Shown: positions 1 to 64,000 of the stretch, in pieces
How positions within the stretch are numbered: position 1 is the first letter of the stretch
How the letters are laid out: each line of letters begins with the position of its first letter
From: Sciscionella marina DSM 45152
GTDB lineage: Bacteria; Actinomycetota; Actinomycetes; Mycobacteriales; Pseudonocardiaceae
Reading direction: 5' to 3'
Length of the DNA stretch: 64,000 bases
NCBI RefSeq assembly: GCF_000379465.1
Contig: NZ_KB905381.1
Location: 372,001-436,000 of the forward strand
The notes under the pieces: generated by a model
The model's database searches: none
Told to the model about the DNA's origin: nothing
What the model saw: the letters and a program-made list of their open reading frames with translations, nothing else
Translations under genes and position numbers: made by a program

Positions 1-507
1 GGAGTGCGGAACTCGGTGCTCGCCCCGAAAACCCCGGAGCACGGCGTCTATTTCGTGGAACTGCGGCTGGAACGCGCCGGAAAGCTGGTGGACCGCAACG
101 TGTACTGGCGTTCCGCGGACGGCAAGGACACCGTGGACTGGGGTAAGACGCTCGGCAATCCGCAGGCCACGATGACCGGCTACGCCGACCTTTCCGCGCT
201 GCACGACCTGCCGAAGGCGACCGTTTCCGCGCAGGCGCACACCAGGAAGGTCGGGGACGAGCGAGTGACCACGGTGACGCTGAGGAACACCTCGCCCGGT
301 ACCGCTGCGGCCTTCTTCCTGCGCGCCGATCTGCGCGATTCGGCGAACGGATCCGCTGTGCCGCAAGGAATCTGGTCGGGCAACGAGGTGACCCTGTGGC
401 CCGGGCAGAGCCAGCGCATCCAGGTCAGCTACTCCGCGAAGGATCTGCGCGGCAGCCCGGAGATCAGCATCGGCGGGTGGAACACCGTTCCGGTCACCGT
501 GCGATAG
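1..507 (+). CDS. C-terminal part of a glycoside hydrolase family 2 protein (exo-beta-D-glucosaminidase-like), 5' end outside window
   Basis: The frame is open from base 1 to the TAG at 505-507, so the gene starts upstream of the window. The 168 visible residues form the last beta-sandwich domains of CsxA/mannosidase-type GH2 enzymes. Family-typical strings are NVYW near the start, YADLSAL, FFLRADLRD, the V-T-L-W-P-G-Q-S turn and a final GGWN. In the CsxA family these domains follow the catalytic TIM barrel, which is not in the window, so activity and substrate cannot be read here. A chitosan or glucosaminide substrate would fit the ManNAc/GlcNAc-type module 8 kb downstream, but that link is inference. 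No other gene is obviously co-transcribed with it in the window. Confidence 0.75.
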   Translation, partial: GVRNSVLAPKTPEHGVYFVELRLERAGKLVDRNVYWRSADGKDTVDWGKTLGNPQATMTGYADLSALHDLPKATVSAQAHTRKVGDERVTTVTLRNTSPGTAAAFFLRADLRDSANGSAVPQGIWSGNEVTLWPGQSQRIQVSYSAKDLRGSPEISIGGWNTVPVTVR

Positions 508-580
508 CGCCATATCGACGGTGATCCGGTCACTGGGATCCGGCCTTGCCAGCCACCGGAACCTTTTCTACGGTGACTCG

Positions 581-1459
581 ATGCGGTTCACCTACGCCGA
601 GGCCATGACGGACCCGGATTTCCACCTTCCGCTGGCCAAGGCGGCCGAACAGGCAGGGTACGACAGCATCGCGGTCGCGGACAGTATCGGATACCCCGAG
701 CACTCCGACTCGAAGTACCCGTACACTCCGGACGGAGACCGCGGTTTTCTCGAGGACAAGGCGTTCATCGAGACTTTTCTGCTGATCGCCGCGATGGGCG
801 CGGTGACCACACGGCTGCGGTTCACTCCGTTCGTACTGAAACTGCCGATCCGGCCACCGGTGCTGGTCGCCAAGCAGGCGGCCTCGGTGGCGTACCTGAC
901 CGGCAACCGACTCGGTCTCGGGGTCGGGGTATCGCCATGGCCCGAGGACTTCGGGATGATGGGTGTGCCGTTCGCCAAGCGTGGCAAGCGGATGAACGAA
1001 TGCATCGATATCCTGCGCGGGCTGACCGCGGGCGGGTACTTCGAGTTCCATGGTGAGTGTTACGACATTCCCTCGCTCAAGATCTGCCCGGTACCGGCCG
1101 AGTCGGTGCCGGTCCTGATCGGCGGGCATTCCGACGCCGCCTTGCGGCGGGCCGCGATTCGTGGTGACGGCTGGATGCACGCCGGCAGCGATGCCGAGGA
1201 ACTGGATGTGCTGCTCGGCAAGCTTTCCGCCTTTCGTGCGGAGGCCGGACGTGCGGAAGATCCGTTCGAGGTACACGTCATCTCGGCGGATACGTACACC
1301 GTCGACGGCATCAAACGACTCGAGGACAAGGGTGTCACCGACGTCATCGTCGGTTTCCGGATGCCGTATGTCGTGGGCCCCGACACCGAGCCGCTCGACA
1401 AGAAGATCGAACACCTCGAACGGTACGCCGAACGCGTCATCGCCAAAGTCGGCCGATAG
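581..1459 (+). CDS. LLM-class flavin/F420-dependent oxidoreductase
   Basis: A 292-residue luciferase-like TIM-barrel protein. The pattern is typical of F420-dependent actinobacterial members: early strand MRFTYAEA, VADSIGYPEH, then TTRLRFTPFVLKLPIRPP, the GLGVGVSPWPEDF segment and the VLIGGHSDAALRRAA loop near the cofactor phosphate site. Such enzymes transfer hydride between F420H2 or FMNH2 and an organic substrate; the substrate is unknown. ATG 581 was chosen over an in-frame start 60 bases upstream because the homologous fold starts here. TACGGT at 570-575 lies 5 bases before the ATG, which resembles a leaderless promoter. The gene converges on the amidase operon from the other strand and may or may not belong to that pathway. 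Confidence 0.8.
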   Translation: MRFTYAEAMTDPDFHLPLAKAAEQAGYDSIAVADSIGYPEHSDSKYPYTPDGDRGFLEDKAFIETFLLIAAMGAVTTRLRFTPFVLKLPIRPPVLVAKQAASVAYLTGNRLGLGVGVSPWPEDFGMMGVPFAKRGKRMNECIDILRGLTAGGYFEFHGECYDIPSLKICPVPAESVPVLIGGHSDAALRRAAIRGDGWMHAGSDAEELDVLLGKLSAFRAEAGRAEDPFEVHVISADTYTVDGIKRLEDKGVTDVIVGFRMPYVVGPDTEPLDKKIEHLERYAERVIAKVGR

Positions 1460-1489
1460 CTCGGGCCGGTCACCGTGCCCGCCGGGTGA

Positions 1490-2884
1490 TCACGGTTCCG
1501 GATGGCGGTTCCGGACCGGGCTGACCGCTTCCAGCGCGGCACCCGCGCCCAGCACGGTGTTCTCGGTGTACCACGGAGAAACCAGCTGGACCCCGATGGG
1601 CAGTCCGTCGGCCGCGGCGCCGAACGGCAGGGACAGCGCGGGCAGCCCGGTGAGGTTGAACGGGACCGTGGCGCGCATGATGCCGCGCGCGGGCACGGTC
1701 GCCTCGCCCGCCGGGAACCTCGAGCGGGCGTGCGGCGGAGCCGGGACGGGGCACACCGGGCACACCAGCAGGTCGTAGCGTTCGAAATACTCGGCGAACA
1801 GTGCGGCGAGTTCCTCGACCCGTTGCTGTGCGGCGACATAGTCGGCCAGGGGCACTTCGGGGGCCTCGATCGTCCGCTGGATGACCGGATGCAGCTCGGC
1901 CTCCCGGCCCGCGGTGATCCGCCGGAAGTACGGCACGATCTCGGCGGTGAACAGCACCGCGCCCAGCGTCGTGCCGTCGATCTCCGCCAATCCGGGCGGC
2001 GCGGCGGGTTCCACGGCACAGCCCAGCTCGCGCAGTGCCTCGGCCGCGTTCCGCACGGTCGCGGCCACCTCCTCGTCCACCGGACCGAAGGCGGGATCAC
2101 AGGCCCAGCCGACTCGCAGCCCGGACAGCTCCCGCCCGGCCCGCGGCGGGGAATGCCGCACGTAGCCGTCGCGGCCGTCCGGCCCGGCCAGGATCGAGTG
2201 CGCGGTCGCGAGATCCCGCACACTGCGCGCCATCGGTCCGACATGCCAGTAGCGTGCGGGCGCTGAAGGCCAGTGCCCGGTGATCGGAATCCGGCCCCTG
2301 CTCGCCTTCAGCGCCGCGATACCGGTGTCATGGGCGGGACCGCGCACCGAGATCGCCACATCACTGCCGATCCCCAGCGGGGACATTCCGGCGGCGATCG
2401 CGGCCGATTCCCCGCCGCTGGAACCGCCCGGGGTTCGCTCGCCGTTCCACGGATTGTGCGTGCGCCCGAGCAGTGGATTGTCCGTTTCGGTCCAGTAGGA
2501 GAACTCCGGCAGGTTCGTCTTGGCGAGCGGGATCCCACCAGCGGCGCGCAACCGGGCCACCGCGGTCGCGTCCGCCGCGGCCCGGTGCCCGGCGAACAGC
2601 GTGGAGCCGCGGGTACTCGGCGCCCCGGCCACATCGAGCGAATCCTTGACGGTGAACGGAACCCCGTGCAGCGGGCCGAGCACCTCGCCTGCGCCGACCG
2701 CCCGGTCCGCGGTCGCCGCGGCCTCCAGCGCCTGATCGGCGAGTACCGTCACCATCGCGTTGAGCCGCGGGTTCACCGCCTCGATGCGATCCAGATGCGC
2801 CCGCAGCACCTCGACCGCGGAGACCTGTCCCGCGGCGATCAGCCCGGCAAGCGCGGTCGCGTCCTGCCACCGGATGTCCTCCAC
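1490..2884 (-). CDS. Amidase signature family hydrolase
   Basis: A 464-residue amidase signature enzyme hydrolysing a C-N amide bond. The Ser-cisSer-Lys triad is complete: Lys80 in PFTVKDSLD, cis-Ser155 in GGSSGG and nucleophile Ser179 in GSDVAISVR. The spacing equals that of GatA (75 and 24 residues). The two Gly usually before the nucleophile are Ala-Ile here, an uncommon variant. GTG at 2884 is preceded by GGAAGGAG. It is the last gene of a minus-strand cluster with the amidohydrolase (34-base gap), FAD monooxygenase, cupin and HbpS-like genes, so it probably hydrolyses an amide substrate or intermediate of that pathway. No gatC or gatB is adjacent, so it is not read as the tRNA amidotransferase. 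Confidence 0.85.
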
Positions 2885-2917
2885 CGGCGTGCTCCTTCCG
2901 TCGAACGCGGGATCACG

Positions 2918-3946
2918 TTACAACCGGAAGAGTTTTTCGGCGTTGCCGTGGGTGATCTTGTGTTTTTCCTCGCTGCCCAGCGAGAGCCCGCCGAGGAAGG
3001 ACCGGGTGCCGTCGAGGGTGAGGTACGGGTAGTCGACCGACCAGATCAGCCGGTCGAGGCCGAGGGTCTCCCGGATGAACTCGAAGTGCGCCCGGTGGAA
3101 CATGCCGCTCGGGGTGATCCACACATTGCTGCGATAGATCTCGCTGACCGGTTTTCCGAGGCCGCTGATCGACGTGGGGATGACGTGGTCGAGCCGGTGC
3201 AGGTAGAAGGGCACCAGTTCGCCCCAGTGCCCGCTGATGACCTGCAGCCCGGGGAGCCGTTCGAAGACTCCGGAGAGGATCAGGCGCAGCAGGTGGACAC
3301 CGGCCTCGTGATGCCATCCCCAGCCACCGAGCGAGAACTGGGTGCTGACCTCCTCGGGCAGCCCGGCGTAATAGGCCTGCTGGACCTGCGGAACGGGGTG
3401 GAACGGGTGCAGGTAGAGCGGCACGCCGAGTTCGGTGATCTTCTCGAGCACGGGCCGGTACGCGGGATCGTCGAGGAAGGTGTCCCCGGGGCGCCCGACG
3501 AGCAGCACCCCGCGCAGACCGAGCCCGGTGACCGCGTGCTCGAGTTCCTGGGCAGCCGCGGCGGGGAGTTGCCAGGGCAGCATGGCGAATCCCTGCAGGC
3601 GCTCGGGATTCGCGGCGACCGCCTCGGCGAGCCGCTCGTTCGCGGCGCGGGCGAGCGTGCGTGCCTGCTCCGGCGGAGCGAGCTGGATCGGGGTGCTGTA
3701 GGACACGATCTGCATGTCGATCCGGTGCTGATCCATGTTCGCGATCCGGCCCGCGCCGAGATCGGTGCCCAGCCGGATCGCTTCGCTCATCTCGACCAGG
3801 TTCGGCCGGGTGGGGTCGGGTGGCCCGGACGCGGCTTTCGGCGAGCTCTGCAGGGACATGTAGGGCGCTTCCCGTTCCAGGGACGGCGCGGCCGCCTGCC
3901 CGGTCGCGGGGTCCATCGTGTGTTCCTCGATGCAGATGAGTTTCAT
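2918..3946 (-). CDS. Amidohydrolase 2 family protein (ACMSD / resorcylate-decarboxylase-like)
   Basis: A 342-residue amidohydrolase_2 TIM-barrel protein. The metal-binding N-terminus reads IEEHTMDP (Glu7/8 and His9), the Glu-x-His variant known from gamma-resorcylate and related non-oxidative decarboxylases rather than the His-x-His of hydrolases. Later ligand candidates are the His in LYLHPFHP, the His in ISGHWGE and the Asp in WSVDYPY, all in family order. Likely reaction: decarboxylation or hydrolysis of an aromatic or ring-opened carboxylate. The ATG overlaps the stop of the upstream FAD monooxygenase by 4 bases (ATGA), which indicates translational coupling. The exact substrate cannot be deduced. 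Confidence 0.82.
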   Translation of the reverse strand: MKLICIEEHTMDPATGQAAAPSLEREAPYMSLQSSPKAASGPPDPTRPNLVEMSEAIRLGTDLGAGRIANMDQHRIDMQIVSYSTPIQLAPPEQARTLARAANERLAEAVAANPERLQGFAMLPWQLPAAAAQELEHAVTGLGLRGVLLVGRPGDTFLDDPAYRPVLEKITELGVPLYLHPFHPVPQVQQAYYAGLPEEVSTQFSLGGWGWHHEAGVHLLRLILSGVFERLPGLQVISGHWGELVPFYLHRLDHVIPTSISGLGKPVSEIYRSNVWITPSGMFHRAHFEFIRETLGLDRLIWSVDYPYLTLDGTRSFLGGLSLGSEEKHKITHGNAEKLFRL

Positions 3947-5541
3947 CGGTCTCCTCCGGAATCTGTCGCGCCGCGGACCGTGTCGGGTGGAAGTGCGTCG
4001 CCGCGCCAGGCGACGATGCCGTCCGGGCGGATGAGGACGAGCGCGTGCTCGTAGCGCGCGGCGATGGATTCCTCACCGATATCGATGACCTGCACGGGTA
4101 ATCCCGAACCCGGCAGTGCGGTGGTGCTCACGCTGGTGTCGAAGCGAAGCAAGGTGAATCCGTCCCCGAACAGATCCAGCACGGATCGCCCGTCCGGTAG
4201 CCAGGCATGCGGTGCCCGGTGCCCCGGTCGCGCGCTCGGGGTGTACTCGCTTGCCTCATCGGGTGGTTCCGGGCTGCCGTCATCGAGAATGACCGGCGAG
4301 TCCCGATAGCGGTAGCCGAGCGCCACACCGCGGGAGAACCACTCCTGTTCCAGCTTGCCGCTCAACCGCGTGGCGGCCTGGGCACGTTCCCGTTCTCCCC
4401 CGGCCGAATCCTCGTGGATGTGCTCGTAGCGCATCGGTTGCGACCAGACCGTGTAGTTCGCGCTCGAGTAGGCACCGTTGCGCAGCGCGACCTCGCGGCG
4501 TTCGGCGCTGTAGGCGTCCAGCAGCGTTTCCCCGCCCCAGCCGGGCAACCGGGCAGCCAGTACCCAGCCGAGCCCCGCGGCGTCGAGCAGTCCGGTGTTC
4601 GCGCCGTGCCCACCGGTCGGCGACATGGTATGCGCGCTGTCCCCGGCGAGGAGCACCCGGCCGCTGCGGAAGGCGCGGGCGGTGTACCGGCTGCGCCGCC
4701 AAGGCACCACCTTGAGCAGCTCCCACGGCACGTCCGCGCGCCCGAACGCCCGCTCGAGATGCGCGGCCGGGTCGAGTTCGTCCGGGTTGAGCCTGCTCTC
4801 CGCCCCGATCAGGGTCAGCCGGTAGATCGATCGGCCGTCCATCGCGGTGAGATTGCCCCACACGCCGGTGGTGTCCAGAAACATGTACCGCTCGCCGGGC
4901 CCCATCGGGTGGTAGCGTTCGAAGTCCTCGACCCGGATGGTCAGGCTCACCGAATAGTCGAGATCCTCGCCCTCGAACGGGATCCCCGCCGACCGCCGGA
5001 CCGCGCTGCCCACTCCGTCGGCGCCGACCAGATACCGGGCCCGTATCGTGTCCCGGCTCCCGTCGCGTGCCCGCACGACCGCGGTGACGGCTTCCCGGTC
5101 GTGCTCGGTGATCGCGGTGAACTCGGAACCGAGCCGGAAGTCCACGAGCCCGGTTTTCCCGGCGGCCGCGGCGAGGATCGGGGTGAAGGTGTACTGCGGA
5201 CAGCTGCACAACACCTCGGCGCTGTACTCGGTGCCGCGTTCCCGATACGCCGGTACCGGGTCGCGACCGCACACGAAACCGTTCATCGAGGTGCAGTAGT
5301 AGGTGTCCCGTGGACGCTCCGGTGGGAAACCCGCCTCCGCGACCTGGCGCGCGATCCCCAGCGAGCGGAAGTACTCCATGCTCCGCTCGTTGAGCACCGT
5401 CGCCTTCGGCACGAATTCTCCGGACAGGTCCGGAGACCGGTCGACCACGGTGCTCGGCACGCCGCGCAGGCCGAGATCCAGTGCCAGGGCCAGCCCGACC
5501 GGTCCGCCGCCGATGATCAGGACGGTATTCGCTGCTGTCAT
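3943..5541 (-). CDS. FAD-dependent aromatic monooxygenase (PheA/MhpA-type)
   Basis: A 532-residue group A flavoprotein hydroxylase. The Rossmann fingerprint IIGGGPVGLALALDL is at the N-terminus, the DG-type motif GADGVGSAVRR is mid-protein, and the second FAD motif GDSAHTMSPTGGHGANTG follows. The last ~150 residues resemble the thioredoxin-like C-terminal domain of phenol/resorcinol hydroxylases. It is expected to use NAD(P)H and O2 to hydroxylate a phenolic ring. The start at 5541 lies inside the cupin stop codon (ATGA overlap) and its own stop overlaps the amidohydrolase start the same way, so three genes are tightly coupled. Long reading frames running upstream in this frame are shadows of the cupin gene. 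Confidence 0.87.
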   Translation of the reverse strand: MTAANTVLIIGGGPVGLALALDLGLRGVPSTVVDRSPDLSGEFVPKATVLNERSMEYFRSLGIARQVAEAGFPPERPRDTYYCTSMNGFVCGRDPVPAYRERGTEYSAEVLCSCPQYTFTPILAAAAGKTGLVDFRLGSEFTAITEHDREAVTAVVRARDGSRDTIRARYLVGADGVGSAVRRSAGIPFEGEDLDYSVSLTIRVEDFERYHPMGPGERYMFLDTTGVWGNLTAMDGRSIYRLTLIGAESRLNPDELDPAAHLERAFGRADVPWELLKVVPWRRSRYTARAFRSGRVLLAGDSAHTMSPTGGHGANTGLLDAAGLGWVLAARLPGWGGETLLDAYSAERREVALRNGAYSSANYTVWSQPMRYEHIHEDSAGGERERAQAATRLSGKLEQEWFSRGVALGYRYRDSPVILDDGSPEPPDEASEYTPSARPGHRAPHAWLPDGRSVLDLFGDGFTLLRFDTSVSTTALPGSGLPVQVIDIGEESIAARYEHALVLIRPDGIVAWRGDALPPDTVRGATDSGGDR

Positions 5542-6089
5542 GGTGTCGCTCCGTCCGCCGCTGCCTCGTTTGCTGAGCACATGACGAACAGCGCGGTCGC
5601 CTGCCGACCGGTCCGGTTGCGCCAGGCGTGCCTGGCCGTCAGCTGCACCAGGGTTTCCCCGGGGCACAGGGTGGTTTCCGCGTCGTCGAGCAGCACGGTC
5701 AGTTCGCCGTCGAGGACGATCGCGAAATCCACCGTTCCGGTCGCATGCATGCCCGGGATTTCCTCGTCCCCGGCATAGATTTCGGCGCCGTCCACCGCGG
5801 CGAAGGCGGCGCGCACCTGGTCGCCACCCGCGCCGAGCCAGCGTTCGTCCGGCGGGAACCGGATCAGCTTCGCCGCCAGGCCACGGGGCGGCGGTTCGAT
5901 CCGTGCCCCGCTCATCCTCAGGGCGACATCCCCGCTCGCTGCGGGAAGTTCCGCCAGGCGCAGGAGATCGGTGATCGCACAGATCGCGGTGTCCTGCCCG
6001 ACCGGTATTCGTTCGTCCGTGATCACCGTGGAGCGCCCGGTTTCGTCGCGGCCGGTCACCACCCGCCGCGTGCTGGTCGCCTCCGTCAT
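5538..6089 (-). CDS. Cupin-domain protein
   Basis: A 183-residue protein with one C-terminal cupin barrel. Motif 1 is PGMHATGTVDFAIVLDGE and motif 2 is PGETLVQLTARHAWRN. Only one of the two motif-1 histidines is present, so the metal site is incomplete compared with dioxygenase cupins; this favours an isomerase, binding or regulatory role over ring cleavage. The first ~90 residues resemble the lead-in of the family often encoded next to short-chain or flavin oxidoreductases of aromatic catabolism. It is the second gene of the operon, 20 bases after the HbpS-like gene and overlapping the monooxygenase by 4 bases. Confidence 0.8.
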   Translation of the reverse strand: MTEATSTRRVVTGRDETGRSTVITDERIPVGQDTAICAITDLLRLAELPAASGDVALRMSGARIEPPPRGLAAKLIRFPPDERWLGAGGDQVRAAFAAVDGAEIYAGDEEIPGMHATGTVDFAIVLDGELTVLLDDAETTLCPGETLVQLTARHAWRNRTGRQATALFVMCSANEAAADGATP

Positions 6090-6109
6090 CGGAGCCCTCC
6101 TTTCCGGGG

Positions 6110-6535
6110 TCAGCCGAGTGCGTTCGCCCCGGCCGTGGCGATCCGCTCATCCGCGCTCCAGTGCCCGCCGGAGACACCGATCCCGCCGATCACCCGGCCG
6201 TCGAGGGTCAGCGGCAGCCCGCCGCCGAAGGGCACGAACCGCTCGATCCCGTCCGGCGCGCCCATCGCCAACGGCGCGTCCTGTTGCAGGAACTCGTGCC
6301 ACTGCGCGCTCGGCATGCCGAACCCGGCCGCCGTGTAGGCCTTGTCCTGTGCGATCTGGGTGGCCTGCAGCGCGGCGTCGTCCATCCGCCGGAACGCGAG
6401 CAGGTTCCCGCCCGCGTCCACCACGGCGACCGCCGAGGCCTGTCCGCTGTCCTGCGCGGCCGCGATCGCCGCCGCCACCACGTGCTGTGCCGCCGTGCTG
6501 CTGATGCTCGGTACCTGTCGAACGATCTCGGTCAT
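6110..6535 (-). CDS. GlcG/HbpS family (DUF336) heme-binding-like protein
   Basis: A 141-residue DUF336 protein. Family hallmarks are AAQHVVAAAIAAAQ, VAVVDAGGNLLAFRRMD, AQDKAYTAAGFGMPS and the glycine-rich end GRVIGGIGVSGG. HbpS and GlcG members bind heme or small ligands, and many stand next to oxygenase genes without a proven catalytic role. No signal peptide is visible, so it should act in the cytoplasm. It is the first gene of the minus-strand catabolic operon. The promoter region with a 16-base palindrome (6576-6591) separates it from the divergent marR-like gene. Confidence 0.85.
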   Translation of the reverse strand: MTEIVRQVPSISSTAAQHVVAAAIAAAQDSGQASAVAVVDAGGNLLAFRRMDDAALQATQIAQDKAYTAAGFGMPSAQWHEFLQQDAPLAMGAPDGIERFVPFGGGLPLTLDGRVIGGIGVSGGHWSADERIATAGANALG

Positions 6536-6575
6536 GAATGAGCCCCTTCTGTGTGTTCGCTCGGTGCCTGCAGTT

Positions 6576-6591
6576 TATCAGTAGGCTGATA
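6576..6591. promoter_or_regulatory. Palindromic operator, probable MarR site
   Basis: TATCAG-TAGG-CTGATA is a perfect inverted repeat with 6-base arms, lying between the divergent HbpS-like operon and the MarR-family gene. Size and position fit a MarR dimer site controlling both directions. Binding itself is inferred. Confidence 0.65.
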
Positions 6592-6655
6592 GTTGTCAAT
6601 CTGCTGCCTGTCAGTATTGGGGCGATTTTTCGTGTGCTGATCGCCATGCGGGCGG

Positions 6656-6661
6656 TAAACT
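6656..6661 (+). promoter_or_regulatory. -10 hexamer of a probable leaderless marR transcript
   Basis: TAAACT ends 6 bases before the ATG at 6668 and no Shine-Dalgarno fits in between. The transcript therefore probably starts at or next to the start codon. Confidence 0.5.
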
Positions 6662-6667
6662 GGGCAT

Positions 6668-7126
6668 ATGGCGCATTACACGGCGCGGCTGCTGGCCTAC
6701 ATCAAGCGCGCGGAACAGGCCACGCAACAGGCCAAGGAGCAGGCGTTGCGCGAGTACGGCATCACTCCGGCGCAACAGGCCGCGCTGACCATCATCCAGG
6801 AGTACGACGGCATCAGCTCCGCCGAGCTCGCGCGGCAGTGCCAGGTCACCCCGCAGACCATGAACAGCACCGTGGGGCGCCTGGAGGCCCGCGGGCTGGT
6901 CGACCGCAGCCCGCATCCCATGCACCGCACCCTGATCGAACTGCGGCTCACCCCGGACGGGCGTGAACTGTTCACCCGCGCCGACAAACGGGTCGCCGCC
7001 CTCGACGCCGCCCTCGGCGCCGACCTCAGCGCCGCCGAGCTCGACACCCTCAAGAACCTGCTCACCCGCGTCGCCGAGGCGGCACCGCAGGCCGGGGCGC
7101 GACGGCGGCGCACCAAGAGCTCCTGA
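6668..7126 (+). CDS. MarR-family transcriptional regulator
   Basis: A 152-residue winged-helix regulator. Residues ~30-95 hold the HTH (SSAELARQCQVTPQTMNSTV) and the wing (RSPHPMHRTLIELRLTPDG), followed by the long C-terminal dimerisation helices. MarR proteins usually repress and are released by phenolic or aromatic ligands. Being divergent from the HbpS-cupin-monooxygenase-amidohydrolase-amidase operon, with a palindrome in between, it is the likely repressor of that operon and of itself. The effector is unknown but plausibly the aromatic substrate. A NUDIX gene follows 9 bases later and may be co-transcribed. Confidence 0.88.
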   Translation: MAHYTARLLAYIKRAEQATQQAKEQALREYGITPAQQAALTIIQEYDGISSAELARQCQVTPQTMNSTVGRLEARGLVDRSPHPMHRTLIELRLTPDGRELFTRADKRVAALDAALGADLSAAELDTLKNLLTRVAEAAPQAGARRRRTKSS

Positions 7127-7135
7127 GGAACCGAC

Positions 7136-7567
7136 GTGGCTTCCCTGCCGAATCATTCGGTGAGCGTGTCCGGCATCGTTGTCGACGAACTCGAGCGCGT
7201 GCTCGTCATCCGGCGCGCCGACAACGGACGTTGGGAAGCCCCCGGTGGAATTCTCGAACCGGGGGAGAGCTTCGCGGAAGGGGTGCGCCGCGAAGTCGCC
7301 GAAGAGACCGGGATGGACAGTGCCGTCGGCGAACTCAGCGGCGTCTACAAGAACATGTCCCGCGCGGTCGTCGCGCTCGTCTTCCGGTGCAGCCCGGCCG
7401 GTGCGGCCGTACAGTACACCGAGGAGGCGGCGGAAGTCCGCTGGATGACCCGTGAAGAGGTTCGTGCCCATATGTGCCCGGCCTTCGGCATCCGGGTGCT
7501 CGACGCATTCGAACCGGGAACACAGGTCCGCATTCACGACGGCGTGCATCTCGTATCCGGCCGGTAA
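7136..7567 (+). CDS. NUDIX hydrolase
   Basis: A 143-residue NUDIX protein. The full box GX5EX7REUXEEXGU occupies about residues 38-60 (GILEPGESFAEG, then REVAEETGM), with the catalytic REVAEE helix intact. It hydrolyses a nucleoside diphosphate linked to another moiety. The length fits small housekeeping or MutT-like hydrolases; substrate not determinable. The GTG start lies 9 bases after the MarR stop with CTGAGGAACC as a weak ribosome site, so the two may share a transcript. Confidence 0.85.
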   Translation: MASLPNHSVSVSGIVVDELERVLVIRRADNGRWEAPGGILEPGESFAEGVRREVAEETGMDSAVGELSGVYKNMSRAVVALVFRCSPAGAAVQYTEEAAEVRWMTREEVRAHMCPAFGIRVLDAFEPGTQVRIHDGVHLVSGR

Positions 7568-7827
7568 TGGGCTCACGTGCGCGGCAGGGCCGGCGCGGTG
7601 TCCGTATCTCCTTGTGCCTTCGAGGCCATGGTGTCCGAGGCGATGGCGTCGTCACGGTGGCGCGCCTGCTCGGAAGGGGCGCGAAACGGGAAGCCCCGGT
7701 GCTGTGCGGCGATAATTGGTGCCCCGAGCGCAGCTCGTCTGGCAGCCGCACAATCTTCCCGGGTGCCTGATCGTGAGCGGTATTCGCCTGCCCTATCCTG
7801 CTCGACTACAGGGGCTGTGCGGCGTCC
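7568..7827. other. Non-coding stretch without recognised feature
   Basis: About 260 bases between the NUDIX stop and the rhodanese relic. Short frames occur on both strands but none resembles a known family, has a ribosome site or fits the neighbours. It looks like decayed sequence continuous with the relic that follows. Confidence 0.5.
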
Positions 7828-8030
7828 TCACCGAACGCGCAGGTCTCCGGGGTGAGGGGCCGTCAGGGGGTCCTGGGTGCGGAGGACCGGCCCGTGGTCG
7901 TTCTCGACGGCGTATCCCTCCCTGGCCCAGTACTCGAAGCCGCCGATCATCTCCCTGACCTGGTACCCCAGCGTCGCGAATTCCAGTGCTGCCCGCGTCG
8001 CCGCGGGAATCGATGAGGACGAACTCGCCG
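7828..8030 (-). pseudogene. Remnant of a rhodanese-domain protein gene
   Basis: Read on the minus strand, the 3' half encodes TRAALEFATLGYQVREM followed by GGFEYWAREGYAVEN and a normal C-terminus ending at the stop at 7828-7830. This is the end of single-domain actinobacterial rhodaneses. Just upstream, in another frame (about 7994-8026), EFVLIDSRGDA matches the N-terminal strand of the same fold. The middle of the domain, including the active-site cysteine loop, is missing and the two parts are out of frame. The gene has therefore suffered an internal deletion. No start codon or ribosome site remains; the relic sits directly after the MFS gene stop. Confidence 0.75.
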
Positions 8031-8079
8031 CCGTCGCGCCCGTGCTGCCACCGCGCTGAGCGAAGAAACCGGCGCTCGC

Positions 8080-9435
8080 TCAGTCGCGCCGCAGGCCGTG
8101 TTCGATCTCCTCCAGGCTGCGGCCCTTGGTCTCCGGCACCACGAACCGCACGAACAACCACATCACCAGGCACAGCGCGGCGAAGATCCAGAACGTGGGG
8201 CGCGGGCCGATCGACTGCAACACCGGGAGGAAACTCAACGAGATCACGAAATTCATCGACCAGTTCATCACGAGCGTGATCCCCATGGCCTTGCCGCGCA
8301 CCCGCAGCGGGTAGATCTCAGCGGGGATGACGAACACGATGGTGTCCACACTGACCGCGACCGCGGCGATGTAGGCGAGCAGGCCGGCGATCGCGAGCAC
8401 GAGGCCGAACCCGGACAGGGTCCCGGTGGCGAGCACGAAACCGAGCACGATCAGCGCGGGAATCATGAAACCCAGTCCCCACAACAACAAGGGCCGTCGT
8501 CCGCTGCGATCGATCAGCGACATGCCGACCACGGTCATCACGACGTTGATCACCCCGACGCCGACCGTGGCCAGGATCGCGGCGCTGGCCCCGAGACCGG
8601 CATTCGTGAGGATCGTCGGCGCGTAGTAGATGACCGCGTTCACCCCGGTGAGCTGGGCGAGGAACTGGATGCCGAGCCCGACCAGCAGGGCGGGCCGCAC
8701 GCTGCGCCCGGTGACCTGCCGCCAGCCGACCCGGCCCTGGGCCTTGGTGTCCCGGATCGCGGCGATCTCCTCCTCGACGGCGCGATCCACATCCTCGCCG
8801 GTGCGCAACCGGGCCAGTTCGGTGCGGGCCCGGTCCATCCGATCGTGCGCGATCAGCCAGCGCGGGGTCTCGGGCAGCACGCTCATCCCGGCGGCCAGCA
8901 GCGCGGCCGGGATGACCGCGAAGGCGAACATCCACCGCCAGCCCTCGATCTCGGAGAGCAGGTACCCGATGAGGTAACTGACCAGAATGCCGATGGTGAT
9001 CATCAACTGGTTGAGGGTGACCAGCCGGCCGCGGATCGCGGGTGGGGCGATCTCGGCGATGAACAGCGGAACGAGCACCGAGGCCGCGCCCACGGAGACG
9101 CCGATGACCACGCGCGCGGCGATCAGGCTCGCCGCATCGGGCGAAAGGGCGGCGAACACTCCGCCGATCGCGAACACTCCGGATGCGGCGAGCACCGCGG
9201 GTTTGCGGCCGAACCGGTCGGCGAGCGGACCGGCCCCGACCGCGCCGAGGATCGCGCCCACCGCGAGCGCGCTGGCGATCATGCCCTGCTCGAGCGCGTC
9301 GAGCCCGAACTCGCGCTTGATGAAGATCAGCGAACTCGAGATGACCCCGGTGTCGTAGCCGAACAGCAGCCCGCCCACGGCCGCGGTCACCGAGGCGAGC
9401 AGCACCAACCTCGTCGCACGTGTTCCACTGGCCAC
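8080..9435 (-). CDS. MFS sugar porter family transporter
   Basis: A 451-residue, 12-TM major facilitator of the sugar porter family. Markers are GYDTGVISSSLIFIK in TM1, DRFGRKPAV between TM2 and TM3, PETPRWLIAHDR before the central loop, FLAQLTGVNAVIYYAPTI in TM7, DRSGRRPLL after TM8 and PETKGRSLEEIE at the end. It should import a sugar by proton symport across the inner membrane. The GTG at 9435 has GGAGG 9 bases upstream. It is divergent from the ROK kinase, NanE and RpiR genes and shares their operator-containing promoter, so N-acetylmannosamine or a related amino sugar is the best substrate guess. Confidence 0.88.
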   Translation of the reverse strand: MASGTRATRLVLLASVTAAVGGLLFGYDTGVISSSLIFIKREFGLDALEQGMIASALAVGAILGAVGAGPLADRFGRKPAVLAASGVFAIGGVFAALSPDAASLIAARVVIGVSVGAASVLVPLFIAEIAPPAIRGRLVTLNQLMITIGILVSYLIGYLLSEIEGWRWMFAFAVIPAALLAAGMSVLPETPRWLIAHDRMDRARTELARLRTGEDVDRAVEEEIAAIRDTKAQGRVGWRQVTGRSVRPALLVGLGIQFLAQLTGVNAVIYYAPTILTNAGLGASAAILATVGVGVINVVMTVVGMSLIDRSGRRPLLLWGLGFMIPALIVLGFVLATGTLSGFGLVLAIAGLLAYIAAVAVSVDTIVFVIPAEIYPLRVRGKAMGITLVMNWSMNFVISLSFLPVLQSIGPRPTFWIFAALCLVMWLFVRFVVPETKGRSLEEIEHGLRRD

Positions 9436-9457
9436 CTGGGCACCTCCACCGAAAACA

Positions 9458-9493
9458 GTAACTATTACTTCGTCGTACAGTTGTAACTGTTAC
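9458..9493. promoter_or_regulatory. Two palindromic operator half-blocks in the MFS/ROK divergent promoter
   Basis: AGTAA-CTA-TTACT (9458-9470) and GTAAC-T-GTTAC (9483-9493) are two AT-rich inverted repeats in a GC-rich background, centred about 24 bases apart, between the MFS and ROK genes. The sites are probably bound by the RpiR/MurR-type regulator encoded at 11162-12037; binding is inferred. Confidence 0.6.
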
Positions 9494-9539
9494 TGTTACA
9501 CCGTACTCGCTCGCGGGCAAGTACCGGGACGGAGAACGC

Positions 9540-10445
9540 ATGAATCAGCTAGGCATCGGCGTCGACGTCGGCGGCACCAAGATCGCCGCCGGGCTCGTGG
9601 ACGCCACCGGCGCGGTGCACGCGCGAACCAGCCTGCCCACCCCGACCGATCGCGGCGGCCAGGGAGTGCTGGAGGGAATCGAACAGGCGGCGCGCGCGGT
9701 CGGCGTGGGCCGGGAGTTCACCGCGATCGGGGTCGGCACCGGGGGCGTGGTCGACGCGGCGACCGGCACGATCCGTTCGGCGACGGACCTGCTCCCCGGC
9801 TGGGCGGGCACCGAGGTGGGGCCTTGGCTGCGCGCCAGGTTCGGGGTCAAGGTCGCCGTGGACAACGATGTGAACGCGCTCGCCGCGGGGGAGTTGCGGT
9901 TCGGCACGGGCATCGCGGGGACCGTGCTGTACGCGGCGATCGGCACCGGGATCGGCGGCGCGCTGGTCGTGGACGGGCGGCTGCGCCACGGCAACCACCA
10001 CACGGCGGGCGGGATCGGGCACATTCCGGTCGGCGGCAGCCGGTGCTGCTCCTGCGGCCGGGCCGGGCATCTCGAGGCCGCCGCGAGTGGTCCGGCGATC
10101 GCCGCGGCCTATCGGGAAGCGAGCGGGGACACCGGGATCGCGGACCTGCGCGAGGTGGCCCGGCGCGCCGCGGGCGGCGAGGAACTCGCGCGCACCGTGA
10201 TCGGCACCGCCGCGGCCACCCTCGGGCGCGCCCTCGGCGGCGCGGCGAACCTGCTCGACCCGGACCAGGTGGTGCTCGGTGGCGGGGTCGTCCGGATGGA
10301 AGGGCCGTTCCTGGATCGGGTGCGCGAGGCCTTCGTGGCCGAACTGCTCGCCCCGCTGCGCCGGGTCGGGCTCGTCGCGGCCCGGCTCGGCGCGGACGCC
10401 TCGGTGATCGGGGCGGCCGCACTCGTACTCGGCGATAGTGAATAG
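9540..10445 (+). CDS. ROK-family sugar kinase (ManNAc kinase-like)
   Basis: A 301-residue ROK kinase. The phosphate-binding motif DVGGTK is at residues 9-14 and the catalytic Asp110 sits in AVDNDVNALAAGE. The zinc loop runs GHIPVGGSRCCSCGRAGHLE, residues 160-179. In most ROK proteins the zinc is held by His plus three Cys; here the last Cys is replaced by His177. ATP-dependent phosphorylation of ManNAc at C6 is inferred because the next gene is NanE. The gene is the first of nanK-nanE-rpiR, with a 10-base gap to NanE, downstream of the operator pair. Glucokinase activity cannot be excluded. Confidence 0.83.
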   Translation: MNQLGIGVDVGGTKIAAGLVDATGAVHARTSLPTPTDRGGQGVLEGIEQAARAVGVGREFTAIGVGTGGVVDAATGTIRSATDLLPGWAGTEVGPWLRARFGVKVAVDNDVNALAAGELRFGTGIAGTVLYAAIGTGIGGALVVDGRLRHGNHHTAGGIGHIPVGGSRCCSCGRAGHLEAAASGPAIAAAYREASGDTGIADLREVARRAAGGEELARTVIGTAAATLGRALGGAANLLDPDQVVLGGGVVRMEGPFLDRVREAFVAELLAPLRRVGLVAARLGADASVIGAAALVLGDSE

Positions 10446-10455
10446 GAGAACTGCG

Positions 10456-11157
10456 GTGACCACTCGAGACCTGCTCGCGCAGCTGCGCGGGCGGCTGATC
10501 GTGTCCTGCCAGGCGCGCGCGGGCAATCCGCTGCGGGACACCCCGACCATCGTGCGGATGGCGCGCGCGGCCGAGGCCGGTGGCGCCGCGGCGATCCGGT
10601 GCAACGGGCCGGGGGACATCGCGGCCGTGCGCGCCGGGATCGAACTGCCGGTGATCGGGTTGTGGAAGGACGAGAGCCTGCGCTCCCCGGAATCGGTGTT
10701 CATCACCCCCACCGTGGAACGCGCGCTCGGGATCGTGGACGCGGGCGCGCACATCGTGGCCGCGGACGGCACCGACCGGGAGCGCCCGAACGGGGAGAGC
10801 TTCGCCGATCTGGTGGCCGCGGTGCACGCGCGGGACGCGCTGGTGATGGCCGACGTGGCCACCGCGGCGGACGGGATCTTCGCCCAGCGCGCCGGTGCGG
10901 ACTGTGTCGGGACCACGCTCTCCGGCTATACCGCGGAGACCGAGGGACAGGGCGACGGACCGGATCTGGAACTGCTCGGGAAGCTCGCCGCCGAGCTGAC
11001 CGTCCCGGTGATCGCCGAGGGACGGCTGCACACCCCGGAACAGGTGCGCGCCGCCTTCGACCATGGCGCCTGGACCGCGGTCGTCGGTACCGCGATCACC
11101 GACCCGGCCTGGATCACCAGGAGTTTCGCCGCCGCGGTCCCGCAGCGTCCACAATGA
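10456..11157 (+). CDS. nanE: N-acetylmannosamine-6-phosphate 2-epimerase
   Basis: A 233-residue TIM barrel of the NanE family, interconverting ManNAc-6-P and GlcNAc-6-P. Signature strings are LIVSCQARAGNPL, AAIRCNGPGDIAAV, LPVIGLWKD, GAHIVAADGTDRERP, DCVGTTLSGYTAETEGQG and VIAEGRLHTPEQV. GTG 10456 was chosen because AGGAG stands 7 bases upstream; an in-frame start at 10438 would overlap the kinase and lacks a ribosome site. It acts between the ROK kinase upstream and GlcNAc-6-P deacetylation, whose enzymes are not in the window. The RpiR gene starts 4 bases after its stop. Confidence 0.9.
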   Translation: MTTRDLLAQLRGRLIVSCQARAGNPLRDTPTIVRMARAAEAGGAAAIRCNGPGDIAAVRAGIELPVIGLWKDESLRSPESVFITPTVERALGIVDAGAHIVAADGTDRERPNGESFADLVAAVHARDALVMADVATAADGIFAQRAGADCVGTTLSGYTAETEGQGDGPDLELLGKLAAELTVPVIAEGRLHTPEQVRAAFDHGAWTAVVGTAITDPAWITRSFAAAVPQRPQ

Positions 11158-11161
11158 ACCG

Positions 11162-12037
11162 GTGACCGACTTCCCCGCAGGTGTCCGATCGCTGCTGCCC
11201 GCGTTGCCCGAGCTGCCGCGCACGGTCGCCCAGCTGTTGCTCGACGAACCGCACGCGTGCGCCGAGTACAGCCTCGGTGAGGTCGCCGAACGCGCGAACA
11301 CCAGCGAGGCGACCGTGGCCCGGACCGCGCGGCTGCTCGGTTACCACGGCTACCGGCAACTGCGGATGGCACTGGTCGCGTATGCCGCCAAGGCCGGGGA
11401 ACCCGAGGGCGAGCGGCTGTTCGGCCCGGTCAGCGCCGAGGACGAACTGCCGACCGTGATCGCGAAGCTCACCAGGGACGGGCAGGACTCGCTCGGGGAC
11501 ACCGCCTACGCCCTGGATGTGGACGCGCTGCGGCGCGCGGTCGAGCTGGTCGGCGCGGCGCGACGGGTGGACATCTACGGACTGATGACCTCCGGCCTGG
11601 TCGCCCAGGACCTCGCGCACAAGCTGCTGCGCATCGGGATCGCCGCGCAGGCGCACACCGAGATGCACGTGTCCATCACCAGCGCGCTGCAACTGCGCGG
11701 CGGGGATGTGGCCATCGGGATCAGCCACTCCGGCAACACCGCGGAGGTGATCGAACCGCTGCAGCGGGCCGCGGAGGCGGGCGCGGACACGATCGCGATC
11801 ACCGGGAACGCGCAGTCGGCGATCACCGCGGTGGCCGGTGAGGTGCTGTTCGCCGCCGAGGGCCGGGGGACCGAACTGCCCCCGGTCTCGCTGTCCAGCC
11901 GGTTCAGCCAGCTGCTCGTGGTCGACTGCCTGTTCATCGGGATGGCCAAGGCCCGCAAGGGAAGCATCGAGGCGCTGCAGTCCTCCCTGGACGCGCTCGC
12001 CCCGAAACACCACCGCGGTGCGAAACACCAGGGTTGA
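11162..12037 (+). CDS. RpiR/MurR-family transcriptional regulator (HTH + SIS domain)
   Basis: A 291-residue regulator. The N-terminal HTH_6 domain (residues ~1-80, SLGEVAERANTSEATVARTA) is followed by a SIS phosphosugar-binding domain (~120-260, with ISHSGNTAEVIEP as the phosphosugar loop). GTG 11162 follows the NanE stop by 4 bases, so it is translated as the third gene of the operon. MurR-type proteins sense phosphorylated amino sugars; here GlcNAc-6-P or ManNAc-6-P is likely. It presumably acts on the palindromes at 9458-9493, controlling both the importer and its own operon. The regulator-ligand pair is inferred from context. Confidence 0.87.
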   Translation: MTDFPAGVRSLLPALPELPRTVAQLLLDEPHACAEYSLGEVAERANTSEATVARTARLLGYHGYRQLRMALVAYAAKAGEPEGERLFGPVSAEDELPTVIAKLTRDGQDSLGDTAYALDVDALRRAVELVGAARRVDIYGLMTSGLVAQDLAHKLLRIGIAAQAHTEMHVSITSALQLRGGDVAIGISHSGNTAEVIEPLQRAAEAGADTIAITGNAQSAITAVAGEVLFAAEGRGTELPPVSLSSRFSQLLVVDCLFIGMAKARKGSIEALQSSLDALAPKHHRGAKHQG

Positions 12038-12051
12038 GTACGGTGCTCGGT

Positions 12052-13338
12052 ATGAGCACGCTGACCGACTGGTTCCACGCGAACGCGCACACGCTGGACA
12101 CCCTCGACCCGGACGCGCCACTGGACGAGCTCGAACCGGTGCGCGAGATCATCGGCGACGCCGCGGTCGTGGCCCTCGGCGAGGGCGCGCACTTCGTGAC
12201 GGAGTTCGACACGGCGCGGATCCGGCTGCTCCGCTTCCTGGTCGAGCGCTGCGGATTCACCATGCTCGCCGCCGAATACGGCTTCGCCACCGGGTTCGCC
12301 GCCGACGCCTGGGCGCACGGCGAGGGCGAGCCCGATGACCTCACCGCGATCGGCGGGCAGCTGGCCACCTGGGTCAACGGCGGATCGCTGCGCTGGCTGC
12401 GCGAGTACAACGCGCACGCGGAGCAGGCGATCGAGTTCGCCGGGGTGGACCTGCCGACCAGTTCCGCGCTGCGCACCGTGCTCGAACCGGTCGAGGCCTA
12501 TCTCGGCCAGGCCGACCCGGAATCGCTGCCCAGGCTGCGCACCGCGCTCGCGTTCGCCGACCGGATCGGCGGCGGATCGGCCGTCTCGGCGACCACCGGA
12601 TGGGGGCGGCTGCCCGAAACCGAGCAGGACGCGCTCACCGCGACGCTTTCCCGGCTGCTGCTGCGGTTCCGCGCGCTCGAGCCGCGCAGCATCGAACGCA
12701 CCGGCCAGGCCGCCTATGATCTGGCCGCGCGCCACCTCGAGGCGGCCTGCGCGCTCGACTACACCTACTCCGCGATGCACGGCGTGCTCACCGGAAACCC
12801 GATGCCCGGGACTCCACTGTCCGGAGATACCGGGGTGCGGGACCGGTACATGGCCGAGTCCGTGCTGTGGCACCTGGACCGGCACCTGGACCACGCCGGG
12901 CCGGACGCGCGGATCCTGTTGCTGGCGCACAACTTCCACATTCAGAAGACCCCGGTACTGCACGAGGGCTTCTTTTCCGCGCTGCCCATGGGGCAGTTCC
13001 TCGCGGACGCGCTCGGGGACGAGTACCGGGCGATCGCACTGACCCACACCGGGGACAGCGTGCCCGAGATGACCCTCGGCGAAGGCGGTGACTCCGGCGA
13101 GGACAGCGGCGAAATCGGATTCTCCGCCGCACCCACCGAGATCGGCGCCCCGGCCGAGGGCACCCTCGAGGCCGAACTGTGCACCGCGGGCCTCGGCGCG
13201 GCGATCACCCTCACCGACCTGCGCGGGCTGCCCGAACCGATCGGAAAACTGCGTGCGCAGAGCGCTGTCACCGAGGCCCCGCTACCGGAGGCATTCGACG
13301 CGGTGCTCAGCACGCCCGGGGCGAGCCTGAACGGATAG
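12052..13338 (+). CDS. Erythromycin esterase-like protein
   Basis: A 428-residue member of the erythromycin-esterase fold. Conserved pieces are LGEGAHFVTEF near residue 45 (the family Glu and general-base His), FTMLAAEYGF (second Glu), RDRYMAESV and LLLAHNFHI near residue 290 (another His of the metal/active site). The first motif resembles the EreB type. Family members hydrolyse macrolide lactones or act on cell-wall-related substrates in cereblon-like folds; resistance function is unproven. ATG 12052 lies 15 bases after the RpiR stop, with TACGGT in between resembling a leaderless -10. It sits between two RpiR regulators, an unusual context. Confidence 0.8.
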   Translation: MSTLTDWFHANAHTLDTLDPDAPLDELEPVREIIGDAAVVALGEGAHFVTEFDTARIRLLRFLVERCGFTMLAAEYGFATGFAADAWAHGEGEPDDLTAIGGQLATWVNGGSLRWLREYNAHAEQAIEFAGVDLPTSSALRTVLEPVEAYLGQADPESLPRLRTALAFADRIGGGSAVSATTGWGRLPETEQDALTATLSRLLLRFRALEPRSIERTGQAAYDLAARHLEAACALDYTYSAMHGVLTGNPMPGTPLSGDTGVRDRYMAESVLWHLDRHLDHAGPDARILLLAHNFHIQKTPVLHEGFFSALPMGQFLADALGDEYRAIALTHTGDSVPEMTLGEGGDSGEDSGEIGFSAAPTEIGAPAEGTLEAELCTAGLGAAITLTDLRGLPEPIGKLRAQSAVTEAPLPEAFDAVLSTPGASLNG

Positions 13339-13358
13339 GTGCTGTAGTCGTGGCGACA

Positions 13359-13385
13359 GACAGGTCGATCCCTGTCATCTACGAT
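13359..13385 (+). promoter_or_regulatory. Inverted repeat and -10 box upstream of second RpiR gene
   Basis: GACAGG-TCGATC-CCTGTC (13359-13376) is a perfect inverted repeat immediately before TACGAT (13380-13385), which ends 6 bases before the ATG at 13392. The layout fits a leaderless promoter with an autoregulatory operator overlapping the -35/-10 spacer. Confidence 0.55.
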
Positions 13386-13391
13386 TCGCCT

Positions 13392-14276
13392 ATGACGGAG
13401 ATGTCGTTCACCGAGCGGGCCAACCAGCGCGGCGACGCGCTCTCGCCCGCGGAGCAGCGGGTGGTCGGTTATCTGCGCGAGCACGCACACGATGCGCTGT
13501 TCGCGACCGCCGAGCAGCTCGGCAAACTGACCGGGACCAGCGATGCCACCGTGGTGCGGACCGCGCGCACGCTGGGCTACTCCGGGCTCCCCGAGCTCAA
13601 GCAGCAGCTCGGCCGCTCGCTCGTGGACGAGGTGCGCCCCTCGGTGCGGCTGCGCCAGCGCATCGAGCACACCGGAAGCGATCACGAGGCGACCCTGCGG
13701 TATGTGTTCGCCGATGCCGCCGAACGGCTCGCCGAGACCAGGCGGATGGTCACCGCAGAGCAGCTGACCGAGGCGGTGGCGGCCATCGCGGGCGCGCGCG
13801 AGGTGTTCGCCTTCGGGGTCGGCCTCTCCGCGCTCTCCGCGCAGTACCTCGTCAAACGGCTCAACCGGCTCGGGCTGCGCGCCCATGACGGTTCCCAGGC
13901 CGGATTCCTGCTCGCCGACGAACTGTTGGCGGTCACCGGGGACAGCTGCGTCGTGCTCTACGCCCCCGGCAGGCTGCTCAACGAATGCGAGGTGCTGCTC
14001 GATCGCGCGGGCGAGGTCGGCGCGGACGTCGTGCTCGTCACCGACGCGCTCGCCCCGGTGCTGCGGGACCGGGTCCGGGTCTGCCTCGAAGCCGCGCACG
14101 CACCCGGTGGCGGCACCAGCGAATGCCTGGCCGCGCTCACCGTCACCGATGCCGTGCTGCTGGCGCTGGCCGCCCGGGACGAGCAGCGCGCCGAACAGAC
14201 CTCGGAACTGCTGACCCGGTTCCGCGAACAGCTGGCGCCGGGCAGTATCGACCGGCAGAAACGCCGCCGCCGTTAG
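13392..14276 (+). CDS. RpiR-family transcriptional regulator (second copy)
   Basis: A 294-residue HTH_6 plus SIS protein. The HTH lies at ~15-80 (LFATAEQLGKLTGTSDATVV) and the SIS domain at ~125-260. The usual S-x-S phosphosugar loop is altered: VVLYAPGRLLNECEVLLDRA replaces the I-S-x-S-G-x-T-x-E pattern, so the ligand may not be a typical sugar phosphate. It is clearly diverged from the first RpiR protein 1.4 kb upstream, so it is not a recent duplication. A palindrome and a -10 hexamer precede it. Its target may be the neighbouring esterase-like gene or itself. The C-terminus is basic (KRRRR). Confidence 0.83.
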   Translation: MTEMSFTERANQRGDALSPAEQRVVGYLREHAHDALFATAEQLGKLTGTSDATVVRTARTLGYSGLPELKQQLGRSLVDEVRPSVRLRQRIEHTGSDHEATLRYVFADAAERLAETRRMVTAEQLTEAVAAIAGAREVFAFGVGLSALSAQYLVKRLNRLGLRAHDGSQAGFLLADELLAVTGDSCVVLYAPGRLLNECEVLLDRAGEVGADVVLVTDALAPVLRDRVRVCLEAAHAPGGGTSECLAALTVTDAVLLALAARDEQRAEQTSELLTRFREQLAPGSIDRQKRRRR

Positions 14277-14396
14277 CGGTGCTCGGTTTGCCGGGCAGGT
14301 GAACGGAACGTACTGTGTCGGCTACGCACTAAGGGAATGACGACGACCGCGGCGACCCGTCCCAGGATGGGGAACGATTTCCCGCGCGCGTGCGAA

Positions 14397-14421
14397 CTGC
14401 GCCAGAATCGTCCTGGCGCAG
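14397..14421. promoter_or_regulatory. Strong inverted repeat upstream of metQ
   Basis: CTGCGCCAG-AATCGTC-CTGGCGCAG has perfect 9-base arms, 49 bases before the metQ start. It may be an operator or an RNA hairpin in the leader. No SAM-riboswitch core was found in the same leader. Confidence 0.55.
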
Positions 14422-14470
14422 GCATGGTTGTCGCGCGTCTCCCTGCCGGTCTTGTTTCGAGAGGATTCCC

Positions 14471-15412
14471 ATGCCCGATGGCGAGCTCGTGCCGCTGCCG
14501 CCCAAACCGCGCAAGCGCAAGGGTTTCCTCTTCGGTGCCACCGCCACCACCGTCATCGTGCTCGCCGGGGTCATCTTCCTGATCGCGAACGCGATGCTGC
14601 CCGCATCCAGCGAGGCGGACAGCAAGACCGTGCGGATCGGAGTGGCCGACGCGAGTTCGGAGTACTGGAAGCCGTTCACGAAACTGGCCGCGGACAAGGG
14701 GATCACCGTCCAGCTGGTCAATTTCGGCGATTACACCCAGGCCAATCCGGCCCTGTCCCAAGGGCAGATCGACCTGAACTCGTTCCAGCACCTGCTGTTC
14801 CTGGCGAACTACAACGTGTCCAAACAGGACAATCTCACGCCGGTGGCCTCGACCTACATCGTGCCGCTCTCGCTGTACTCCAAGAAGCACGGTGATCTCG
14901 CGCAGATTCCCGCGGGCGGCACCATCGCGATCCCCAACGACCCGACGAACCAGGCGCGAGCGCTGCTGCTGCTCCAGTCGGCGAAGCTGATCACCTTGCG
15001 CGGCGGGGGAAACGCCACCTCCACACCCGCGGACATCGACCAGTCTGCCTCCAGGGTCACCGTGACCCCGGTGGACGCGGCGCAGACGGTGACCTCGCTG
15101 CCCTCGGTGGACGCCGCGGTGGCCAACAACAACTTCGCCCTCGACGCGGACCTGGATCCCTCCAAGGCACTGTTCAGCGATGACCCCAAGAGCAAGAACG
15201 CCGAGCCGTACATCAACGTGCTCGTCGCGCGGGAACAGGACAAGGACAACCCGGTATTCCGGACGCTCGGCGAGATCTACCACGACCGGCAGGTGGTCGC
15301 GGAAACCCAGCGGGAATCCAAGGGAACCCAGCTGGACGTGCGGCGCCCGAGAGCCGATCTGGTGCGGATCATGAACCGCGTCGAAGGCGTACTGCGCCAG
15401 AACAATCACTAA
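14471..15412 (+). CDS. metQ: MetQ-type substrate-binding protein of a methionine ABC transporter
   Basis: A 313-residue NlpA/MetQ protein that captures methionine outside the membrane for MetNI. After a basic start (PKPRKRKG) a hydrophobic helix covers residues ~19-41. There is no lipobox cysteine, so this copy is probably anchored by an uncleaved TM helix, unlike most MetQ lipoproteins. Family strings include VRIGVADASSEYWKPF, LSQGQIDLNSFQH, IAIPNDPTNQARALLLL and a late ALFSDDP. ATG 14471 has GAGAGGATT upstream. The order metQ-metN-metI (10-base gap, then a 4-base overlap) forms one operon. Confidence 0.88.
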   Translation: MPDGELVPLPPKPRKRKGFLFGATATTVIVLAGVIFLIANAMLPASSEADSKTVRIGVADASSEYWKPFTKLAADKGITVQLVNFGDYTQANPALSQGQIDLNSFQHLLFLANYNVSKQDNLTPVASTYIVPLSLYSKKHGDLAQIPAGGTIAIPNDPTNQARALLLLQSAKLITLRGGGNATSTPADIDQSASRVTVTPVDAAQTVTSLPSVDAAVANNNFALDADLDPSKALFSDDPKSKNAEPYINVLVAREQDKDNPVFRTLGEIYHDRQVVAETQRESKGTQLDVRRPRADLVRIMNRVEGVLRQNNH

Positions 15413-15422
15413 GAGAGATTCC

Positions 15423-16448
15423 GTGGCACCCATCATCGAATTCAAGAACGTCACCAAGACGTTCACCGAATCCTCGACCCCGGTCACCGCGCTGGAGAAC
15501 ATCGACCTGCGCATCGAATCCGGCGAGATATTCGGCGTCATCGGGTATTCCGGTGCGGGCAAGAGCACCCTGGTCCGGTTGATCAACGCGCTCGAACCGG
15601 TCACCTCCGGGGAACTGATCGTGGACGGTGCCGACGTCGCCGGAATGCGCGAACGCGAGCTGCGCACACTGCGCGCGGGGATCGGCATGGTGTTCCAGCA
15701 ATTCAACCTGCTGCGCTCGCGCACCGTTTTCGGCAATGTGGACTACGCGCTGCGGACCGCGGGCTGGGACAAACAGCGCCGCCGCGACCGCATCGAGGAA
15801 CTGCTGAACTTCGTCGGCATCGTGGACAAAGCCTGGCACTATCCCGATCAGCTCTCCGGCGGGCAGAAACAGCGCGTCGGCATCGCGCGGGCACTGGCCA
15901 CCAATCCGAAGATCCTGCTCGCCGACGAGTCCACCAGCGCGCTCGATCCGGAGACCACCGGGGATGTGCTGCGCCTGCTGAAACGGGTCAACGCCGAGCT
16001 GGGCGTGACCATCGTGGTGATCACGCACGAGATGGACGTGGTGCGCGAGATCGCGGACAGCGTCGCGGTGCTCGACGCGGGCGGGCTCGTGGAGACCGGC
16101 CCGGTGTTCGAGGTGTTCTCCCGGCCGCAGAGTCCGACCACCCGGCGGTTCGTGGAGACCGTGCTCCGCGATCAGCCCGAGGGCCTCGATCTGGAACGGA
16201 TCCGCGAGCGGCACACCGGAAGACTGGTCACCGCGCGGGTGCGGGAGGGCGATCGACTCGGCAGCGTGCTCTCCGAGGCCGTCGGCAGGCACAACGTCCG
16301 CTTCGACATCGTCTACGGCGGCATCCAGGCCTTCGGCGGGCGCTCGCTCGGCGGGCTCACCCTCGAACTGCGCGGCGCGGACGCCGATGTGGACGCGCTG
16401 ATCGCCGAACTGGCCACGACGACCGAGATCGAGGAACTGTCCGTATGA
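15423..16448 (+). CDS. metN: Methionine ABC transporter ATP-binding protein
   Basis: A 341-residue ABC ATPase. It has Walker A GYSGAGKST near residue 41, Q-loop MVFQQFNLL, signature LSGGQKQRVG, Walker B KILLADESTSALD and the H-loop VVITHEMD. The last ~85 residues form the NIL/ACT-like domain by which MetN is inhibited by intracellular methionine. It powers import with MetI in the inner membrane. The GTG start follows metQ by 10 bases (AGAGAGATT as ribosome site) and the stop overlaps the metI ATG (ATGA), giving tight coupling. Confidence 0.93.
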   Translation: MAPIIEFKNVTKTFTESSTPVTALENIDLRIESGEIFGVIGYSGAGKSTLVRLINALEPVTSGELIVDGADVAGMRERELRTLRAGIGMVFQQFNLLRSRTVFGNVDYALRTAGWDKQRRRDRIEELLNFVGIVDKAWHYPDQLSGGQKQRVGIARALATNPKILLADESTSALDPETTGDVLRLLKRVNAELGVTIVVITHEMDVVREIADSVAVLDAGGLVETGPVFEVFSRPQSPTTRRFVETVLRDQPEGLDLERIRERHTGRLVTARVREGDRLGSVLSEAVGRHNVRFDIVYGGIQAFGGRSLGGLTLELRGADADVDALIAELATTTEIEELSV

Positions 16449-17107
16449 ACGCCGACTGGGGCACACTCGGCCCGACCTTCCTGACCGCCATCGGACAGAC
16501 CCTGTGGATGGTGCTCGTCACGATGCTCATCGGCGGGCTGCTCGGGCTGGTGCTCGGCATCCTGCTCTACACCACCCGGCGCGGCGGGCTGCTGGCCAAC
16601 CGCGTGGTGTTCACCGTGCTGAACGTGCTGGTGAACATCATCCGGCCGATCCCGTTCATCATCTTCATCACCGCGATCGGCCCGCTGACCATCGCCGTGG
16701 TCGGCACTCAGCTCGGTACCACGGCGGCCACCTTCGCGCTGATCCTGGCCGCGATCTTCGGGATTTCCCGGATCGTGGAGCAGAACCTGGTGACCATCGA
16801 CCCCGGCGTCATCGAGGCCGCGCGGGCGATGGGGGCGAGCCCGATGCGGATCATCCGCACCCTGCTGGTGCCCGAAGCGCTCGGCCCGCTGATCCTCGGC
16901 TACACCTTCATCTTCGTCGCGGTGGTGGACATGACCGCGGTCGCGGGCGCGGTCGGGGCGGGCGGCCTCGGCGATTTCGCGATCACCTACGGGTACCACC
17001 GGTTCAACTGGGTGGTCACCGGGATCGCCGTGGTCACCATCATCGTGCTCGTGCAGGCGGCCCAGTTCCTCGGCAACTGGCTGGCACGCAAAGCCCTGCG
17101 ACGTTGA
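16445..17107 (+). CDS. metI: Methionine ABC transporter permease
   Basis: A 220-residue, five-TM permease of the MetI family. The EAA-type loop that contacts the ATPase reads IEAARAMGASPMRIIRTLLVPEA around residues 120-142. The final helix region (DMTAVAGAVGAGGLGDFAI) is typical of MetI. The ATG lies within the metN stop. It ends 12 bases before the stop of the convergent pruA gene, with no terminator hairpin visible in that gap. Confidence 0.92.
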   Translation: MNADWGTLGPTFLTAIGQTLWMVLVTMLIGGLLGLVLGILLYTTRRGGLLANRVVFTVLNVLVNIIRPIPFIIFITAIGPLTIAVVGTQLGTTAATFALILAAIFGISRIVEQNLVTIDPGVIEAARAMGASPMRIIRTLLVPEALGPLILGYTFIFVAVVDMTAVAGAVGAGGLGDFAITYGYHRFNWVVTGIAVVTIIVLVQAAQFLGNWLARKALRR

Positions 17108-17119
17108 ACAACGGCGCCG

Positions 17120-18748
17120 TCAGAGCTGGTGCGGGTACCCGATCGTGCTCGGGGCGTTGAAGGTCTCCTTGATCGCGCGCGGGCTCGTCCAGCGGGTGAT
17201 GTTGTAAAGCGAACCGGCCTTGTCGTTGGTGCCGCTGGCCCGGGAACCGCCGAAGGGCTGGCGGGACACGATGGAACCGGTCGGCTTGTCGTTGACGTAG
17301 AAGTTGCCCGCCGCGTGCCGCAGCACCTCGTGCGCCTCGGTGATGGCCGCGCGGTCGGTGGCGAACACGGCCCCGGTGAGCGCGTACGGGCTGGTCTCGT
17401 CCACGGTGCGCAGGATCGAGGAGTAGTCCCGGTCCTCGTAGACGTGCACGGCGAGGATCGGCCCGAAGTACTCGGTGTGGAAGATCTCGTCCCGCGGGTC
17501 CGCGCCGAGCAGCACGGTCGGCTCCACGAAGTAGCCTTCTCTGTCCTCGCAGCCGCCGCCGCTGAGCACCTCGATGCCCGGGCTGGCCGCGGCCCTGCGC
17601 AGCGCGGCCTCGTGCTTGGCGTAGGCGCGCGCGTCGATCACCGCGCCGCCGAAATTGCCGAAGTCGGCCACATCCCCGTACCGCACCTGTTTGGTCAGGT
17701 CGGCGAGCTGATCACGGATTCCGTTGTGCCACAAGGACTTCGGCAGATAGGCGCGGGAGGCCGCGGAACATTTCTGGCCCTGGTACTCGAAAGCGCCGCG
17801 GACGAGGGCGGCGGGGATCGCGGCCGGATCCGCGGACGGGTGCACCACGATGAAGTCCTTGCCGCCGGTCTCTCCGACGATGCGCGGATAACAGCCGTAG
17901 CCGTCCAGATTGTCGCCGATAGTGCGCCACAACCGTTTGAAGGTGGCCGTGGAACCGGTGAAGTGCAGCCCGGCGAAGCCGGGATCGGGTAGCGCCACAT
18001 CGGAGACCGCGGACCCGTCCCCGGTGACCAGGTTGATCACCCCCGGCGGCAGCCCGGCGGCTTCCAGCAGCCGCATCGTGTGGTGCGCGGCGAGCTGCTG
18101 GGTCGGCGTGGGTTTCCACACCACCGTGTTGCCCATCAGCGCGGGCGCGGTCGGCAGGTTCCCGGCGATCGCAGTGAAGTTGAACGGGGTGATGGCGGTA
18201 ATGAAGCCGTCCAGCGGGCGGTACTCCATCCGGTTCCACTCCCCGGGGACCGAACGCGGCTGTTCGGCGAGCACCCGCCGGGCATAGGCCACGTTGAACC
18301 GCAGGAAGTCGATGAACTCGCAGGCCGCGTCGATCTCCGCCTGCTGCACCGATTTCGACTGACCGAGCATGGTGGCCGCGTTGATCGTGTCGCGCCACGG
18401 ACCGGCGAGCAGATCCGCGGCGCGCAGCAGCACGGCGGCCCGCTCGTCGAAGGGAGTGCGCGCCCAGTCGCCCGCGGCCCGCTTCGCCGCGGCGACGGCC
18501 TCGGTCACGTCCGTGTTCGTGGCCTGTGCGCTGGTGCCGAGCACGTGCCGATGCTCGTGCGGGGCGACCACATCGAAGCGGTCCCCGCCGCCCATGCGTT
18601 CCCGGCCGTCGATCGTCATGGTCAGCTCGACCCGCTGCGCGGAGAGCCGGGCGAGCGCGCCGGACAGGGACTCGCGCTCGGCGCTTCCCGGCCCGTAGCC
18701 GAGCACCGGCTCGTTGACCGGCTCTGGAACCGAAGTCACCGCGTCCAT
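17120..18748 (-). CDS. pruA: 1-pyrroline-5-carboxylate (glutamate semialdehyde) dehydrogenase
   Basis: A 542-residue stand-alone P5C dehydrogenase of the type used by Actinobacteria. It oxidises glutamate-5-semialdehyde to glutamate with NAD+, the second step of proline catabolism. It has the catalytic Cys in YQGQKCSAASRAY, the general base Glu in IVGETGGKDF, NAD-site strings ITPFNFTAIAGN and GNTVVWKPTPTQ, and the substrate-binding end VSRQPFGGSRASGTNDKAG. ATG 18748 is preceded by TTGGAGG. Its usual partner, proline dehydrogenase, is not adjacent but 18 kb away at 36718. Confidence 0.94.
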   Translation of the reverse strand: MDAVTSVPEPVNEPVLGYGPGSAERESLSGALARLSAQRVELTMTIDGRERMGGGDRFDVVAPHEHRHVLGTSAQATNTDVTEAVAAAKRAAGDWARTPFDERAAVLLRAADLLAGPWRDTINAATMLGQSKSVQQAEIDAACEFIDFLRFNVAYARRVLAEQPRSVPGEWNRMEYRPLDGFITAITPFNFTAIAGNLPTAPALMGNTVVWKPTPTQQLAAHHTMRLLEAAGLPPGVINLVTGDGSAVSDVALPDPGFAGLHFTGSTATFKRLWRTIGDNLDGYGCYPRIVGETGGKDFIVVHPSADPAAIPAALVRGAFEYQGQKCSAASRAYLPKSLWHNGIRDQLADLTKQVRYGDVADFGNFGGAVIDARAYAKHEAALRRAAASPGIEVLSGGGCEDREGYFVEPTVLLGADPRDEIFHTEYFGPILAVHVYEDRDYSSILRTVDETSPYALTGAVFATDRAAITEAHEVLRHAAGNFYVNDKPTGSIVSRQPFGGSRASGTNDKAGSLYNITRWTSPRAIKETFNAPSTIGYPHQL

Positions 18749-18796
18749 CGTGCCTCCAAGGGTCGTGTCCTCACTCCCATGGAAGCACTGTGACCC

Positions 18797-20446
18797 TCAG
18801 CTGGCCAACGCGCCGATCCGGCGCACCGTCTCCGCGCGGCCGAGCACCCGGGTGATCGAGTGCAGATCGGGGCTGCGGGTGGAACCGGTGATCGCCACCC
18901 GGAACAGCTGCGCGCACTCTCGGATGGACCCCGGATAGGCGTCCGGGTCCTTCTTGTACTCCTTGGCGTTACGTGCGAATCCGTGTTTCGCGGCGAGCGC
19001 GCGGATCTGGCCGAACCACTCGTCGGTGTCCTCGTGGTGCGCATAGTCCTCGAGGAATTCGGTGATCATCGTGCGCACCAGCGCGGGATCCACGCCGAGC
19101 GGGGCGACCCGCTCATCGCCTGCCCCGGAAAGCGGGGTGAACAGTTCGGGGAAGAAGAACCCGTAGACCGCGCGGAACTCGCTCCACTTCTTGAGGTCCT
19201 TGCGCGGGTTCTCCACGCCCTCGCGTTCCACCGAGAGCGCGCCGAGGGCCAGTTCGGATTCCGTGTCCAGGGTCGCGGCGAGCTCCGGATCGAACTCGGC
19301 GGCCCAGGTCCGGACCGCGTCCAGGATCTCCGCACCGGTGAGCGTGGCGATGTGGTCGCCCGCGATGTCGTCCAGCTTGACCAGGTCCACCAGCGCGCCC
19401 GCCGCGCCGAACTCGTCCAGCCGCAGCGGTTCGGCCATCGCCTCGTCCAGCGGCAGCTCGGCCAGCCGCCCGTTGGCCAGTCCGCGCAGGTAGTACAGCA
19501 CCGCCTTGGCCGGGTAACCGGACTCGAAGTAGAAGTCGACCGAGGCCTCCGGATCCTTGCGCTTGGACAGCTTGCGCTTGTTCCCGTTCTCCTGCTTGAG
19601 CAGCGGGGCGATATGCGCGTAGCGGACCTGGTCGAAGCCGAGCGCGTCGAACAACTGCAGGTGCACCGGTACCGAGGAGATCCACTCGTCGCCGCGCACC
19701 ACCAGGCTCACCCGCATCAGGTGGTCGTCCACCGCGTGCGCGAAGTGATAAGTGGGCAGCCGGGGGGACTGCGCGGAGCTCTTCAGGATCACCACGTCGT
19801 TGCGGTTCGCCTCGTGTTCCAGCGTGCCGCGGATCGCGTCGGTGAACCGGATGCGTTCCCCGGTGTCGTCCGGGGCACGGAACCGCACCACATAGGGCTC
19901 CCCGGCGTCGAGCTTGGCCTGGACCGCCTCCGGGTCCGCGTCCCGCCAGATCGCCCAGGATCCGTAGTAACCGGTGGGCAGCTTCACCGCCTGCTGCTTC
20001 GCGGTGATCTCGGCCAGCTCCTCCTTGGTGGCGAAGTCCAGGTAGGCCTTGCCCTCGCGGAGCAGTTCGCGCACGTAGCCGAGGTAGATCCGCTCCCGCT
20101 CGGACTGCCGGTAGGGGCCGTAGTCGCCGCCCTGCTCGCTGTCCTCATCGGCGCGCAGGTCGAAGTAGTCGAAGGCGCGGCCGAACTGGTCGAGCGCGCC
20201 CGCGACCTCGCGGGACTGGTCGGTGTCCTCCACCCGCACCAGGTAGCGGCCACCGGAACGGCGCGCGAGGTCCTTGTCCACGTTCGCCACGTAGACGCCG
20301 CCGATGTGCACGAACCCGGTCGGGGAGGGTCCGAACCGGGTGACCAGTGCGCCCTCGGGGAGTTCGCGCGCCGGGTAGCGCTGTTCCCAGTATTCGGGCT
20401 CGGGCAGATCCGAGGGGAAAAGGGCGTCGATAACGGCACGGTCCAT
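18797..20446 (-). CDS. gltX: Glutamyl-tRNA synthetase, long Clostridium-type lineage
   Basis: A 549-residue class I synthetase charging tRNA-Glu (or tRNA-Gln if non-discriminating). The HIGH motif is in TRFGPSPTGFVHIGG and the KMSKS motif is KRKLSKRKDP. The ~35-residue lead before HIGH (ALFPSDLPEPEYWEQRYP) and insertions such as YGSWAIWRD and HFAHAVDDHLMR match the ~550-residue GltX of Clostridia and Bacteroidetes rather than the ~490-residue actinobacterial housekeeping enzyme. It may be a second, horizontally acquired copy; the rest of the genome would show this. TAGACT in the minus-strand upstream sequence lies 7 bases before the ATG (leaderless style). It is divergent from clpC. Confidence 0.88.
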   Translation of the reverse strand: MDRAVIDALFPSDLPEPEYWEQRYPARELPEGALVTRFGPSPTGFVHIGGVYVANVDKDLARRSGGRYLVRVEDTDQSREVAGALDQFGRAFDYFDLRADEDSEQGGDYGPYRQSERERIYLGYVRELLREGKAYLDFATKEELAEITAKQQAVKLPTGYYGSWAIWRDADPEAVQAKLDAGEPYVVRFRAPDDTGERIRFTDAIRGTLEHEANRNDVVILKSSAQSPRLPTYHFAHAVDDHLMRVSLVVRGDEWISSVPVHLQLFDALGFDQVRYAHIAPLLKQENGNKRKLSKRKDPEASVDFYFESGYPAKAVLYYLRGLANGRLAELPLDEAMAEPLRLDEFGAAGALVDLVKLDDIAGDHIATLTGAEILDAVRTWAAEFDPELAATLDTESELALGALSVEREGVENPRKDLKKWSEFRAVYGFFFPELFTPLSGAGDERVAPLGVDPALVRTMITEFLEDYAHHEDTDEWFGQIRALAAKHGFARNAKEYKKDPDAYPGSIRECAQLFRVAITGSTRSPDLHSITRVLGRAETVRRIGALAS

Positions 20447-20464
20447 ACCGGAAAGTCTAACGGG

Positions 20465-20478
20465 GTGACCACGGTCAC
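20465..20478. promoter_or_regulatory. Palindrome in the gltX/clpC divergent promoter
   Basis: GTGACC-AC-GGTCAC is a perfect inverted repeat just upstream of the gltX start. It is a candidate operator; the binding protein is unknown. Confidence 0.4.
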
Positions 20479-20523
20479 AGCTGGAATTCCTACGTCGATC
20501 TGCACGTTAGTTGACAGTAGTTG

Positions 20524-20538
20524 ACTCAAGTCTTGAGT
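20524..20538. promoter_or_regulatory. ACTCAAG-T-CTTGAGT palindrome (HAIR-like half-sites) upstream of the clp gene
   Basis: The two 7-base arms are exactly the half-sites of the HspR-associated inverted repeat (CTTGAGT-N7-ACTCAAG) but in the opposite order and with a 1-base spacer. The position, 35 bases upstream of a Clp ATPase start, suggests heat-shock control by HspR or a relative. TTGACA at 20511-20516 may be the -35 box. Confidence 0.55.
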
Positions 20539-20572
20539 TTTCGCAGTTGGTGGATGATCCCGAGGAGGGAAG

Positions 20573-23050
20573 ATGCCAGGCTTTTACGGCAATGGACCGG
20601 CGAACGGCCAGTACGGCTCCTTTGACGACTTCCTTGCCCGGCTGCTCGGCGCGGGTTCGACACCCGGCGAGGAGCGGGTGCATCGGGTCGATCTGACCAG
20701 CCTGATGACCGAGCGGGCCCAGGAACTGCTCGCCGACGCGGCGGCACTCGCCGTGCAGCGCGGGAACACCGATCTGGACGCGCTGCACCTCGCACTCGCC
20801 GCAACCCGCGCGGCCGAGACCGCCGACCTGATCAAGGGTTCCGGGACGGATCCGGCCCAGCTCGCCGAGCGGTTCGAGGCGGCACTGCCGGGCAGGCAGA
20901 CCGAGACCGAGCAGCCGCCCGCCCTGACCACCGCGGCCAAGCGGACGCTGCTGGGCGCGCATCAGATCGCGCGCGCCACCCAGTCCAATTATATCGGCCC
21001 CGAGCACATCTTGTTCGCGCTCGCCGCGGACGAGAACTCGGCCACCGGCAGGCTGTTTCACGCCGCGGGGGTGCACCCGCGCGGGTTCGGCCAGCCCCAG
21101 GGGCAGGGACCGGCGCAACAGGAGAGCAAGACCCCGCAGCTGGACGAGTACGGCACCGATCTGACCGAGCGGGCGCGCGCGGGCGAGCTCGACCCGGTGA
21201 TCGGGCGCGCCGAGGAGGTCGAGCAGACCATCGAGGTGCTTTCCCGGCGCACCAAGAACAACCCGGTGCTGATCGGGGAGGCCGGGGTCGGCAAGACCGC
21301 CATCGTGGAGGGCATCGCGGCCCGCATCGTGGACGGCTCGGTGCCCGCGCCCCTGGCGGGCAAACGGATCGTGGCCCTGGACATCTCCAGCATGCTCTCC
21401 GGCGCCCGCTACCGCGGTGACTTCGAGGAGCGGATGAACAAGGTGATCGCCGAGATCGTCGCCGCTGAGGGCGAGGTGATCGTGTTCATCGATGAGCTGC
21501 ACACGATCGTCGGCGCGGGCGGTGCCGAGGGCGCCGTGGACGCGGGCAACATGCTCAAGCCCCGGCTGGCCCGCGGTGAGCTGCACGTGGTCGGCGCGAC
21601 GACGCTGGACGAGTACCGCAAGAACATCGAGAAGGACGCGGCACTCGAGCGCCGGTTCGCTCCCGTGCATGTCGGCGAGCCGAGCGTGCCGGACACCGTG
21701 GCGATCCTGACCGGGTTGCGCGAGCGTTACGAGCAGCACCACTCGGTGCGTTACACCGAAGAGGCCGTGCTCGCCGCGGCGCAGCTCTCCGACCGGTACG
21801 TGACCGACCGGTTCCTCCCGGACAAGGCCATCGATCTGCTCGACCAGGCGGGCGCCCGGGTGCGGTTGCGCGCACTCGCCAACGGGCAGACCGGTGGCGC
21901 CAGCGTCGAGGAGCTCGAACGGGAGAAGGACCGTGCGGTGCGCGAGGAACGCTACGAGGACGCCTCGACGCTGCGGGACCAGATCAGTGTGCTCGAATCG
22001 GACGGGCGTTCGCGAACAGTGCTCACGGTCGAGGACACCGATATCGCCGAGGTGGTCTCGCGGGCGACCGGCATCCCGGTCAGCCAGCTCACCGAGACCG
22101 AGAAGACCAGGCTGCGCAACCTGGAGGCGGAACTGCACCAGCGGGTGATCGGCCAGGACGACGCGGTGAACTCGCTCGCCAGGTCGGTGCGCCGATCCCG
22201 CAGCGGGCTCGGCGATCCGAACCGCCCGGTCGGCAGCTTCCTGTTCCTCGGACCGACCGGGGTCGGCAAGACCGAGCTGGCCAAGGCGCTGGCCGCGGCC
22301 CTGTTCGGGGACGCGGACCGGATGGTGCGGCTGGACATGAGCGAGTTCGGTGAGCGGCACACCGCTTCCCGGCTGGTCGGCGCGCCTCCCGGCTACGTCG
22401 GCTACGGCGAGGCGGGCGAACTCACCGAGGCGGTGCGCAGGCGCCCCTACTCGGTCGTGCTGCTCGACGAGATCGAGAAGGCGCACCCGGATGTGTTCAA
22501 CACCCTGCTGCAGCTGCTCGACGACGGGCGGATGACCGATGGTCAGGGCAGGACCGTGGACTTCTCCAACACGGTGCTGATCATGACCTCCAACCTCGGC
22601 TCGGAGATCATCTCCAGCAGGGGAGGGGCACTCGGGTTCCGCCCGGAGTCCGAGGACCAGCAATCGCTGCGCGACCGGCTGATGGGCAAGCTGCGCGAAT
22701 CGTTCCGTCCGGAGTTCCTCAACCGGATCGACGAGGTCGTGGTCTTCCGGCGGCTCGACACCGGCCAGCTGCACACGATCACCGGACTGCTGCTGCAGGA
22801 CACCCGGGACCGGCTGGCGGGGCTCGGTATCGGCGTGGAATTCGACGAGTCGGCCGTTTCCTGGCTCGCCGAGCACGGCCACCAGCCCGAGTTCGGGGCG
22901 CGGCCGTTGCGCAGGACCATCCAGCAACAGGTGGACGATGCCATCGCCGACCTGCTCGTGGATGGCGAACTCGATGAGGGCCAGCGGGTCGAGGTGTCCG
23001 CGGTGAACGGCGAACTGCGGTTCACCGTCGCGGATCCGGTCCCGGCCTGA
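20573..23050 (+). CDS. Clp-family AAA+ ATPase (ClpC/ClpB-type paralogue)
   Basis: An 825-residue double-AAA+ unfoldase. A Gly/Asn-rich start ([18 protein letters not shown]) precedes a Clp_N repeat (~45-165). AAA-1 has Walker A GEAGVGKT at ~235 and Walker [12 protein letters not shown] short middle segment carries a UVR motif ([19 protein letters not shown]), AAA-2 has GPTGVGKTE at ~561, and the D2-small domain ends the protein. The short middle domain with UVR is ClpC-like, not the long ClpB coiled coil. The unusual N-terminus marks it as a paralogue rather than the main ClpC. An HspR-like palindrome lies upstream. Its stop is 1 base from the stop of the convergent ABC gene. Confidence 0.88.
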
Positions 23051-23051
23051 G

Positions 23052-24566
23052 TCACGCCTTCGGCGCCGGGAGCCCGCCTCGCATGAGTGCGGCTCCCGGC
23101 GCCGAGGTCTGTTCGGCGGCGAACCGCTGCGCGTCCGCCTCCTCCACACAGCGACCGGCGTCCAGCACGGCGATCCGGTCGGCGAACGGCAGCAGGGTGT
23201 CCAGGTCGTGCCCGATGAGCAGCAGGGTGGTTTCGCTGCGTTCGGCCGCCGCGGTCAGTACCCGCAGCAACCGGGTGGTGCTTGCCGGGTCGAGGCCCGA
23301 GGTGATCTCGTCGCACACCAGCAGCCGCGGCCGCGCGAGCAGGGCCCGCGCCAGGGCACACCGCTGCAACTGCCCACCGGACAGCGAGCGCGGTGGGCGT
23401 TCGGCGGCCGCGGGGTCCACGCCGAGCTCGCCGAGCAGCCCGGCGGCCTCCTCCCGGGCGTGTGTCCGGCTCGCGCCACGCAGCCACCGCGCGGTCGCGG
23501 CGATCTGGCCGAGTGTCCCGGAGTTCTCGGCGAACGAGGCGCGGCTGTCCTGGTGCACGTACTGGATGGCGCGGCGCAGTGCGGTTTCCCGTTTGCCCGC
23601 CACCGTGGGGACCGGTTTCCCATCAAGGGTCACCGTGCCGCGCGCGCCGGTCAGCCCGGCCAGCACCCGGCCGAGCGTTGTCTTGCCCGCCCCGGAGGCG
23701 CCGAGCAGCACCGTGGTCGCCCCGGCGGGCACGGTGAGTTCGAGATCGGTGAGAATGCCCGGCACCCGCAGCCCGCGCACCTCGAGCGCCGCGCCGCGCG
23801 TGCGCGGCCGCGGGACCGGTGCCGGTTCGCTGGTCAGTTCCCGGGTCTTGGCCGCGCGAGGGGCGCGTAGCAGGTTCCCGGCCGGGCCGTGTTCGATCAA
23901 TTTTCCGCCGTCGAGCACGGCGATCTCGTCCGCGAGGGCGCGCACCGCGGCGCGGTCGTGGGTGAGCAGCAGCAGCGCCTTACCCGATTCGGTGAGCAGC
24001 CGCAGCCGGTCGAGCAGGTCTGCCTTGGTGCCCGGATCCAGCCCGGTGGTCGGTTCGTCCAGCACCAGCAGGCCCGGCGCGCAGACCAGGGTCGTGGCCA
24101 GCGCCATCCGCTGCTGCTGGCCACCGGAGAGCCGATGCGGATGGCGGCGGGCCAGTCCGGGTTCCAGTCCCGCGTCCCGCAGCGCAACCGTGACGGTGTT
24201 CGCGCGGTCGGTCCGGCCGCGGTTCCGGATCCCGGCCAGTTCGCGCAGTACCGGGCCGCAGCGGCGGACCGGATCCAGCACGCTCGCGGGATCCTGCGGC
24301 AGATGCCCGAGCGCCCTGGCCCGGGCCCGTACGCGCTCGGAGGTGTTGTGGTGCAACAATTCCGTGCCCGATACCCGCACGCTTCCGGTCAACCGCACCC
24401 CGTTCGCGGCCTCGCCGAGCGCGGCAAGGCCGAGCGTGGTCTTCCCGCTGCCGGACTCACCGAGCACCGCGAGCACCGAACCCTCTTGCACATCAAGGGA
24501 AATCCCGCTCAACAGTTCGTGTTCTCCCGCGCTCGCGCCGAGATCGGTGAGTTCGAGCAGAGTCAT
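23052..24566 (-). CDS. Fused dipeptide/nickel-type ABC transporter ATPase (two NBDs)
   Basis: A 504-residue protein with two ABC domains in tandem. NBD1 (~1-235) has GESGSGKTTLGLAA, LSGGQQQRMA and LLVLDEPTTGLD. NBD2 (~265-500) has GASGAGKTTLGR, LSGGQLQRCA and LLVCDEITSGLD. It corresponds to DppD and DppF (or NikD and NikE) fused in one chain. The ATG overlaps the upstream permease stop by 4 bases. Longer reading in this frame upstream is a shadow of the permease. It energises the importer formed with the permeases at 24563 and 25324. A cobalamin riboswitch heads the operon, so a cobalt, nickel or corrinoid-linked substrate is likelier than plain dipeptides. Confidence 0.9.
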   Translation of the reverse strand: MTLLELTDLGASAGEHELLSGISLDVQEGSVLAVLGESGSGKTTLGLAALGEAANGVRLTGSVRVSGTELLHHNTSERVRARARALGHLPQDPASVLDPVRRCGPVLRELAGIRNRGRTDRANTVTVALRDAGLEPGLARRHPHRLSGGQQQRMALATTLVCAPGLLVLDEPTTGLDPGTKADLLDRLRLLTESGKALLLLTHDRAAVRALADEIAVLDGGKLIEHGPAGNLLRAPRAAKTRELTSEPAPVPRPRTRGAALEVRGLRVPGILTDLELTVPAGATTVLLGASGAGKTTLGRVLAGLTGARGTVTLDGKPVPTVAGKRETALRRAIQYVHQDSRASFAENSGTLGQIAATARWLRGASRTHAREEAAGLLGELGVDPAAAERPPRSLSGGQLQRCALARALLARPRLLVCDEITSGLDPASTTRLLRVLTAAAERSETTLLLIGHDLDTLLPFADRIAVLDAGRCVEEADAQRFAAEQTSAPGAALMRGGLPAPKA

Positions 24567-25330
24567 CGCAGCCTCGCCAGGTAACGGTCGACGGTGAGGT
24601 TGGCGCCCACGCACAGCATCGCCAGCAGCGCGGCAGGCACCAGCACGGCCAGCGGCTGGGAGAACAGCGCGGTCGCATTGCGCTCGATGACCACGGCCCA
24701 GTCCGGGGCGGAACCGGGCAGCCCGAGCCCGAGGAAATTCGCCGAGGCCAGCAGGTAGAGCACGATGCCGAGCCGGGTCCCGGCATCGGTGGCGACCGGG
24801 CCGAGCGCGGAGCGGGCGACGTAGCCGAACTGGATCCGCCACCACGGCATCCCCTGCAGATACATCGCCTCGACCGCGGTGCGGCAGCCGGGAGCGAGCG
24901 CGGCGGCCCGCACGATCCGGGTCACCGCGGGCAGTTGCAGCACCGCGGCGGCCACGATCAGGGTTGCCGGTTCCCGGTGCCCAGCCGCCGCGAGCACCAT
25001 GAGCACCAGCAGCCCGGGGAAGGCGAGCAGGATGTCGAGCACCCGCAGCACCGCCTCGTCCGTACCCCGGCGCCGCCTGCTCGCCGCGAACAGGCCGAGC
25101 GGCACCCCGAGGAGATAGGCGAGCAGCAGCGCGGCCAGGGTCATCCCGGCCACCGAGGTGCCGCCGGAGAACACCAGCGCCAGCACATCCCTGCCGAGCG
25201 CGTCGGTGCCGAGCGGGTGCCCGTTTTCCGGGCCCAGCAGCGGATCCGCCTCCGGTGCCGCGTTCAGCGGGAGGAGAGGGCCGAATACGGCGAGCACGAG
25301 CGGGATAGCCGGCAGCAGGATTCTCAGCAC
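24563..25330 (-). CDS. ABC transporter permease, DppC/NikC type
   Basis: A 255-residue inner-membrane permease. It opens with a hydrophobic helix, then the DppC-type sequence DPLLGPENGHPLGTDALGRD, in which G-T-D-x-x-G-R-D is the family marker. The cytoplasmic coupling loop is EAMYLQGMPWWRIQFGYVARSAL. About six TM segments are visible. Its start overlaps the end of the upstream permease by 7 bases, and its stop overlaps the ATPase start by 4 bases. It forms a heterodimeric channel with the 25324-26271 product. Confidence 0.88.
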   Translation of the reverse strand: MLRILLPAIPLVLAVFGPLLPLNAAPEADPLLGPENGHPLGTDALGRDVLALVFSGGTSVAGMTLAALLLAYLLGVPLGLFAASRRRRGTDEAVLRVLDILLAFPGLLVLMVLAAAGHREPATLIVAAAVLQLPAVTRIVRAAALAPGCRTAVEAMYLQGMPWWRIQFGYVARSALGPVATDAGTRLGIVLYLLASANFLGLGLPGSAPDWAVVIERNATALFSQPLAVLVPAALLAMLCVGANLTVDRYLARLR

Positions 25331-26271
25331 GCCGCACGCTCCCGCTGTGGGGTGAAGCGGTGCGCGAGCAGATCGCCGAGCAGATTCACCGTGATGATCA
25401 GGATGGCGAAGACGAGCACATACCCTTGCACGGCAGGGAAATCCCGGTTCTGTACCGCCTCGATGAACCCGGTGCCGAGGCCACGCACGGAGAACAGCGT
25501 CTCAACCACCAGTGCCCCGGAGAACAGGCCCTCGATCGTGCGCGCCGACTGCTGGATCAGCGGGGCGAGCGCGTTCGGCAGCACGTGGCGCAGCAGCACC
25601 GTGCGTTCGTCGAGCCCGAGCAGCCGCAGATGCCGGGCACTCGGGCTTCCCGAATGGGCCGCGACCCCGATGCGCACCTGGCGGGCGAGATCGCCGAGCT
25701 GGGCGCCGAGCAACACGGTCACCGGGAGTACCAGAACCGCGGGCTGGGCGAGCAAACCGATCCCGTCCGCCCCGACGGTCGTGGCCGGGAACAGTCCCGT
25801 GTAGACGGAGAAGGCCGCGACCACCAGCAGGCCGAGTACGAATTCCGGGATCGCGTGCAGCCCGACGGTGACCGCGGAAAGCAGCCGGTCGGTCCGGGAT
25901 CCCTCGCGCAGCCCGCTGGTCACCCCGACCGCTGCGGCGAGCGGGAACAGCACGGCCATGGCCAGCCCGGTGAGGATCGCGGTGCTCGCGAACCGCTGCG
26001 CGAGTTCGGTGCTCACCGGAACCCCGGTGACCAGCGAACGGCCCAGGTCGCCGGAGAACAGGGCGCCGAGCCAGTCGCCGAACCGCTGGGGAAGCGGCCG
26101 GTCCAGCCCGAGCTGATCACGCAGCACGGCCAGTTCCTCCGCGCTCGCCCGCTCCCCGCCGATCACCGCGGCCGCGTCCCCGGGAAGCAGCGCGGTGAGC
26201 CCGAATGCGGCGAGCAGCACCACGGCGAGCTGACCGACTGCGACGGCGAACCGGGTCAGCAGGAACCGCAC
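25324..26271 (-). CDS. ABC transporter permease, DppB/NikB type
   Basis: A 315-residue permease. The N-terminal helix (LTRFAVAVGQLAVVLLAAFG) is followed by the DppB-type periplasmic segment LPGDAAAVIGG ... LRDQLGLDRPLPQRFGDWL. The coupling loop is ARHLRLLGLDERTVLLRHVLPNAL. GTG at 26271 was chosen because the folded domain begins there. It lies 5 bases beyond the stop of the binding-protein gene, whose end supplies GATCTCCTGA as a weak ribosome site. Longer upstream reading is a shadow. It is the first permease of the riboswitch-led operon. Confidence 0.87.
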   Translation of the reverse strand: MRFLLTRFAVAVGQLAVVLLAAFGLTALLPGDAAAVIGGERASAEELAVLRDQLGLDRPLPQRFGDWLGALFSGDLGRSLVTGVPVSTELAQRFASTAILTGLAMAVLFPLAAAVGVTSGLREGSRTDRLLSAVTVGLHAIPEFVLGLLVVAAFSVYTGLFPATTVGADGIGLLAQPAVLVLPVTVLLGAQLGDLARQVRIGVAAHSGSPSARHLRLLGLDERTVLLRHVLPNALAPLIQQSARTIEGLFSGALVVETLFSVRGLGTGFIEAVQNRDFPAVQGYVLVFAILIITVNLLGDLLAHRFTPQRERAAC

Positions 26272-26275
26272 CGGT

Positions 26276-27774
26276 TCAGGAGATCCGCGCCGATTCGAAC
26301 CGCGCCCAGGCGTGCGAGTTCGGCGGCGCGGCCCGGACACCGTGCACCCGCCGGGAAACCCCGATGTACCAGTTGCTGAATCCCCAGGCGAGTAGCCCGC
26401 CGTGCTCGTGCACGATCTGCTGCGCCTCGGCGAGCAACCCGAGGCGGTCCGGTTCCGGCCGGGTGGCCGCCGCGCGGTCGAGCAGCGCGTCGTAGCGCGG
26501 ATCGGTGAAGCCGGTGACGTTCATCGAGGCGCCGGTGCGGAACCGCTGGGAGAGGAAGCTCGTGATCGGCAGGGTCGCCGTCCTGGTCTGCGCGGCGACG
26601 CCCTCGGTCTTCGTCTGCGCGAAATAGGTGCTCGCCGCGCGGGTGTTGGGCCGCACCCGCAGGCCGATCTCGCCGAGCTGGCGGGCGATCAGGGTGGCCG
26701 CCGACTCGAAGACGGGGATCGTGGAACTCGTCTCGATCGGGAAGGAAGCCCCTCCGCGCCCGCCTCCCGGACCAGGGCACGGGCCCGGTCCACATCCCGG
26801 TGCCGCTGCGGGATGGCCGCCGCATAGCCGCGCTGGCCCTTGTCGAACAGGTCATTGCCGACCGAACCGTGCCCGGCGAGCGCGATCCGGACCAGATCCT
26901 GGCGGTCCACGCCGTAGTACACCGCCTGCACCAGCCGGGGATCGTCGAACGGCGGGCGGCTCACCCGCAGGTTGACCGCCTGCATCGTGGTGCCCCGCGC
27001 GGTGAGTACCCGCGTATCCCCGGTCAGCCGCGCGGCCGTGGTCGCGGTGACATCGTGGGCGTAGTCGACCTGGCCGGAAAGCAGCGCGTTCGCCCGCGCC
27101 GACTCGTCCTGGACCGGGACGAACTCCAGTTCCTCGATCCCGGACTCGCCCGCCCAGTGCCCGTGCCAACGGCGGAACACCGCCTGTCCGCCGGGAGTGA
27201 AGGAGACGAAGCGGAACGGGCCGGAACCGATCGGCGCGGTGAAGTCCTTCGTCCCCTCCGGCAGGATCTCGGTCGAGGGCGCACCCCACGCCGCAGGGAA
27301 CTCGAAATCCGGGTTGTGCAGCACCAGTTCGAGCTCGGTCGGCGAAATCCGGCGGCAGGACGGGAAATCCACTCCCGCGAAGTACTGCCGGGATGCCGAG
27401 GCCAGCTTTGGATCGGCGACCCGGCGCATGCTGTACAGCACGTCCGCGGGGTCGATAGGGCGGTTGTCGTGGAACCGGGCACGGCGCAGCCGGATCCGCC
27501 ACCGCCTGCCGCTGTCGTCGCTCTCCCAGGACTCGGCCAGCCGCGGGCGCACCGACATGTCGTCGGCGTAGGTGACCAGCGTGTCGAACAGTGCCTTCGC
27601 CCGTGCCTGGTCGACGAAGTTGGTGGCGCCGAGCGGGTCCAGGGTCTCGCGCGAACCACCGGACTCGAACGCCACACGCAACCGGTTCGATCCGGCCCCC
27701 GTTCCGCATCCGGCCACCGTCAGCCCGGCGGCCATACCCGCGGCCGAGGACAACAAGCGCCGTCGAGTGAGCAA
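26276..27774 (-). pseudogene. Frameshifted solute-binding protein gene (SBP_bac_5, Tat lipoprotein)
   Basis: The gene encodes a dipeptide/nickel-type binding protein in two frames. From 27774, MLTRRRLLSS (twin arginine) leads to a lipobox TVAGC (Cys23), and the SBP_bac_5 fold runs with ALFDTLVTYADDM, RPRLAESWE and PIDPADVLYSMRRV. After DRARALVREAGAEG the frame breaks in a run of four C on the plus strand (26749-26752). Restoring one base would give EGASFPIETSSTIPVFES and continue in the other frame to RFESARIS and the stop at 26276-26278. As written, the product would be a truncated ~361-residue protein. Real inactivation and a sequencing error are both possible; the rest of the operon is intact. 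Confidence 0.82.
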
Positions 27775-27856
27775 CGAGAACCTCCTGGAACATCACGCGA
27801 CGTCCCAGGGCAGGTATGCCATGAGACCCGCTCTGCAGACCACGACAGTCAGGGGT

Positions 27857-27980
27857 CGATAACGCGCGGCAGGCATCCCGGCTCACGGCTGTTCTCGATC
27901 GCCGTTCACGGTTGCGGGTCAGCGCCGGACTCTCACCGGCTTCCCCCGCCGCGCGCGATATTCGGTTGTGCGACTCCGGG
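27857..27980 (-). promoter_or_regulatory. Cobalamin (B12) riboswitch
   Basis: On the minus strand the leader of the ABC operon contains GGGGAAGCCGGTGAGAGTCC, then GGCGCTGACCCGCAACCGT and the B12-box region GTGAGCCGGGATGCCTGCC, in the correct order. Closing stem P1 forms between CGCGCGGC and GCCGCGCG at the two ends (about 27944-27956 and 27862-27870). It ends about 80 bases before the binding-protein start. Such elements shut off expression when adenosyl- or methylcobalamin is plentiful. Exact outer borders are approximate. Confidence 0.88.
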
Positions 27981-28051
27981 TGAGGGTAGCCGGGGCCGGG
28001 TGAGTCGGAAACGTCACGCCCGCCACATCAGGGGTGCCGCGGAATGATTCC

Positions 28052-28130
28052 TCAGGCCGGTTGGATCAGTTCCACGGTGGTGCCGTCCGGATCCGTGAGG
28101 TGGACGAAGCGGGTGTCCGCGCGCCCTCCG
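28052..28130 (-). pseudogene. C-terminal remnant of a VOC/glyoxalase-family gene
   Basis: Minus-strand reading gives DTRFVHLTDPDGTTVELIQP and a stop at 28052-28054, the classic last strand and metal-ligand Glu of a vicinal-oxygen-chelate protein. Upstream in the same frame the sequence loses resemblance to the fold, so only the tail survives. Confidence 0.6.
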
Positions 28131-28272
28131 GCATGGCCCGTGCTCGTCCAGGGGGCGTGAACCCGTTCCCGGCGACGGCGGCGAGGCTGGCCCCGGTGGA
28201 CGATGCGGTGCTCGACGCGACCCGGGTGCTCGCCTCCGCGCGGGCGCGGGTGAGCCGGATCCACGTTCCCTG

Positions 28273-28419
28273 GCACCGATCGCGGTCCCCGCGGGCCTTG
28301 TGGGCGGCCTCCCGGCCGGGCTGATGCTGGTGGGCAGGCGGTTCGCGGACGTGGACTGCCTACACGCGGCCGCGGCCTGCGAATCGGCGCTCGGCGGGTC
28401 CCCGTCACCAAACATTTGA
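28273..28419 (+). pseudogene. C-terminal remnant of an amidase-signature gene
   Basis: Plus-strand frame APIAVPAGLVGGLPAGLMLV followed by GRRFADVDCLHAAAACE and TGA at 28417-28419 matches the conserved end of amidases (P-x-G-L-M-L-V-G-R). Nothing of the catalytic core precedes it. It is not part of the amidase at 1490-2884, whose own tail is different. Confidence 0.6.
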
Positions 28420-28438
28420 CGACTCATCGTTTGATATC

Positions 28439-28444
28439 TAATCT
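28439..28444 (+). promoter_or_regulatory. -10 box of a leaderless LLM oxidoreductase transcript
   Basis: TAATCT is followed by 6 bases and the ATG at 28451. Upstream lies the AT-rich stretch CAAACATTTG...CATCGTTTGA, with CAAAC/GTTTG (28409-28433) as a weak inverted repeat that could be a regulator site. Confidence 0.5.
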
Positions 28445-28450
28445 TCATTC

Positions 28451-29269
28451 ATGGCTGAGCACACATTCAGGTTCGGGGTCGTCGCCGCTCCGCAGCAGGG
28501 CGGGCCGTGGCGGGACCTGGCGCGCAAGGTGGAAGAACTGGGGTACGACACGCTGCTGATGCCGGACGGACTGCAACTGCCCTCGGTCTCGTCCTCGCTG
28601 GCGATCGCGGCCGAGGTGACCACGCGGCTGCGGGTGGGCACCTTCGTCATGGCCAGCCCGCTGCGCCACCCGAGGATGATCGCGTACGAGGCGGACAGCC
28701 TCAGCATGCTCACCGGGGACCGGTTCGAGCTGGGGATCGGCACCGGGGCGCCGCATGTGCTGCGTCAGGTGACCGAGGAACTCGGCTATCCGGAACCGTC
28801 CGGGGCGCGCAGGCTCGCGCTGGTCGGCGAGGCCATCGACACGCTGCGGGCGAGCCAGAGCGAGCGGCGCACCCCGGTGCTCATGGCGGCGAGTGGCCCG
28901 AAGGCGCTCGCCGTGGCCGGGGCCAAGGCCGACACGGTCACGCTCGCGGCGCGGCCACTGGCGAGCCGGGAGGACGTCGCCACGATGGCGGACACGGTGC
29001 GCGCGGCGGCGGGCGGCCGGGACCTCGAGCTGGCCATGAACATCTTCGTGGTCGGCGAGCAGGTGCCGCCCATGGTCGAGCAGTTCGTCGGGGCCAGCGC
29101 GGAGGAGCTGATCGCGCACGATTCGCTGGCAATGCTGCGCGGGAGCACTCCGGAGATCGCCGATGAGCTGCAGCGCCGCCGCGATGCGTTCGGGACCTCC
29201 TACATCACCGTCAACGCGGCCGCCCTCGACCACCTGGCGCCGGTGGTGGAACGGCTGCGCGGACGCTGA
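28451..29269 (+). CDS. LLM-class F420-dependent oxidoreductase (TIGR03621-like)
   Basis: A 272-residue luciferase-like TIM barrel, shorter than the copy at 581. Visible strings: FRFGVVAAPQQGGPWRDLAR, DTLLMPDGLQLPSVSS, TTRLRVGTFVMASPLRHPRM, EADSLSMLTGDRFELGIGTG and VLMAASGPKALAVAGAKAD (cofactor phosphate loop). The length and the PD-x-L-Q-L-P-S segment resemble actinobacterial F420-dependent oxidoreductases of unknown substrate. Its promoter looks leaderless. The alpha/beta hydrolase gene 58 bases downstream has its own ribosome site and may or may not be co-transcribed. Confidence 0.83.
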   Translation: MAEHTFRFGVVAAPQQGGPWRDLARKVEELGYDTLLMPDGLQLPSVSSSLAIAAEVTTRLRVGTFVMASPLRHPRMIAYEADSLSMLTGDRFELGIGTGAPHVLRQVTEELGYPEPSGARRLALVGEAIDTLRASQSERRTPVLMAASGPKALAVAGAKADTVTLAARPLASREDVATMADTVRAAAGGRDLELAMNIFVVGEQVPPMVEQFVGASAEELIAHDSLAMLRGSTPEIADELQRRRDAFGTSYITVNAAALDHLAPVVERLRGR

Positions 29270-29327
29270 CCCTGGTCACGGCCATCCAGCCGTTGCTACT
29301 CTCGCGTAAACTACGGCGGAGAGGTGG

Positions 29328-30161
29328 TTGGTCACCGTGGACGGATACGGCCTCAACTATGAACGGCGCGGTTCGGGTACGCCGCTGGTGCTGCTGCACG
29401 GAATCGGGCACCGCTGGCAGGCATGGCGCCCGGTGCTCGACGAGCTCGCCGCGCACCACGACGTGATCGCGATCGACCTGCCGGGTTTCGGCCGCTCACC
29501 GCAGTTCCCCGGGCACGGCGGCTACGACGTCCCCGGTGCGATGCGGCGGCTGCGCACCACCTTCGACCTGCTCGGGGTGCGTGCCCCGCACATCGCGGGG
29601 AACTCGCTCGGTGGTCTGCTCGCCGTGGAGGCCGCGGCTCAGGGCATGGTCGCCTCGGCCACCGCGCTCTCCCCGGCCGGGTTCTGGACGAGGCGGGACC
29701 GCGCCCGCGCGCTCGCCACCCTGCGAATGATCCGGGCCAGCGCCCGCGCGCCCCGGCCCGCGGTCGGTGCCCTGCTCGCCACCGGGCCGGTGCGGTCCCA
29801 GTTGCTGCGGGTGCTGCACAATCACCCGGAACGCATCGACCGGTCCACCGCGCTCGGGGATGTCGCCGCGCTGCGCGATGCCGCCGGGTTCGCACCGACC
29901 ATCGAAGCGGGCAAACGTTACTCCTGGCAGGGCAAGAGCCCGGACATCCCGGTGACCATCGCCTGGGGCGCCAAGGACCGGGTGCTGCCGCCGAGGCAGG
30001 CAGAGCGGGCGGCGCGACGGCTGCCGAACGCGCGCCACGTGCTCCTTCCCGACTGCGGGCACGTCCCGATGCCCGACGATCCGCGACTGGTGGCCAGGAC
30101 CATCCTGGAGACTTGCGCGCTCGCCGAGGAACGGATCGCCGGGGTCGACGAGACGGTATGA
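29328..30161 (+). CDS. Alpha/beta-fold hydrolase
   Basis: A 277-residue esterase/lipase-like hydrolase. The triad is visible: nucleophile Ser in IAGNSLGGLL (G-x-S-x-G), Asp in IAWGAKDRVLP and His in LPDCGHVPMPD. The oxyanion region LLHGIGHRWQAW and strand IDLPGFGRSP are typical. There is no signal peptide, so it is cytoplasmic. The start is uncertain: TTG 29328 lies close behind GGAGAGG, while GTG 29337 would give three residues less. The substrate is unknown. Confidence 0.82.
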   Translation: MVTVDGYGLNYERRGSGTPLVLLHGIGHRWQAWRPVLDELAAHHDVIAIDLPGFGRSPQFPGHGGYDVPGAMRRLRTTFDLLGVRAPHIAGNSLGGLLAVEAAAQGMVASATALSPAGFWTRRDRARALATLRMIRASARAPRPAVGALLATGPVRSQLLRVLHNHPERIDRSTALGDVAALRDAAGFAPTIEAGKRYSWQGKSPDIPVTIAWGAKDRVLPPRQAERAARRLPNARHVLLPDCGHVPMPDDPRLVARTILETCALAEERIAGVDETV

Positions 30162-30197
30162 CTTGCGCTTCCCGGCCGCGAGCACTACGCATGGTCC

Positions 30198-30773
30198 ATG
30201 CGTTCGCGAAATAGGAAGAAGATCCTTTTTGTCGCCGTTCTGATCGCGGCCGGTTTCGGCACGACCGGGCTCGCCTCGGCGCAGCCCGTGCCCGATACCG
30301 CGGCCGCCGCCGGGGTCTTCGGGGAGTACGCGCCGGGACGGGCCGCCAGCACCTATGACCCCGAGCTCGTGCCACCCGGCTCGTCCGCCGGGGCCGCCCG
30401 GTTCGCTCCGGAAACCGGTGGCACGACGGTCGTGTTCGGGGTGCACGGATTGGTGCCGGATCGTGCCTACGGCGCCCATGTGCACACCGGGGCGTGCGGT
30501 GCCACCGGGGAGGCAGCGGGGCCGCACTTCCAGAACATGCCCGATCCCGTGCAGCCCTCGGTCGATCCCGCCTACGCCAATCCACGCAACGAGGTCTGGC
30601 TGGACTTCACCACCGACGCCACCGGAACCGGGTTCGCGGCCAGCTCGCTCGACTGGCGCTTCGCGGGCCGCGCGGCGAAGTCCATCGTCATCCACGAAAC
30701 GCACACGCATACCGGAGCGGGGCACGCCGGAATGGCCGGTGCGCGGCTCGCCTGCCTGAACATCGGGTTGTGA
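30198..30773 (+). CDS. Secreted Cu/Zn-superoxide-dismutase-like protein with Cu ligands but no Zn-site histidines
   Basis: A 191-residue Greek-key SOD_Cu protein with a Sec signal peptide (basic RNRKK, hydrophobic 9-21, cleavage near ASAQ at 28). Cu ligands are all present: His94 and His96 (GAHVH), His110 (GPHFQ) and His166 (VIHE). The disulfide pair is Cys100 and Cys186. In the loop where H71 and H80 of classic enzymes bind Zn there are no histidines (PDPVQPSVDPAYANPRNEVW), as in Zn-less Cu-only bacterial SODs. Expected role: dismutation of superoxide at the cell surface. ATG 30198 was chosen over 30191 because only that frame continues. Confidence 0.85.
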   Translation: MRSRNRKKILFVAVLIAAGFGTTGLASAQPVPDTAAAAGVFGEYAPGRAASTYDPELVPPGSSAGAARFAPETGGTTVVFGVHGLVPDRAYGAHVHTGACGATGEAAGPHFQNMPDPVQPSVDPAYANPRNEVWLDFTTDATGTGFAASSLDWRFAGRAAKSIVIHETHTHTGAGHAGMAGARLACLNIGL

Positions 30774-30888
30774 CCGCGGGCACCCGCGCGACGGCCGGGG
30801 TCAACGCGGCGTCAAAACAACCCGGCCGGGCGTAACGAAACCGTCCGCACGCCGGGTGGACACCGTAGCGCGGGCGTGTACTGGCGCC

Positions 30889-32214
30889 ATGACCATCACG
30901 GAGATCCTGCCCTCGCTCGGGCACCTGCTGCACGAACGATTCGACGGCGCCTGCTGGCCCTCGGCCGCGTCCGCCGATGAACATGGCGACCTGATCGTCG
31001 GCGGCCTCGGCCTCGCCGGGCTCGCTGCCCGGTACGGCACTCCCTGCCTCGTGCTCGACGAGGCTCAGGTGCGCGCCCGGGTGCGCGAGTTCCGCGCCGC
31101 GCTGCCCGGGGCCGAGCTCGCCTACGCCGGGAAAGCCTTGCTGTGCAAGGGACTCGTGCGCTGGCTCGCCGAGGAAGGGGCCTCCTTCGACGTGTGCTCG
31201 GCCGGTGAACTGCACCTGGTGCGCGCGGCCGGGGTGGACGGCTCCCGGATCCTGGTGCACGGCAACGGGAAGACCAAGGAGGACCTGAAAGCGGCGGTGC
31301 ACTGCCCCGGTGCGCGGATCGTGCTCGACTCCTTCGACGAGCTCGACACCCTCGAGGGGATCGCCGCGCCCGGACAGCAGGTGCTGGTCCGGGTGACCCC
31401 GGATGTGGACGCGCACACCCATCGCAGCATCGCCACCGGAGTGCGGGGCGCGAAGTTCGGTTTCGACCTGCGCTCCGGGGAGGCCGCCGAGGCCGTGGAC
31501 CGGGTGCTGCGGTCGGCGAATCTGGAGCTGCTCGGCCTGCACTGTCACATCGGCTCCCAAGTGTGCGGCGTGGACAGTTACGAGGCCGCGGTGCGGTTCA
31601 TGGCGGGACTGCTCGCCGACATCCGCGAACGGTTCGGCGTGTGCCTCCCGGTGCTCGACATCGGCGGCGGCTTCCGGGTGCCCTACACCGAGGAGGAATC
31701 GGAGTTCGACCTCACCGGGTTCGCCGACCGGGTGCGGATCGCACTGCACTACGAATGCGACCGGTTCCAGCTGCCCACCCCGCGGCTGATCCTCGAACCC
31801 GGCCGCTCGATCGTCGCCCGCGCCGGAGTGACCGTGTACCGGGTGCTCGCCGTGAAAGGCTCCACCGTGATCGTGGACGGCGGCATGTCGGACAACCCAC
31901 GCCCCGCCCTGTACGGGGCGCGGTACCGGATGCGGCTGCTCGGCAGGAGGTCCCTGGCGGCCACGGTGCCGCTGACCGTCGCGGGAAGGCACTGCGAATC
32001 CGGGGACGTGCTCGGCGAAGCGGTCCCGCTGCCCGCGGACACCCGCGCGGGCGACCTGCTCGCGGTGGCCTGCACCGGCGCCTACCACGTACCGCTGCAG
32101 TCGAACTACAACCTCATCGGCCGGCCGCCACTGGTCGCGGTGCGCGACGGAGCTGCCCGCGTGCTCCTTCGCCGGGAGGGCGACCGCGACCTCATGGCCC
32201 GCGATCCGGGCTGA
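30889..32214 (+). CDS. Diaminopimelate decarboxylase family protein (lysA-like)
   Basis: A 441-residue PLP fold-type III decarboxylase. PLP-binding Lys82 lies in AYAGKALLCKG. HCHIGSQV, DIGGGFRVPY, EPGRSIVARAG, the catalytic-loop CESGDVLGE and GAYHVPLQSNYN follow in family order. It would convert meso-DAP to lysine, though paralogues that act on other amino acids in secondary metabolism are common. The usual lysA neighbours (argS, hom, thrC) are absent here, so this may be a second copy. TGTACT at 30877-30882 ends 6 bases before the ATG, pointing to a leaderless transcript. Confidence 0.87.
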   Translation: MTITEILPSLGHLLHERFDGACWPSAASADEHGDLIVGGLGLAGLAARYGTPCLVLDEAQVRARVREFRAALPGAELAYAGKALLCKGLVRWLAEEGASFDVCSAGELHLVRAAGVDGSRILVHGNGKTKEDLKAAVHCPGARIVLDSFDELDTLEGIAAPGQQVLVRVTPDVDAHTHRSIATGVRGAKFGFDLRSGEAAEAVDRVLRSANLELLGLHCHIGSQVCGVDSYEAAVRFMAGLLADIRERFGVCLPVLDIGGGFRVPYTEEESEFDLTGFADRVRIALHYECDRFQLPTPRLILEPGRSIVARAGVTVYRVLAVKGSTVIVDGGMSDNPRPALYGARYRMRLLGRRSLAATVPLTVAGRHCESGDVLGEAVPLPADTRAGDLLAVACTGAYHVPLQSNYNLIGRPPLVAVRDGAARVLLRREGDRDLMARDPG

Positions 32215-32250
32215 AGCGGCTACGCCGCCGAGCGGAAAACTCGAAGCGGT

Positions 32251-32256
32251 TAGCCT
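32251..32256 (+). promoter_or_regulatory. -10 box of a leaderless dusB transcript
   Basis: TAGCCT followed by 6 bases and GTG 32263. No ribosome-binding site is present. Confidence 0.5.
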
Positions 32257-32262
32257 TGAATC

Positions 32263-33417
32263 GTGTCAGCAGTGAATCCCTCGCTCGAGATCGGCCGCTA
32301 TCGGGTGGATCCGCCGGTCGTGCTCGCCCCGATGGCGGGCATCACCAACCGCGCGTTCCGTACCCTGTGCCGGGAGTACGGCAGCGACCGCGCGCTGTAC
32401 GTGTGCGAGATGATCACCACCCGCGCGCTGGTGGAGCGGGACCCGCACACCATGCACATGATCACCTTCGGCCCGGAAGAGACGCCGCGCTCGCTGCAGC
32501 TCTACGGGGTGGACCCGGAGACGATGCGCCGCGCCGTCGCGATGATCGTGGACGAGAACCTCGCCGACCACATCGACATGAACTTCGGCTGCCCGGTGCC
32601 CAAAGTGACCCGGCGCGGCGGCGGGGCGGCGCTGCCCTACAAACGGAACCTGTTCGCGAGCATCGTGCGCGCCGCGGTCACCGAGGCGGCGCGCGCCGAC
32701 ATCCCGGTCACCGTGAAGTTCCGCATCGGCATCGACGATGAGCACATCACCTACCTGGACGCGGGCCGGATCGCCGAGGCCGAGGGCGCGCGGGCGGTGG
32801 CACTGCACGCGCGCACCGCGGCCCAGCGCTACTCCGGGCAGGCGGACTGGTCGGCGATCGCGCGGCTCAAGGAAGCGGTCCAGACCATCCCGGTGCTCGG
32901 CAACGGAGACATCTTCGCCGTCGAGGACGCCTGGAAGATGGTCGACCAGACCGGCTGCGACGGGATCGTGGTCGGCCGTGGCTGCCTCGGCCGGCCGTGG
33001 CTGTTCGGTGAGCTCGTGGCCACCCTGAGCGGGCAGCCGATCCCGGACCCGCCGGATCTGGGCACCGTCTCCTCGGTGGTGCTGCGGCACGCCGAACTGC
33101 TCGTCGAGCACTACCGCACCGCAGGGGACGAGGCGGAGTTCCGCGGGGTGCGGGATCTGCGCAAGCACATGTCCTGGTACCTCAAGGGGTTCCCGGTCGG
33201 CTCGGAACTGCGCCAGCGGTTCGGGCTCATCTCCGGGCTCGCCGAGCTCGAGGACCTGCTCGGTGCGCTGGACGGGGACGCGCCCTTCCCGGCAGCGGCC
33301 GAGGGACCGCGCGGGCGCCAGGGCTCACCGGCCAAGGTCGCCCTTCCCGAGGGCTGGCTCGACGATCCCTGTGACGCGCAGACCCCGGATGTCGAGGACA
33401 TGCACTCCGGTGGCTAG
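32263..33417 (+). CDS. dusB: tRNA-dihydrouridine synthase
   Basis: A 384-residue FMN-dependent TIM barrel that reduces uridine to dihydrouridine in the tRNA D-loop. The N-terminal FMN-binding VVLAPMAGITNRAFR is followed by IDMNFGCPVPKVTRRGGGAA, with the catalytic Cys in FGCP, then VKFRIGID, LHARTAAQRYSG and the phosphate-binding GCDGIVVGRGCLGRPWLF. The C-terminal helical tRNA-binding domain follows (LRKHMSWYLKGFPVG). It overlaps the lipoprotein gene behind it by 8 bases, so both are likely expressed together. Confidence 0.92.
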   Translation: MSAVNPSLEIGRYRVDPPVVLAPMAGITNRAFRTLCREYGSDRALYVCEMITTRALVERDPHTMHMITFGPEETPRSLQLYGVDPETMRRAVAMIVDENLADHIDMNFGCPVPKVTRRGGGAALPYKRNLFASIVRAAVTEAARADIPVTVKFRIGIDDEHITYLDAGRIAEAEGARAVALHARTAAQRYSGQADWSAIARLKEAVQTIPVLGNGDIFAVEDAWKMVDQTGCDGIVVGRGCLGRPWLFGELVATLSGQPIPDPPDLGTVSSVVLRHAELLVEHYRTAGDEAEFRGVRDLRKHMSWYLKGFPVGSELRQRFGLISGLAELEDLLGALDGDAPFPAAAEGPRGRQGSPAKVALPEGWLDDPCDAQTPDVEDMHSGG

Positions 33418-33847
33418 GGCACGAGCGGCCAAGGCCCTGGTGCTGGCCGGTGTCCTGTGCGCGGGCACGGCCTGCGGTGGCGCGCCGCAGGAGTCGGTGC
33501 CGCGTGACCGGATCGGCGCGTACTTCGCCGGGCTGAACGCGAGCGCGGCACGCGGGCCGCAGGCACAGGACACGTTCTTCCGGCGCACTCAGGTCGCCCA
33601 GTTCGCCGACCGGTACTGCGCGAATCCCGGCCTGACGGTCACCGAGGAACCCACGGAGCCCGCCGCCCGGCCCGATCCCGGCTGGTCCCCGGAGCGCGGG
33701 AAACCCGTCACCGGAACCGTGTACGCGGTCCCGGTGCTGTTCACCGCGAAGCGCTCGGGCTCGGTTCTCGCCAGCCAGATCTCCTACGCGCGGGTGGTCG
33801 ACGAGGGTGAGCGGATCTCCGGTTTCGGTCCCTGCAAGACCCTGTGA
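33410..33847 (+). CDS. Small secreted or lipid-anchored protein of unknown function
   Basis: A 145-residue protein with an N-terminal export signal (RARAAKALVLAGVLCAGTAC). The lipobox is imperfect: G-T-A-C at Cys22, or V-L-C at Cys17. The mature part shows no family I recognise; it has a Cys pair near RYCANPG and FGPCKTL that could form a disulfide. GTG 33410 lies inside the dusB end (8-base overlap), chosen because the signal peptide begins there. Longer upstream reading is a shadow of dusB. Confidence 0.6.
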   Translation: MARARAAKALVLAGVLCAGTACGGAPQESVPRDRIGAYFAGLNASAARGPQAQDTFFRRTQVAQFADRYCANPGLTVTEEPTEPAARPDPGWSPERGKPVTGTVYAVPVLFTAKRSGSVLASQISYARVVDEGERISGFGPCKTL

Positions 33848-33891
33848 GCAAATCCCGGAAAACGGCCAGAACCAGGGAATTCGCCAGAACC

Positions 33892-33931
33892 TCTGATATC
33901 AGACTTCAAAGGTGTGATGATCATTGCACCT
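33892..33931. promoter_or_regulatory. Two adjacent palindromes upstream of the GGDEF gene
   Basis: TCTGATATCAGA (33892-33903) is a perfect 12-base palindrome. Six bases later AGGTG-TG-ATGATCAT-TG-CACCT (33910-33931) is symmetric at 18 of 22 positions. Both are AT-richer than their surroundings and look like dimer-binding operators. Confidence 0.6.
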
Positions 33932-33935
33932 GTGA

Positions 33936-33981
33936 GGGGCACCCATTCGGTGTCCCGCGCTCAAGGTCCCTTCGGAAAGGG
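33936..33981 (+). promoter_or_regulatory. Tandem hairpins in the GGDEF leader
   Basis: GGGGCACC/GGTGTCCC (33936-33956, one G-U pair) and CCCTT-CGGA-AAGGG (33968-33981) form two consecutive stem-loops, 40 bases before the AAGGAGGAGG ribosome site. They do not match the GEMM c-di-GMP riboswitch core. Confidence 0.4.
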
Positions 33982-34021
33982 TCGATGCTCTCCCCGGGCG
34001 CGGTAAGGAGGAGGTGAGCCC

Positions 34022-34828
34022 GTGGGCCTGCTCGAGTCGCGTGCGGCTGCCGATCACGGGCACCCTAGAGCGCGTCGCCGTTCCGGTGCGGCCGAACTGC
34101 ACGAGTCGCTCGCCGCACTGCTCGCCGAACGGGGCGAATACGAGTCCGCGTACCGGCATATGCGGATGGCCATGAACATTCTGCGCGATGGGACGCGCGA
34201 GGCGCCCGAGGTCTCCGAGGAACTGCGCATCGAGGTCGCCCGGCTGCGCCGCGAGCACGCCGAGGCCATGCAGCAGAGCATGCGGGACTCGCTCACCGAC
34301 ACCTACAACCGCCGCTACCTGGACAGCAGGTTGCTCGACCTGGTCGATGAGCAGCGCTCGAGCGAACACGGGGTCGCGGTCGCGCTCGTGGACATCGACT
34401 GGTTCAAACGGGTCAACGACACCTACGGCCACCGGATCGGCGACCTCGTGCTCCAGCAGGTGGTCCTGCTGTTGCAGCGCGATCTGCCGGAAGGGGCCTT
34501 CTGCGCGCGGTACGGCGGCGAGGAGTTCGTGCTCGTCTACCCGGACACCGATCTGGACAGCGCGATCGCGCACACCGACGCCACGCGGACCCGGGTCGCC
34601 AGGCACGACTGGTCGCGGGTCGCGGAGGGGCTGCGGCTCACGGTCAGTATCGGGATCCGGCACCAGGGCCCGCAGGCCGATCTGGACAGCGAGCGCCAGC
34701 TGCGCAGCGCTGACCGGCTGCTCTACACCGCGAAACGCGCGGGACGCAATGCCGTCGTCTACTCCGATGGCGGGGTCGCGAAGGTGCTGGGTGGATCACG
34801 AGGGCGGTTTGTCACCCGGGCGGAGTAA
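34022..34828 (+). CDS. GGDEF-domain protein (probable diguanylate cyclase)
   Basis: A 268-residue soluble protein. Residues ~25-60 resemble a TPR-like helical pair (LAALLAERGEYESAYRHMRMA), then a coiled helix (65-88) leads into a GGDEF domain (~90-255). Metal-binding DIDWFKRVND holds Asp124 and Asp126, and the active loop is GGEEF at 165-169, a catalytically competent variant. The RxxD inhibitory site is absent (RDLP at that place). It should make c-di-GMP from two GTP. GTG 34022 follows AAGGAGGAGG by about 7 bases. The two palindromes and tandem hairpins upstream suggest strong control. Confidence 0.88.
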   Translation: MGLLESRAAADHGHPRARRRSGAAELHESLAALLAERGEYESAYRHMRMAMNILRDGTREAPEVSEELRIEVARLRREHAEAMQQSMRDSLTDTYNRRYLDSRLLDLVDEQRSSEHGVAVALVDIDWFKRVNDTYGHRIGDLVLQQVVLLLQRDLPEGAFCARYGGEEFVLVYPDTDLDSAIAHTDATRTRVARHDWSRVAEGLRLTVSIGIRHQGPQADLDSERQLRSADRLLYTAKRAGRNAVVYSDGGVAKVLGGSRGRFVTRAE

Positions 34829-34999
34829 CCGCTGCGATGGTGTGCTACACATTCAGCCTGTCGTGCTGGCGTAGCGCGCGTTTCGTTGTAGGATCGCGAC
34901 TTCAGCGATGCAAGGCCGTAGTGATCCCTCTCTGGTACGAACGCGTATGTCGGGGCCGCGCGACACCAGGTTCGTGACGTGTGCTGTGTGGAAGGAGTA

Positions 35000-35974
35000 A
35001 TGGTGCCTGAGCAGCCGCGCTCCCGCACGGACAAGGCCGCCCCGACCGGTCGCCGACGTCGTTCCCTCGAGGATTCCGGTGGCCTGCACGTATCCGAACT
35101 GCTCTCCAGGGACACCGCCGCCCGGCCCCGGCGCCCCATCCCGAGGCAGGACCGGCCCGCCGAACCCACGGTGCGGGCCGAACCGGTACCCGAACCCGCC
35201 CGCGCCGAACCGCGGAAGTCGCAGCACCGGGCAGCCCAGTCCCATGCGGCCCAGCCCCGTCCGCCGCAGCCACGTGCGGCCCAGCCGCACGCGGCCGCGG
35301 CCCAGGACGCCAAGGCACGGCACGGCGGGAAACCGGATCCCAAATCCCTCCCGCTGCCCAAACCGCGCGCGATCCCCGAGACCGAGCAGAACGTGCTCAC
35401 CAGCGAACTCGAGCCGATCTGCGATGACGTCAAACGGCTACGCGCCATGGACAACACCCTCGCCCGGTTCTCCGCGGTGCACGACGAACTCGCCGAGGAG
35501 GAACGGCGCAAGCGCAGCAAGCGCTCCCGTTTCCTGCCCTGGGTCTCCGAAGCCGACGAGCTCGAGGAAGCCCTCACCTTCACCCCGACCAAGGTCGGGG
35601 TGCAGCCGGTCGACCCGGCCGAACTCGAGGACGAGCAGGACCTGGCCGAGGAGGAGCCCGAGGACGCCGGGGAACTCGCCGAGGACGGGCTCGACGAGGC
35701 CGGGTACGCGGAAGACCTGGACGAGGCGGAGTACGCGGAAGACCCCGAGGACCGCGAACGGCCCCGGATGACCCGCTTGCGGGAGAAGAAGCAGCGGCGC
35801 ACTGAGCAGAGCGTGGTCGCGGGCAAGGTCACCGCGGGCGCGGTCTCGGCGCTCGTGTTGCTCGGCTGCGGGATCGGCTGGGGGATCCAGGGCGGACAAG
35901 GTGGCGCTGAACAGGGTAAACAGGTCCGGGTAGTCGACCATGTGGAATCCTGTGACCGCCCCGGTTGCCGATGA
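35000..35974 (+). CDS. Single-TM protein with proline/alanine-rich N-terminus, unknown function
   Basis: A 324-residue protein. The basic start GRRRRSLEDSGGLHVSELLS resembles the cytoplasmic lead of actinobacterial LytR-CpsA-Psr proteins. It is followed by a Q/A/P/H low-complexity stretch (~75-105), a helical middle part and a strongly acidic repeat region (~205-255: AEEEPEDAGELAEDG). A basic stretch, one TM helix (~275-297) and only ~25 residues outside complete it. No LCP catalytic domain follows, so either it is a distinct small membrane protein or an LCP-like N-terminus without its domain. ATG 35000 has GGAAGGAG upstream. Confidence 0.65.
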   Translation: MVPEQPRSRTDKAAPTGRRRRSLEDSGGLHVSELLSRDTAARPRRPIPRQDRPAEPTVRAEPVPEPARAEPRKSQHRAAQSHAAQPRPPQPRAAQPHAAAAQDAKARHGGKPDPKSLPLPKPRAIPETEQNVLTSELEPICDDVKRLRAMDNTLARFSAVHDELAEEERRKRSKRSRFLPWVSEADELEEALTFTPTKVGVQPVDPAELEDEQDLAEEEPEDAGELAEDGLDEAGYAEDLDEAEYAEDPEDRERPRMTRLREKKQRRTEQSVVAGKVTAGAVSALVLLGCGIGWGIQGGQGGAEQGKQVRVVDHVESCDRPGCR

Positions 35975-36045
35975 TCATGCCGAGTTCATCCGTGATTCAT
36001 GTGTGCTTGCGCGTGCGCGCACCTCGCTGGTCGTAGGCTGGGAAC

Positions 36046-36708
36046 ATGCGTGAGGCTTATCGGGATCAGTTGGGCGAGCTCGCGGATCTGCTCGCCGGAA
36101 TGTGCGCGAGTGTCGCCGAAGCGATGGAGAGGGCGACCCAGTCGTTGCTGGATGCCGACCTCGCCCTCGCCGAGCAGGTGATCGGAGCCGACCAGAAGGT
36201 CGACGAGGCGCGCACCAACGCCGAGGAACAGGCCTACGCCCTGCTCGCGCTCCAGGCCCCGGTGGCCAGCGAGCTGCGCACCGTGCTCGCCGCCATGTAC
36301 GCGGCGGAAAGCCTCGAGCGGATGGGCGATCTCGCCAAACACATCGCGGGCGCGGCCCGGCGCAGGCACCCCGACGAGGTCGTGCCCGCGGAGGTCCGGC
36401 CCTACTTCGCCAAGATGGGCGAGGTCGGCGCCACCCAGGCGCGGCGGGTCGAACAGGTCATCCGCACCAGCGACGTCGGGCTCGCCAAGGAGGTCGAGGA
36501 GGCCGATGACGAGGTGGACGAGCTGCACCGGCACCTGTTCACCAAGATCATGGAACGGGACTGGGCACACGGGGTGGCCACCGCCGTCGACGTGACCCTG
36601 CTTTCCCGGTTCTACGAGCGGTTCGCCGACCATGCCGTCTCGGTCGCGCGGCGGACCGTGTTCGTGGTCACCGGGGAGATGCCGACCGGTGCGGATGCCG
36701 AGCAGTAA
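36046..36708 (+). CDS. phoU: Phosphate-signalling regulator PhoU
   Basis: A 220-residue, all-helical PhoU with two three-helix repeats, each carrying the metal-cluster pattern: ESLERMGDLAKHIA in repeat one and RFYERFADHAVSVARR in repeat two. PhoU links the Pst phosphate importer to its two-component system and represses the Pho regulon under phosphate sufficiency. No pst or phoR-phoP genes are adjacent. TAGGCT at 36034-36039 lies 6 bases before the ATG with no ribosome site, so the mRNA is probably leaderless. The proline dehydrogenase gene follows after 9 bases. Confidence 0.92.
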   Translation: MREAYRDQLGELADLLAGMCASVAEAMERATQSLLDADLALAEQVIGADQKVDEARTNAEEQAYALLALQAPVASELRTVLAAMYAAESLERMGDLAKHIAGAARRRHPDEVVPAEVRPYFAKMGEVGATQARRVEQVIRTSDVGLAKEVEEADDEVDELHRHLFTKIMERDWAHGVATAVDVTLLSRFYERFADHAVSVARRTVFVVTGEMPTGADAEQ

Positions 36709-36717
36709 GGTCTGGGT

Positions 36718-37644
36718 ATGAACCCGCTGCGCTCTGTCATCCTGGCCGCCGCGCGGAACGAGACCATCAAACGCACCGTGGCCACGGCACCCGTATCCCG
36801 GGATGTCGTCGCCCGGTTCGTCGCCGGGGAGAACACCGCGGGCGCCATCCGCGCCACCACGGAGATCACCGGGGACGGGCGCCTGGTGACCCTCGACTAC
36901 CTCGGCGAGGACAGCGTCGACACCGAACGCGCGGAGCGGACCGTCACCGCCTACACCACGCTGCTCGAACAGCTCGGCGCCCAGGGACTCGCCGCGAACG
37001 CCGAGGTCAGCGTGAAACTGTCCGCGGTCGGTGCGAAGTTCGACCGGCTCTACGCGTACAAGGCCGTCTCCCGGATCTGCAAGGCCGCCGAGGCCGTCGG
37101 AACCGCGGTCACCCTCGACATGGAGGACCGCACCACCACCGACGACACGCTGAACATGCTCGTACTGCTCCGCCAGAAATGGCCGTCCACCGGCGTGGTC
37201 GTACAGGCCTACCTCAAACGCACCCTCGAGGACTGCGAACAGCTCGCCGAGCAGGGCGCGAGGGTACGGCTGTGCAAAGGGGCCTACGCCGAACCCGCGA
37301 CCGTGGCCTACACCAGTGCGGAGGAGGTCTCCCGCAACTACATCCGGTGCGCCGACGTGCTGCTCGGCGGCGAGGGCTATCCGATGTTCGCCACCCACGA
37401 CCCCGCGCTGCTGGCGATCCTCGGTGAGCGGGTGGAGCACCACGGCCGGCCCCCGGACCGGTTCGAATACCAGATGCTCTACGGGGTCCGCCCGGACGAA
37501 CAGCGCAAACTACGCGCCGGAGGCAACACCGTGCGGGTCTATGTCCCCTACGGCGAGCAGTGGTACGGCTATCTCATGCGCAGACTCGCGGAACGCCCGG
37601 CGAACGTCGGCTTCTTCGGCCGCGCCCTGCTCTCGAAGCGGTGA
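36718..37644 (+). CDS. Proline dehydrogenase (monofunctional)
   Basis: A 308-residue FAD-dependent TIM barrel of the monofunctional actinobacterial type. It oxidises proline to 1-pyrroline-5-carboxylate and passes electrons to quinones. Supporting strings: SVKLSAVGAKFDR, VTLDMEDRTTTDDTL, VVVQAYLKRTLEDC, RLCKGAYAEPATVAY, MFATHDPALL, FEYQMLYGVRPDEQR and YVPYGEQWYGYLMRRLAERPAN (the end that contacts the substrate). In many relatives it lies beside pruA; here pruA is at 17120-18748. It starts 9 bases after phoU and is followed after 4 bases by a thioesterase gene, so it may sit in a phoU-led transcript. Confidence 0.92.
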   Translation: MNPLRSVILAAARNETIKRTVATAPVSRDVVARFVAGENTAGAIRATTEITGDGRLVTLDYLGEDSVDTERAERTVTAYTTLLEQLGAQGLAANAEVSVKLSAVGAKFDRLYAYKAVSRICKAAEAVGTAVTLDMEDRTTTDDTLNMLVLLRQKWPSTGVVVQAYLKRTLEDCEQLAEQGARVRLCKGAYAEPATVAYTSAEEVSRNYIRCADVLLGGEGYPMFATHDPALLAILGERVEHHGRPPDRFEYQMLYGVRPDEQRKLRAGGNTVRVYVPYGEQWYGYLMRRLAERPANVGFFGRALLSKR

Positions 37645-37648
37645 CGGT

Positions 37649-38440
37649 ATGGATCTGAACAAGGCGAGCGAGGTGCGCGCCGAGGGCGAGGGCCTGTTCT
37701 CCGCCGACCTCTCCGCCGAATGGTCGGTCGGGGACAAGCCACATGGCGGTTACCTCATGGCCGTGCTCACCAGGGCGGCACTCGCCGCGGCCGGTGGGGA
37801 CCGGGATCCGCTCGCCGTCTCCGGCGAATTCCTCCGCCCGCCCGAGGCCGGTCCCGCCCAGGTGCGCACCGAGGTGCGCAAACAGGGCAGCACCGTCTCC
37901 TCGATCGGGGTCGCACTCGAACAGGGCGACGCGGTTCGGGTCACCGGAACGGTCACCGCGGGCCGGTTGCCCGACGAGGAGCCCGCCTGGGCCGAACTGC
38001 CGGAGTTCCCCGCCGAGCCAGGGCCGGACGCGCTCGAGTTCAACACCGAGTTCGAGGGGCCGAGCAAGATCGGCTGGTACATGGACACCCGGCTCGCGCG
38101 GCACAACGCCTCGGTGTTCACCGACCGCAAACCGGGCGATCCGCTCGAGTACCGCGCCTGGTTCCGCTCCCCGGACGATCACCCGGACGTCTTCTTCGCC
38201 CTGGTCGCCGGGGACATGCTGCCTCCGCTGTCGTTCAACCTCGGCCACATCGGCTGGTCGCCGACCGTCCAGCTCACCGCCCTGCTGCGGGCCGAGCCCG
38301 CGCCCGGCTGGCTGCGGGTGCAGGGCAACTGCCGTACCGTGGCCGGGAACTGGTTCGACGCGGACGCGACCGTGATCGACTCGCGTGGCCGGCTGGTCTG
38401 CCAGGCGCGCCAACTCGCCCTGCTCGCGCGGCGGCGCTGA
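37649..38440 (+). CDS. Acyl-CoA thioesterase-like hotdog protein (TesB type)
   Basis: A 263-residue double-hotdog protein, the length of a TesB-like thioesterase. The first half has WSVGDKPHGGYLMAVLTRAAL, where H-G-G-Y-L is the substrate loop, and PLAVSGEFLRPPEAGPAQV. The second half has HIGWSPTVQLTALLR and RVQGNCRTVAGNWFDADATVID. It probably hydrolyses acyl-CoA esters; chain preference is unknown. The ATG lies 4 bases after the proline dehydrogenase stop. Long reading frames upstream in the same frame are shadows. Confidence 0.82.
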   Translation: MDLNKASEVRAEGEGLFSADLSAEWSVGDKPHGGYLMAVLTRAALAAAGGDRDPLAVSGEFLRPPEAGPAQVRTEVRKQGSTVSSIGVALEQGDAVRVTGTVTAGRLPDEEPAWAELPEFPAEPGPDALEFNTEFEGPSKIGWYMDTRLARHNASVFTDRKPGDPLEYRAWFRSPDDHPDVFFALVAGDMLPPLSFNLGHIGWSPTVQLTALLRAEPAPGWLRVQGNCRTVAGNWFDADATVIDSRGRLVCQARQLALLARRR

Positions 38441-38483
38441 AACCCCGGTGCCCGAAACCCCGGTGCCGATAACCCTGGCGCCG
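38439..38483. repeat. Three 15-base direct repeats
   Basis: Units GAAACCCCGGTGCCC, GAAACCCCGGTGCCG and ATAACCCTGGCGCCG follow each other directly; the first covers the thioesterase stop codon. The third has diverged. No function is evident. Confidence 0.65.
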
Positions 38484-38514
38484 GGGCCGAATACCGCATG
38501 GCACGCTGAAGCGC

Positions 38515-39321
38515 ATGGAGAAGATCGCGGTACTTGGTGCGGGAAAGATCGGCGAGGCGCTGCTCTCCGGGCTGCTCTCGTCCGGTCGGAGCGCGGATGA
38601 ACTGCTGTTCACCGAGCGCTACCCGAAACGGTGTGACGAGCTGACCGAGCAGTACGGGATCACGGCCACGGATGTGCCCGGTGCGGTGCGCGAGGCCGAG
38701 GTCCTCGTGGTCGCGGTGAAGCCCCAGGATGTGGACCCGCTGCTGGACGAGCTGGCCGAGCACCTGCGTGGGGCGGGCGAGCTGCGGCTGGTGGTCTCGC
38801 TCTGCGCCGGCCTGCCGACCAGCAAGTTCAGCGAGCGGCTTCCGGAGGGCACTCCGGTGGTCCGGGTCATGCCGAACACACCGATGCTGGTCGGCGCGGG
38901 AATGTGCGCGATCTCGGCCGGGCCGAACGCCACCGAGGAACACCTGGGCGGCGTGGAGCAGATGCTGCGCTCGGTCGGCGAGGTGGTGCGGGTCCCCGAG
39001 ACACAGCAGGACGCGGTGACCGCGCTGTCCGGTTCCGGGCCCGCCTACTTCTTCTACCTGGTCGAGGCGATGATCGACGCGGGGATCCTGCTCGGCATCC
39101 CGCGGGCAACGGCGACCCAGCTCATCGTGCAGGCGGCGGTCGGCTCGGCGAAGATGCTCGCGGAAGAGGCGGAGCACCCTGTGCTGATGCGCGAGGCCGT
39201 GACCTCACCGGGCGGCACCACGATCATGGCGATCCGTGAACTGGAACGGCACGGGGTGCGGGCGGCGCTGATCGACGCGATCGAGGCCGCCCGGGACCGT
39301 TCGCTGGAACTCGGTTCCTGA
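38515..39321 (+). CDS. proC: Pyrroline-5-carboxylate reductase
   Basis: A 268-residue P5C reductase, the last step of proline synthesis with NAD(P)H. It has an N-terminal Rossmann motif (IAVLGAGKIGEALLSGL), VAVKPQDVDPLL, the central VRVMPNTPMLVGAGM, the dimer-domain signature ALSGSGPAYFFYLVEAM and the late motif VTSPGGTTIMAIRELE. It begins the conserved actinobacterial order proC-bldC-bS22-epimerase-acyltransferase. Proline catabolic genes are also in the window. ATG 38515 fits the family start; no strong ribosome site is visible. Confidence 0.95.
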   Translation: MEKIAVLGAGKIGEALLSGLLSSGRSADELLFTERYPKRCDELTEQYGITATDVPGAVREAEVLVVAVKPQDVDPLLDELAEHLRGAGELRLVVSLCAGLPTSKFSERLPEGTPVVRVMPNTPMLVGAGMCAISAGPNATEEHLGGVEQMLRSVGEVVRVPETQQDAVTALSGSGPAYFFYLVEAMIDAGILLGIPRATATQLIVQAAVGSAKMLAEEAEHPVLMREAVTSPGGTTIMAIRELERHGVRAALIDAIEAARDRSLELGS

Positions 39322-39507
39322 CCAGGCACACCCGAGGAAGGTGTCGATCACTCGGGGAGTGGGTAGGCGGGATCGTTGTATTGAATTTTCGCCCACCTGT
39401 CGCATGAGCCCCACAAGTCCCGATAGGCTTGCGGACAGCACGTGCGTGTCGATACCGCCGGTGGGGAAGCCGTGCGGCGCGACGCGTGTCGAAAGGCGCG
39501 GTGAGGT

Positions 39508-39738
39508 ATGCCGTCGCAGGAACGGAAGGATGCTGGCGAGACCGGCGGTGTTTCCGCAGGTCAGGTACAGTTTCTTACGGTCGCCGAGGTGGCCGCGATG
39601 ATGCGCGTCTCCAAGATGACGGTGTATCGCCTCGTGCATTCGGGCGAGTTGCCGGCCGTACGGGTCGGTAAGTCGTTCCGGGTGCCGGAGCAGGAGGTGC
39701 ACGACTATCTGCGGGGCGCGTACTTCGACGTAGGGTAA
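39508..39738 (+). CDS. bldC: BldC-type small MerR/excisionase-like DNA-binding protein
   Basis: A 76-residue protein. After a flexible ~20-residue tail the winged-helix core runs FLTVAEVAAMMRVSKMTVYR, then LVHSGELPAVRVGKSFRVPE and EVHDYLRGAY. It is almost identical to the BldC family, which in Streptomyces binds direct repeats cooperatively and controls the timing of differentiation. Its place between proC and the bS22 gene is the conserved one. A 10-base-arm hairpin follows its stop. The promoter lies in the 186-base gap after proC, where the AT-rich TTGTATTGAATTTTC stands out. Confidence 0.93.
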   Translation: MPSQERKDAGETGGVSAGQVQFLTVAEVAAMMRVSKMTVYRLVHSGELPAVRVGKSFRVPEQEVHDYLRGAYFDVG

Positions 39739-39745
39739 CCGGCGT

Positions 39746-39793
39746 CGGCGGGGTACCGGGTGCGCGCATGCTCGCGCCCTCGCTACCCCGCCG
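39746..39793 (+). terminator. Hairpin after bldC
   Basis: CGGCGGGGTA (39746-39755) pairs with TACCCCGCCG (39784-39793) around a GC-rich loop. There is no U-run, so it may be a weak terminator or an RNA-processing/stability stem. Confidence 0.5.
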
Positions 39794-39924
39794 GTCGCTG
39801 TCCTCGCGGGTCCCACTAGACTGACCATTCGAGTTTTGTGAACTGGCACAGCAACCCTGTGGCGACATCCTGCCCGGGGTCCCCGTCAGTAGTGAAAGGC
39901 CGCGAGAGGAAGGCGGGTCCCCCG

Positions 39925-40026
39925 ATGGGCTCTGTGATCAAGAAGCGCCGCAAGCGCATGTCCAAGAAGAAGCACCGCAAGCTCCTGCGGCGCACTCGGG
40001 TGCAGCGGCGCAAGCTCGGCAAGTAA
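39925..40026 (+). CDS. Small basic ribosomal protein bS22 (AURKAIP1/COX24-like)
   Basis: A 33-residue, extremely basic protein ([20 protein letters not shown] and then [12 protein letters not shown]). It matches the tiny actinobacterial 30S subunit protein found between bldC and the epimerase gene. The short length is normal for the family. ATG 39925 was chosen because it gives the family N-terminus [12 protein letters not shown]; longer upstream reading is not conserved. TAGACT near 39817 may be its -10 box. A clear terminator follows at 40046-40079. Confidence 0.93.
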
Positions 40027-40045
40027 CCGCCGGGCGCGGCACGTG

Positions 40046-40079
40046 GCGGGGTTCGCGAGATTTCGCGGCCCCGCTTTTT
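40046..40079 (+). terminator. Rho-independent terminator after bS22 gene
   Basis: GCGGGG (40046-40051) pairs with CCCCGC (40069-40074), with an inner stem CGCGA/TCGCG, followed by TTTTT. It is the textbook shape and sits 20 bases after the stop. Confidence 0.88.
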
Positions 40080-40197
40080 CGTGTCCTCTTCCCGGCAGCG
40101 GATTCCGGTGTCCATTGTGGACGGTTTGTGCCCCAAGTGGGTTACATGTGGCGTAGAAGAAGCTGTGAACTGCGTTAATGCCGGGTTACCAGAGCCC

Positions 40198-40214
40198 ATT
40201 CCGGTGTCCGGAAT
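40198..40214. promoter_or_regulatory. ATTCCGG-TGT-CCGGAAT inverted repeat upstream of epimerase gene
   Basis: Perfect 7-base arms with a 3-base spacer, 51 bases before the start at 40266. TAGCAT at 40218-40223 could be the -10 box. A candidate operator. Confidence 0.5.
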
Positions 40215-40265
40215 GAGTAGCATCGAGAGCAGTTTCCTCGATCCACGACGCCAAGAGGGGTGCTC

Positions 40266-41306
40266 ATGCCGTCGACCGTGCTCGTCACCGGCGCGAGTGG
40301 TTACCTCGGGAGCCACCTCGCGGCGCAGCTGGCTGCCCAGCCGGAGATCGACAGGGTCATCGGCGTGGACACGGCGCTGTCCACCGCGCAGCTGCGCGCC
40401 CGGCTCGGCGGCGCGGAATACATCCGCGCGGATGTGCGCACCCCGCTGATCGCGAAGGTGCTGCTGGAGGCGAAGGTGGACACGGTGGTGCACGCCTCGC
40501 TGACCGCGCATCCGCCGGGGCCGAGCGGGCGGCCGCTGCACAAGGAAATGAACGTGATCGGCACGATGCAATTGCTCGCGGCGTGCCAGCGCGCCCCGCT
40601 CGTACGCAAACTCGTGATCAAGTCCACGGCCGCGGTCTACGGTTCCGGGCCGCGCAATCATGCCGTGTACTCCGAGGGGATGCCCGCGGATGTGACGCTG
40701 CCGCGTTCGGGGTACGCCCAGGACAATGCCGAGGTGGAGGCGTACCTGCGCGGGTTCTCCCGGCGGCGCCCCGAGGTGGACGTCACCACGCTGCGATTCG
40801 CCAATCTGATGGGGCCCGGGGTGGACACGGTCCTCACCCGGTATTTCGCCCTTCCCGTCGTGCCGACCGTTTTCGGCTACGACGCGCGCCTGCAGCTGCT
40901 GCACGCCGAGGACGCGCTCGCGGTGCTGCGGCGCGCGGTGCTCACCGACATCCCGGGCACGTTCAATGTCGCAGGGGACGGGGTGCTCACGCTCGCGCAG
41001 GCGATCCAGCGCGCGGGCCGGGTCGCCCTCCCGGTTCCCGAACAGGTGATCGGGCCGGTCTCGAAATTCGTGCGCGGTGCGAAACTGGTCGACTTCGGAC
41101 CCGAACAATTGCGTTATCTGAATTTCGGCAGGGTCGTGGACACGACGAAACTGCGCACCGAATTCGGTTACCGGCCGAAATTCACCACTCGCGAGGCATT
41201 CGACGATTATGTGCGCGGCCGCCGGCTCGGCCGCCTGCTCGATCCGGACAAGCTGGTCTCCGCGCCGCTGCGCGCGATCGGGCTCGCGCTACCGGCACGC
41301 ACCTGA
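40266..41306 (+). CDS. NAD-dependent epimerase/dehydratase family protein (Rv0501/GalE2-like)
   Basis: A 346-residue extended SDR. The NAD motif VTGASGYLGSHLAAQ is at the N-terminus. The active site appears as STAAVYGSG and SGYAQDNAEVE, where the usual YxxxK is altered to YAQDN, so classic epimerase chemistry is doubtful. Later strings LRFANLMGPGVDTVL and LQLLHAEDALAVLRRA are typical. Gene order (after bS22, before a PlsC acyltransferase) equals mycobacterial Rv0501-Rv0502. ATG 40266 has AAGAGGGG 6 bases upstream, better than GTG 40260. A cell-envelope role is likely but unproven. Confidence 0.87.
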   Translation: MPSTVLVTGASGYLGSHLAAQLAAQPEIDRVIGVDTALSTAQLRARLGGAEYIRADVRTPLIAKVLLEAKVDTVVHASLTAHPPGPSGRPLHKEMNVIGTMQLLAACQRAPLVRKLVIKSTAAVYGSGPRNHAVYSEGMPADVTLPRSGYAQDNAEVEAYLRGFSRRRPEVDVTTLRFANLMGPGVDTVLTRYFALPVVPTVFGYDARLQLLHAEDALAVLRRAVLTDIPGTFNVAGDGVLTLAQAIQRAGRVALPVPEQVIGPVSKFVRGAKLVDFGPEQLRYLNFGRVVDTTKLRTEFGYRPKFTTREAFDDYVRGRRLGRLLDPDKLVSAPLRAIGLALPART

Positions 41307-41321
41307 AGCACGAGGGAGAAC

Positions 41322-42233
41322 ATGGGCGAGAAATCCCGCGCCGTCGCGCTGCACGAACGCAGCAGCGCGCCCGCCCCGCACGTGCCCGCGCAACGGGCGA
41401 ATCCGGATCCGGCACCGGAACCGGGCACCGGCGAACCGCATCCTGTCGCCCGGTTCGCCGAGTTCTGTTATCGCCGCCTCGCCGGTGACTACGAGGTGGA
41501 CGAGTTCGGTTTCGACCGCGAGTTCACCGATTCCCTGCTGCTGCCCGCCGCCCGTGCGGTGTACGAGCACTGGTTCCGGGTGGAGGTCACCGGCGCGGAA
41601 CGGATCCCGGCGGATGGTGGCGCGCTGCTGGTCGCGAACCACTCCGGCACGCTGCCCTGGGACATGGCGATGACTCAGGTCGCGGTGTACGAGAACGGGC
41701 GCAGGCTGCGCGGGCTCGGTTCCGGGTTGCTGTTCGGCACCCCGGTGCTCGGGGTGCTCGCGCGCAAGGCGGGGCAGACCCTGGCCTGCGGTCCGGACGC
41801 GGAACGCTTGCTGCGCGGCGGTGAGCTCGTCGGCACCTGGCCGGAAGGCAGCGCGGGACTCGGGAAACCGTTCGCCGAGCGGTACACCGTGGGCCGCTTC
41901 GCGCGGTGCGGATTCGTGGACGTCGCGGCCCGGGTCGGGGTGCCGATCATCCCCGTCTCGATCGCGGGCGCGGAGGAGGCGCACCCGAAACTGGCCGAGG
42001 TGTGGCCGCTGGCCAGGCTGTTCGGGCTGCCCTATTTCCCGGTCACCCCGACCTTCCCGATACTCGGCCCGCTCGGCGCGATCCCGCTGCCGACGAAGTG
42101 GCGCATCGATTTCGGCGAACCCATCGAGGCGGGTCCCGGCTGCCGGTTCGCCCTCGCCGAGCGGGTGCGCGGCACTATCCAGCGAACCCTGCGCGAGATG
42201 CTCGAGGAACGCGCCAACCCGTTCACCGGATGA
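41322..42233 (+). CDS. Lysophospholipid acyltransferase family protein (PlsC-like, Rv0502-like)
   Basis: A 303-residue acyltransferase. The catalytic H-x4-D motif is in VANHSGTLPWDMAM (near residue 106), the glycerol-phosphate-binding motif is GTWPEGSAGLGK, and VPIIPVSIAGAEEAHP follows. The first ~35 residues are charged and disordered (HERSSAPAPHVPAQR). There is no clear TM helix, so it is probably membrane-associated. It transfers an acyl group to a lysophospholipid or a related envelope acceptor. It starts 15 bases after the epimerase stop with GAGGGAGAA as ribosome site. The HAD phosphatase gene converges on it with a 4-base gap. Confidence 0.87.
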   Translation: MGEKSRAVALHERSSAPAPHVPAQRANPDPAPEPGTGEPHPVARFAEFCYRRLAGDYEVDEFGFDREFTDSLLLPAARAVYEHWFRVEVTGAERIPADGGALLVANHSGTLPWDMAMTQVAVYENGRRLRGLGSGLLFGTPVLGVLARKAGQTLACGPDAERLLRGGELVGTWPEGSAGLGKPFAERYTVGRFARCGFVDVAARVGVPIIPVSIAGAEEAHPKLAEVWPLARLFGLPYFPVTPTFPILGPLGAIPLPTKWRIDFGEPIEAGPGCRFALAERVRGTIQRTLREMLEERANPFTG

Positions 42234-42237
42234 TCGT

Positions 42238-43167
42238 TCAGGCCGAGCGTTCCCGGCGCCGGTAGGCGATGCCCGCGGCGAGCGCACCGGCGACCGCGCC
42301 CGCGCCGAGCACCGAGGGCACCCCGATCTTGGCCGCCTTGCGCCCGGTGCGGAAATCCCGGATCTCCCAGCCGCGCTGCCGGGCGATATCGCGCAGTCCG
42401 TTGTCCGGGTTGACCGCGACCGCGGTGCCCACGACGGAGAGCATCGGCACATCGTTGGCCGAGTCGGAGTAGGCGGTGCACCGGCGCAGGTCCAGACCCT
42501 CCCGCGCGGCGAGCGCCCGTACCGCGTGCGCCTTGGCCTTGCCGTGCAACAGCTCACCGACGAGCCGTCCGGTGAGCACCCCGCTCTCGTGTTCGGCGAC
42601 CGTGCCCAGTGCTCCGGTCAGCCCGAGCCTGCGCGCGATGATCTGCGCCAGCTCCTGCGGGGTCGCGGTGACCAGCCACACCCGCTGGCCCGCCTGCAGG
42701 TGCATATCGGCGAGCGCGCGGGTGCCCGCCCAGATCTTGTCCGCCATGAGCTCGTCGTAGATCTCCTCACCGAGCTCGACGAGCTTGTCCAGGCTGCGGC
42801 CCTGCACGAAGGACAGGGTGTGCTCGCGGGCCGCGGCCATCCCGCCGGTGCTCTCCTTGCCGATGATCCGGTACTTGACCTGTTGCCAGGCGAACTCGGC
42901 CAGATCGGAGGAGGTGAAGTACTTGCGCGCGGCCAGCCCGCGGGCGAAGTGGAAGATCGAGGCGCCCATCATCATGGTGTTGTCCACGTCGAAGAACGCG
43001 GCCGCAGTGAGATCGGGCGGAACCTCGACGCGCTCGGCCTGATCCTGCTCGGCGGCCGTGGACGCGGCCTGCGCGGACGCCTCGCCCGCGATGGCCGCCC
43101 TACGATCGGCTGCGGTCTCCTGAGCAGGGCGCTCGGTCTCCGAGCGGCTGGCATTACGTACTGACAC
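42238..43167 (-). CDS. HAD-IB family phosphatase (SerB1-like) with C-terminal hydrophobic segment
   Basis: A 309-residue HAD phosphatase. A charged, Ala-rich N-terminal tail of ~50 residues precedes FFDVDNTMM (nucleophile Asp60 and Asp62). The middle cap is followed by [13 protein letters not shown] (motif II Thr), then the Lys in [11 protein letters not shown] and [11 protein letters not shown] (motif IV). A small hydrophobic stretch ([15 protein letters not shown]) near the end may attach it to the membrane. The family includes phosphoserine phosphatases, but here a lipid phosphate is equally plausible given the acyltransferase neighbour. GTG 43167 was chosen because GGGAGG precedes it by 6 bases. 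Confidence 0.86.
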
Positions 43168-43280
43168 GCGGCGCCTCCCATGTCCTCGGGTCAAGGGTAG
43201 CGATGGGTGCCACCGAGTGAGTGGACCGCCGCACTATTGCGAACCCGCACTATTGCGCACCCGCGCTGTCGGAGCCGGTG

Positions 43281-44129
43281 CTACCGCGAACCGCCCGCCG
43301 CGCGCACCGCGGTGTCCGAGCAGCTTCCCGTGGCGGGGAGCATGCCGATCCGGTCCTGGCGGCCGGAGGTGATGCGCTCGCAGCCGAGCCGTTCCCGCAG
43401 TGCCGTCGTGCGCTCGGCGATCGCCTGCAACATCGCGGTCGACTCGGCGAACCGGGCGCGAGCCGGGGCCGGAATGCCCGGGCGCAGCCGGTCCAGCTGA
43501 AGCTGGCGGGTCCGCGCCCAGTCGCGCAATTGGGTCAGCGCGCTGCCGCCGCTGTTGGTGCCGAGCTGGATGCTCGCCCGCGCGGCCGCGCTCGATTCGC
43601 TGTCGAAGTCCTGCAGCGCGTCGAGGTAGTTCGCCGGGCTCGCCGACCGCTCCGTGCGCAGTGCCTCGAGGTCCTGGACGCGTTGGGCCGCCACGTGGAG
43701 CCGCTTGCGCGCCTGGGCGTTCGCATCGAGAGTGAGCCCGAGCGAAGCGTTCTCCACCCCGCGTTTGAGTCCGTAGAACGGCTGACCGGGCAGCGCGTCC
43801 CGGGAGGCGATGACCCCGAGCGCGCCGAACACCAGCAGCAGGCAGCAGGCGGCGGCCAGGGCGATGCCGAACCGGGAACGCCGGTGCTCGCCTGCGCGCG
43901 GTACCGGGGCGGGACGATGGTGCGCCTGCGTGGCGGGGCCGAGTTCGCTGAGCAGGCCGACCGCGATGCGGGCCCGGGTCGCGGTCGGCAGCACGACAGT
44001 TTCCGCGCGCTCCCGCAGCCGTGCGACGATCCTGGCGTCCGCGGCGAATTCCGGGTCCGGGGTTCCCTCGACGGCGTGCTCGAAGCGCTCGTGCGCCGCC
44101 GCGGGTCCTAGCCGCATCGCCCTGTTCAC
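43281..44129 (-). CDS. DUF5667 single-TM protein, probable anti-sigma factor (RsbN-like)
   Basis: A 282-residue membrane protein. The N-terminal ~80 residues are cytoplasmic and helical, one TM helix lies at 87-108 (FGIALAAACCLLLVFGALGV), and the DUF5667 domain follows outside (LPGQPFYGLKRGVENASLGL), rich in helices. It is encoded downstream of the ECF sigma factor gene with a 107-base gap. In Streptomyces the same arrangement and topology belong to bldN-rsbN, where RsbN binds BldN. The anti-sigma role is inferred from that. Two Cys in the last third (C250 and C271) may form a disulfide outside. Confidence 0.8.
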   Translation of the reverse strand: MNRAMRLGPAAAHERFEHAVEGTPDPEFAADARIVARLRERAETVVLPTATRARIAVGLLSELGPATQAHHRPAPVPRAGEHRRSRFGIALAAACCLLLVFGALGVIASRDALPGQPFYGLKRGVENASLGLTLDANAQARKRLHVAAQRVQDLEALRTERSASPANYLDALQDFDSESSAAARASIQLGTNSGGSALTQLRDWARTRQLQLDRLRPGIPAPARARFAESTAMLQAIAERTTALRERLGCERITSGRQDRIGMLPATGSCSDTAVRAAGGSR

Positions 44130-44236
44130 CCGTCCGCTCTCGCGTACCTTTCCGACAACTGGGCAACGATGGGTAACCGGTCCGGGTTACGGCGTGCGCG
44201 CAAGCCAACCCGTTCGGCGGACGACGGAAGACGGGA

Positions 44237-44872
44237 CTAACGCAGTTCCCGCGGCATCAGCGCGGCGAGCCTGCGCACCGCGCGGTGCTGCAGGGCCTTG
44301 ATCGCGCCCTCCCCGCGCTGCATCACCTCGGCGGTCTCGGCCACCGAGAGCCCTTGGAGGAAGCGCAGGGTGATCACTTCCCGCTGGTCCTCGCCGAGCC
44401 GCGCCACGCAGCGCATCAGCTCGTCGTTGGTGGCGTCCGCGATGACCTGGTCGTCCGGGCCGGATCTGGTGATCTCGGCGACCGGTGCGGCATCCGAGGG
44501 GTCGGCGGAGGCCAGTTCGAGGCGGTAACGGCTGGACTTGACGTGGTCGAAGATCAGGTTGCGGGCGATGGTGATGAACCAGGCGCCGACATCGCGGCCC
44601 TGATAGGAGATGGTTCCGATGCGGCGCAGCGCCCGCAGGAAGGTTTCGCTCGTGACATCCTCGGCGAGGGCGCGGTCCTTGACCCGGAAGAGCACATAGC
44701 GGAACACCACGTCGACGTAGTGGTCGTAGAGCAGGCCGAACGCATGTTGATCGCCGTCCTGGGCGCACTCCACGAGCCGCCAGTTGTTCTCCTGCTTGCT
44801 CTCCTCGCAGCCCGGCTGGCCGTCGGGTACCGCGTACAGCACCCGTGCGGTGGACTCGGTGCCTTGTGCCAC
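44237..44872 (-). CDS. ECF sigma factor, BldN-like
   Basis: A 211-residue sigma-70 family protein. An N-terminal tail of ~30 residues (PGCEESKQENNWRLVE) precedes region 2 (~35-105, FGLLYDHYVDVVFRYVLFRV and AEDVTSETFLRALRRI). Region 4 follows at ~150-205 (LGEDQREVITLRFLQGLSVA, GEGAIKALQHRAVRRLAAL). The strings match the BldN/SigE-type sigma that directs development and chaplin-like genes in Streptomyces, and its partner RsbN-like gene lies just downstream. The GTG start has GGGAGG about 10 bases before it. In this location relatives also carry this sigma gene. Confidence 0.88.
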   Translation of the reverse strand: MAQGTESTARVLYAVPDGQPGCEESKQENNWRLVECAQDGDQHAFGLLYDHYVDVVFRYVLFRVKDRALAEDVTSETFLRALRRIGTISYQGRDVGAWFITIARNLIFDHVKSSRYRLELASADPSDAAPVAEITRSGPDDQVIADATNDELMRCVARLGEDQREVITLRFLQGLSVAETAEVMQRGEGAIKALQHRAVRRLAALMPRELR

Positions 44873-44996
44873 CTGGAAGCACCTCCCTGTGCCCGCTGCG
44901 GTTCATGTTGCGAAAGCAGTCCGAATGTTACTGCTGGGTAGCCACCGTGGCCAGATCGGGTCGCCAGTTATTGCCGTTCTGCGTGGATCCACTCAC

Positions 44997-45012
44997 GATG
45001 AGGTGCATCACA
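44997..45012. promoter_or_regulatory. CRP/FNR-like half-conserved site
   Basis: GATGA-GGTGCA-TCACA resembles TGTGA-N6-TCACA, with the right half perfect. It lies in the 220-base divergent gap between the sigma gene and the acyl-CoA ligase gene. Binding is a guess. Confidence 0.3.
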
Positions 45013-45092
45013 CAATGCCATGCTGTGGGTCCGCCTCCGGTTACGTGGGGGCGGGATGGTGTTTCGGACAGTACTGCATGAGGAGGCAGTGG

Positions 45093-46529
45093 ATGGCGCG
45101 CAATGTCGCTGATCTCGTTCGCTCGGCGGCCGCTCGGGTGCCGGATGGGACCGCGCTGCTCGACCAGCGCACGGACCGGATGCTGACCTGGGCAGGCCTG
45201 GATGCCGAGGTGGATCGGCTCGCGCGCGGTTATCTCGGTGCGGGACTCGAACCGGGAGACCGGGTGGTGCTCAGCGCGCCCACGAGCGTCGAGACCTGCC
45301 TCGCGGTGTTCGGGGTGTTACGTGCCGGTGGAATTGTCGTTCCGATGGCACCAGATTCCCCCGCGCGGGTGATAGAGGCTGTCATCGCGGACGCCGGAGC
45401 GCGGTTCGGGATCGGTGTGTCCGGAGTCCCCGAACTGACCCCGGGCGACCCGGCGGACACGCTCCCGGAGACCGGGGACGAGGACATCGCGGTGCTGTGC
45501 TTCACCTCGGGCACCGCGGCGGGACCGAACGGGGTGCGGCTGTCCCACCGGGCGCTGCTGGCCAACGTCGAACAGTGCGCGCGGATCGAGCCCGCCCCGG
45601 TCACCGCGCAGGACACGCTGCTGCTCTGCCTTCCGCTGCACCACATCTACGGGCTCTCGGCCGCGCTGTTCCAGGTGGCGGCGGCCGGGGCGAGCGCGGT
45701 GCTGCTCGACGGGTTCCATCCGGACGAGGTGCTCGACGTGCTCGGCACCCGTCAGGTGACCTCGCTGATCGGGGTGCCGCCGATGTACGCCGCACTGCTG
45801 GAACGGGGCTCCGAACGGCTGGCCAAGGCCTGCGCGCAGGTGCGGCTGCTCACCTCCGGGGCCGCACCGTTGCCCGAGGCCGTGCTCACCGGGATCCGGG
45901 AGGCGACCGGGCTCGAGGTGCACGAGGGGTACGGGCTCACCGAGGCCGGTCCGGTGGTGACCTGGTCCCTGGTGTCCGGCGCGACCAAACCCGGTTCGGT
46001 CGGCAGGCCGATCCCCGGGGTGGAGCTCAGACTCGTGGACAACGATGGAAGCGAACTCCCGGAACCGGACGAGTCCGGCGATGACAACGACGAAGGGCGC
46101 ATCGCGATACGCGGGGACAATCTGTTCTCCGGGTACTGGCCGGACGGGGAACGCGGCCCGGACGCCGAGGGCTGGTTCGTCACCGGGGACGTCGGCTACC
46201 TGGACACCGAGGGAGATCTGCACCTGATCGACCGCGAGGGCGACCTGATCATCGTGAACGGATTCAACGTGTTCCCGCACGAGGTCGAGGAGGTGCTGGA
46301 CGCGCTGCCCGGGGTGCGCGAGGCCGCCGTCATCGGGGTGCCCGACGAGCGGACCGGCGAGGCGGTCAAGGCGGTGCTCGTCCTGGCGGGGGAGCTGACC
46401 GAGGAGGAGATCCGCGCGCACTGCACCGCGCGGCTGGCCCGGTTCAAGGTGCCGAGCGTGATCGAATTCGCCGATACCCTCCCGCACTCGCCGACCGGCA
46501 AACTGTTCCGCCGTACGCTTCGGGCATGA
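45093..46529 (+). CDS. AMP-dependent acyl-CoA synthetase/ligase
   Basis: A 478-residue ANL-superfamily enzyme. The phosphate loop TSGTAAGPNGVRLSH lacks the usual TGxPKG lysine, which is replaced by P-N-G. Later motifs HEGYGLTEAGPVVTW (A5), GWFVTGDVGYLD (A7), IVNGFNVFPHEVEEVL (A8) and PTGKLFRR (A10, catalytic Lys) are complete. It activates a carboxylate, probably a fatty acid, to acyl-AMP and then the CoA thioester. ATG 45093 has GAGGAGG 7 bases upstream; the longer reading frame is antisense to the sigma gene. The stop overlaps the glutaredoxin-like start (ATGA), so they form an operon. Confidence 0.88.
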   Translation: MARNVADLVRSAAARVPDGTALLDQRTDRMLTWAGLDAEVDRLARGYLGAGLEPGDRVVLSAPTSVETCLAVFGVLRAGGIVVPMAPDSPARVIEAVIADAGARFGIGVSGVPELTPGDPADTLPETGDEDIAVLCFTSGTAAGPNGVRLSHRALLANVEQCARIEPAPVTAQDTLLLCLPLHHIYGLSAALFQVAAAGASAVLLDGFHPDEVLDVLGTRQVTSLIGVPPMYAALLERGSERLAKACAQVRLLTSGAAPLPEAVLTGIREATGLEVHEGYGLTEAGPVVTWSLVSGATKPGSVGRPIPGVELRLVDNDGSELPEPDESGDDNDEGRIAIRGDNLFSGYWPDGERGPDAEGWFVTGDVGYLDTEGDLHLIDREGDLIIVNGFNVFPHEVEEVLDALPGVREAAVIGVPDERTGEAVKAVLVLAGELTEEEIRAHCTARLARFKVPSVIEFADTLPHSPTGKLFRRTLRA

Positions 46530-46774
46530 CGGCTGAGGCTGTGAAAGAAGTGACCCTGTTGGGTCGGGAGAATTGCCCGGCCTGCGTACGGGCCGAGACG
46601 GACATCGAGCGGATCTGCGGTGAACTCGGCGTGCCCTATTCGGTCACCGATGTGGACACCGATCCCGAACTGCGCGCCGAGTACGGGGACCGGGTCCCGG
46701 TGATCCTCATCGACGGCGCGGAGCACGGGTACTGGGCGGTCGAAGAGGACCGCCTCCGCGCCGCCCTGGCCTAG
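46526..46774 (+). CDS. Glutaredoxin-like protein (Rv0508-like)
   Basis: An 82-residue thioredoxin-fold protein with a CPAC active site (Cys17 and Cys20) in LLGRENCPACVRAE, then VPYSVTDVDTDPEL and the cis-Pro in DRVPVILIDG. It is the short DUF836-type glutaredoxin found in Actinobacteria before rex-hemA. It reduces disulfides in the cytoplasm, electron donor unknown. The ATG overlaps the ligase stop by 4 bases. Here the usual next genes (rex, hemA) are missing. Confidence 0.88.
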   Translation: MTAEAVKEVTLLGRENCPACVRAETDIERICGELGVPYSVTDVDTDPELRAEYGDRVPVILIDGAEHGYWAVEEDRLRAALA

Positions 46775-46884
46775 GAGTTATCTCGAGTCGGCTTGCGTGG
46801 CGGAACCTCCGCCGCAGCGCGAGCTGTCAGCCGGGTGACAAGCGGCTTCGCTGCTATGCAAGAGCGGCCGCACTGGCCTAGGAG
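46766..46884. repeat. 12-base direct repeats at the two convergent gene ends
   Basis: CTGGCCTAGGAG occurs at 46766-46777 and again at 46873-46884, 107 bases apart. The first copy holds the stop of the glutaredoxin-like gene; the second holds the stop of the PepSY lipoprotein gene on the other strand. The 103 bases between the genes carry nothing else recognised. Confidence 0.6.
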
Positions 46885-47231
46885 CTGTCGTTGTCCGACT
46901 CCATCTCGAGAATCGCGCCATCCTGCTTGCCGACGTCGACCTCGATGCGGCCCTTGCTGCTGTCGGCGATCTCGACCTCCCAGGTCGGTTTGCCCTTGGC
47001 GTGATCGGATTCCACGTTGAGCACGCGGCCGCCGTACTTACCCGTGGCGATCTTGCCCGCCTTGTCCTTGTCCACCGGAGTCTTGTTCACCGGGCCGCTG
47101 GATTCGGTGTGCGAGGCCGGTTCCTGCTGGTGCCCGTTGTCCTGGGCGGGTGCCTGGCCGCCACCGGAGCAGGCGGCGAGCACTCCGCTCGTGGCCGCGG
47201 CGAGGACGGTGAGCGCGATCTTCGTGCGCAT
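46878..47231 (-). CDS. PepSY-domain lipoprotein
   Basis: A 117-residue lipoprotein. The signal peptide MRTKIALTVLAAATSGVLAA ends in a perfect lipobox, L-A-A-C, with Cys21. A Gly/Gln/Ser/Pro-rich linker follows, then one PepSY domain (~50-115: AGKIATGKYGGRVLNVESD, PTWEVEIADSSKGRIEVDV). PepSY domains are thought to inhibit peptidases or act as carriers at the cell surface. ATG 47231 was chosen as the start of the signal sequence, with AGGAGT upstream. The acidic end (MESDNDSS) is notable. Confidence 0.85.
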   Translation of the reverse strand: MRTKIALTVLAAATSGVLAACSGGGQAPAQDNGHQQEPASHTESSGPVNKTPVDKDKAGKIATGKYGGRVLNVESDHAKGKPTWEVEIADSSKGRIEVDVGKQDGAILEMESDNDSS

Positions 47232-47328
47232 GGGACTCCTTCCACTGTGAACCACTCGCCACCGTGCCACGACGCGCGCGTGCTCGCATCGGGGGAGCGT
47301 TCAGGGATCACCCGGAGATGAGAGCGGC

Positions 47329-48927
47329 TCACCTCCAGGACGGCAGCCACATTTCGGCGTTCCAGTGCTCGACCGAGATCGAGTCGCCGTTGAGAATCGG
47401 CCAGAGCCAGACGAAATTCGCCACGACGAGCCCGACATAACAGGCGACGACGAGCAGTCCGGTCCGGCGCCGTTCGTAGCCGGCGGTGGCGCGGCCGAGG
47501 ATCTCGCCGAGTACGAGGGTGATCCCGAGCACCAGGAACGGCACGACCGGGGTCATGTAGAAGAAGAACATCTGCCGGGATTCGTCGATCATCCACGGCA
47601 GTACACCGGCAAGGTAGGTGATCAGCACGGTCGCGTAGCGCCAGTCGAACCGGCCGATGGTGCGCCACACGGCCCAGCCGAGTGTGGGCAGCGAGAGCCA
47701 CCACATGGCCGGGGTTCCGATGATCATGGTCCCGGCGACGCATTTGGGGGCGCCGCAGCCGGTGGCCGCGGAGTCGTAGGAGTAGAGCATCGGCCGCAGG
47801 CTCATCGGCCAGCTCCACGGTTTGGACTCCCAGGGATGCTGGCCCGCCGATTTGGTGGTCAGGTGTACGTGGAAATCGAGCACGTTGCCGCTGTAGTACC
47901 ACAGGGAGCGCAGGGCGTCCGGGATGAACCACCAGTTCGAATGCGCGCCGATGCCCTCGCCGTTGTAGGAGTAGCCGCCCGCGACATGTCGCTCGATGCC
48001 CGTTTCGCTGGCGAACCAGCCCCACCAGGTGGCCAGATAGGCCAGCACCGGGATCACCAGCATCGCCCACAGTGCCGGGGCCAGATCCCGGGCGAGCGCA
48101 CCCAGCCAGGGGCGCTGCACCCCGGCCGCGCGGCGTGCGGTGGCGCTGTAGAGCATGCACAGGATGCCGAACAGGGCGGCCCAGTAGGCGGCGTCCCACT
48201 TCACTCCGGCGGCGAGCCCGATCAGGATCCCGGTCGCGAACCGCCACCAGCGGAACCCCAGCCGCGGGCCGAACCGGGACTCGGTCGCCCAGCCCTGATC
48301 GGCCGCGGTGGCCAGCCGGTCGCGCACCTGGTCCCGGTCGGCCATCAGGGTGGCGAACGCGCCGAGCAGCAGCGTCGCCATGAACACGTCCAGCATGCCC
48401 ATCCGGGACTGCACATGGGACAGTCCGTCGCAGATCAGCAGGACCCCGGCGATCGAGCCCAGCAGAGTGGAGCGGGTCAGCCTGCGCGCGATCCGCACGA
48501 TCAGCACGACCATCGCCACCCCGGCCACCGCGGAGGCGAACCGCCAGCCGACCCCGTTGTAGCCGAACAGCCATTCGCCGATCGCGATGAACTCTTTGCC
48601 CAATGGCGGGTGCACGGTCAGCTCGTAGCCGGGATTGTCCTCGACCCCGCCGTTGCGCAGCATCTGCCAGGCCTGGGGCACGTAGTGCTTCTCGTCGAAG
48701 ACCGGTGCGCCGCCCTCGGTCGGCGAACCCAGATCCTGCAGCCGCACGATCGCCGCGATCACCGCGAGGGTCAGCGTGGCCAGCCAGCCGCGCAGCCGGT
48801 CGGTGGGCATCGGCTGATTCAGCCGGGCGAACGGGTTCGCCACGTACAGCCCCGGCGGCGGGCCGACCGGAGGGACCGCGCCGTCCGCGACGACGCCGAG
48901 CCTGGGTTCGCGGACGCGGGTACTCAC
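47329..48927 (-). CDS. pmt: Protein O-mannosyltransferase (Pmt, GT39 / ArnT-like)
   Basis: A 532-residue polytopic membrane glycosyltransferase that moves mannose from polyprenyl-phosphate-mannose to secreted proteins during Sec export. The first extracytoplasmic loop carries the catalytic acidic pair in GAPVFDEKHYVPQAW, then VHPPLGKEFIAIGEW, and QSRMGMLDVFMATLLL. About ten TM helices are visible. The late part contains the Pmt-typical HPWESKPWSWPM. GTG 48927 starts a product with family-like N-terminus STRVREPRLGV. It is divergent from rsmI, with only 25 bases between the starts, the same arrangement as mycobacterial Rv1002c-Rv1003. Confidence 0.92.
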   Translation of the reverse strand: MSTRVREPRLGVVADGAVPPVGPPPGLYVANPFARLNQPMPTDRLRGWLATLTLAVIAAIVRLQDLGSPTEGGAPVFDEKHYVPQAWQMLRNGGVEDNPGYELTVHPPLGKEFIAIGEWLFGYNGVGWRFASAVAGVAMVVLIVRIARRLTRSTLLGSIAGVLLICDGLSHVQSRMGMLDVFMATLLLGAFATLMADRDQVRDRLATAADQGWATESRFGPRLGFRWWRFATGILIGLAAGVKWDAAYWAALFGILCMLYSATARRAAGVQRPWLGALARDLAPALWAMLVIPVLAYLATWWGWFASETGIERHVAGGYSYNGEGIGAHSNWWFIPDALRSLWYYSGNVLDFHVHLTTKSAGQHPWESKPWSWPMSLRPMLYSYDSAATGCGAPKCVAGTMIIGTPAMWWLSLPTLGWAVWRTIGRFDWRYATVLITYLAGVLPWMIDESRQMFFFYMTPVVPFLVLGITLVLGEILGRATAGYERRRTGLLVVACYVGLVVANFVWLWPILNGDSISVEHWNAEMWLPSWR

Positions 48928-48939
48928 GGCGCACCATCG

Positions 48940-48945
48940 TAGAGT
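48940..48945 (+). promoter_or_regulatory. -10 box of a leaderless rsmI transcript
   Basis: TAGAGT lies 7 bases before GTG 48953. An alternative GTG at 48944 would lie inside the hexamer, so 48953 is taken as the start. Confidence 0.5.
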
Positions 48946-48952
48946 GAGCGGC

Positions 48953-49807
48953 GTGAGTGATGGATCTGGTGGCAGCCTGCTGCTCGCGGCGACTCCACTC
49001 GGTGACGCCCGGGACGCGTCGCCGCGGCTGACCGAGGCGATCGAGAACGCCGATGTGGTCGCCGCGGAGGACACCAGGAGGTTGCGTGCGCTGTGCGCGG
49101 TGCTCGCGGTGTCCCCGCGCGGGCGGATCGTGTCCTACTACGACGCGGTCGAGGCCGCCCGCACGCCCGGGCTGGTGGAGGCGATCGAGTCCGGCTCGCT
49201 CGTCGTCGTGGTCACCGATGCGGGCATGCCCTCGGTCTCCGATCCGGGGTTCCGCCTCGCCGCCGCCTGCGCCGAGCGCGGACTGCGGGTGAGCTGCGTA
49301 CCGGGGCCATCGGCGGTGACCGTGGCGCTCGCGGTCTCCGGATTGCCCTGCGAACGGTTCTGCTTCGAAGGGTTCGCCCCGCGCAAATCCGGTCAGCGGC
49401 GTAGCTGGCTGGACGAACTGCGCACCGAACGGCGCGCCGTGGTGTTCTTCGAGTCCCCGCACCGGCTCGCCGCCACCCTCGCCGATGCGGCCGAGGTGCT
49501 CGGCGCGGACCGGCGCGCCGCGGTCTGCCGGGAACTCAGCAAGACCCACGAGCAGGTGCTGCGCGGCGGACTCGCCGAGCTCGCCGGGGCGGTGGCCGAA
49601 GGAGTACGCGGGGAGATCACCGTGGTCCTCGAAGGGGCGGCCGCTCCGGAACCGGCCGCCGCGGAGGACCTGGTTCCCGAAGTGCTCGCCCTGATCGCCG
49701 AAGGGGAGCGCACCAAGACCGCGGCCGCGGCCGTCGCCGAACGCAACGGGGTCTCCAAGAAGACCCTCTACGACGCGGTGATAGCGAGCAAAAACCCCGG
49801 CGACTGA
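48953..49807 (+). CDS. rsmI: 16S rRNA (cytidine-1402-2'-O)-methyltransferase
   Basis: A 284-residue tetrapyrrole-methylase-fold enzyme using SAM to modify C1402 in the ribosomal P-site. It has LLLAATPLGDARDASPR, VVAAEDTRRLRAL, VVVVTDAGMPSVSDPGFRL (SAM loop), VPGPSAVTVALAVSGL, RFCFEGFAPRKSGQR, VFFESPHRLAATLADA and CRELSKTHEQVLRG. The C-terminal ~35 residues form the HTH-like tail TKTAAAAVAERNGVSKKTLY seen in the family. The start is set by the leaderless promoter. A long perfect hairpin covers the stop and acts as terminator against the convergent protease gene. Confidence 0.93.
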   Translation: MSDGSGGSLLLAATPLGDARDASPRLTEAIENADVVAAEDTRRLRALCAVLAVSPRGRIVSYYDAVEAARTPGLVEAIESGSLVVVVTDAGMPSVSDPGFRLAAACAERGLRVSCVPGPSAVTVALAVSGLPCERFCFEGFAPRKSGQRRSWLDELRTERRAVVFFESPHRLAATLADAAEVLGADRRAAVCRELSKTHEQVLRGGLAELAGAVAEGVRGEITVVLEGAAAPEPAAAEDLVPEVLALIAEGERTKTAAAAVAERNGVSKKTLYDAVIASKNPGD

Positions 49808-49824
49808 CTCAGTCGCCGGGGTTT
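49792..49824. terminator. Bidirectional terminator between rsmI and the protease gene
   Basis: AAACCCCGGCGACTGA and TCAGTCGCCGGGGTTT are perfect 16-base arms with a 1-base centre; the T and A runs serve both strands. The rsmI stop codon is within the stem. Confidence 0.85.
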
Positions 49825-49838
49825 GCGCTGCGAACGGG

Positions 49839-52800
49839 TCAGCCTGCCGTGTACGAGTAGGGCAGGGTCGCGATCACCTCACCGGTGCTCTCGCCCGGGA
49901 TGCCGCCCGTTCCGGCGGGGACCCCGGGTTCGGTCACCAGGTTCAGGTGCCCGGCCACGTGCGAGCCGGCCTTACCCGGGTTGATCGTCACCGCGATGTC
50001 CGCGGTCTGCCCCGGCTGGATCACCAGCGGACTGGCCTTCTTGGCCGCGGGATCCACCGAAGGCAGGAACGGGTCACCCGTCGAGGAGGTCACCGTCCGG
50101 TCGAAGCTCGCCGTCTCGAGCGAGGCGGTGATGCTCGCGTGCCCCTTGGCCGCCCCGGAGGCACCGAACGGCCCGATCTCCTGCACCGAGACCGGCCAGG
50201 TCCCGATGCCGAGCCCGCCGGTCGGTTCCTCGATCCGGGTGGACGAGACCGTGGAACCGGCCTTGCTCTCGTCCAGATCACCGAACTGCTCGATGCCCGC
50301 GGTCGGATTCTGCACCTGCAGCTGCGCGGGCACGCTCGCCGAGGAAACGGCCGTGAGCGCGCGGGTGTCCGGCGGCACCAGATAGCCGGGCCCCTGCTCG
50401 GGCGGTTGCGGCAGATCGACCTCGCCCTGTCCGGCGACCGGGTTCGCCTGCTGCGTCGCCGTGTCGTTGCCCCGTGCGTCCAGCCCGACCGCGATCGGCG
50501 CGACACCCGGGTTGGTGACGTGCACGGTCGCTGTCGCCGCCTTGCCGGCGGGTAGTTTCGTGCTGCCGCCCGGCAGTCCATCGGCCTTCGCGGTCAGTTT
50601 GTCGTACCCGATCCTGCCGGTGAACCGCTGGCTGATGTCCTTACCGCTGACCGGGTTCTGCACGACGGCGATCAGCTTCCAACGGCCGGGTATCGGGTTC
50701 GCGTGGAACAGCTGCACTCCCTTGCCCTGCTTGTAGTTCCCGTCGCCGGTCGGCACGTTGTTCGAGCTGACGGCCGCGGTCTCGCCGTTCGGGTCCACGA
50801 GGATGCCGTCGACCAGGTCACCCGGGTCCTTCGCCAGCTGGAGCGAGACGTCGAGGTCCCGTTTGCCCGCGGGCACGTCGAAGCCGTAGCTGAACGTCTG
50901 GCCCGGTGAGGAGGCCCGCGCGTTGCCGCCGGTGATCGTGCCGGAGAACCCGTCGGTCACCAGGCTGCGCAGGACGACCGGGACCGAACTCTGGTGCCCG
51001 CCGGCGCTGCCGATGGTCACCGCGGCACTGGTGTCCCCGCTGTCGACCGGGATCGGCATCCGCACATTCACCGGGGCGCTCTGGCCCGGTGCGAGATGCA
51101 GCAGCGGAGTGGAGACCTGGCCGTGCGGCACGGCTCGCTGGGTGCTGGTGTGCAGTTTGACCGGGCCGGTGTAGCTGCCCGCCCCGTCCGCGGCGGAGTA
51201 GAGCACCGCGGTCCACTTCCCGGCCGCCGGTTTGCGCACGTCCACATTGGCGTAGTCCGCGCTCTGCTCACCGCCCTGCGGGCGGGAGTTCGCCACGAAG
51301 GTGCCGTCCGGGCCGAGCAGCGACATCCGGATCACCTTGTGCGCTCCGCCCTGCCAGGTCAGCTGGGTCATCAGCCGGTCGGCGCCCTGGGGTACGTCGA
51401 ACCGGATCTTTTTCGCCGTCCACGCCGAACCGTCGAAGTTGGCGAATGGTTCGCCGTGCTTGGCGTCGAAGGTGTCCTGGATGGTGTTTCCGGATTGTTC
51501 GGCGAAATCCCGGGTGCCGAGCGCGACGGTCTGTGGCTTCGAGCCGTTGTTGGTGACCGTCATCGTGCCCTGCTTGGTACTTCCCGGTTTGCCCTGCAGA
51601 TCGAGCTGGTCGGTGTTGACCGCCAGGCTCGCCGAGTCACCACGTGCGGCCTGCACCGCGGCCCGCGCGTCCAGTAGTCCGGTGCCCTGCTCGTCCGAAG
51701 GCAGCCCGAGATCCTTGGTGCTGGAGGTGATGAACCGCTTCACCTGTGCCGGATTCGGGCTCGCTCCACCGTGTGTGTCCCGATAGGACTGGATGACCAG
51801 CGCGGCCACTCCGGCAGTGAGCGGAGCGGATTCGCTTGTCCCGCCGAAGGATTGCAGATCCGCGCCTTTCGGTGGGGACTGGAAGTTCTGGCACTCCGCG
51901 TAGGAGGGTTCGCAGTCGGCCCAGTTCCCCTCGCCGGGCGCGACGAGGTCGATGGTGCGCCCGTTCGTGGTGAATCCGGAGGAGGACAGCGCGGAAATGT
52001 TGTCGTTGACCCATTTCCCGTTGGAGAACCCGAAAGCCGCGTAGCCGGTCTGCGCGTAGAGCCGGTTGTCGGTCGTGGCGCCGACCGCGATGACACCGGG
52101 ATCGTCCGCGGCGGGGGAGCCGATCGTCCCGGTGATCCCCGCGTCCCCGCTCGATGCGGTCACGGTCACGCCCGCGCGCACCGCGTTGTCGTTGAACACC
52201 TTGACCATGTTGCGGGTGCCCGCGTCCGGATACGGGTTCGAACCGAGCGATTCGTTGAGCACGTCGACGTGATCGACGGTCACCGCGTAGTCGATCGCCT
52301 GCAGGATCGCCGAATCCGTCGATCCGTTGCCGAACACGTTCAGCCCGACGAGGCTCGCCCCCGGGGACACTCCGCGCACCACCACGTTGCATCCCTTGGG
52401 CAGCGGGTGTTTCTGGTTCACCACGGTGGAGAGGTCGTGCACCACCCGGCCCTGCGCGGCGATCGAGGAAGCGTCCCCGTACGCCTCGGCGCCCGCTTCC
52501 TTGGTGTTCGGTCCGCTGCCGGAGAAATCCTTGTAGTCGGCGAATACCTTGCTGCCGTCCGCGCGGACGAAATCCGCGTAGTCCGGGTTCATATTGTCGG
52601 CGAGGAATCCGACCTTGACGCCTTTGCCCGAGGCGAGCTGATCGGCGCTGTCCGGTTTCGTCGCCGCGTTGATGGAACCGAGTGCCTCCGGTTCGACGAG
52701 CGGTTTACCCGGATCCTCTGGGCAGGCCTGATTCCCCGGCTGGGTGCGGGCCGGGGGCGTCTTCGCCGTGTTCCCGGATTGCCGCGCGGCGGAATCGGGC

Positions 52801-53207
52801 CCGGATTCCGGTGCGGCGATCTTCGCGTCCTTGGTGACGCTCGCGACCGCCGGATTCGCGGCGAGCGCGGCGGCCTGTTGTTTGGTCACCGTGGCGGCGA
52901 ATGCGTTGCCGAGCGTGAAATGCTTGATATCGCGCGGCTTCGGCCCGAGCAGTTTGCCGAGGATCGTGTTCTGCGACTGGGCCGCCGCGCCACGGCGTTC
53001 GGCCGAACGCGTAGCCGGCTGCTGCGCCAGCTGATCGCGTAACATCACGATAACGGATTCGGTGCCGTCACCGGCATTCCCCGATTGCGGTGCGGCCGCG
53101 GCCTGGCCCGCGACGGCCATGCTCGCGAACATGGCCGTCGCGGTCACCGCGGCGATCGAGTTGCGCACGGAGCGCGAAACTCTGCATCGCGAATTTTTTC
53201 CCTGCAT
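49839..53207 (-). CDS. Large secreted S8-like subtilase with atypical active site
   Basis: A 1122-residue exported protein. The Sec signal is at 1-39 (FASMAVAGQAAAA), with an I9-like propeptide at ~48-130 (SVIVMLRDQ to AVASVTKD). The subtilase core is ~195-490. The Asp site is VGFLADNMNPDY (Asp204) and the Ser site is FGGTSESAPLTAG (Ser458). Where H-G-T-H-V-A-G is expected the sequence reads GDASSIAAQG (243-253) without His. The oxyanion-site N is replaced by Asp355 in ASSGDAG, as in sedolisins. About 600 residues of beta-sandwich C-terminal domains follow. ATG 53207 begins the signal peptide. Activity cannot be assumed from sequence. Confidence 0.83.
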   Translation of the reverse strand: MQGKNSRCRVSRSVRNSIAAVTATAMFASMAVAGQAAAAPQSGNAGDGTESVIVMLRDQLAQQPATRSAERRGAAAQSQNTILGKLLGPKPRDIKHFTLGNAFAATVTKQQAAALAANPAVASVTKDAKIAAPESGPDSAARQSGNTAKTPPARTQPGNQACPEDPGKPLVEPEALGSINAATKPDSADQLASGKGVKVGFLADNMNPDYADFVRADGSKVFADYKDFSGSGPNTKEAGAEAYGDASSIAAQGRVVHDLSTVVNQKHPLPKGCNVVVRGVSPGASLVGLNVFGNGSTDSAILQAIDYAVTVDHVDVLNESLGSNPYPDAGTRNMVKVFNDNAVRAGVTVTASSGDAGITGTIGSPAADDPGVIAVGATTDNRLYAQTGYAAFGFSNGKWVNDNISALSSSGFTTNGRTIDLVAPGEGNWADCEPSYAECQNFQSPPKGADLQSFGGTSESAPLTAGVAALVIQSYRDTHGGASPNPAQVKRFITSSTKDLGLPSDEQGTGLLDARAAVQAARGDSASLAVNTDQLDLQGKPGSTKQGTMTVTNNGSKPQTVALGTRDFAEQSGNTIQDTFDAKHGEPFANFDGSAWTAKKIRFDVPQGADRLMTQLTWQGGAHKVIRMSLLGPDGTFVANSRPQGGEQSADYANVDVRKPAAGKWTAVLYSAADGAGSYTGPVKLHTSTQRAVPHGQVSTPLLHLAPGQSAPVNVRMPIPVDSGDTSAAVTIGSAGGHQSSVPVVLRSLVTDGFSGTITGGNARASSPGQTFSYGFDVPAGKRDLDVSLQLAKDPGDLVDGILVDPNGETAAVSSNNVPTGDGNYKQGKGVQLFHANPIPGRWKLIAVVQNPVSGKDISQRFTGRIGYDKLTAKADGLPGGSTKLPAGKAATATVHVTNPGVAPIAVGLDARGNDTATQQANPVAGQGEVDLPQPPEQGPGYLVPPDTRALTAVSSASVPAQLQVQNPTAGIEQFGDLDESKAGSTVSSTRIEEPTGGLGIGTWPVSVQEIGPFGASGAAKGHASITASLETASFDRTVTSSTGDPFLPSVDPAAKKASPLVIQPGQTADIAVTINPGKAGSHVAGHLNLVTEPGVPAGTGGIPGESTGEVIATLPYSYTAG

Positions 53208-53454
53208 GTGCCTGCGTCCTCTCCGAGAATGAACGGAGATGACTATTGAACACCGGGAGGCATCGCGCAAGGGGTCGATCGGTGGTTTCATCCCGGCTCG
53301 GAAGGGTGGAATTAGTGCGGAATGTCCGCATTTCCCGGCGCGGCGAATTCCCACCCCGACCAAAAACCCGCGCATAACCCGTTTCTCAGCGGCGAAGCCG
53401 CATTTACCCGGCTGTACACCGGCACTGCCAAGCAAGTCCGCCCATGACCCCTAA
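53208..53454. other. Promoter region of the protease gene, nothing else seen
   Basis: 247 bases between the protease start and the ABC permease stop. On the minus strand AGGACGCAGG precedes the protease ATG. Short frames on either strand match no family. Confidence 0.4.
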
Positions 53455-54216
53455 CTAGGCATTTTCTTTTTGGAAGGTGCGGGTTCCCCACCAGACCGCG
53501 AGCACGGTGAGTACCGCGAGCACGATGATTCCGGTGAACAGTCCGTCGGTCGCGGCGCGGAACGCGGCCCGCTCCGCCTCCATGACATAGGAGAACGGAT
53601 TGATCCGCGAGATGATGTAGAGCCAGTTCGGGGCCAGCCCGGTGGTAATCGGAATCATCACACCGGAAAGCAGGAAAAGCGGCATCAGCACGGTCTGCAG
53701 CATGGCGGGGAAGGCCTGCTCGTTGCGGATCACCAAGGCCAGCGCGTACGAAGCCGAGGCGAGGGTGGCACCGAGGAACGCGGCGAGCACCAGGGTGAGC
53801 ACGATCCCGCCGAACGGGGCGCGCAGCCCGAAAAACAGCACCGCGACCACGATGATCAGGGTGGCCTGCACGAGCAGCTGGGCGACGTTGTACCCGACCT
53901 TGCCGAGCAGCAGCCCCGCGCGGGAGGCGGGGGTGACCCGGAACCGTTCGAGCGTGCCGGTCCGAATGTCGGCCAGGATCCCGAATCCGGCGAAGGAGCT
54001 CGCGAAAAGGCCGAGTTGCACCACGAGCGCGGGAACCAGGATCTGCCAGGCGTTCCCCGGCGGGAATCCCGGGGTGCTGGCCACGATCCTCTCCATCAGC
54101 GGTCCGAAGAACAGCAGATACAGCAGCGGCTGCATCAGGGACACGCCGATCCAGGCGGGACTGCGCAGCCCCAGTCTGGCGTCCCGGTTGAACATGAGTG
54201 CGGCGTCACGCAACAT
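53455..54216 (-). CDS. ABC-2 type exporter permease (DrrB-like)
   Basis: A 253-residue ABC-2 permease with about six TM helices. It includes the family segment RTGTLERFRVTPASRAGLLLGK and the late LFLLSGVMIPITTGLAPNWL followed by INPFSYVMEAERAA. It forms the membrane part of a daunorubicin-type exporter with the ATPase at 54206-55210, whose end overlaps its start by 11 bases. The cargo is unknown: drugs, lipids or peptides are all handled by such pairs. The pair lies between conserved rsmI and metG and looks like a lineage insertion together with the protease and methyltransferase genes. Confidence 0.9.
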   Translation of the reverse strand: MLRDAALMFNRDARLGLRSPAWIGVSLMQPLLYLLFFGPLMERIVASTPGFPPGNAWQILVPALVVQLGLFASSFAGFGILADIRTGTLERFRVTPASRAGLLLGKVGYNVAQLLVQATLIIVVAVLFFGLRAPFGGIVLTLVLAAFLGATLASASYALALVIRNEQAFPAMLQTVLMPLFLLSGVMIPITTGLAPNWLYIISRINPFSYVMEAERAAFRAATDGLFTGIIVLAVLTVLAVWWGTRTFQKENA

Positions 54217-55210
54217 CGGCGTGCTCCTTCGTGGTCTCGGTGTCCGGCGCTTCGGCCTCGCGCAGGCTGCGTCCGGTGAAGGTGAGGAAGACGTCGTCCA
54301 GGGTCGGCCGCTGCACGCTCATCGCGGTCATGGTGATGTGCTCGGCGTCGAGCGCGCGCAGCAGTTCGGGCATGGCGGTATCGCCGCGTGGCACCCGCAG
54401 GAACACCTCGCCGTCCGCGGTGGACAGCTCGCGGGCACCGTTGAGCCGCTCGGCAATCGTGGCCGCGCGGGCGGCGTGCTCGGTGTCCACGGTGAACCGC
54501 ACCGCGTCACCGGCGACCCGGGACTTCAGTTCGTCCTGGGTGCCCTCGGCGACGATCGCGCCGTTGTCGATGACGATGATCCGGTCGGAGAGCGCGTCCG
54601 CTTCGTCCAGGTAGTGGGTCGTGAGGAACACCGTCGCGCCCTGCTCGTTGCGCAGCTTACGGATGTGGTCCCAGAGGTTCGCCCTGCTCTGCGGGTCGAG
54701 CCCGGTGCTCGGCTCGTCCAGGAAGACCAGCTTGGGCTCGTGGATGAGCCCCATGGCGATGTCCAGCCTGCGCCGCTGTCCACCGGAGAGGGTGCGGCAG
54801 CGCCGGTCGTCGAGGCCGCGGAGATCGAGCTGCTCGACCAGCTCGGCGGCGCGGGCCCGGGCCCTGGCCGCGGGCATCCGGTAGAACTGGCCCTGGAGCA
54901 CGAGTTCCTCGCCGACCTTGGCCTCGGCGGTGGCGCCCCCGGACTGGGAGACATAGCCGATCCGCTTGCGCACCCCGAGCGGATCGGTGCGCAGATCGCA
55001 TCCGGCGACGGTCGCCTCACCCGCGGTCGGGGTGAGCAGGGTGGTCAGCATGCGCAACGTGGTGGTCTTCCCCGCGCCGTTCGGGCCGAGAAAGCCGATC
55101 AGTTCGCCCTCGGCGACATCGATGTCCACCCCGCGCACCGCTTCGACGGTGGTGCGCCCGGAGCGGCTACGGCTGGTGAAAGTGCGGGCTAGGCCGCGTG
55201 TGGTGATCAT
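54206..55210 (-). CDS. ABC exporter ATPase (DrrA family)
   Basis: A 334-residue ABC ATPase. Walker A GPNGAGKTTTLRML is near residue 43, the signature is TLSGGQRRRLDIAMGL, Walker B is LVFLDEPSTGLDPQ and the H-loop is FLTTHYLDEAD. The ~90-residue C-terminal extension ends with TLDDVFLTFTGRSLRE, the DrrA/CcmA-type end motif. It powers the permease encoded just downstream. ATG 55210 is the family start. There is no adjacent regulator, but an imperfect inverted repeat lies in the divergent region about 55230-55260 (TAACTC...GAGTAA). Confidence 0.92.
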   Translation of the reverse strand: MITTRGLARTFTSRSRSGRTTVEAVRGVDIDVAEGELIGFLGPNGAGKTTTLRMLTTLLTPTAGEATVAGCDLRTDPLGVRKRIGYVSQSGGATAEAKVGEELVLQGQFYRMPAARARARAAELVEQLDLRGLDDRRCRTLSGGQRRRLDIAMGLIHEPKLVFLDEPSTGLDPQSRANLWDHIRKLRNEQGATVFLTTHYLDEADALSDRIIVIDNGAIVAEGTQDELKSRVAGDAVRFTVDTEHAARAATIAERLNGARELSTADGEVFLRVPRGDTAMPELLRALDAEHITMTAMSVQRPTLDDVFLTFTGRSLREAEAPDTETTKEHADVA

Positions 55211-55394
55211 TCGGTCCCCATCGGTAGTCGGCAGCTAACTCGGAAGGAGTAACTGCTGCTGCGAGTATCGCCACGTCGTCAAGTCGAATTACCAGCGCAC
55301 AGCCTTTATTACGCTTGGTAGGGTGAGCTGGCTCTACCGGAATAGTGCCCCCCGCACTAATGACTGCCGCCGGGTTTGTGATGAAACTGGGTAC

Positions 55395-56024
55395 ATGACG
55401 ATGCTCGACTTGCTTCAGCAACCCAAGGCCCGGCCGGGCTCGGCAGGCAAGGCATTTCTGGCTGCCGCACTGCGTAACCCGTCGGTGATCGGCGGGATCG
55501 GGCCCACGGGGAGCAGACTCGCGCGGCGCCTGGCCTCGGTGGTGCCCTCGGGCGGAGATCTGGCGGTCGTGGAACTCGGGCCGGGCACCGGTCCGGTGAG
55601 CAGGGCCGTGCGAGAGCGGCTGAACGGAAACGGGCAGCACATCGCCGTCGAGGTGGACGAGCGGATGGTGCGCTACCTGCAGTCGGTGCTTCCCGATCTG
55701 GATGTGGCGCACGCGGACGCCGCCCAGCTGCCCACCGTGCTCGCCGAGCGCGGACTGACCGGCGCGGACGCCGTGGTCAGCACGCTGCCCTGGTCGAACT
55801 TCGCCGAGCCGACGCAGCGCAGCCTGCTCGAAGTGGCCGCGAGCTGTCTCGCCGAAGACGGCGTGTTCACCACTATGGCCTGCTACAACACCCTCGCCCA
55901 GCCGAGCGCGCGGCGGTTCCGCAGGCTGCTCGACGAGACCTTCGAAGAGGTGATCACCACCCGGGTGATCTGGCGCAACTGGCCGCCCGCGCTGAGCTAC
56001 GTCTGCCGCAGGCCGATCGAGTGA
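55395..56024 (+). CDS. Class I SAM-dependent methyltransferase (phospholipid/rRNA-adenine-methylase-like)
   Basis: A 209-residue Rossmann methyltransferase. SAM motif I is VVELGPGTGPVSRAV, the acidic end of strand 2 is IAVEVDERMVRYL, and motif IV is VSTLPWSNFAEPTQ. This resembles the phospholipid N-methyltransferase and KsgA-related group (N/G-L-P-W-S-N-F). Its location next to metG suggests a lineage-specific insertion. It is too short and lacks the C-terminal domain for KsgA. Start: ATG 55395 is the first with family sequence, but an upstream in-frame GTG at 55323 is possible and no convincing ribosome site is visible for either. Confidence 0.78.
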   Translation: MTMLDLLQQPKARPGSAGKAFLAAALRNPSVIGGIGPTGSRLARRLASVVPSGGDLAVVELGPGTGPVSRAVRERLNGNGQHIAVEVDERMVRYLQSVLPDLDVAHADAAQLPTVLAERGLTGADAVVSTLPWSNFAEPTQRSLLEVAASCLAEDGVFTTMACYNTLAQPSARRFRRLLDETFEEVITTRVIWRNWPPALSYVCRRPIE

Positions 56025-56067
56025 CGGGGAGACCGAAACCGGTTCGCGCGCGCTCGGCGGGGGTTCG

Positions 56068-56073
56068 TAGGCT
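56068..56073 (+). promoter_or_regulatory. -10 box of a leaderless metG transcript
   Basis: TAGGCT followed by 6 bases and ATG 56080. This favours 56080 over the in-frame GTG at 56074. Confidence 0.5.
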
Positions 56074-56079
56074 GTGCGT

Positions 56080-57873
56080 ATGCAGAATCCCGTGTTGACC
56101 GCCGTGGCCTGGCCGTACGCCAACGGGCCGCGGCACATCGGCCATGTTTCCGGTTTCGGCGTCCCCTCCGACGTGTTCTCCCGGTACATGCGCATGGCCG
56201 GTCACCCGGTGCTGATGGTCTCCGGCACCGATGAGCACGGGACGCCGATGCAGGTGCAGGCGGAGGCGGAGGGCCTGAGCCCGCGCGAGACCGCGGACAA
56301 GTACGCCTGGAAGATCCACGAGGACCTGCGCGGCCTCGGCCTGTCCTACGACCTGTTCACCAGGACCACGACCGGGAACCACTACAAGGTCACCCAGGAC
56401 ATCTTCCTCGCGCTCTACCGCAACGGGTACATCGTGCCCAAGACGACGACCGGCGCGGTCAGCCCGTCCACCGGCCGCACCCTTCCGGACCGCTACATCG
56501 AGGGCACCTGCCCGATCTGCGGTTACGACGGGGCGCGCGGCGATCAGTGCGACAACTGCGGTAACCAGCTCGACCCCACCGACCTGATCAACCCGCGCTC
56601 CCGGGTCAACGGCGAGAAACCGGAGTTCGTCGAGACCGAGCACCTGTTCCTCGACCTCACCGCGTTCACCGAGACGCTCGGGAAATGGCTCGCCGGGAAG
56701 ACCGAATGGCGGCCGAACGTGCTCAAGTTCGTGCGCAATCTGGTCGACGACATGCGCCCCCGCGCGATGACCCGCGATCTCGACTGGGGTGTGCCCATTC
56801 CGCTCGACGGCTGGCGCGATCAGCCGATGAAGCGACTCTACGTGTGGTTCGACGCGGTGATCGGATACTTCTCGGCGAGCGTGGAATGGGCGCGCCGCAA
56901 CGGGGACCCGGACGCGTGGCAGCGGTTCTGGCTGAACGAGGACGCGCGCGGCTACTACTTCATGGGCAAGGACAACATCACCTTCCACGCCCAGATCTGG
57001 CCCGCGTTGCTGCTCGGGCACAACGGCGAGGGCGATCGTGGCGGGGTCACCGGGCCGTACGGGAAGCTGCGGCTGCCGGACGAGATCGTCTCCTCGGAAT
57101 TCCTCACCATGAGCGGTTCCAAATTCTCCACCTCCCGCGGAACCGTGATCTACGTGAACGACTTCCTACGTGAATTCGGGCCGGACCTGCTGCGCTACTA
57201 CATCGCGGTGGCCGGGCCGGAGAACCAGGACGCCGACTTCACCTGGGACGAATTCGTCCGGCGCAGCAATTTCGAGCTCGCCAACGAATGGGGCAACCTG
57301 GTCAACCGCGCGGTCTCGCTGTCCTACAAGAACGTGGGCTCGGTACCGGCCGCGCGTGCCCCGCAGCAGGCCGATGAGGAATTGAAATCCTTGTCCCGCG
57401 CGGCCTTCGACACCGTGGGCGAGCATCTGCGGCACTCCCGGTTCCGCGCGGCCTCCACCGAGGCCATGCGCGTGGTGACCGCGTGCAACCGCTACATCTC
57501 CGACATGGAGCCGTGGAAACTGGGCGACGATCCGGACCGGCGGGACACCGTGCTGAACACCGCGCTGCACGTGGTCTCCGATGCCAACACCATGCTCACC
57601 CCGTTCCTGCCGCACGCCGCGCAGAAAGTGCACGAACTGCTCGGCGGGACCGGGACTTGGGCCGCGCAGCCGCAACTGTCCGAAGTGGAGGATCTGGACG
57701 TCGCCGGTCAGATCAACCCGATCCTGCACGGGGACTACGGAAGCGAGAAGGCGCACTGGGCATCCAGCCCGCCCGAGCCGGGAACCCCGCTGAGCAAACC
57801 GAAGCCGCTGTTCCCGAAGCTGGACCCGAAACTGGGCGAGACCGGCCCGGACTTCGCACCCATCCCGGGCTAG
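56080..57873 (+). CDS. metG: Methionyl-tRNA synthetase
   Basis: A 597-residue class I synthetase (MetG1 type). The HIGH motif is [17 protein letters not shown] and the zinc knuckle is [18 protein letters not shown] with four Cys. The KMSKS equivalent is [11 protein letters not shown], a Phe variant usual in this subtype. The Met pocket lies in [14 protein letters not shown], and the anticodon-binding helical domain covers ~400-560. No C-terminal dimerisation tail follows. It charges tRNA-Met and initiator tRNA. Its neighbours downstream (tatD, rpfB) match mycobacterial order. Its stop codon shares the bases CTAG with the stop of the convergent Lrp gene. Confidence 0.95.
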
Positions 57874-58319
57874 GACTCCAGGACACGTGCCGCGGGCAGG
57901 GGGATCTCGCGGAGTAACAACCGGGATCGCACCTCGCGGACCCCGTGATCGCGTTTGAGTGTGGCGATCACCCGCTCGAACTCTGCGGTGCCCGTGCACG
58001 CGACCCGGATCTGGTAGTCGTACTCGCCCGTGGTGCGGAAGGCCTCGAAGATCTGCGGGATGCTCGCCACCGATTCGTGGAAGCGCTCGTTGTCGTAGCC
58101 CTCGCGCAGCCGCAGATCGCTGACGAGTACCAGTGGCCTGCCGAGCCGGGTGTGGTCGAGCTTCGCGTGATAGCCGGAGATGATCCCGGCGGCACGCAGC
58201 CTGCGCACCCGGTCGGCGACCGTGTTCGCCGACATCCGCACCGACTTGGCCAGCTCCTGATAGGTCAGCCGGGCGTCCTCGAGCAGCAGGGCGATCAGCT
58301 TGCGGTCGGTTGAATCCAT
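57870..58319 (-). CDS. Lrp/AsnC-family transcriptional regulator
   Basis: A 149-residue regulator. The N-terminal HTH occupies 1-55 ([20 protein letters not shown]). The RAM ligand domain occupies ~65-145 ([37 protein letters not shown], written here from the family pattern G-x-Y-D-Y around TTGEYDY). Such proteins sense amino acids and often control an adjacent amino-acid exporter. It is divergent from a membrane protein gene at 58440, which is the likely target. ATG 58319 is the family start; long upstream reading in this frame is antisense to the membrane protein. Confidence 0.9.
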
Positions 58320-58439
58320 CCTGACCTCGCGAACAATTCGGTGATCTTCCCAGTTCAATGATGATATCTCGGTCGAATCCCGATTTGAGCCGGTGATCGC
58401 TAGCCAAATTCGGCCGGTTCCCCGGCAACATCGAAGCAC

Positions 58440-59207
58440 GTGGACATCGTGCTCAAGGCCCTGCTCACCCCGGCCCTCGTGTTGCTCGTCTCGTTCGTCC
58501 AGCGCCGCTGGGGCCACCTGCTCGGCGGCCGCCTCGCCGCGCTGCCGCTGACCACCGGACCGTTCCTGCTCATCCTCGCCGCGACCCAGGGCCCCGGACA
58601 GGCCTGCTCGGCGGCCCGCGGGGTATTGCTCGGGATGCCCGCGGCGCTGGTCTTCTATCCCGTCTACCTCCGGTGCGCCGCGCGGTTCGGCTGGCCGGTC
58701 TCCCTGGCCGCGGCCACCCTCGCCTGCGCGGCCGGAGCCGCCGTGCTCACCCTGCTCGCTCCCGGTCCGCTGGTCGCGCTGCTGCTCGCGGTGCTCGTGT
58801 TCCTCGGCGTGCTCCTGTTCGTGCGGGCGCGGCGGGCACCGTCCGTCGTGCCGCGCATGCCCGCCTGGGAACTGCCCGCCCGCGCGGTGATCAGTACCGT
58901 CGTGGTGCTCGGGCTGGGCCTGGCCGCCGTCCTGCTCGGTGCGCGGGCCGCCGGAGTGCTCGCCGCCTTCCCGGCGCTGGCCTCCGTGCTGCTCGTGTTC
59001 ACCCACCGCGCCGACGGGCTCCGCGGACCGGTCGAGCTCGTGCACGGACTACTCGGCGGCATCCCGTGGACGCTGGCCTTCCTGGTCTGCCTGCTCCTGC
59101 TGCTGCCGGTGCTCCCCGTCTGGCTCGCGGCCGTGCTCGCCTGCGCCACCGTGCTGTTCGGGGGCGGCGCCGGGATACTGCGGTCGCGCAGGATACTGAT
59201 TTCGTGA
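58440..59207 (+). CDS. Polytopic membrane protein, possible exporter
   Basis: A 255-residue, very hydrophobic protein with about eight TM helices and short Arg-containing cytoplasmic loops (FVQRRWGHLL, FVRARRAPSV). No family signature is recognised with certainty; it is not LysE or ABC-type. The position, divergent from an Lrp/AsnC regulator across 120 bases, suggests efflux of an amino acid or related molecule under Lrp control. GTG 58440 was chosen because the first helix starts directly behind it. Its TGA overlaps the tatD GTG by 4 bases (GTGA), so the two are co-translated. Confidence 0.7.
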   Translation: MDIVLKALLTPALVLLVSFVQRRWGHLLGGRLAALPLTTGPFLLILAATQGPGQACSAARGVLLGMPAALVFYPVYLRCAARFGWPVSLAAATLACAAGAAVLTLLAPGPLVALLLAVLVFLGVLLFVRARRAPSVVPRMPAWELPARAVISTVVVLGLGLAAVLLGARAAGVLAAFPALASVLLVFTHRADGLRGPVELVHGLLGGIPWTLAFLVCLLLLLPVLPVWLAAVLACATVLFGGGAGILRSRRILIS

Positions 59208-60046
59208 GTAAGGAGAAAAGCCGCGAAGCACCACCGGTTCCGGAGCCGCTCGCCGAGCCGATCATCGATGCGCACACCCATCTGGACGCGTGCGCGGCCG
59301 AGATGACCGAGGTACTGGACCGGGCGAACACCGCCGGGATAGCGCGCGTGGTGACGGTCGCCGATGATCTGGATTCGGCGCGCTGGGTGACCAGGGCGGC
59401 GGAGGCCGATGAGCGGGTCTACGCGGCCGTGGCCCTGCATCCGACCCGTACCGCGGTGTTCGGTGACCGGGAGCGGGCGGTACTGGAGGAGCTCGCGGGG
59501 TATCCGCGAGTGGTGGCGATCGGGGAGACCGGGCTGGACTATTACTGGCCCTCGGTCGGCGGGCTCGACCATCCGATTGCCGATGCGGACGCGCAGCGCG
59601 AAGCCTTCGAATGGCATATAGACCTCGCGAAGCGGACCGGTAAGCCGCTGATGATCCACGATCGGGACGCGCACGAGGATGTATTGGAAATCCTGGCGAA
59701 TCGGACGCCCCCCGATACGGTGATTCTGCATTGCTTTTCCGGGGACGCGGATATTGCCCGGCGCGCAACCGATGCCGGATATTTCCTTTCTTTCTCCGGA
59801 ACAGTGACCTTCCGTAATGCGACCGCATTGCACGAGGCGGCCCGGATCGCGCCGGAGCACCTTTTACTCGTCGAGACCGACGCACCGTTCCTGACCCCGC
59901 ATCCTTACCGTGGAAGGCCGAACGAGCCGTACTGCGCGGCGTACACGCTGCGCGGGCTCGCCGCGCTGCGGGGCGCCGGGGAGGCGGAACTCGCGATCAC
60001 GGTGCGTGGCAATGCCGAACACGCCTACGGACTTCCGCCGTTGTGA
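59204..60046 (+). CDS. tatD: TatD family metal-dependent hydrolase
   Basis: A 280-residue TIM-barrel nuclease-like hydrolase. Metal ligands: the two His of IIDAHTHLDAC, the Glu in VAIGETGLDYYW, His in PLMIHDRDAHEDV, His in VILHCFSGD and Asp in LLLVETDAPFLTP. All are present. TatD proteins are DNA exonucleases or D-aminoacyl-tRNA deacylase-like enzymes. The GTG start overlaps the preceding membrane-protein stop. In relatives tatD follows metG directly; here the Lrp-membrane protein pair has been inserted between them. Confidence 0.9.
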   Translation: MSKEKSREAPPVPEPLAEPIIDAHTHLDACAAEMTEVLDRANTAGIARVVTVADDLDSARWVTRAAEADERVYAAVALHPTRTAVFGDRERAVLEELAGYPRVVAIGETGLDYYWPSVGGLDHPIADADAQREAFEWHIDLAKRTGKPLMIHDRDAHEDVLEILANRTPPDTVILHCFSGDADIARRATDAGYFLSFSGTVTFRNATALHEAARIAPEHLLLVETDAPFLTPHPYRGRPNEPYCAAYTLRGLAALRGAGEAELAITVRGNAEHAYGLPPL

Positions 60047-60358
60047 CGGGCGACACGTTATGCCAACCGGGTGTTTGCATTGCCGCTGTGGACCCGTTAC
60101 GGTCCCGTGACCGAGGCAGAGACCGGCAGTACCCCGAATTTTGCTGCTGATCGATGTCTCACCCGCAGTCACGTCGGCGTACGTCGGGGAAATGCTCACA
60201 CCGCTAGTTCATTTGGGTGTTGGGGACGACGCTGGCTCGGGACCACAACGAACGAGTATTCGCGTAGGTCGCATGCAGCGCATGAGTAGGCAGCACTGTT
60301 GCCATACCTCATGTCTGTCGGCGATGCCGCGTGAAAGCCTTTCGGAGGTAAGGATCCG
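60047..60358 (+). promoter_or_regulatory. 312-base leader and promoter region of rpfB
   Basis: No gene is seen. GTTAC-GGTCCC-GTGAC at 60096-60111 is a direct pair of GTNAC half-sites, the kind bound by the actinobacterial response regulator MtrA; this assignment is tentative. The repeat CGTCGG-CGTA-CGTCGG occurs near 60175. The end carries the strong ribosome site TTTCGGAGGTAAGG. The c-di-AMP (ydaO) riboswitch that controls rpf genes in some actinomycetes was not found. Confidence 0.4.
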
Positions 60359-61843
60359 GTGACCGCGAGCCGCAGGCGCAGCACGCTCCTGCTCGACAGC
60401 AACCCGAAGCTTCCCGCTCCCCGTGAAACAGAGATCTCCGGCGAATGGACCACCGTCTGGCGCGGTGACCTGCAGGCCACCCCGGCCGGTTCCGGTTCCC
60501 CGTTCTCGGTGACCACCGAGGACGTCATGGAGGTCCTCGGAGAGGACGCCAACGATCTCCTCGCGGCGTCCGATCTGGACATGGACGAGCTCGTCGGCCT
60601 GCTCAACGCCGAGACGATGCTCCTGCCACGTATCGACGAGCAGACCGAGGCCGAGATCGAAGCCGCCCTCGCCGGAGTGTCCACCGCGGACCCCGAGGCC
60701 GAGGAAGGCGAGCGCAAGGCCGAACCGCGCGCGGCCCTTTCCCCGTGGCGCAAGCGGTTCCTGCGCGCCACGATCGGCGCCGTGCTGCTCTCCGCGGCCG
60801 GTGGTGGTGCCGCGGCGGCCACGATGAACAAGACCGTCAACCTGAACGTGGACGGCAAGACGAAGACCGTGCACACCTTCGCGGACAACGTGGAAGGCGT
60901 GCTGGAGAGCGAAGGGCTCAAGGCGGGTTCGCACGACACGCTTTCCCCCTCACCGAACGCCTCGGTCTCCGACGGTGGCACGGTCACCCTCGACCGCGGC
61001 CGCCAGCTCAGCGTCACCGTGGACGGTGTGCAGCAGCAGCATTGGGTGCACGCGGAGAACGTCGGCCAGGCGCTGCAGGATCTGCAGATCAACACCAGCA
61101 ACGCGTGGATCTCGACCCGTCCGGACAGTCAGATCCCGCTCGGTGGGCAGAACATCGAGGTCAAGACCCTCAAGGCGATCCAGATCCTGGACGGCGCGAA
61201 CAAGCCGCGGATGGTGGACACCCACGCGGTGACCGTCGGCGAGCTGCTCAAGTCGCTGAACCTGCCGCTCGGCCCGAAGGACACCGTCAGCCCCGGCGCC
61301 GACGTGAAGCTGGCCAACGGCGCGCAGGTGATGATCTCCCGCTCGGGTGTCAAGGTCATCAACCAGAACGAGGACATCGACCCGCCGGTGCAGAAGGTCG
61401 ACGACGACTCGATGTACGAGGGCGAGCAGAAGGTCACCGATCCCGGGACTCCCGGCAAGCAGATCGTCACCTACCGGATCACCGATGTGAACGGCAAGGA
61501 GACCAAGCGGGAACAGCTTGGCGTCAAGAAGGTCAGTGATGCCAAGCCGAAGGTCATCCACGTCGGCTCCAAGAAGAAGCCCGAGCCCTCGGTCAGCAAC
61601 GGCGCGCTGTGGGATCAGATCGCGCAGTGCGAGTCCAGCGGCAACTGGTCGGCGGATACCGGCAACGGCTACTACGGCGGTCTGCAGTTCAACACCCCGA
61701 CCTGGCAGTCCAATGGCGGCGGCAAGTACGCCCCGCGCGCGGACCAGGCCAGCAAGGCGCAGCAGATCGACATTGCCAACAAGGTCAAGGCCGCCCGCGG
61801 CCTGCAGCCCTGGGAGTGCGCGGGCAAGCTCGGCATGGACTGA
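60359..61843 (+). CDS. rpfB: Resuscitation-promoting factor RpfB
   Basis: A 494-residue, cell-wall-acting lytic transglycosylase. A long cytoplasmic part (~1-130, acidic around EEGERKAEPR) is followed by a TM/signal-anchor helix at ~134-157, three DUF348 repeats (~160-330), a G5 domain (~335-405) and the Rpf catalytic domain (~415-494). The catalytic Glu425 is in IAQCESSGNW, and the disulfide partner Cys lies in LQPWECAGKL. It cleaves peptidoglycan to restart growth of dormant cells. The extended N-terminus is longer than in mycobacterial RpfB. GTG 60359 has GGAGGTAAGG upstream. Confidence 0.94.
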   Translation: MTASRRRSTLLLDSNPKLPAPRETEISGEWTTVWRGDLQATPAGSGSPFSVTTEDVMEVLGEDANDLLAASDLDMDELVGLLNAETMLLPRIDEQTEAEIEAALAGVSTADPEAEEGERKAEPRAALSPWRKRFLRATIGAVLLSAAGGGAAAATMNKTVNLNVDGKTKTVHTFADNVEGVLESEGLKAGSHDTLSPSPNASVSDGGTVTLDRGRQLSVTVDGVQQQHWVHAENVGQALQDLQINTSNAWISTRPDSQIPLGGQNIEVKTLKAIQILDGANKPRMVDTHAVTVGELLKSLNLPLGPKDTVSPGADVKLANGAQVMISRSGVKVINQNEDIDPPVQKVDDDSMYEGEQKVTDPGTPGKQIVTYRITDVNGKETKREQLGVKKVSDAKPKVIHVGSKKKPEPSVSNGALWDQIAQCESSGNWSADTGNGYYGGLQFNTPTWQSNGGGKYAPRADQASKAQQIDIANKVKAARGLQPWECAGKLGMD

Positions 61844-61859
61844 GCCCGGCAGTCGAAGA

Positions 61860-62315
61860 TCAGCCCTCCAGCCGCTGCTTCGCCAGCGCCACCTCCTCGT
61901 GTACTTCGGCGGTGAGGCGCTCGCGGAGCAGCGGTTCGGCTATCCGGCGCAGTGGCGGCCAGAAGGTGAAGTTCAGGGTGCGCACCAGCCGGGTGCGCCC
62001 GGCCTCGGTCGCGGTGACCTCGAAGCTCGCGGTGAACTCGGCGAGCATCCGGGTCAGCCGGTTGCGTGGCGGCCCGGCGAGGCCGATGTCCACCCGCTGC
62101 CCGGGAGTCAGCCGCATCCACTGCACCACCTTGGGTGTCGGGATCCCCGCGAGGTGACCACGGCAGCCGAATTCGGTGTAGTCGCCCGCGCGGCGCACCC
62201 AGTGCACCGGCCGGATCTTCCGGTCGATCTCCGCGTAGCGTTCGATGTCCGTCACGAACGTGAGCAGTTCGTCCGGAGCGCAGTCGATCGTCTCGGTGAC
62301 CTGTACCGTCAACAT
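61860..62315 (-). CDS. SRPBCC (START-like) family protein
   Basis: A 151-residue helix-grip protein. It has an N-terminal strand VQVTETIDCAPDELLTFVTD, a central TEFGCRGHLAGIPTPK and a long C-terminal helix (RLTAEVHEEVALAKQRLEG). Such proteins bind hydrophobic ligands or act as cyclases/coenzyme-Q-like carriers; the ligand is unknown. It is convergent with rpfB (16-base gap) and divergent from the molybdopterin oxidoreductase across 32 bases. ATG 62315 gives the family N-terminus. This replaces ksgA, which follows rpfB in relatives. Confidence 0.8.
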   Translation of the reverse strand: MLTVQVTETIDCAPDELLTFVTDIERYAEIDRKIRPVHWVRRAGDYTEFGCRGHLAGIPTPKVVQWMRLTPGQRVDIGLAGPPRNRLTRMLAEFTASFEVTATEAGRTRLVRTLNFTFWPPLRRIAEPLLRERLTAEVHEEVALAKQRLEG

Positions 62316-62347
62316 GGCGAGATGGTACGGCGTTCGCGGAGGTGACG

Positions 62348-64000
62348 GTGACCATACAGCTGGCGCACTGGGGTGCGTTCGAAGCCGAGAGCGATGGCAA
62401 ACGGCTGACCGCGGTGCGGCCGTGGCGCGGTGATCCCGCCCCGAACCCGATCCTCGGCAATATCGCCTCGGCGCAGCACCATCCGGCACGCATCGACCGG
62501 CCGCACATCCGCAAGGGCTGGCTCGACGGTGGTCCAGGGCCCGCCGAACGCGGTGGCGAGGAGTTCGTCCCGGTCTCCTGGCGGACGGCACTGGACCTGC
62601 TCGCCGGGGAACTGCGCCGCGTCTACTCCGAACACGGCCCGGGCGCGGTGTACGGCGGTTCGTACGGCTGGAGCAGCGCGGGCCGGTTCCACCATGCACA
62701 GTCCCAGGTGCACCGGTTCCTGAACACGCTCGGCGGTTACGTCCGTTCGGAGCAGAACTACAGCTTCGGGGCCTCCGGGGTGCTCGTGCCGCGGGTGCTC
62801 GGCAGCATCGGCAATCTGCTCTCCGGCACCTCGGCCTCGGTGCTCGCCAGGCACACCGAACTGTTCGTCGCGTTCGGCGGGCTCTCGCCGAAGAACTCGG
62901 CCGTGGCCCCGGGCGGGATCGGGCGCCACGAGCTCGGTTCCTGGCTCTCGGCCGCGCATGATCGCGGCTGCCGCTTCGTGTCCGTCAGCCCGCTGCGCGA
63001 CGACACTTTCGGCACGCTCGGCGCGGAATGGCTGGCGCCGAAACCGGGCAGCGACACCGCGCTGATGCTCGGTATCGCCCACGTGCTCGAGGCCGAAGAC
63101 CTGTGCGACCGGGAGTTCCTGGCGCGCTGCACGGTCGGCTACGAACGGTTCGCCCCCTACCTGGCGGACAAGACCCCGGAATGGGCGGAACGCATCACGG
63201 GGATACCGGCCGAGCGGATCCGGTCACTGGCGCGGGAGATGGCCGCCTCGCGCACCCTGATCAACGTGAGCTGGTCGCTGCAGCGCCAGCAGTACGGCGA
63301 ACAGCCGGTGTGGATGGGTATCGTGCTCGCCGCGATGCTTGGCCAGTTCGGTCTCCCCGGCGGTGGATTCGGGCACGGGTACGGATCCTCCGGGGATGTC
63401 GGCAAACCGCCGACGGTGGCCTCGGCTCCGCGGCTGGGCCAGGGACAGAATCCGGTCGAGGACTCGATTCCGGTCGCGCGTATCGCGGACATGCTGTTGC
63501 ATCCCGGACAGCGTTACGAGTTCGATGGGCAACACCGCGAGTACCCCGACATCCGGCTCGTCTACTGGGCGGGCGGCAACCCGTTTCACCACCACCAGGA
63601 CCTGGCGCGGTTGCGGCGGGCCTTCGCCCGGCCGGACACGGTCGTGGTGCACGATCCGTTCTGGACCGCGAGCGCCCGGCACGCCGACATCGTGCTGCCG
63701 ACCACCATGGCGATCGAGCGGGACGACTACGGATCAGGGGGCAACGATCCGACACTGTTCCCGATGCCCGCCCTCACCGAACCGGCGGGACAAGCCAAGG
63801 ACGACTACACGGTGTTCGCCGAGCTCGCCGGAAGGCTCGGGGTGGCCGAGCGGTTCACCGAGGGGCGCACCGCGGGCGAGTGGCTGCGGCATCTCTACCA
63901 GGACTGGCGGGATCGGCTGGCCACCCTGGGGCACGAGCTCCCCGGTTTCGACGAGTTCTGGTCCGGTGATCCGATCGAGGTGCCGCTCTACGAACCGGAG
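62348..64000 (+). CDS. BisC/TorA-type molybdopterin-dependent sulfoxide reductase (3' end outside window)
   Basis: The frame is open for 551 codons to the last base, so the gene continues. The N-terminal THWG-like LAHWGAF lacks the [4Fe-4S] cysteines of other DMSO-reductase members. The segment VYGGSYGWSSAGRFHHAQSQ (102-121) is the BisC/TorA Mo-ligand region, with Ser110 as likely ligand. Downstream LVYWAGGNPFHHHQD, VVVHDPFWTASARHADIVLP and FGLPGGGFGHGYGS are typical. No twin-arginine signal is present, so it is cytoplasmic, like biotin or methionine sulfoxide reductase BisC. GTG 62348 has GGAGG 5 bases upstream. Confidence 0.88.
   Translation, partial: MTIQLAHWGAFEAESDGKRLTAVRPWRGDPAPNPILGNIASAQHHPARIDRPHIRKGWLDGGPGPAERGGEEFVPVSWRTALDLLAGELRRVYSEHGPGAVYGGSYGWSSAGRFHHAQSQVHRFLNTLGGYVRSEQNYSFGASGVLVPRVLGSIGNLLSGTSASVLARHTELFVAFGGLSPKNSAVAPGGIGRHELGSWLSAAHDRGCRFVSVSPLRDDTFGTLGAEWLAPKPGSDTALMLGIAHVLEAEDLCDREFLARCTVGYERFAPYLADKTPEWAERITGIPAERIRSLAREMAASRTLINVSWSLQRQQYGEQPVWMGIVLAAMLGQFGLPGGGFGHGYGSSGDVGKPPTVASAPRLGQGQNPVEDSIPVARIADMLLHPGQRYEFDGQHREYPDIRLVYWAGGNPFHHHQDLARLRRAFARPDTVVVHDPFWTASARHADIVLPTTMAIERDDYGSGGNDPTLFPMPALTEPAGQAKDDYTVFAELAGRLGVAERFTEGRTAGEWLRHLYQDWRDRLATLGHELPGFDEFWSGDPIEVPLYEPE

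Follow-up and report, generated by a model that had tools for sequence, protein, structure and literature searches.

In this study, we investigated an operon on the minus strand of the window, which is the whole stretch of 64,000 nucleotides of the Sciscionella marina DSM 45152 genome that was analysed. Our best reading, held with a probability of roughly 0.57, is that the operon codes for an ABC importer which is produced only under B12 shortage and takes up cobalt in complex with a metallophore (a small organic chelator). The switching by B12, together with chelator-type synthesis and export genes in relatives, suggests that the importer probably fetches cobalt, and the DUF364-type, SbnA-like and MFS genes of those relatives, along with sister systems carrying Zur-box-like sites, speak for cobalt in chelated form and not for the bare ion. 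Cobalt for B12 is scarce for soil bacteria, and few supply candidates beyond ion importers are at hand. If this reading is true, a cobalt-specific chelator under B12 control would form a new link in B12 metabolism; within the open-access literature, we found neither a chelator dedicated to cobalt and linked to B12 control nor a published description of this B12-switched importer and maker system.

The operon and its leader

Scanning of the 64-kb window (cmscan, gathering thresholds) gave RF00174 Cobalamin as the sole Rfam match, a cobalamin riboswitch aptamer of the compact form, 118 nt long, at 27,851-27,968 on the minus strand (56.4 bits against a gathering threshold of 31.5, full model 1-189, E 2.5e-11). 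Our own covariance model R1 scored 108.6 bits at 27,851-27,970, the window sequence being among the 23 members of that model. The B12 riboswitch that the initial annotation had placed in the minus-strand leader at 27,857-27,980 was thus recovered by Infernal with RF00174.

Behind the riboswitch, the gene order is binding protein, DppB, DppC and fused DppDF, all on the minus strand. They comprise a solute-binding lipoprotein gene (26,276-27,774; PF00496, SBP_bac_5, 191 bits, and reading frames), a DppB/NikB-type permease (25,324-26,271; PF00528 and PF19300), a DppC/NikC-type permease (24,563-25,330; PF00528) and a fused double ATPase with DppD and DppF in one chain (23,052-24,566; two ABC_tran stretches, 173.5 bits). 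The start of the first permease was read from the sequence as GTG at 26,271, with a longer ORF to 26,340 possible, and the ATPase starts with ATG at 24,566, its Pfam scan being taken from 24,572. One SBP_bac_5 protein, two BPD_transp_1 permeases and ABC ATPases in a single operon are the gene set of a peptide/opine/nickel importer. Judged by eye, the N-terminal sequence of this protein (MLTRRRLLSS...TVAGC, solute-binding lipoprotein) is consistent with a twin-arginine lipoprotein signal.

All four genes described in the initial annotation are present, but a frame break near 26,746 in the binding-protein gene had escaped it. The N-terminal ORF (26,689-27,774, 361 aa) ends prematurely and the C-terminal third runs on in another frame, ending at 26,276; comparison with the sister gene, at 94% identity, shows a single-base gap near 26,746, the only one in 1.5 kb. 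The orthologue in Sciscionella sediminilitoris has an open frame of 499 aa (SBP_bac_5, 212 bits), and SBP_bac_5 is the sole Pfam match of both proteins. Because the window protein is truncated, the intact sister protein was used for profile scans. The break is either a freshly broken gene or an error of the draft assembly, which has 86 contigs, both being equally likely. It is quite possible that the window copy is a decaying gene, now functionless, which would be compatible with any reading for the relatives. In favour of this are the single-base break itself and a paralogous riboswitch-led importer in the same genome (G000:C18), whose binding protein (L042) has an open frame of 503 aa; against it, the frames of the permease and ATPase genes downstream are open, with 92-96% identity to their sister counterparts, and an assembly error would account for the break equally well. 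The nrdAB genes, for a B12-independent enzyme, adjoin both this paralogue and, in Streptomyces sp. 8L, the importer.

Between the aptamer and the gene lies a putative expression platform hairpin, CCTGGGAC/GTTCCAGG (27,784-27,809, minus strand), read from the sequence. The 3' arm shares positions with the Shine-Dalgarno sequence AGGAGG (27,781-27,786), which stands 6 nt upstream of the TTG start of the binding-protein gene. Among nine sequences (the window and eight close relatives), seven of the eight pairs form in all, and the outermost in 2/9. In these closely related rows, one pair has changed on both sides, as many as or more than which were seen in 216 of 500 shuffles, while the covariation score was equalled by 13 of 500; an alternative leader helix, GTCYC/GGGAC, is also possible. 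The hairpin is a candidate expression platform with thin support. At low B12, the leader would be open and the Shine-Dalgarno free, so that the importer is made, and cobalamin binding would favour the hairpin and hide it. The lipoprotein would then capture the cobalt-chelate, DppB, DppC and DppDF would pump it inward, and the imported cobalt would supply CobN and B12 synthesis.

Conservation of the riboswitch and the genes linked to it in relatives

From 188 relatives, 79 loci were retained. In a 70-row tree of the binding protein, a riboswitch heads the gene or operon in all 36 rows of the window's clade and in 2/34 rows outside it; some relatives just outside the clade (L142, L164, L165 and L118) have none. 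Riboswitch-less homologues clustering with dipeptide transporters, which would have spoken against the reading of the initial annotation, were thus not seen within this clade. It consists of 24 solo importers, from Sciscionella, Amycolatopsis, Actinokineospora and Streptomyces, and 12 importers from producer genomes. The overall riboswitch count, 42/55, leaves out L180, L181 (a 104-residue fragment at 65%), L184, L188 and L195, which were searched and had none, and the search covered loci other than L182, L183, L185-L187, L189-L191, L193, L194 and L196-L204 (identity of 33% or less).

Producer genomes, of which 14 were sampled, are those having the riboswitch-type importer together with DUF364-type, SbnA-like PLP (PALP) and MFS genes. 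These full relatives include Saccharopolyspora, Prauserella and Saccharomonospora. The three genes are led by RF00174 in 14/14 producers; they share the importer operon in eight, lying between the riboswitch and the importer (Pfam on L058, L059 and L061; tblastn elsewhere), and in the other six they occupy a separate riboswitch-led operon, the importer operons there each having their own riboswitch. Three of the four DUF364-type proteins scanned narrowly passed the Pfam cut-off of 23 (28.0, 25.0 and 24.0 bits), and L110 gave no match at E 0.001. The fold of this protein, taken from one predicted model with a mean pLDDT of 82, matched 3npg and 3l5o at Z 18.3, with 3.1 A across 222 and 215 residues and the next row at 11.0, and so it appears to have the enolase-N plus Rossmann-like fold of the DUF364 proteins Dhaf4260 (3l5o) and PH1506 (3npg); the available part of their description mentions neither cobalt, nor an operon, nor a cysteine synthase (PMC2954201). 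For the PLP enzyme L061, TIGR03945 (SbnA) was the best NCBIfam match, with 243 bits, below the cut-off of 350. Like SbnA of staphyloferrin B synthesis, it is a PLP enzyme of the cysteine-synthase kind; unlike SbnA, it falls under the curated cut-off and no SbnB was noticed beside it. A deeper DUF364 group was also observed (L105, L106, L214-L216 and L219), in which the PALP matches of L105 and L106 reach only some 31% identity. In a phylum-wide search at E <= 1e-40, with six candidates scored per genome, the DUF364 type was found in 5/396 genomes, all of one genus.

In these full relatives, which we regard as candidate cobaltophore systems, the DUF364-type protein and the SbnA-like enzyme would synthesize the chelator, which would leave the cell through the MFS protein, with all these genes governed by B12 riboswitches. 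The arrangement resembles staphylopine Cnt and its kin, in which a small synthesis cassette and an exporter are joined in some clusters by a dipeptide/oligopeptide-type ABC importer for the metal chelate, as far as the available text of PMC7438024 goes. It differs from Cnt in its DUF364-type and SbnA-like proteins and its B12 riboswitch, and no opine dehydrogenase of the CntM type was found among the operon genes identified.

Sister systems sharing the same core have a riboswitch in 0/10 cases, and Zur-box-like sites were detected in 8/12 of them at up to three mismatches (shuffles about 0), in an interval of -1900 to -1000 picked after the positions were seen and with five box patterns tried. 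Scans of the same kind gave only scattered matches at three mismatches for a Nur-type box and no matches for an IdeR-type box. As riboswitches and Zur-box-like sites stand on the same core, the module resembles a cassette for metal scavenging in which the regulator indicates the metal. Both kinds occur together in seven genomes. Of 41 loci offered for trees, 40 DUF364 and 37 PALP rows were kept, the others having a stop in the matched stretch or lacking it. In the PALP tree, the 18 rows of the riboswitch type group together as a clade (100/100) inside the Zur-type rows, which suggests descent of the cobalt type from the zinc type; in the DUF364 tree, the two are sister groups (85/71), leaving the direction undecided.

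The S. marina genome and that of its sister (G040) gave no DUF364 match, and the best PALP match in S. marina has 37% identity. Maker genes in the same genome as the importer, present in the 14 sampled relatives, were thus not found here, and S. marina appears to be a non-producer. The close DUF364 type is likewise absent from 30/30 solo-importer genomes, 14 of which have a more distant one, and for the solo clade the link to a chelate therefore rests on kinship. Having an importer but no maker genes, S. marina would, if the gene works, perhaps take up chelates gathered by its neighbours. We tentatively propose, at a little under even odds, that the B12-riboswitch-led operons with DUF364, SbnA-like, MFS and Nik-type importer genes serve specifically as cobaltophore systems and are related to zincophore cassettes under Zur, and that the wide solo clade of Streptomyces, Amycolatopsis and Sciscionella takes the cobaltophores of others. 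If true, the three linked genes would offer a directly testable pathway, and the split into producers and non-producers would be a cobalt counterpart of siderophore piracy.

Importer family, cobalt supply and competing explanations

Profile scans placed the importer proteins below the curated NCBIfam cut-offs. The intact sister binding protein reached 99 of 600 and 76 of 393 bits for NikA, 66 of 1005 for DppA, 51 of 947 for OppA and 40 of 800 for CntA, the staphylopine importer; the window proteins reached 163 of 447 for NikB and 93 of 358 for NikC, and the window ATPase 249 of 319 for NikD and 287 of 333 for NikE. The predicted binding-protein fold has AapF (41.2), AgaA (40.5), a nickel-type protein of S. 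aureus (40.1) and DppA (39.2) as neighbours and does not tell apart binders of peptides, opines and nickel chelates. CbtJKL of Sinorhizobium meliloti, an ABC importer of cobalt, is likewise controlled by a B12 riboswitch, but CbtJ is BtuF-like according to the available text (PMC7689651), and the binding proteins of S. marina and its sister match only SBP_bac_5 in Pfam.

CobN is present in the S. marina genome, and B12 riboswitches lead the genes for CbtA, CobN, a putative cobaltochelatase, two metE and methylmalonate-semialdehyde dehydrogenase, as well as a separate FecCD/BtuF-type operon (L044), so that the cob genes and further riboswitches which the initial annotation had proposed to look for do exist. 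Among 137 CobN-positive genomes, CbiM, NicO and CbtA are all absent from 8/14 producers and 7/123 others (Fisher 6e-6), in related genomes and a test run after the producer group was defined; with one genus collapsed, 4/10 producers lack all three (p 0.004). Twenty genomes with a weak best NicO match (E 5.8e-9 or worse) were counted as negative, ten of them still above the Pfam cut-off, and only one of the 20 (G001) falls in the group without all three importers. The idea that the riboswitch-type importer strictly takes the place of other cobalt importers was rejected, as five of the 14 producers have CbiM and NicO and one more has CbtA. In the family sample, the solo group, made up of the six riboswitch-type importer genomes of 150 that lack a close DUF364 and excluding genus g5 (importers without their own riboswitch), had 0/6 genomes without all three; since all keep another cobalt importer, the riboswitch-type importer is not their only route.

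That the importer takes up Co(II) on common ligands, such as histidine and citrate, with no dedicated chelator, is rather doubtful. Nik-type systems under B12 riboswitches have already been reported, the NikABCDE of Clostridium tetani and Desulfitobacterium hafniense being predicted cobalt importers, distinguished from nickel-specific ones in the available text (PMC2667541). Our operon likewise encodes an ABC importer of the Nik/Dpp type preceded by a cobalamin riboswitch, but those are from Firmicutes, and here we have Actinomycetota, a fused ATPase, an unreached NikA cut-off and the relatives' chelator-type genes. The importer is also solo in S. marina and in the solo-importer genomes checked, and a Ni(L-His) binder is among the neighbours of the predicted fold. 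Against it, the sister clade has the DUF364, PALP and MFS genes in the same regulon, riboswitch-led without exception.

An importer of a corrinoid, B12 or a precursor, is improbable: B12 riboswitches do go with B12 uptake genes in the available text of PMC7689651, and nrdAB lies beside two of the importers, but S. marina already has the FecCD/BtuF-type operon, the relatives add chelator-type and no corrinoid-type genes, and the binding protein belongs to the peptide/opine/nickel family. The riboswitch control emphasized by the initial annotation thus continues to point to cobalt or B12 supply, while the corrinoid it also considered has become less likely. Still less probable is a peptide importer that would stand in for B12-dependent steps by supplying methionine or some other nutrient, for although both metE and the dehydrogenase are riboswitch-led and DppA is among the close predicted folds, the DppA and OppA cut-offs are far off and the linked genes and Zur-box sister systems would be left unexplained. 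The family name 'peptide/nickel transporter' is indeed misleading here, as had been anticipated. The NikA, DppA and OppA cut-offs are unreached by the intact sister protein, and the present reading corrects this automatic label for a clade seen in 22 Streptomyces records.

The window operon, its leader and the B12 regulon

With reference to Rfam, a cobalamin riboswitch was recognized at 27,851-27,968 on the minus strand (RF00174, 56.4 bits, E 2.5e-11; cmscan, Rfam 15), the sole match in the whole 64-kb window at gathering thresholds. It is followed on this strand by genes for an SBP_bac_5 lipoprotein, two BPD_transp_1 permeases and a fused double ATPase. The initial annotation of a B12-riboswitch-led dipeptide/nickel-type ABC operon stands, as the Infernal check of the leader which it proposed gave this match, but it missed a break in the binding-protein frame. 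The open reading frame runs for 361 aa and is then lost, with the C-terminal third in another frame. The frame is open in the sister Sciscionella sediminilitoris. The alignment of the two (94% identity over 1.5 kb) has one gap, a single base missing from the window near 26,746; this is either a genuine break or an assembly error.

The aptamer is compact (118 nt), and peripheral portions of the Rfam model are almost missing from its RF00174 alignment. In the stretch from the aptamer to the start codon, CCTGGGAC is able to pair with GTTCCAGG, the end of which overlaps the Shine-Dalgarno sequence. Across nine sequences, seven of the eight pairs of this candidate hairpin form in all nine; one pair differs at both of its positions, a result equalled in 216 of 500 shuffles, and the covariation score was reached by 13 of 500. 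The predicted hairpin points weakly to translational control of the operon. Short aptamers of 113-127 nt that lack the peripheral region were also observed in other Pseudonocardiaceae importers lacking the maker genes described below, termed solo importers (L126-L133), and in one Streptomyces locus (L143), versus 162-174 nt in genomes with those genes (producers) and the remaining Streptomyces; the two forms may differ in ligand preference.

The search for cob genes and further B12 riboswitches, also proposed initially, disclosed CobN and 11 cobalamin riboswitches above cut-off in the genome (8.5 Mb, 86 contigs). Going by the adjacent genes, their targets include two metE genes, CobN, CbtA, a putative cobaltochelatase, a FecCD/BtuF-type operon and a methylmalonate-semialdehyde dehydrogenase; another leads nrdAB, behind which come a further riboswitch and a paralogue of the window importer. 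This gene set makes it very likely that Sciscionella marina synthesizes B12 and controls a broad set of genes by it, the window operon among them. The paralogous locus (L042:8819-18642, contig C18) has the order riboswitch, nrdA, nrdB, riboswitch, SBP-DppB-DppC-DppDF, and the same nrdAB-importer order was noticed in Streptomyces sp. 8L (L158). On contig C22 (L046:5186-7007, minus), a 95-bit cobalamin riboswitch ends 41 nt upstream of an ORF that TIGR01722 identifies, at 645 bits, as a CoA-acylating methylmalonate-semialdehyde dehydrogenase; B12 may here regulate a propionate/valine route that does not depend on it.

Distribution of the riboswitch among relatives

In a family-wide search of 150 genomes, 83 had a match to the binding protein (E <= 1e-30, including remote paralogues), and a named search of 188 relatives kept 79 loci, spanning Amycolatopsis, Actinokineospora, Saccharopolyspora, Prauserella, Saccharomonospora, Pseudonocardia, Streptomyces and others. 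The riboswitch was detected in 42 of 55 named loci (L126-L179, L192; at least 42% identity) with our covariance model R1, which was partly made from riboswitches of the same importer family; separate RF00174 runs on other loci agree. It lies 66-256 nt upstream of the binding-protein match in 34 of these, and at 3.4-3.6 kb in eight. In a 70-row tree, all 36 rows of the window clade (support 96/94) carry it at the gene or operon head, and outside this clade it is directly upstream in two of 34 rows, the paralogue L042 and L104. Conservation by clade is opposed by near outsiders without a riboswitch directly upstream of the binding protein (L142, L164, L165 and, in genus g5, L117-L119); in L117 and L119 a riboswitch leads nearby nrdAB, and in L142 a CobN-like gene 7 kb upstream.

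The distant importer at L104:5483-7364 minus (genome G010; 34% SBP identity) is immediately preceded by a cobalamin riboswitch of 105 bits, which seems to have been recruited separately. In two Streptomyces loci (L147:15798-16120, L148:6341-6676), cobalamin riboswitches stand back-to-back on opposite strands, heading divergent genes. L117-L119, L164 and L165 hold arrays of two or three SBP paralogues of the window importer family. L117 and L119 also carry nrdAB, and a radical-SAM gene that on inspection resembles mycofactocin MftC adjoins the L118 and L119 arrays.

A candidate cobaltophore cassette in relatives

The larger find lies outside the window. In the eight loci with the 3.4-3.6 kb spacing, the gap between riboswitch and importer is filled by DUF364-type, PALP and MFS genes, a candidate cobaltophore cassette. 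Pfam DUF364 ('putative heavy-metal chelation') matched three of four proteins scanned (28.0, 25.0 and 24.0 bits; cut-off 23) and not that of L110; the other two genes matched PALP and MFS_1, and the best NCBIfam match of the PALP protein was SbnA, under cut-off (243 vs 350 bits). The DUF364 protein was modelled by structure prediction (mean pLDDT 82), and the model gave Z 18.3 to both solved DUF364 structures, with the next best at 11.0; the DUF364 structure paper suggests, on contextual grounds, a role in heavy-metal chelation (PMC2954201).

The close DUF364 type (E 1e-120 or better) was found in 14 genomes of the family sample, in the importer operon in eight and elsewhere in six, five of the latter from genus g46. 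RF00174 leads 14/14 synthesis operons and 6/6 separate importer operons; control shared between loci that lie apart links maker and importer whatever the gene order. The main text of an opine-zincophore survey mentions 'cobalt' once, and B12, riboswitch, SbnA or DUF364 nowhere (PMC7438024). In the titles and abstract beginnings of the open-access literature searched, we found no description of a B12-controlled cobalt metallophore.

A candidate zinc counterpart and the likely substrate

Sister cassettes (type 2; L092-L099, L124, L125, L168, L179) share the DUF364-PALP-MFS core, with importers 43-50% identical. Their extra genes, matched in Pfam at one locus each and elsewhere read from ORF lists, are ATP-grasp and methyltransferase (L092), enolase-superfamily (L099) and GNAT (L124). 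RF00174 was absent from all ten type-2 loci searched. A scan for metal-regulator boxes disclosed Zur-like palindromes 1.3-1.5 kb upstream of DUF364, about at the ATP-grasp gene start, with at most three mismatches in 8/12 loci and at most four in 11/12 (shuffle means 0.007 and 0.08 loci), and in none of 21 riboswitch-type loci; the Zur motif published for Streptomyces reads tGaNNatSatNNtCa (PMC5472717). Type 2 would represent candidate zincophore clusters of Pseudonocardiaceae and Kitasatospora. Both kinds occur together in seven genomes. The natural reading would be a single metal-scavenging cassette in two forms, one controlled by zinc and one by B12; the B12 control points to cobalt as the metal of the latter.

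A cobalt-supplying role of the riboswitch type predicts that some B12 makers with it are without other cobalt importers. Of 137 CobN-positive genomes, CbiM, NicO and CbtA were all missing from 8/14 producers versus 7/123 others (Fisher 6e-6), or 4/10 versus 7/123 (p 0.004) with the five g46 genomes collapsed to one, in a comparison made after the fact on related genomes. The remaining six producers retain known cobalt importers, and none of six solo-importer genomes lacks all three, so the prediction is borne out in part.

The window falls within a solo-importer subclade of 24 rows (support 100/100; 8 Pseudonocardiaceae, 16 Streptomyces). The close DUF364 type is absent from all 30 solo-importer genomes checked (22 Streptomyces, 6 Amycolatopsis, 1 Actinokineospora, 1 Sciscionella), 14 of which have a remoter form; in the window genome, DUF364 gave no match and PALP none above 37%. 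The window importer would thus probably take up a chelate produced elsewhere, or cobalt bound to common ligands. The initial interpretation is half correct: of the cobalt and corrinoid it suggested, cobalt is likely and corrinoid unlikely, and the substrate is probably a cobalt chelate. CbtJKL is also a riboswitch-led cobalt importer, and its binding protein is BtuF-like (PMC7689651).
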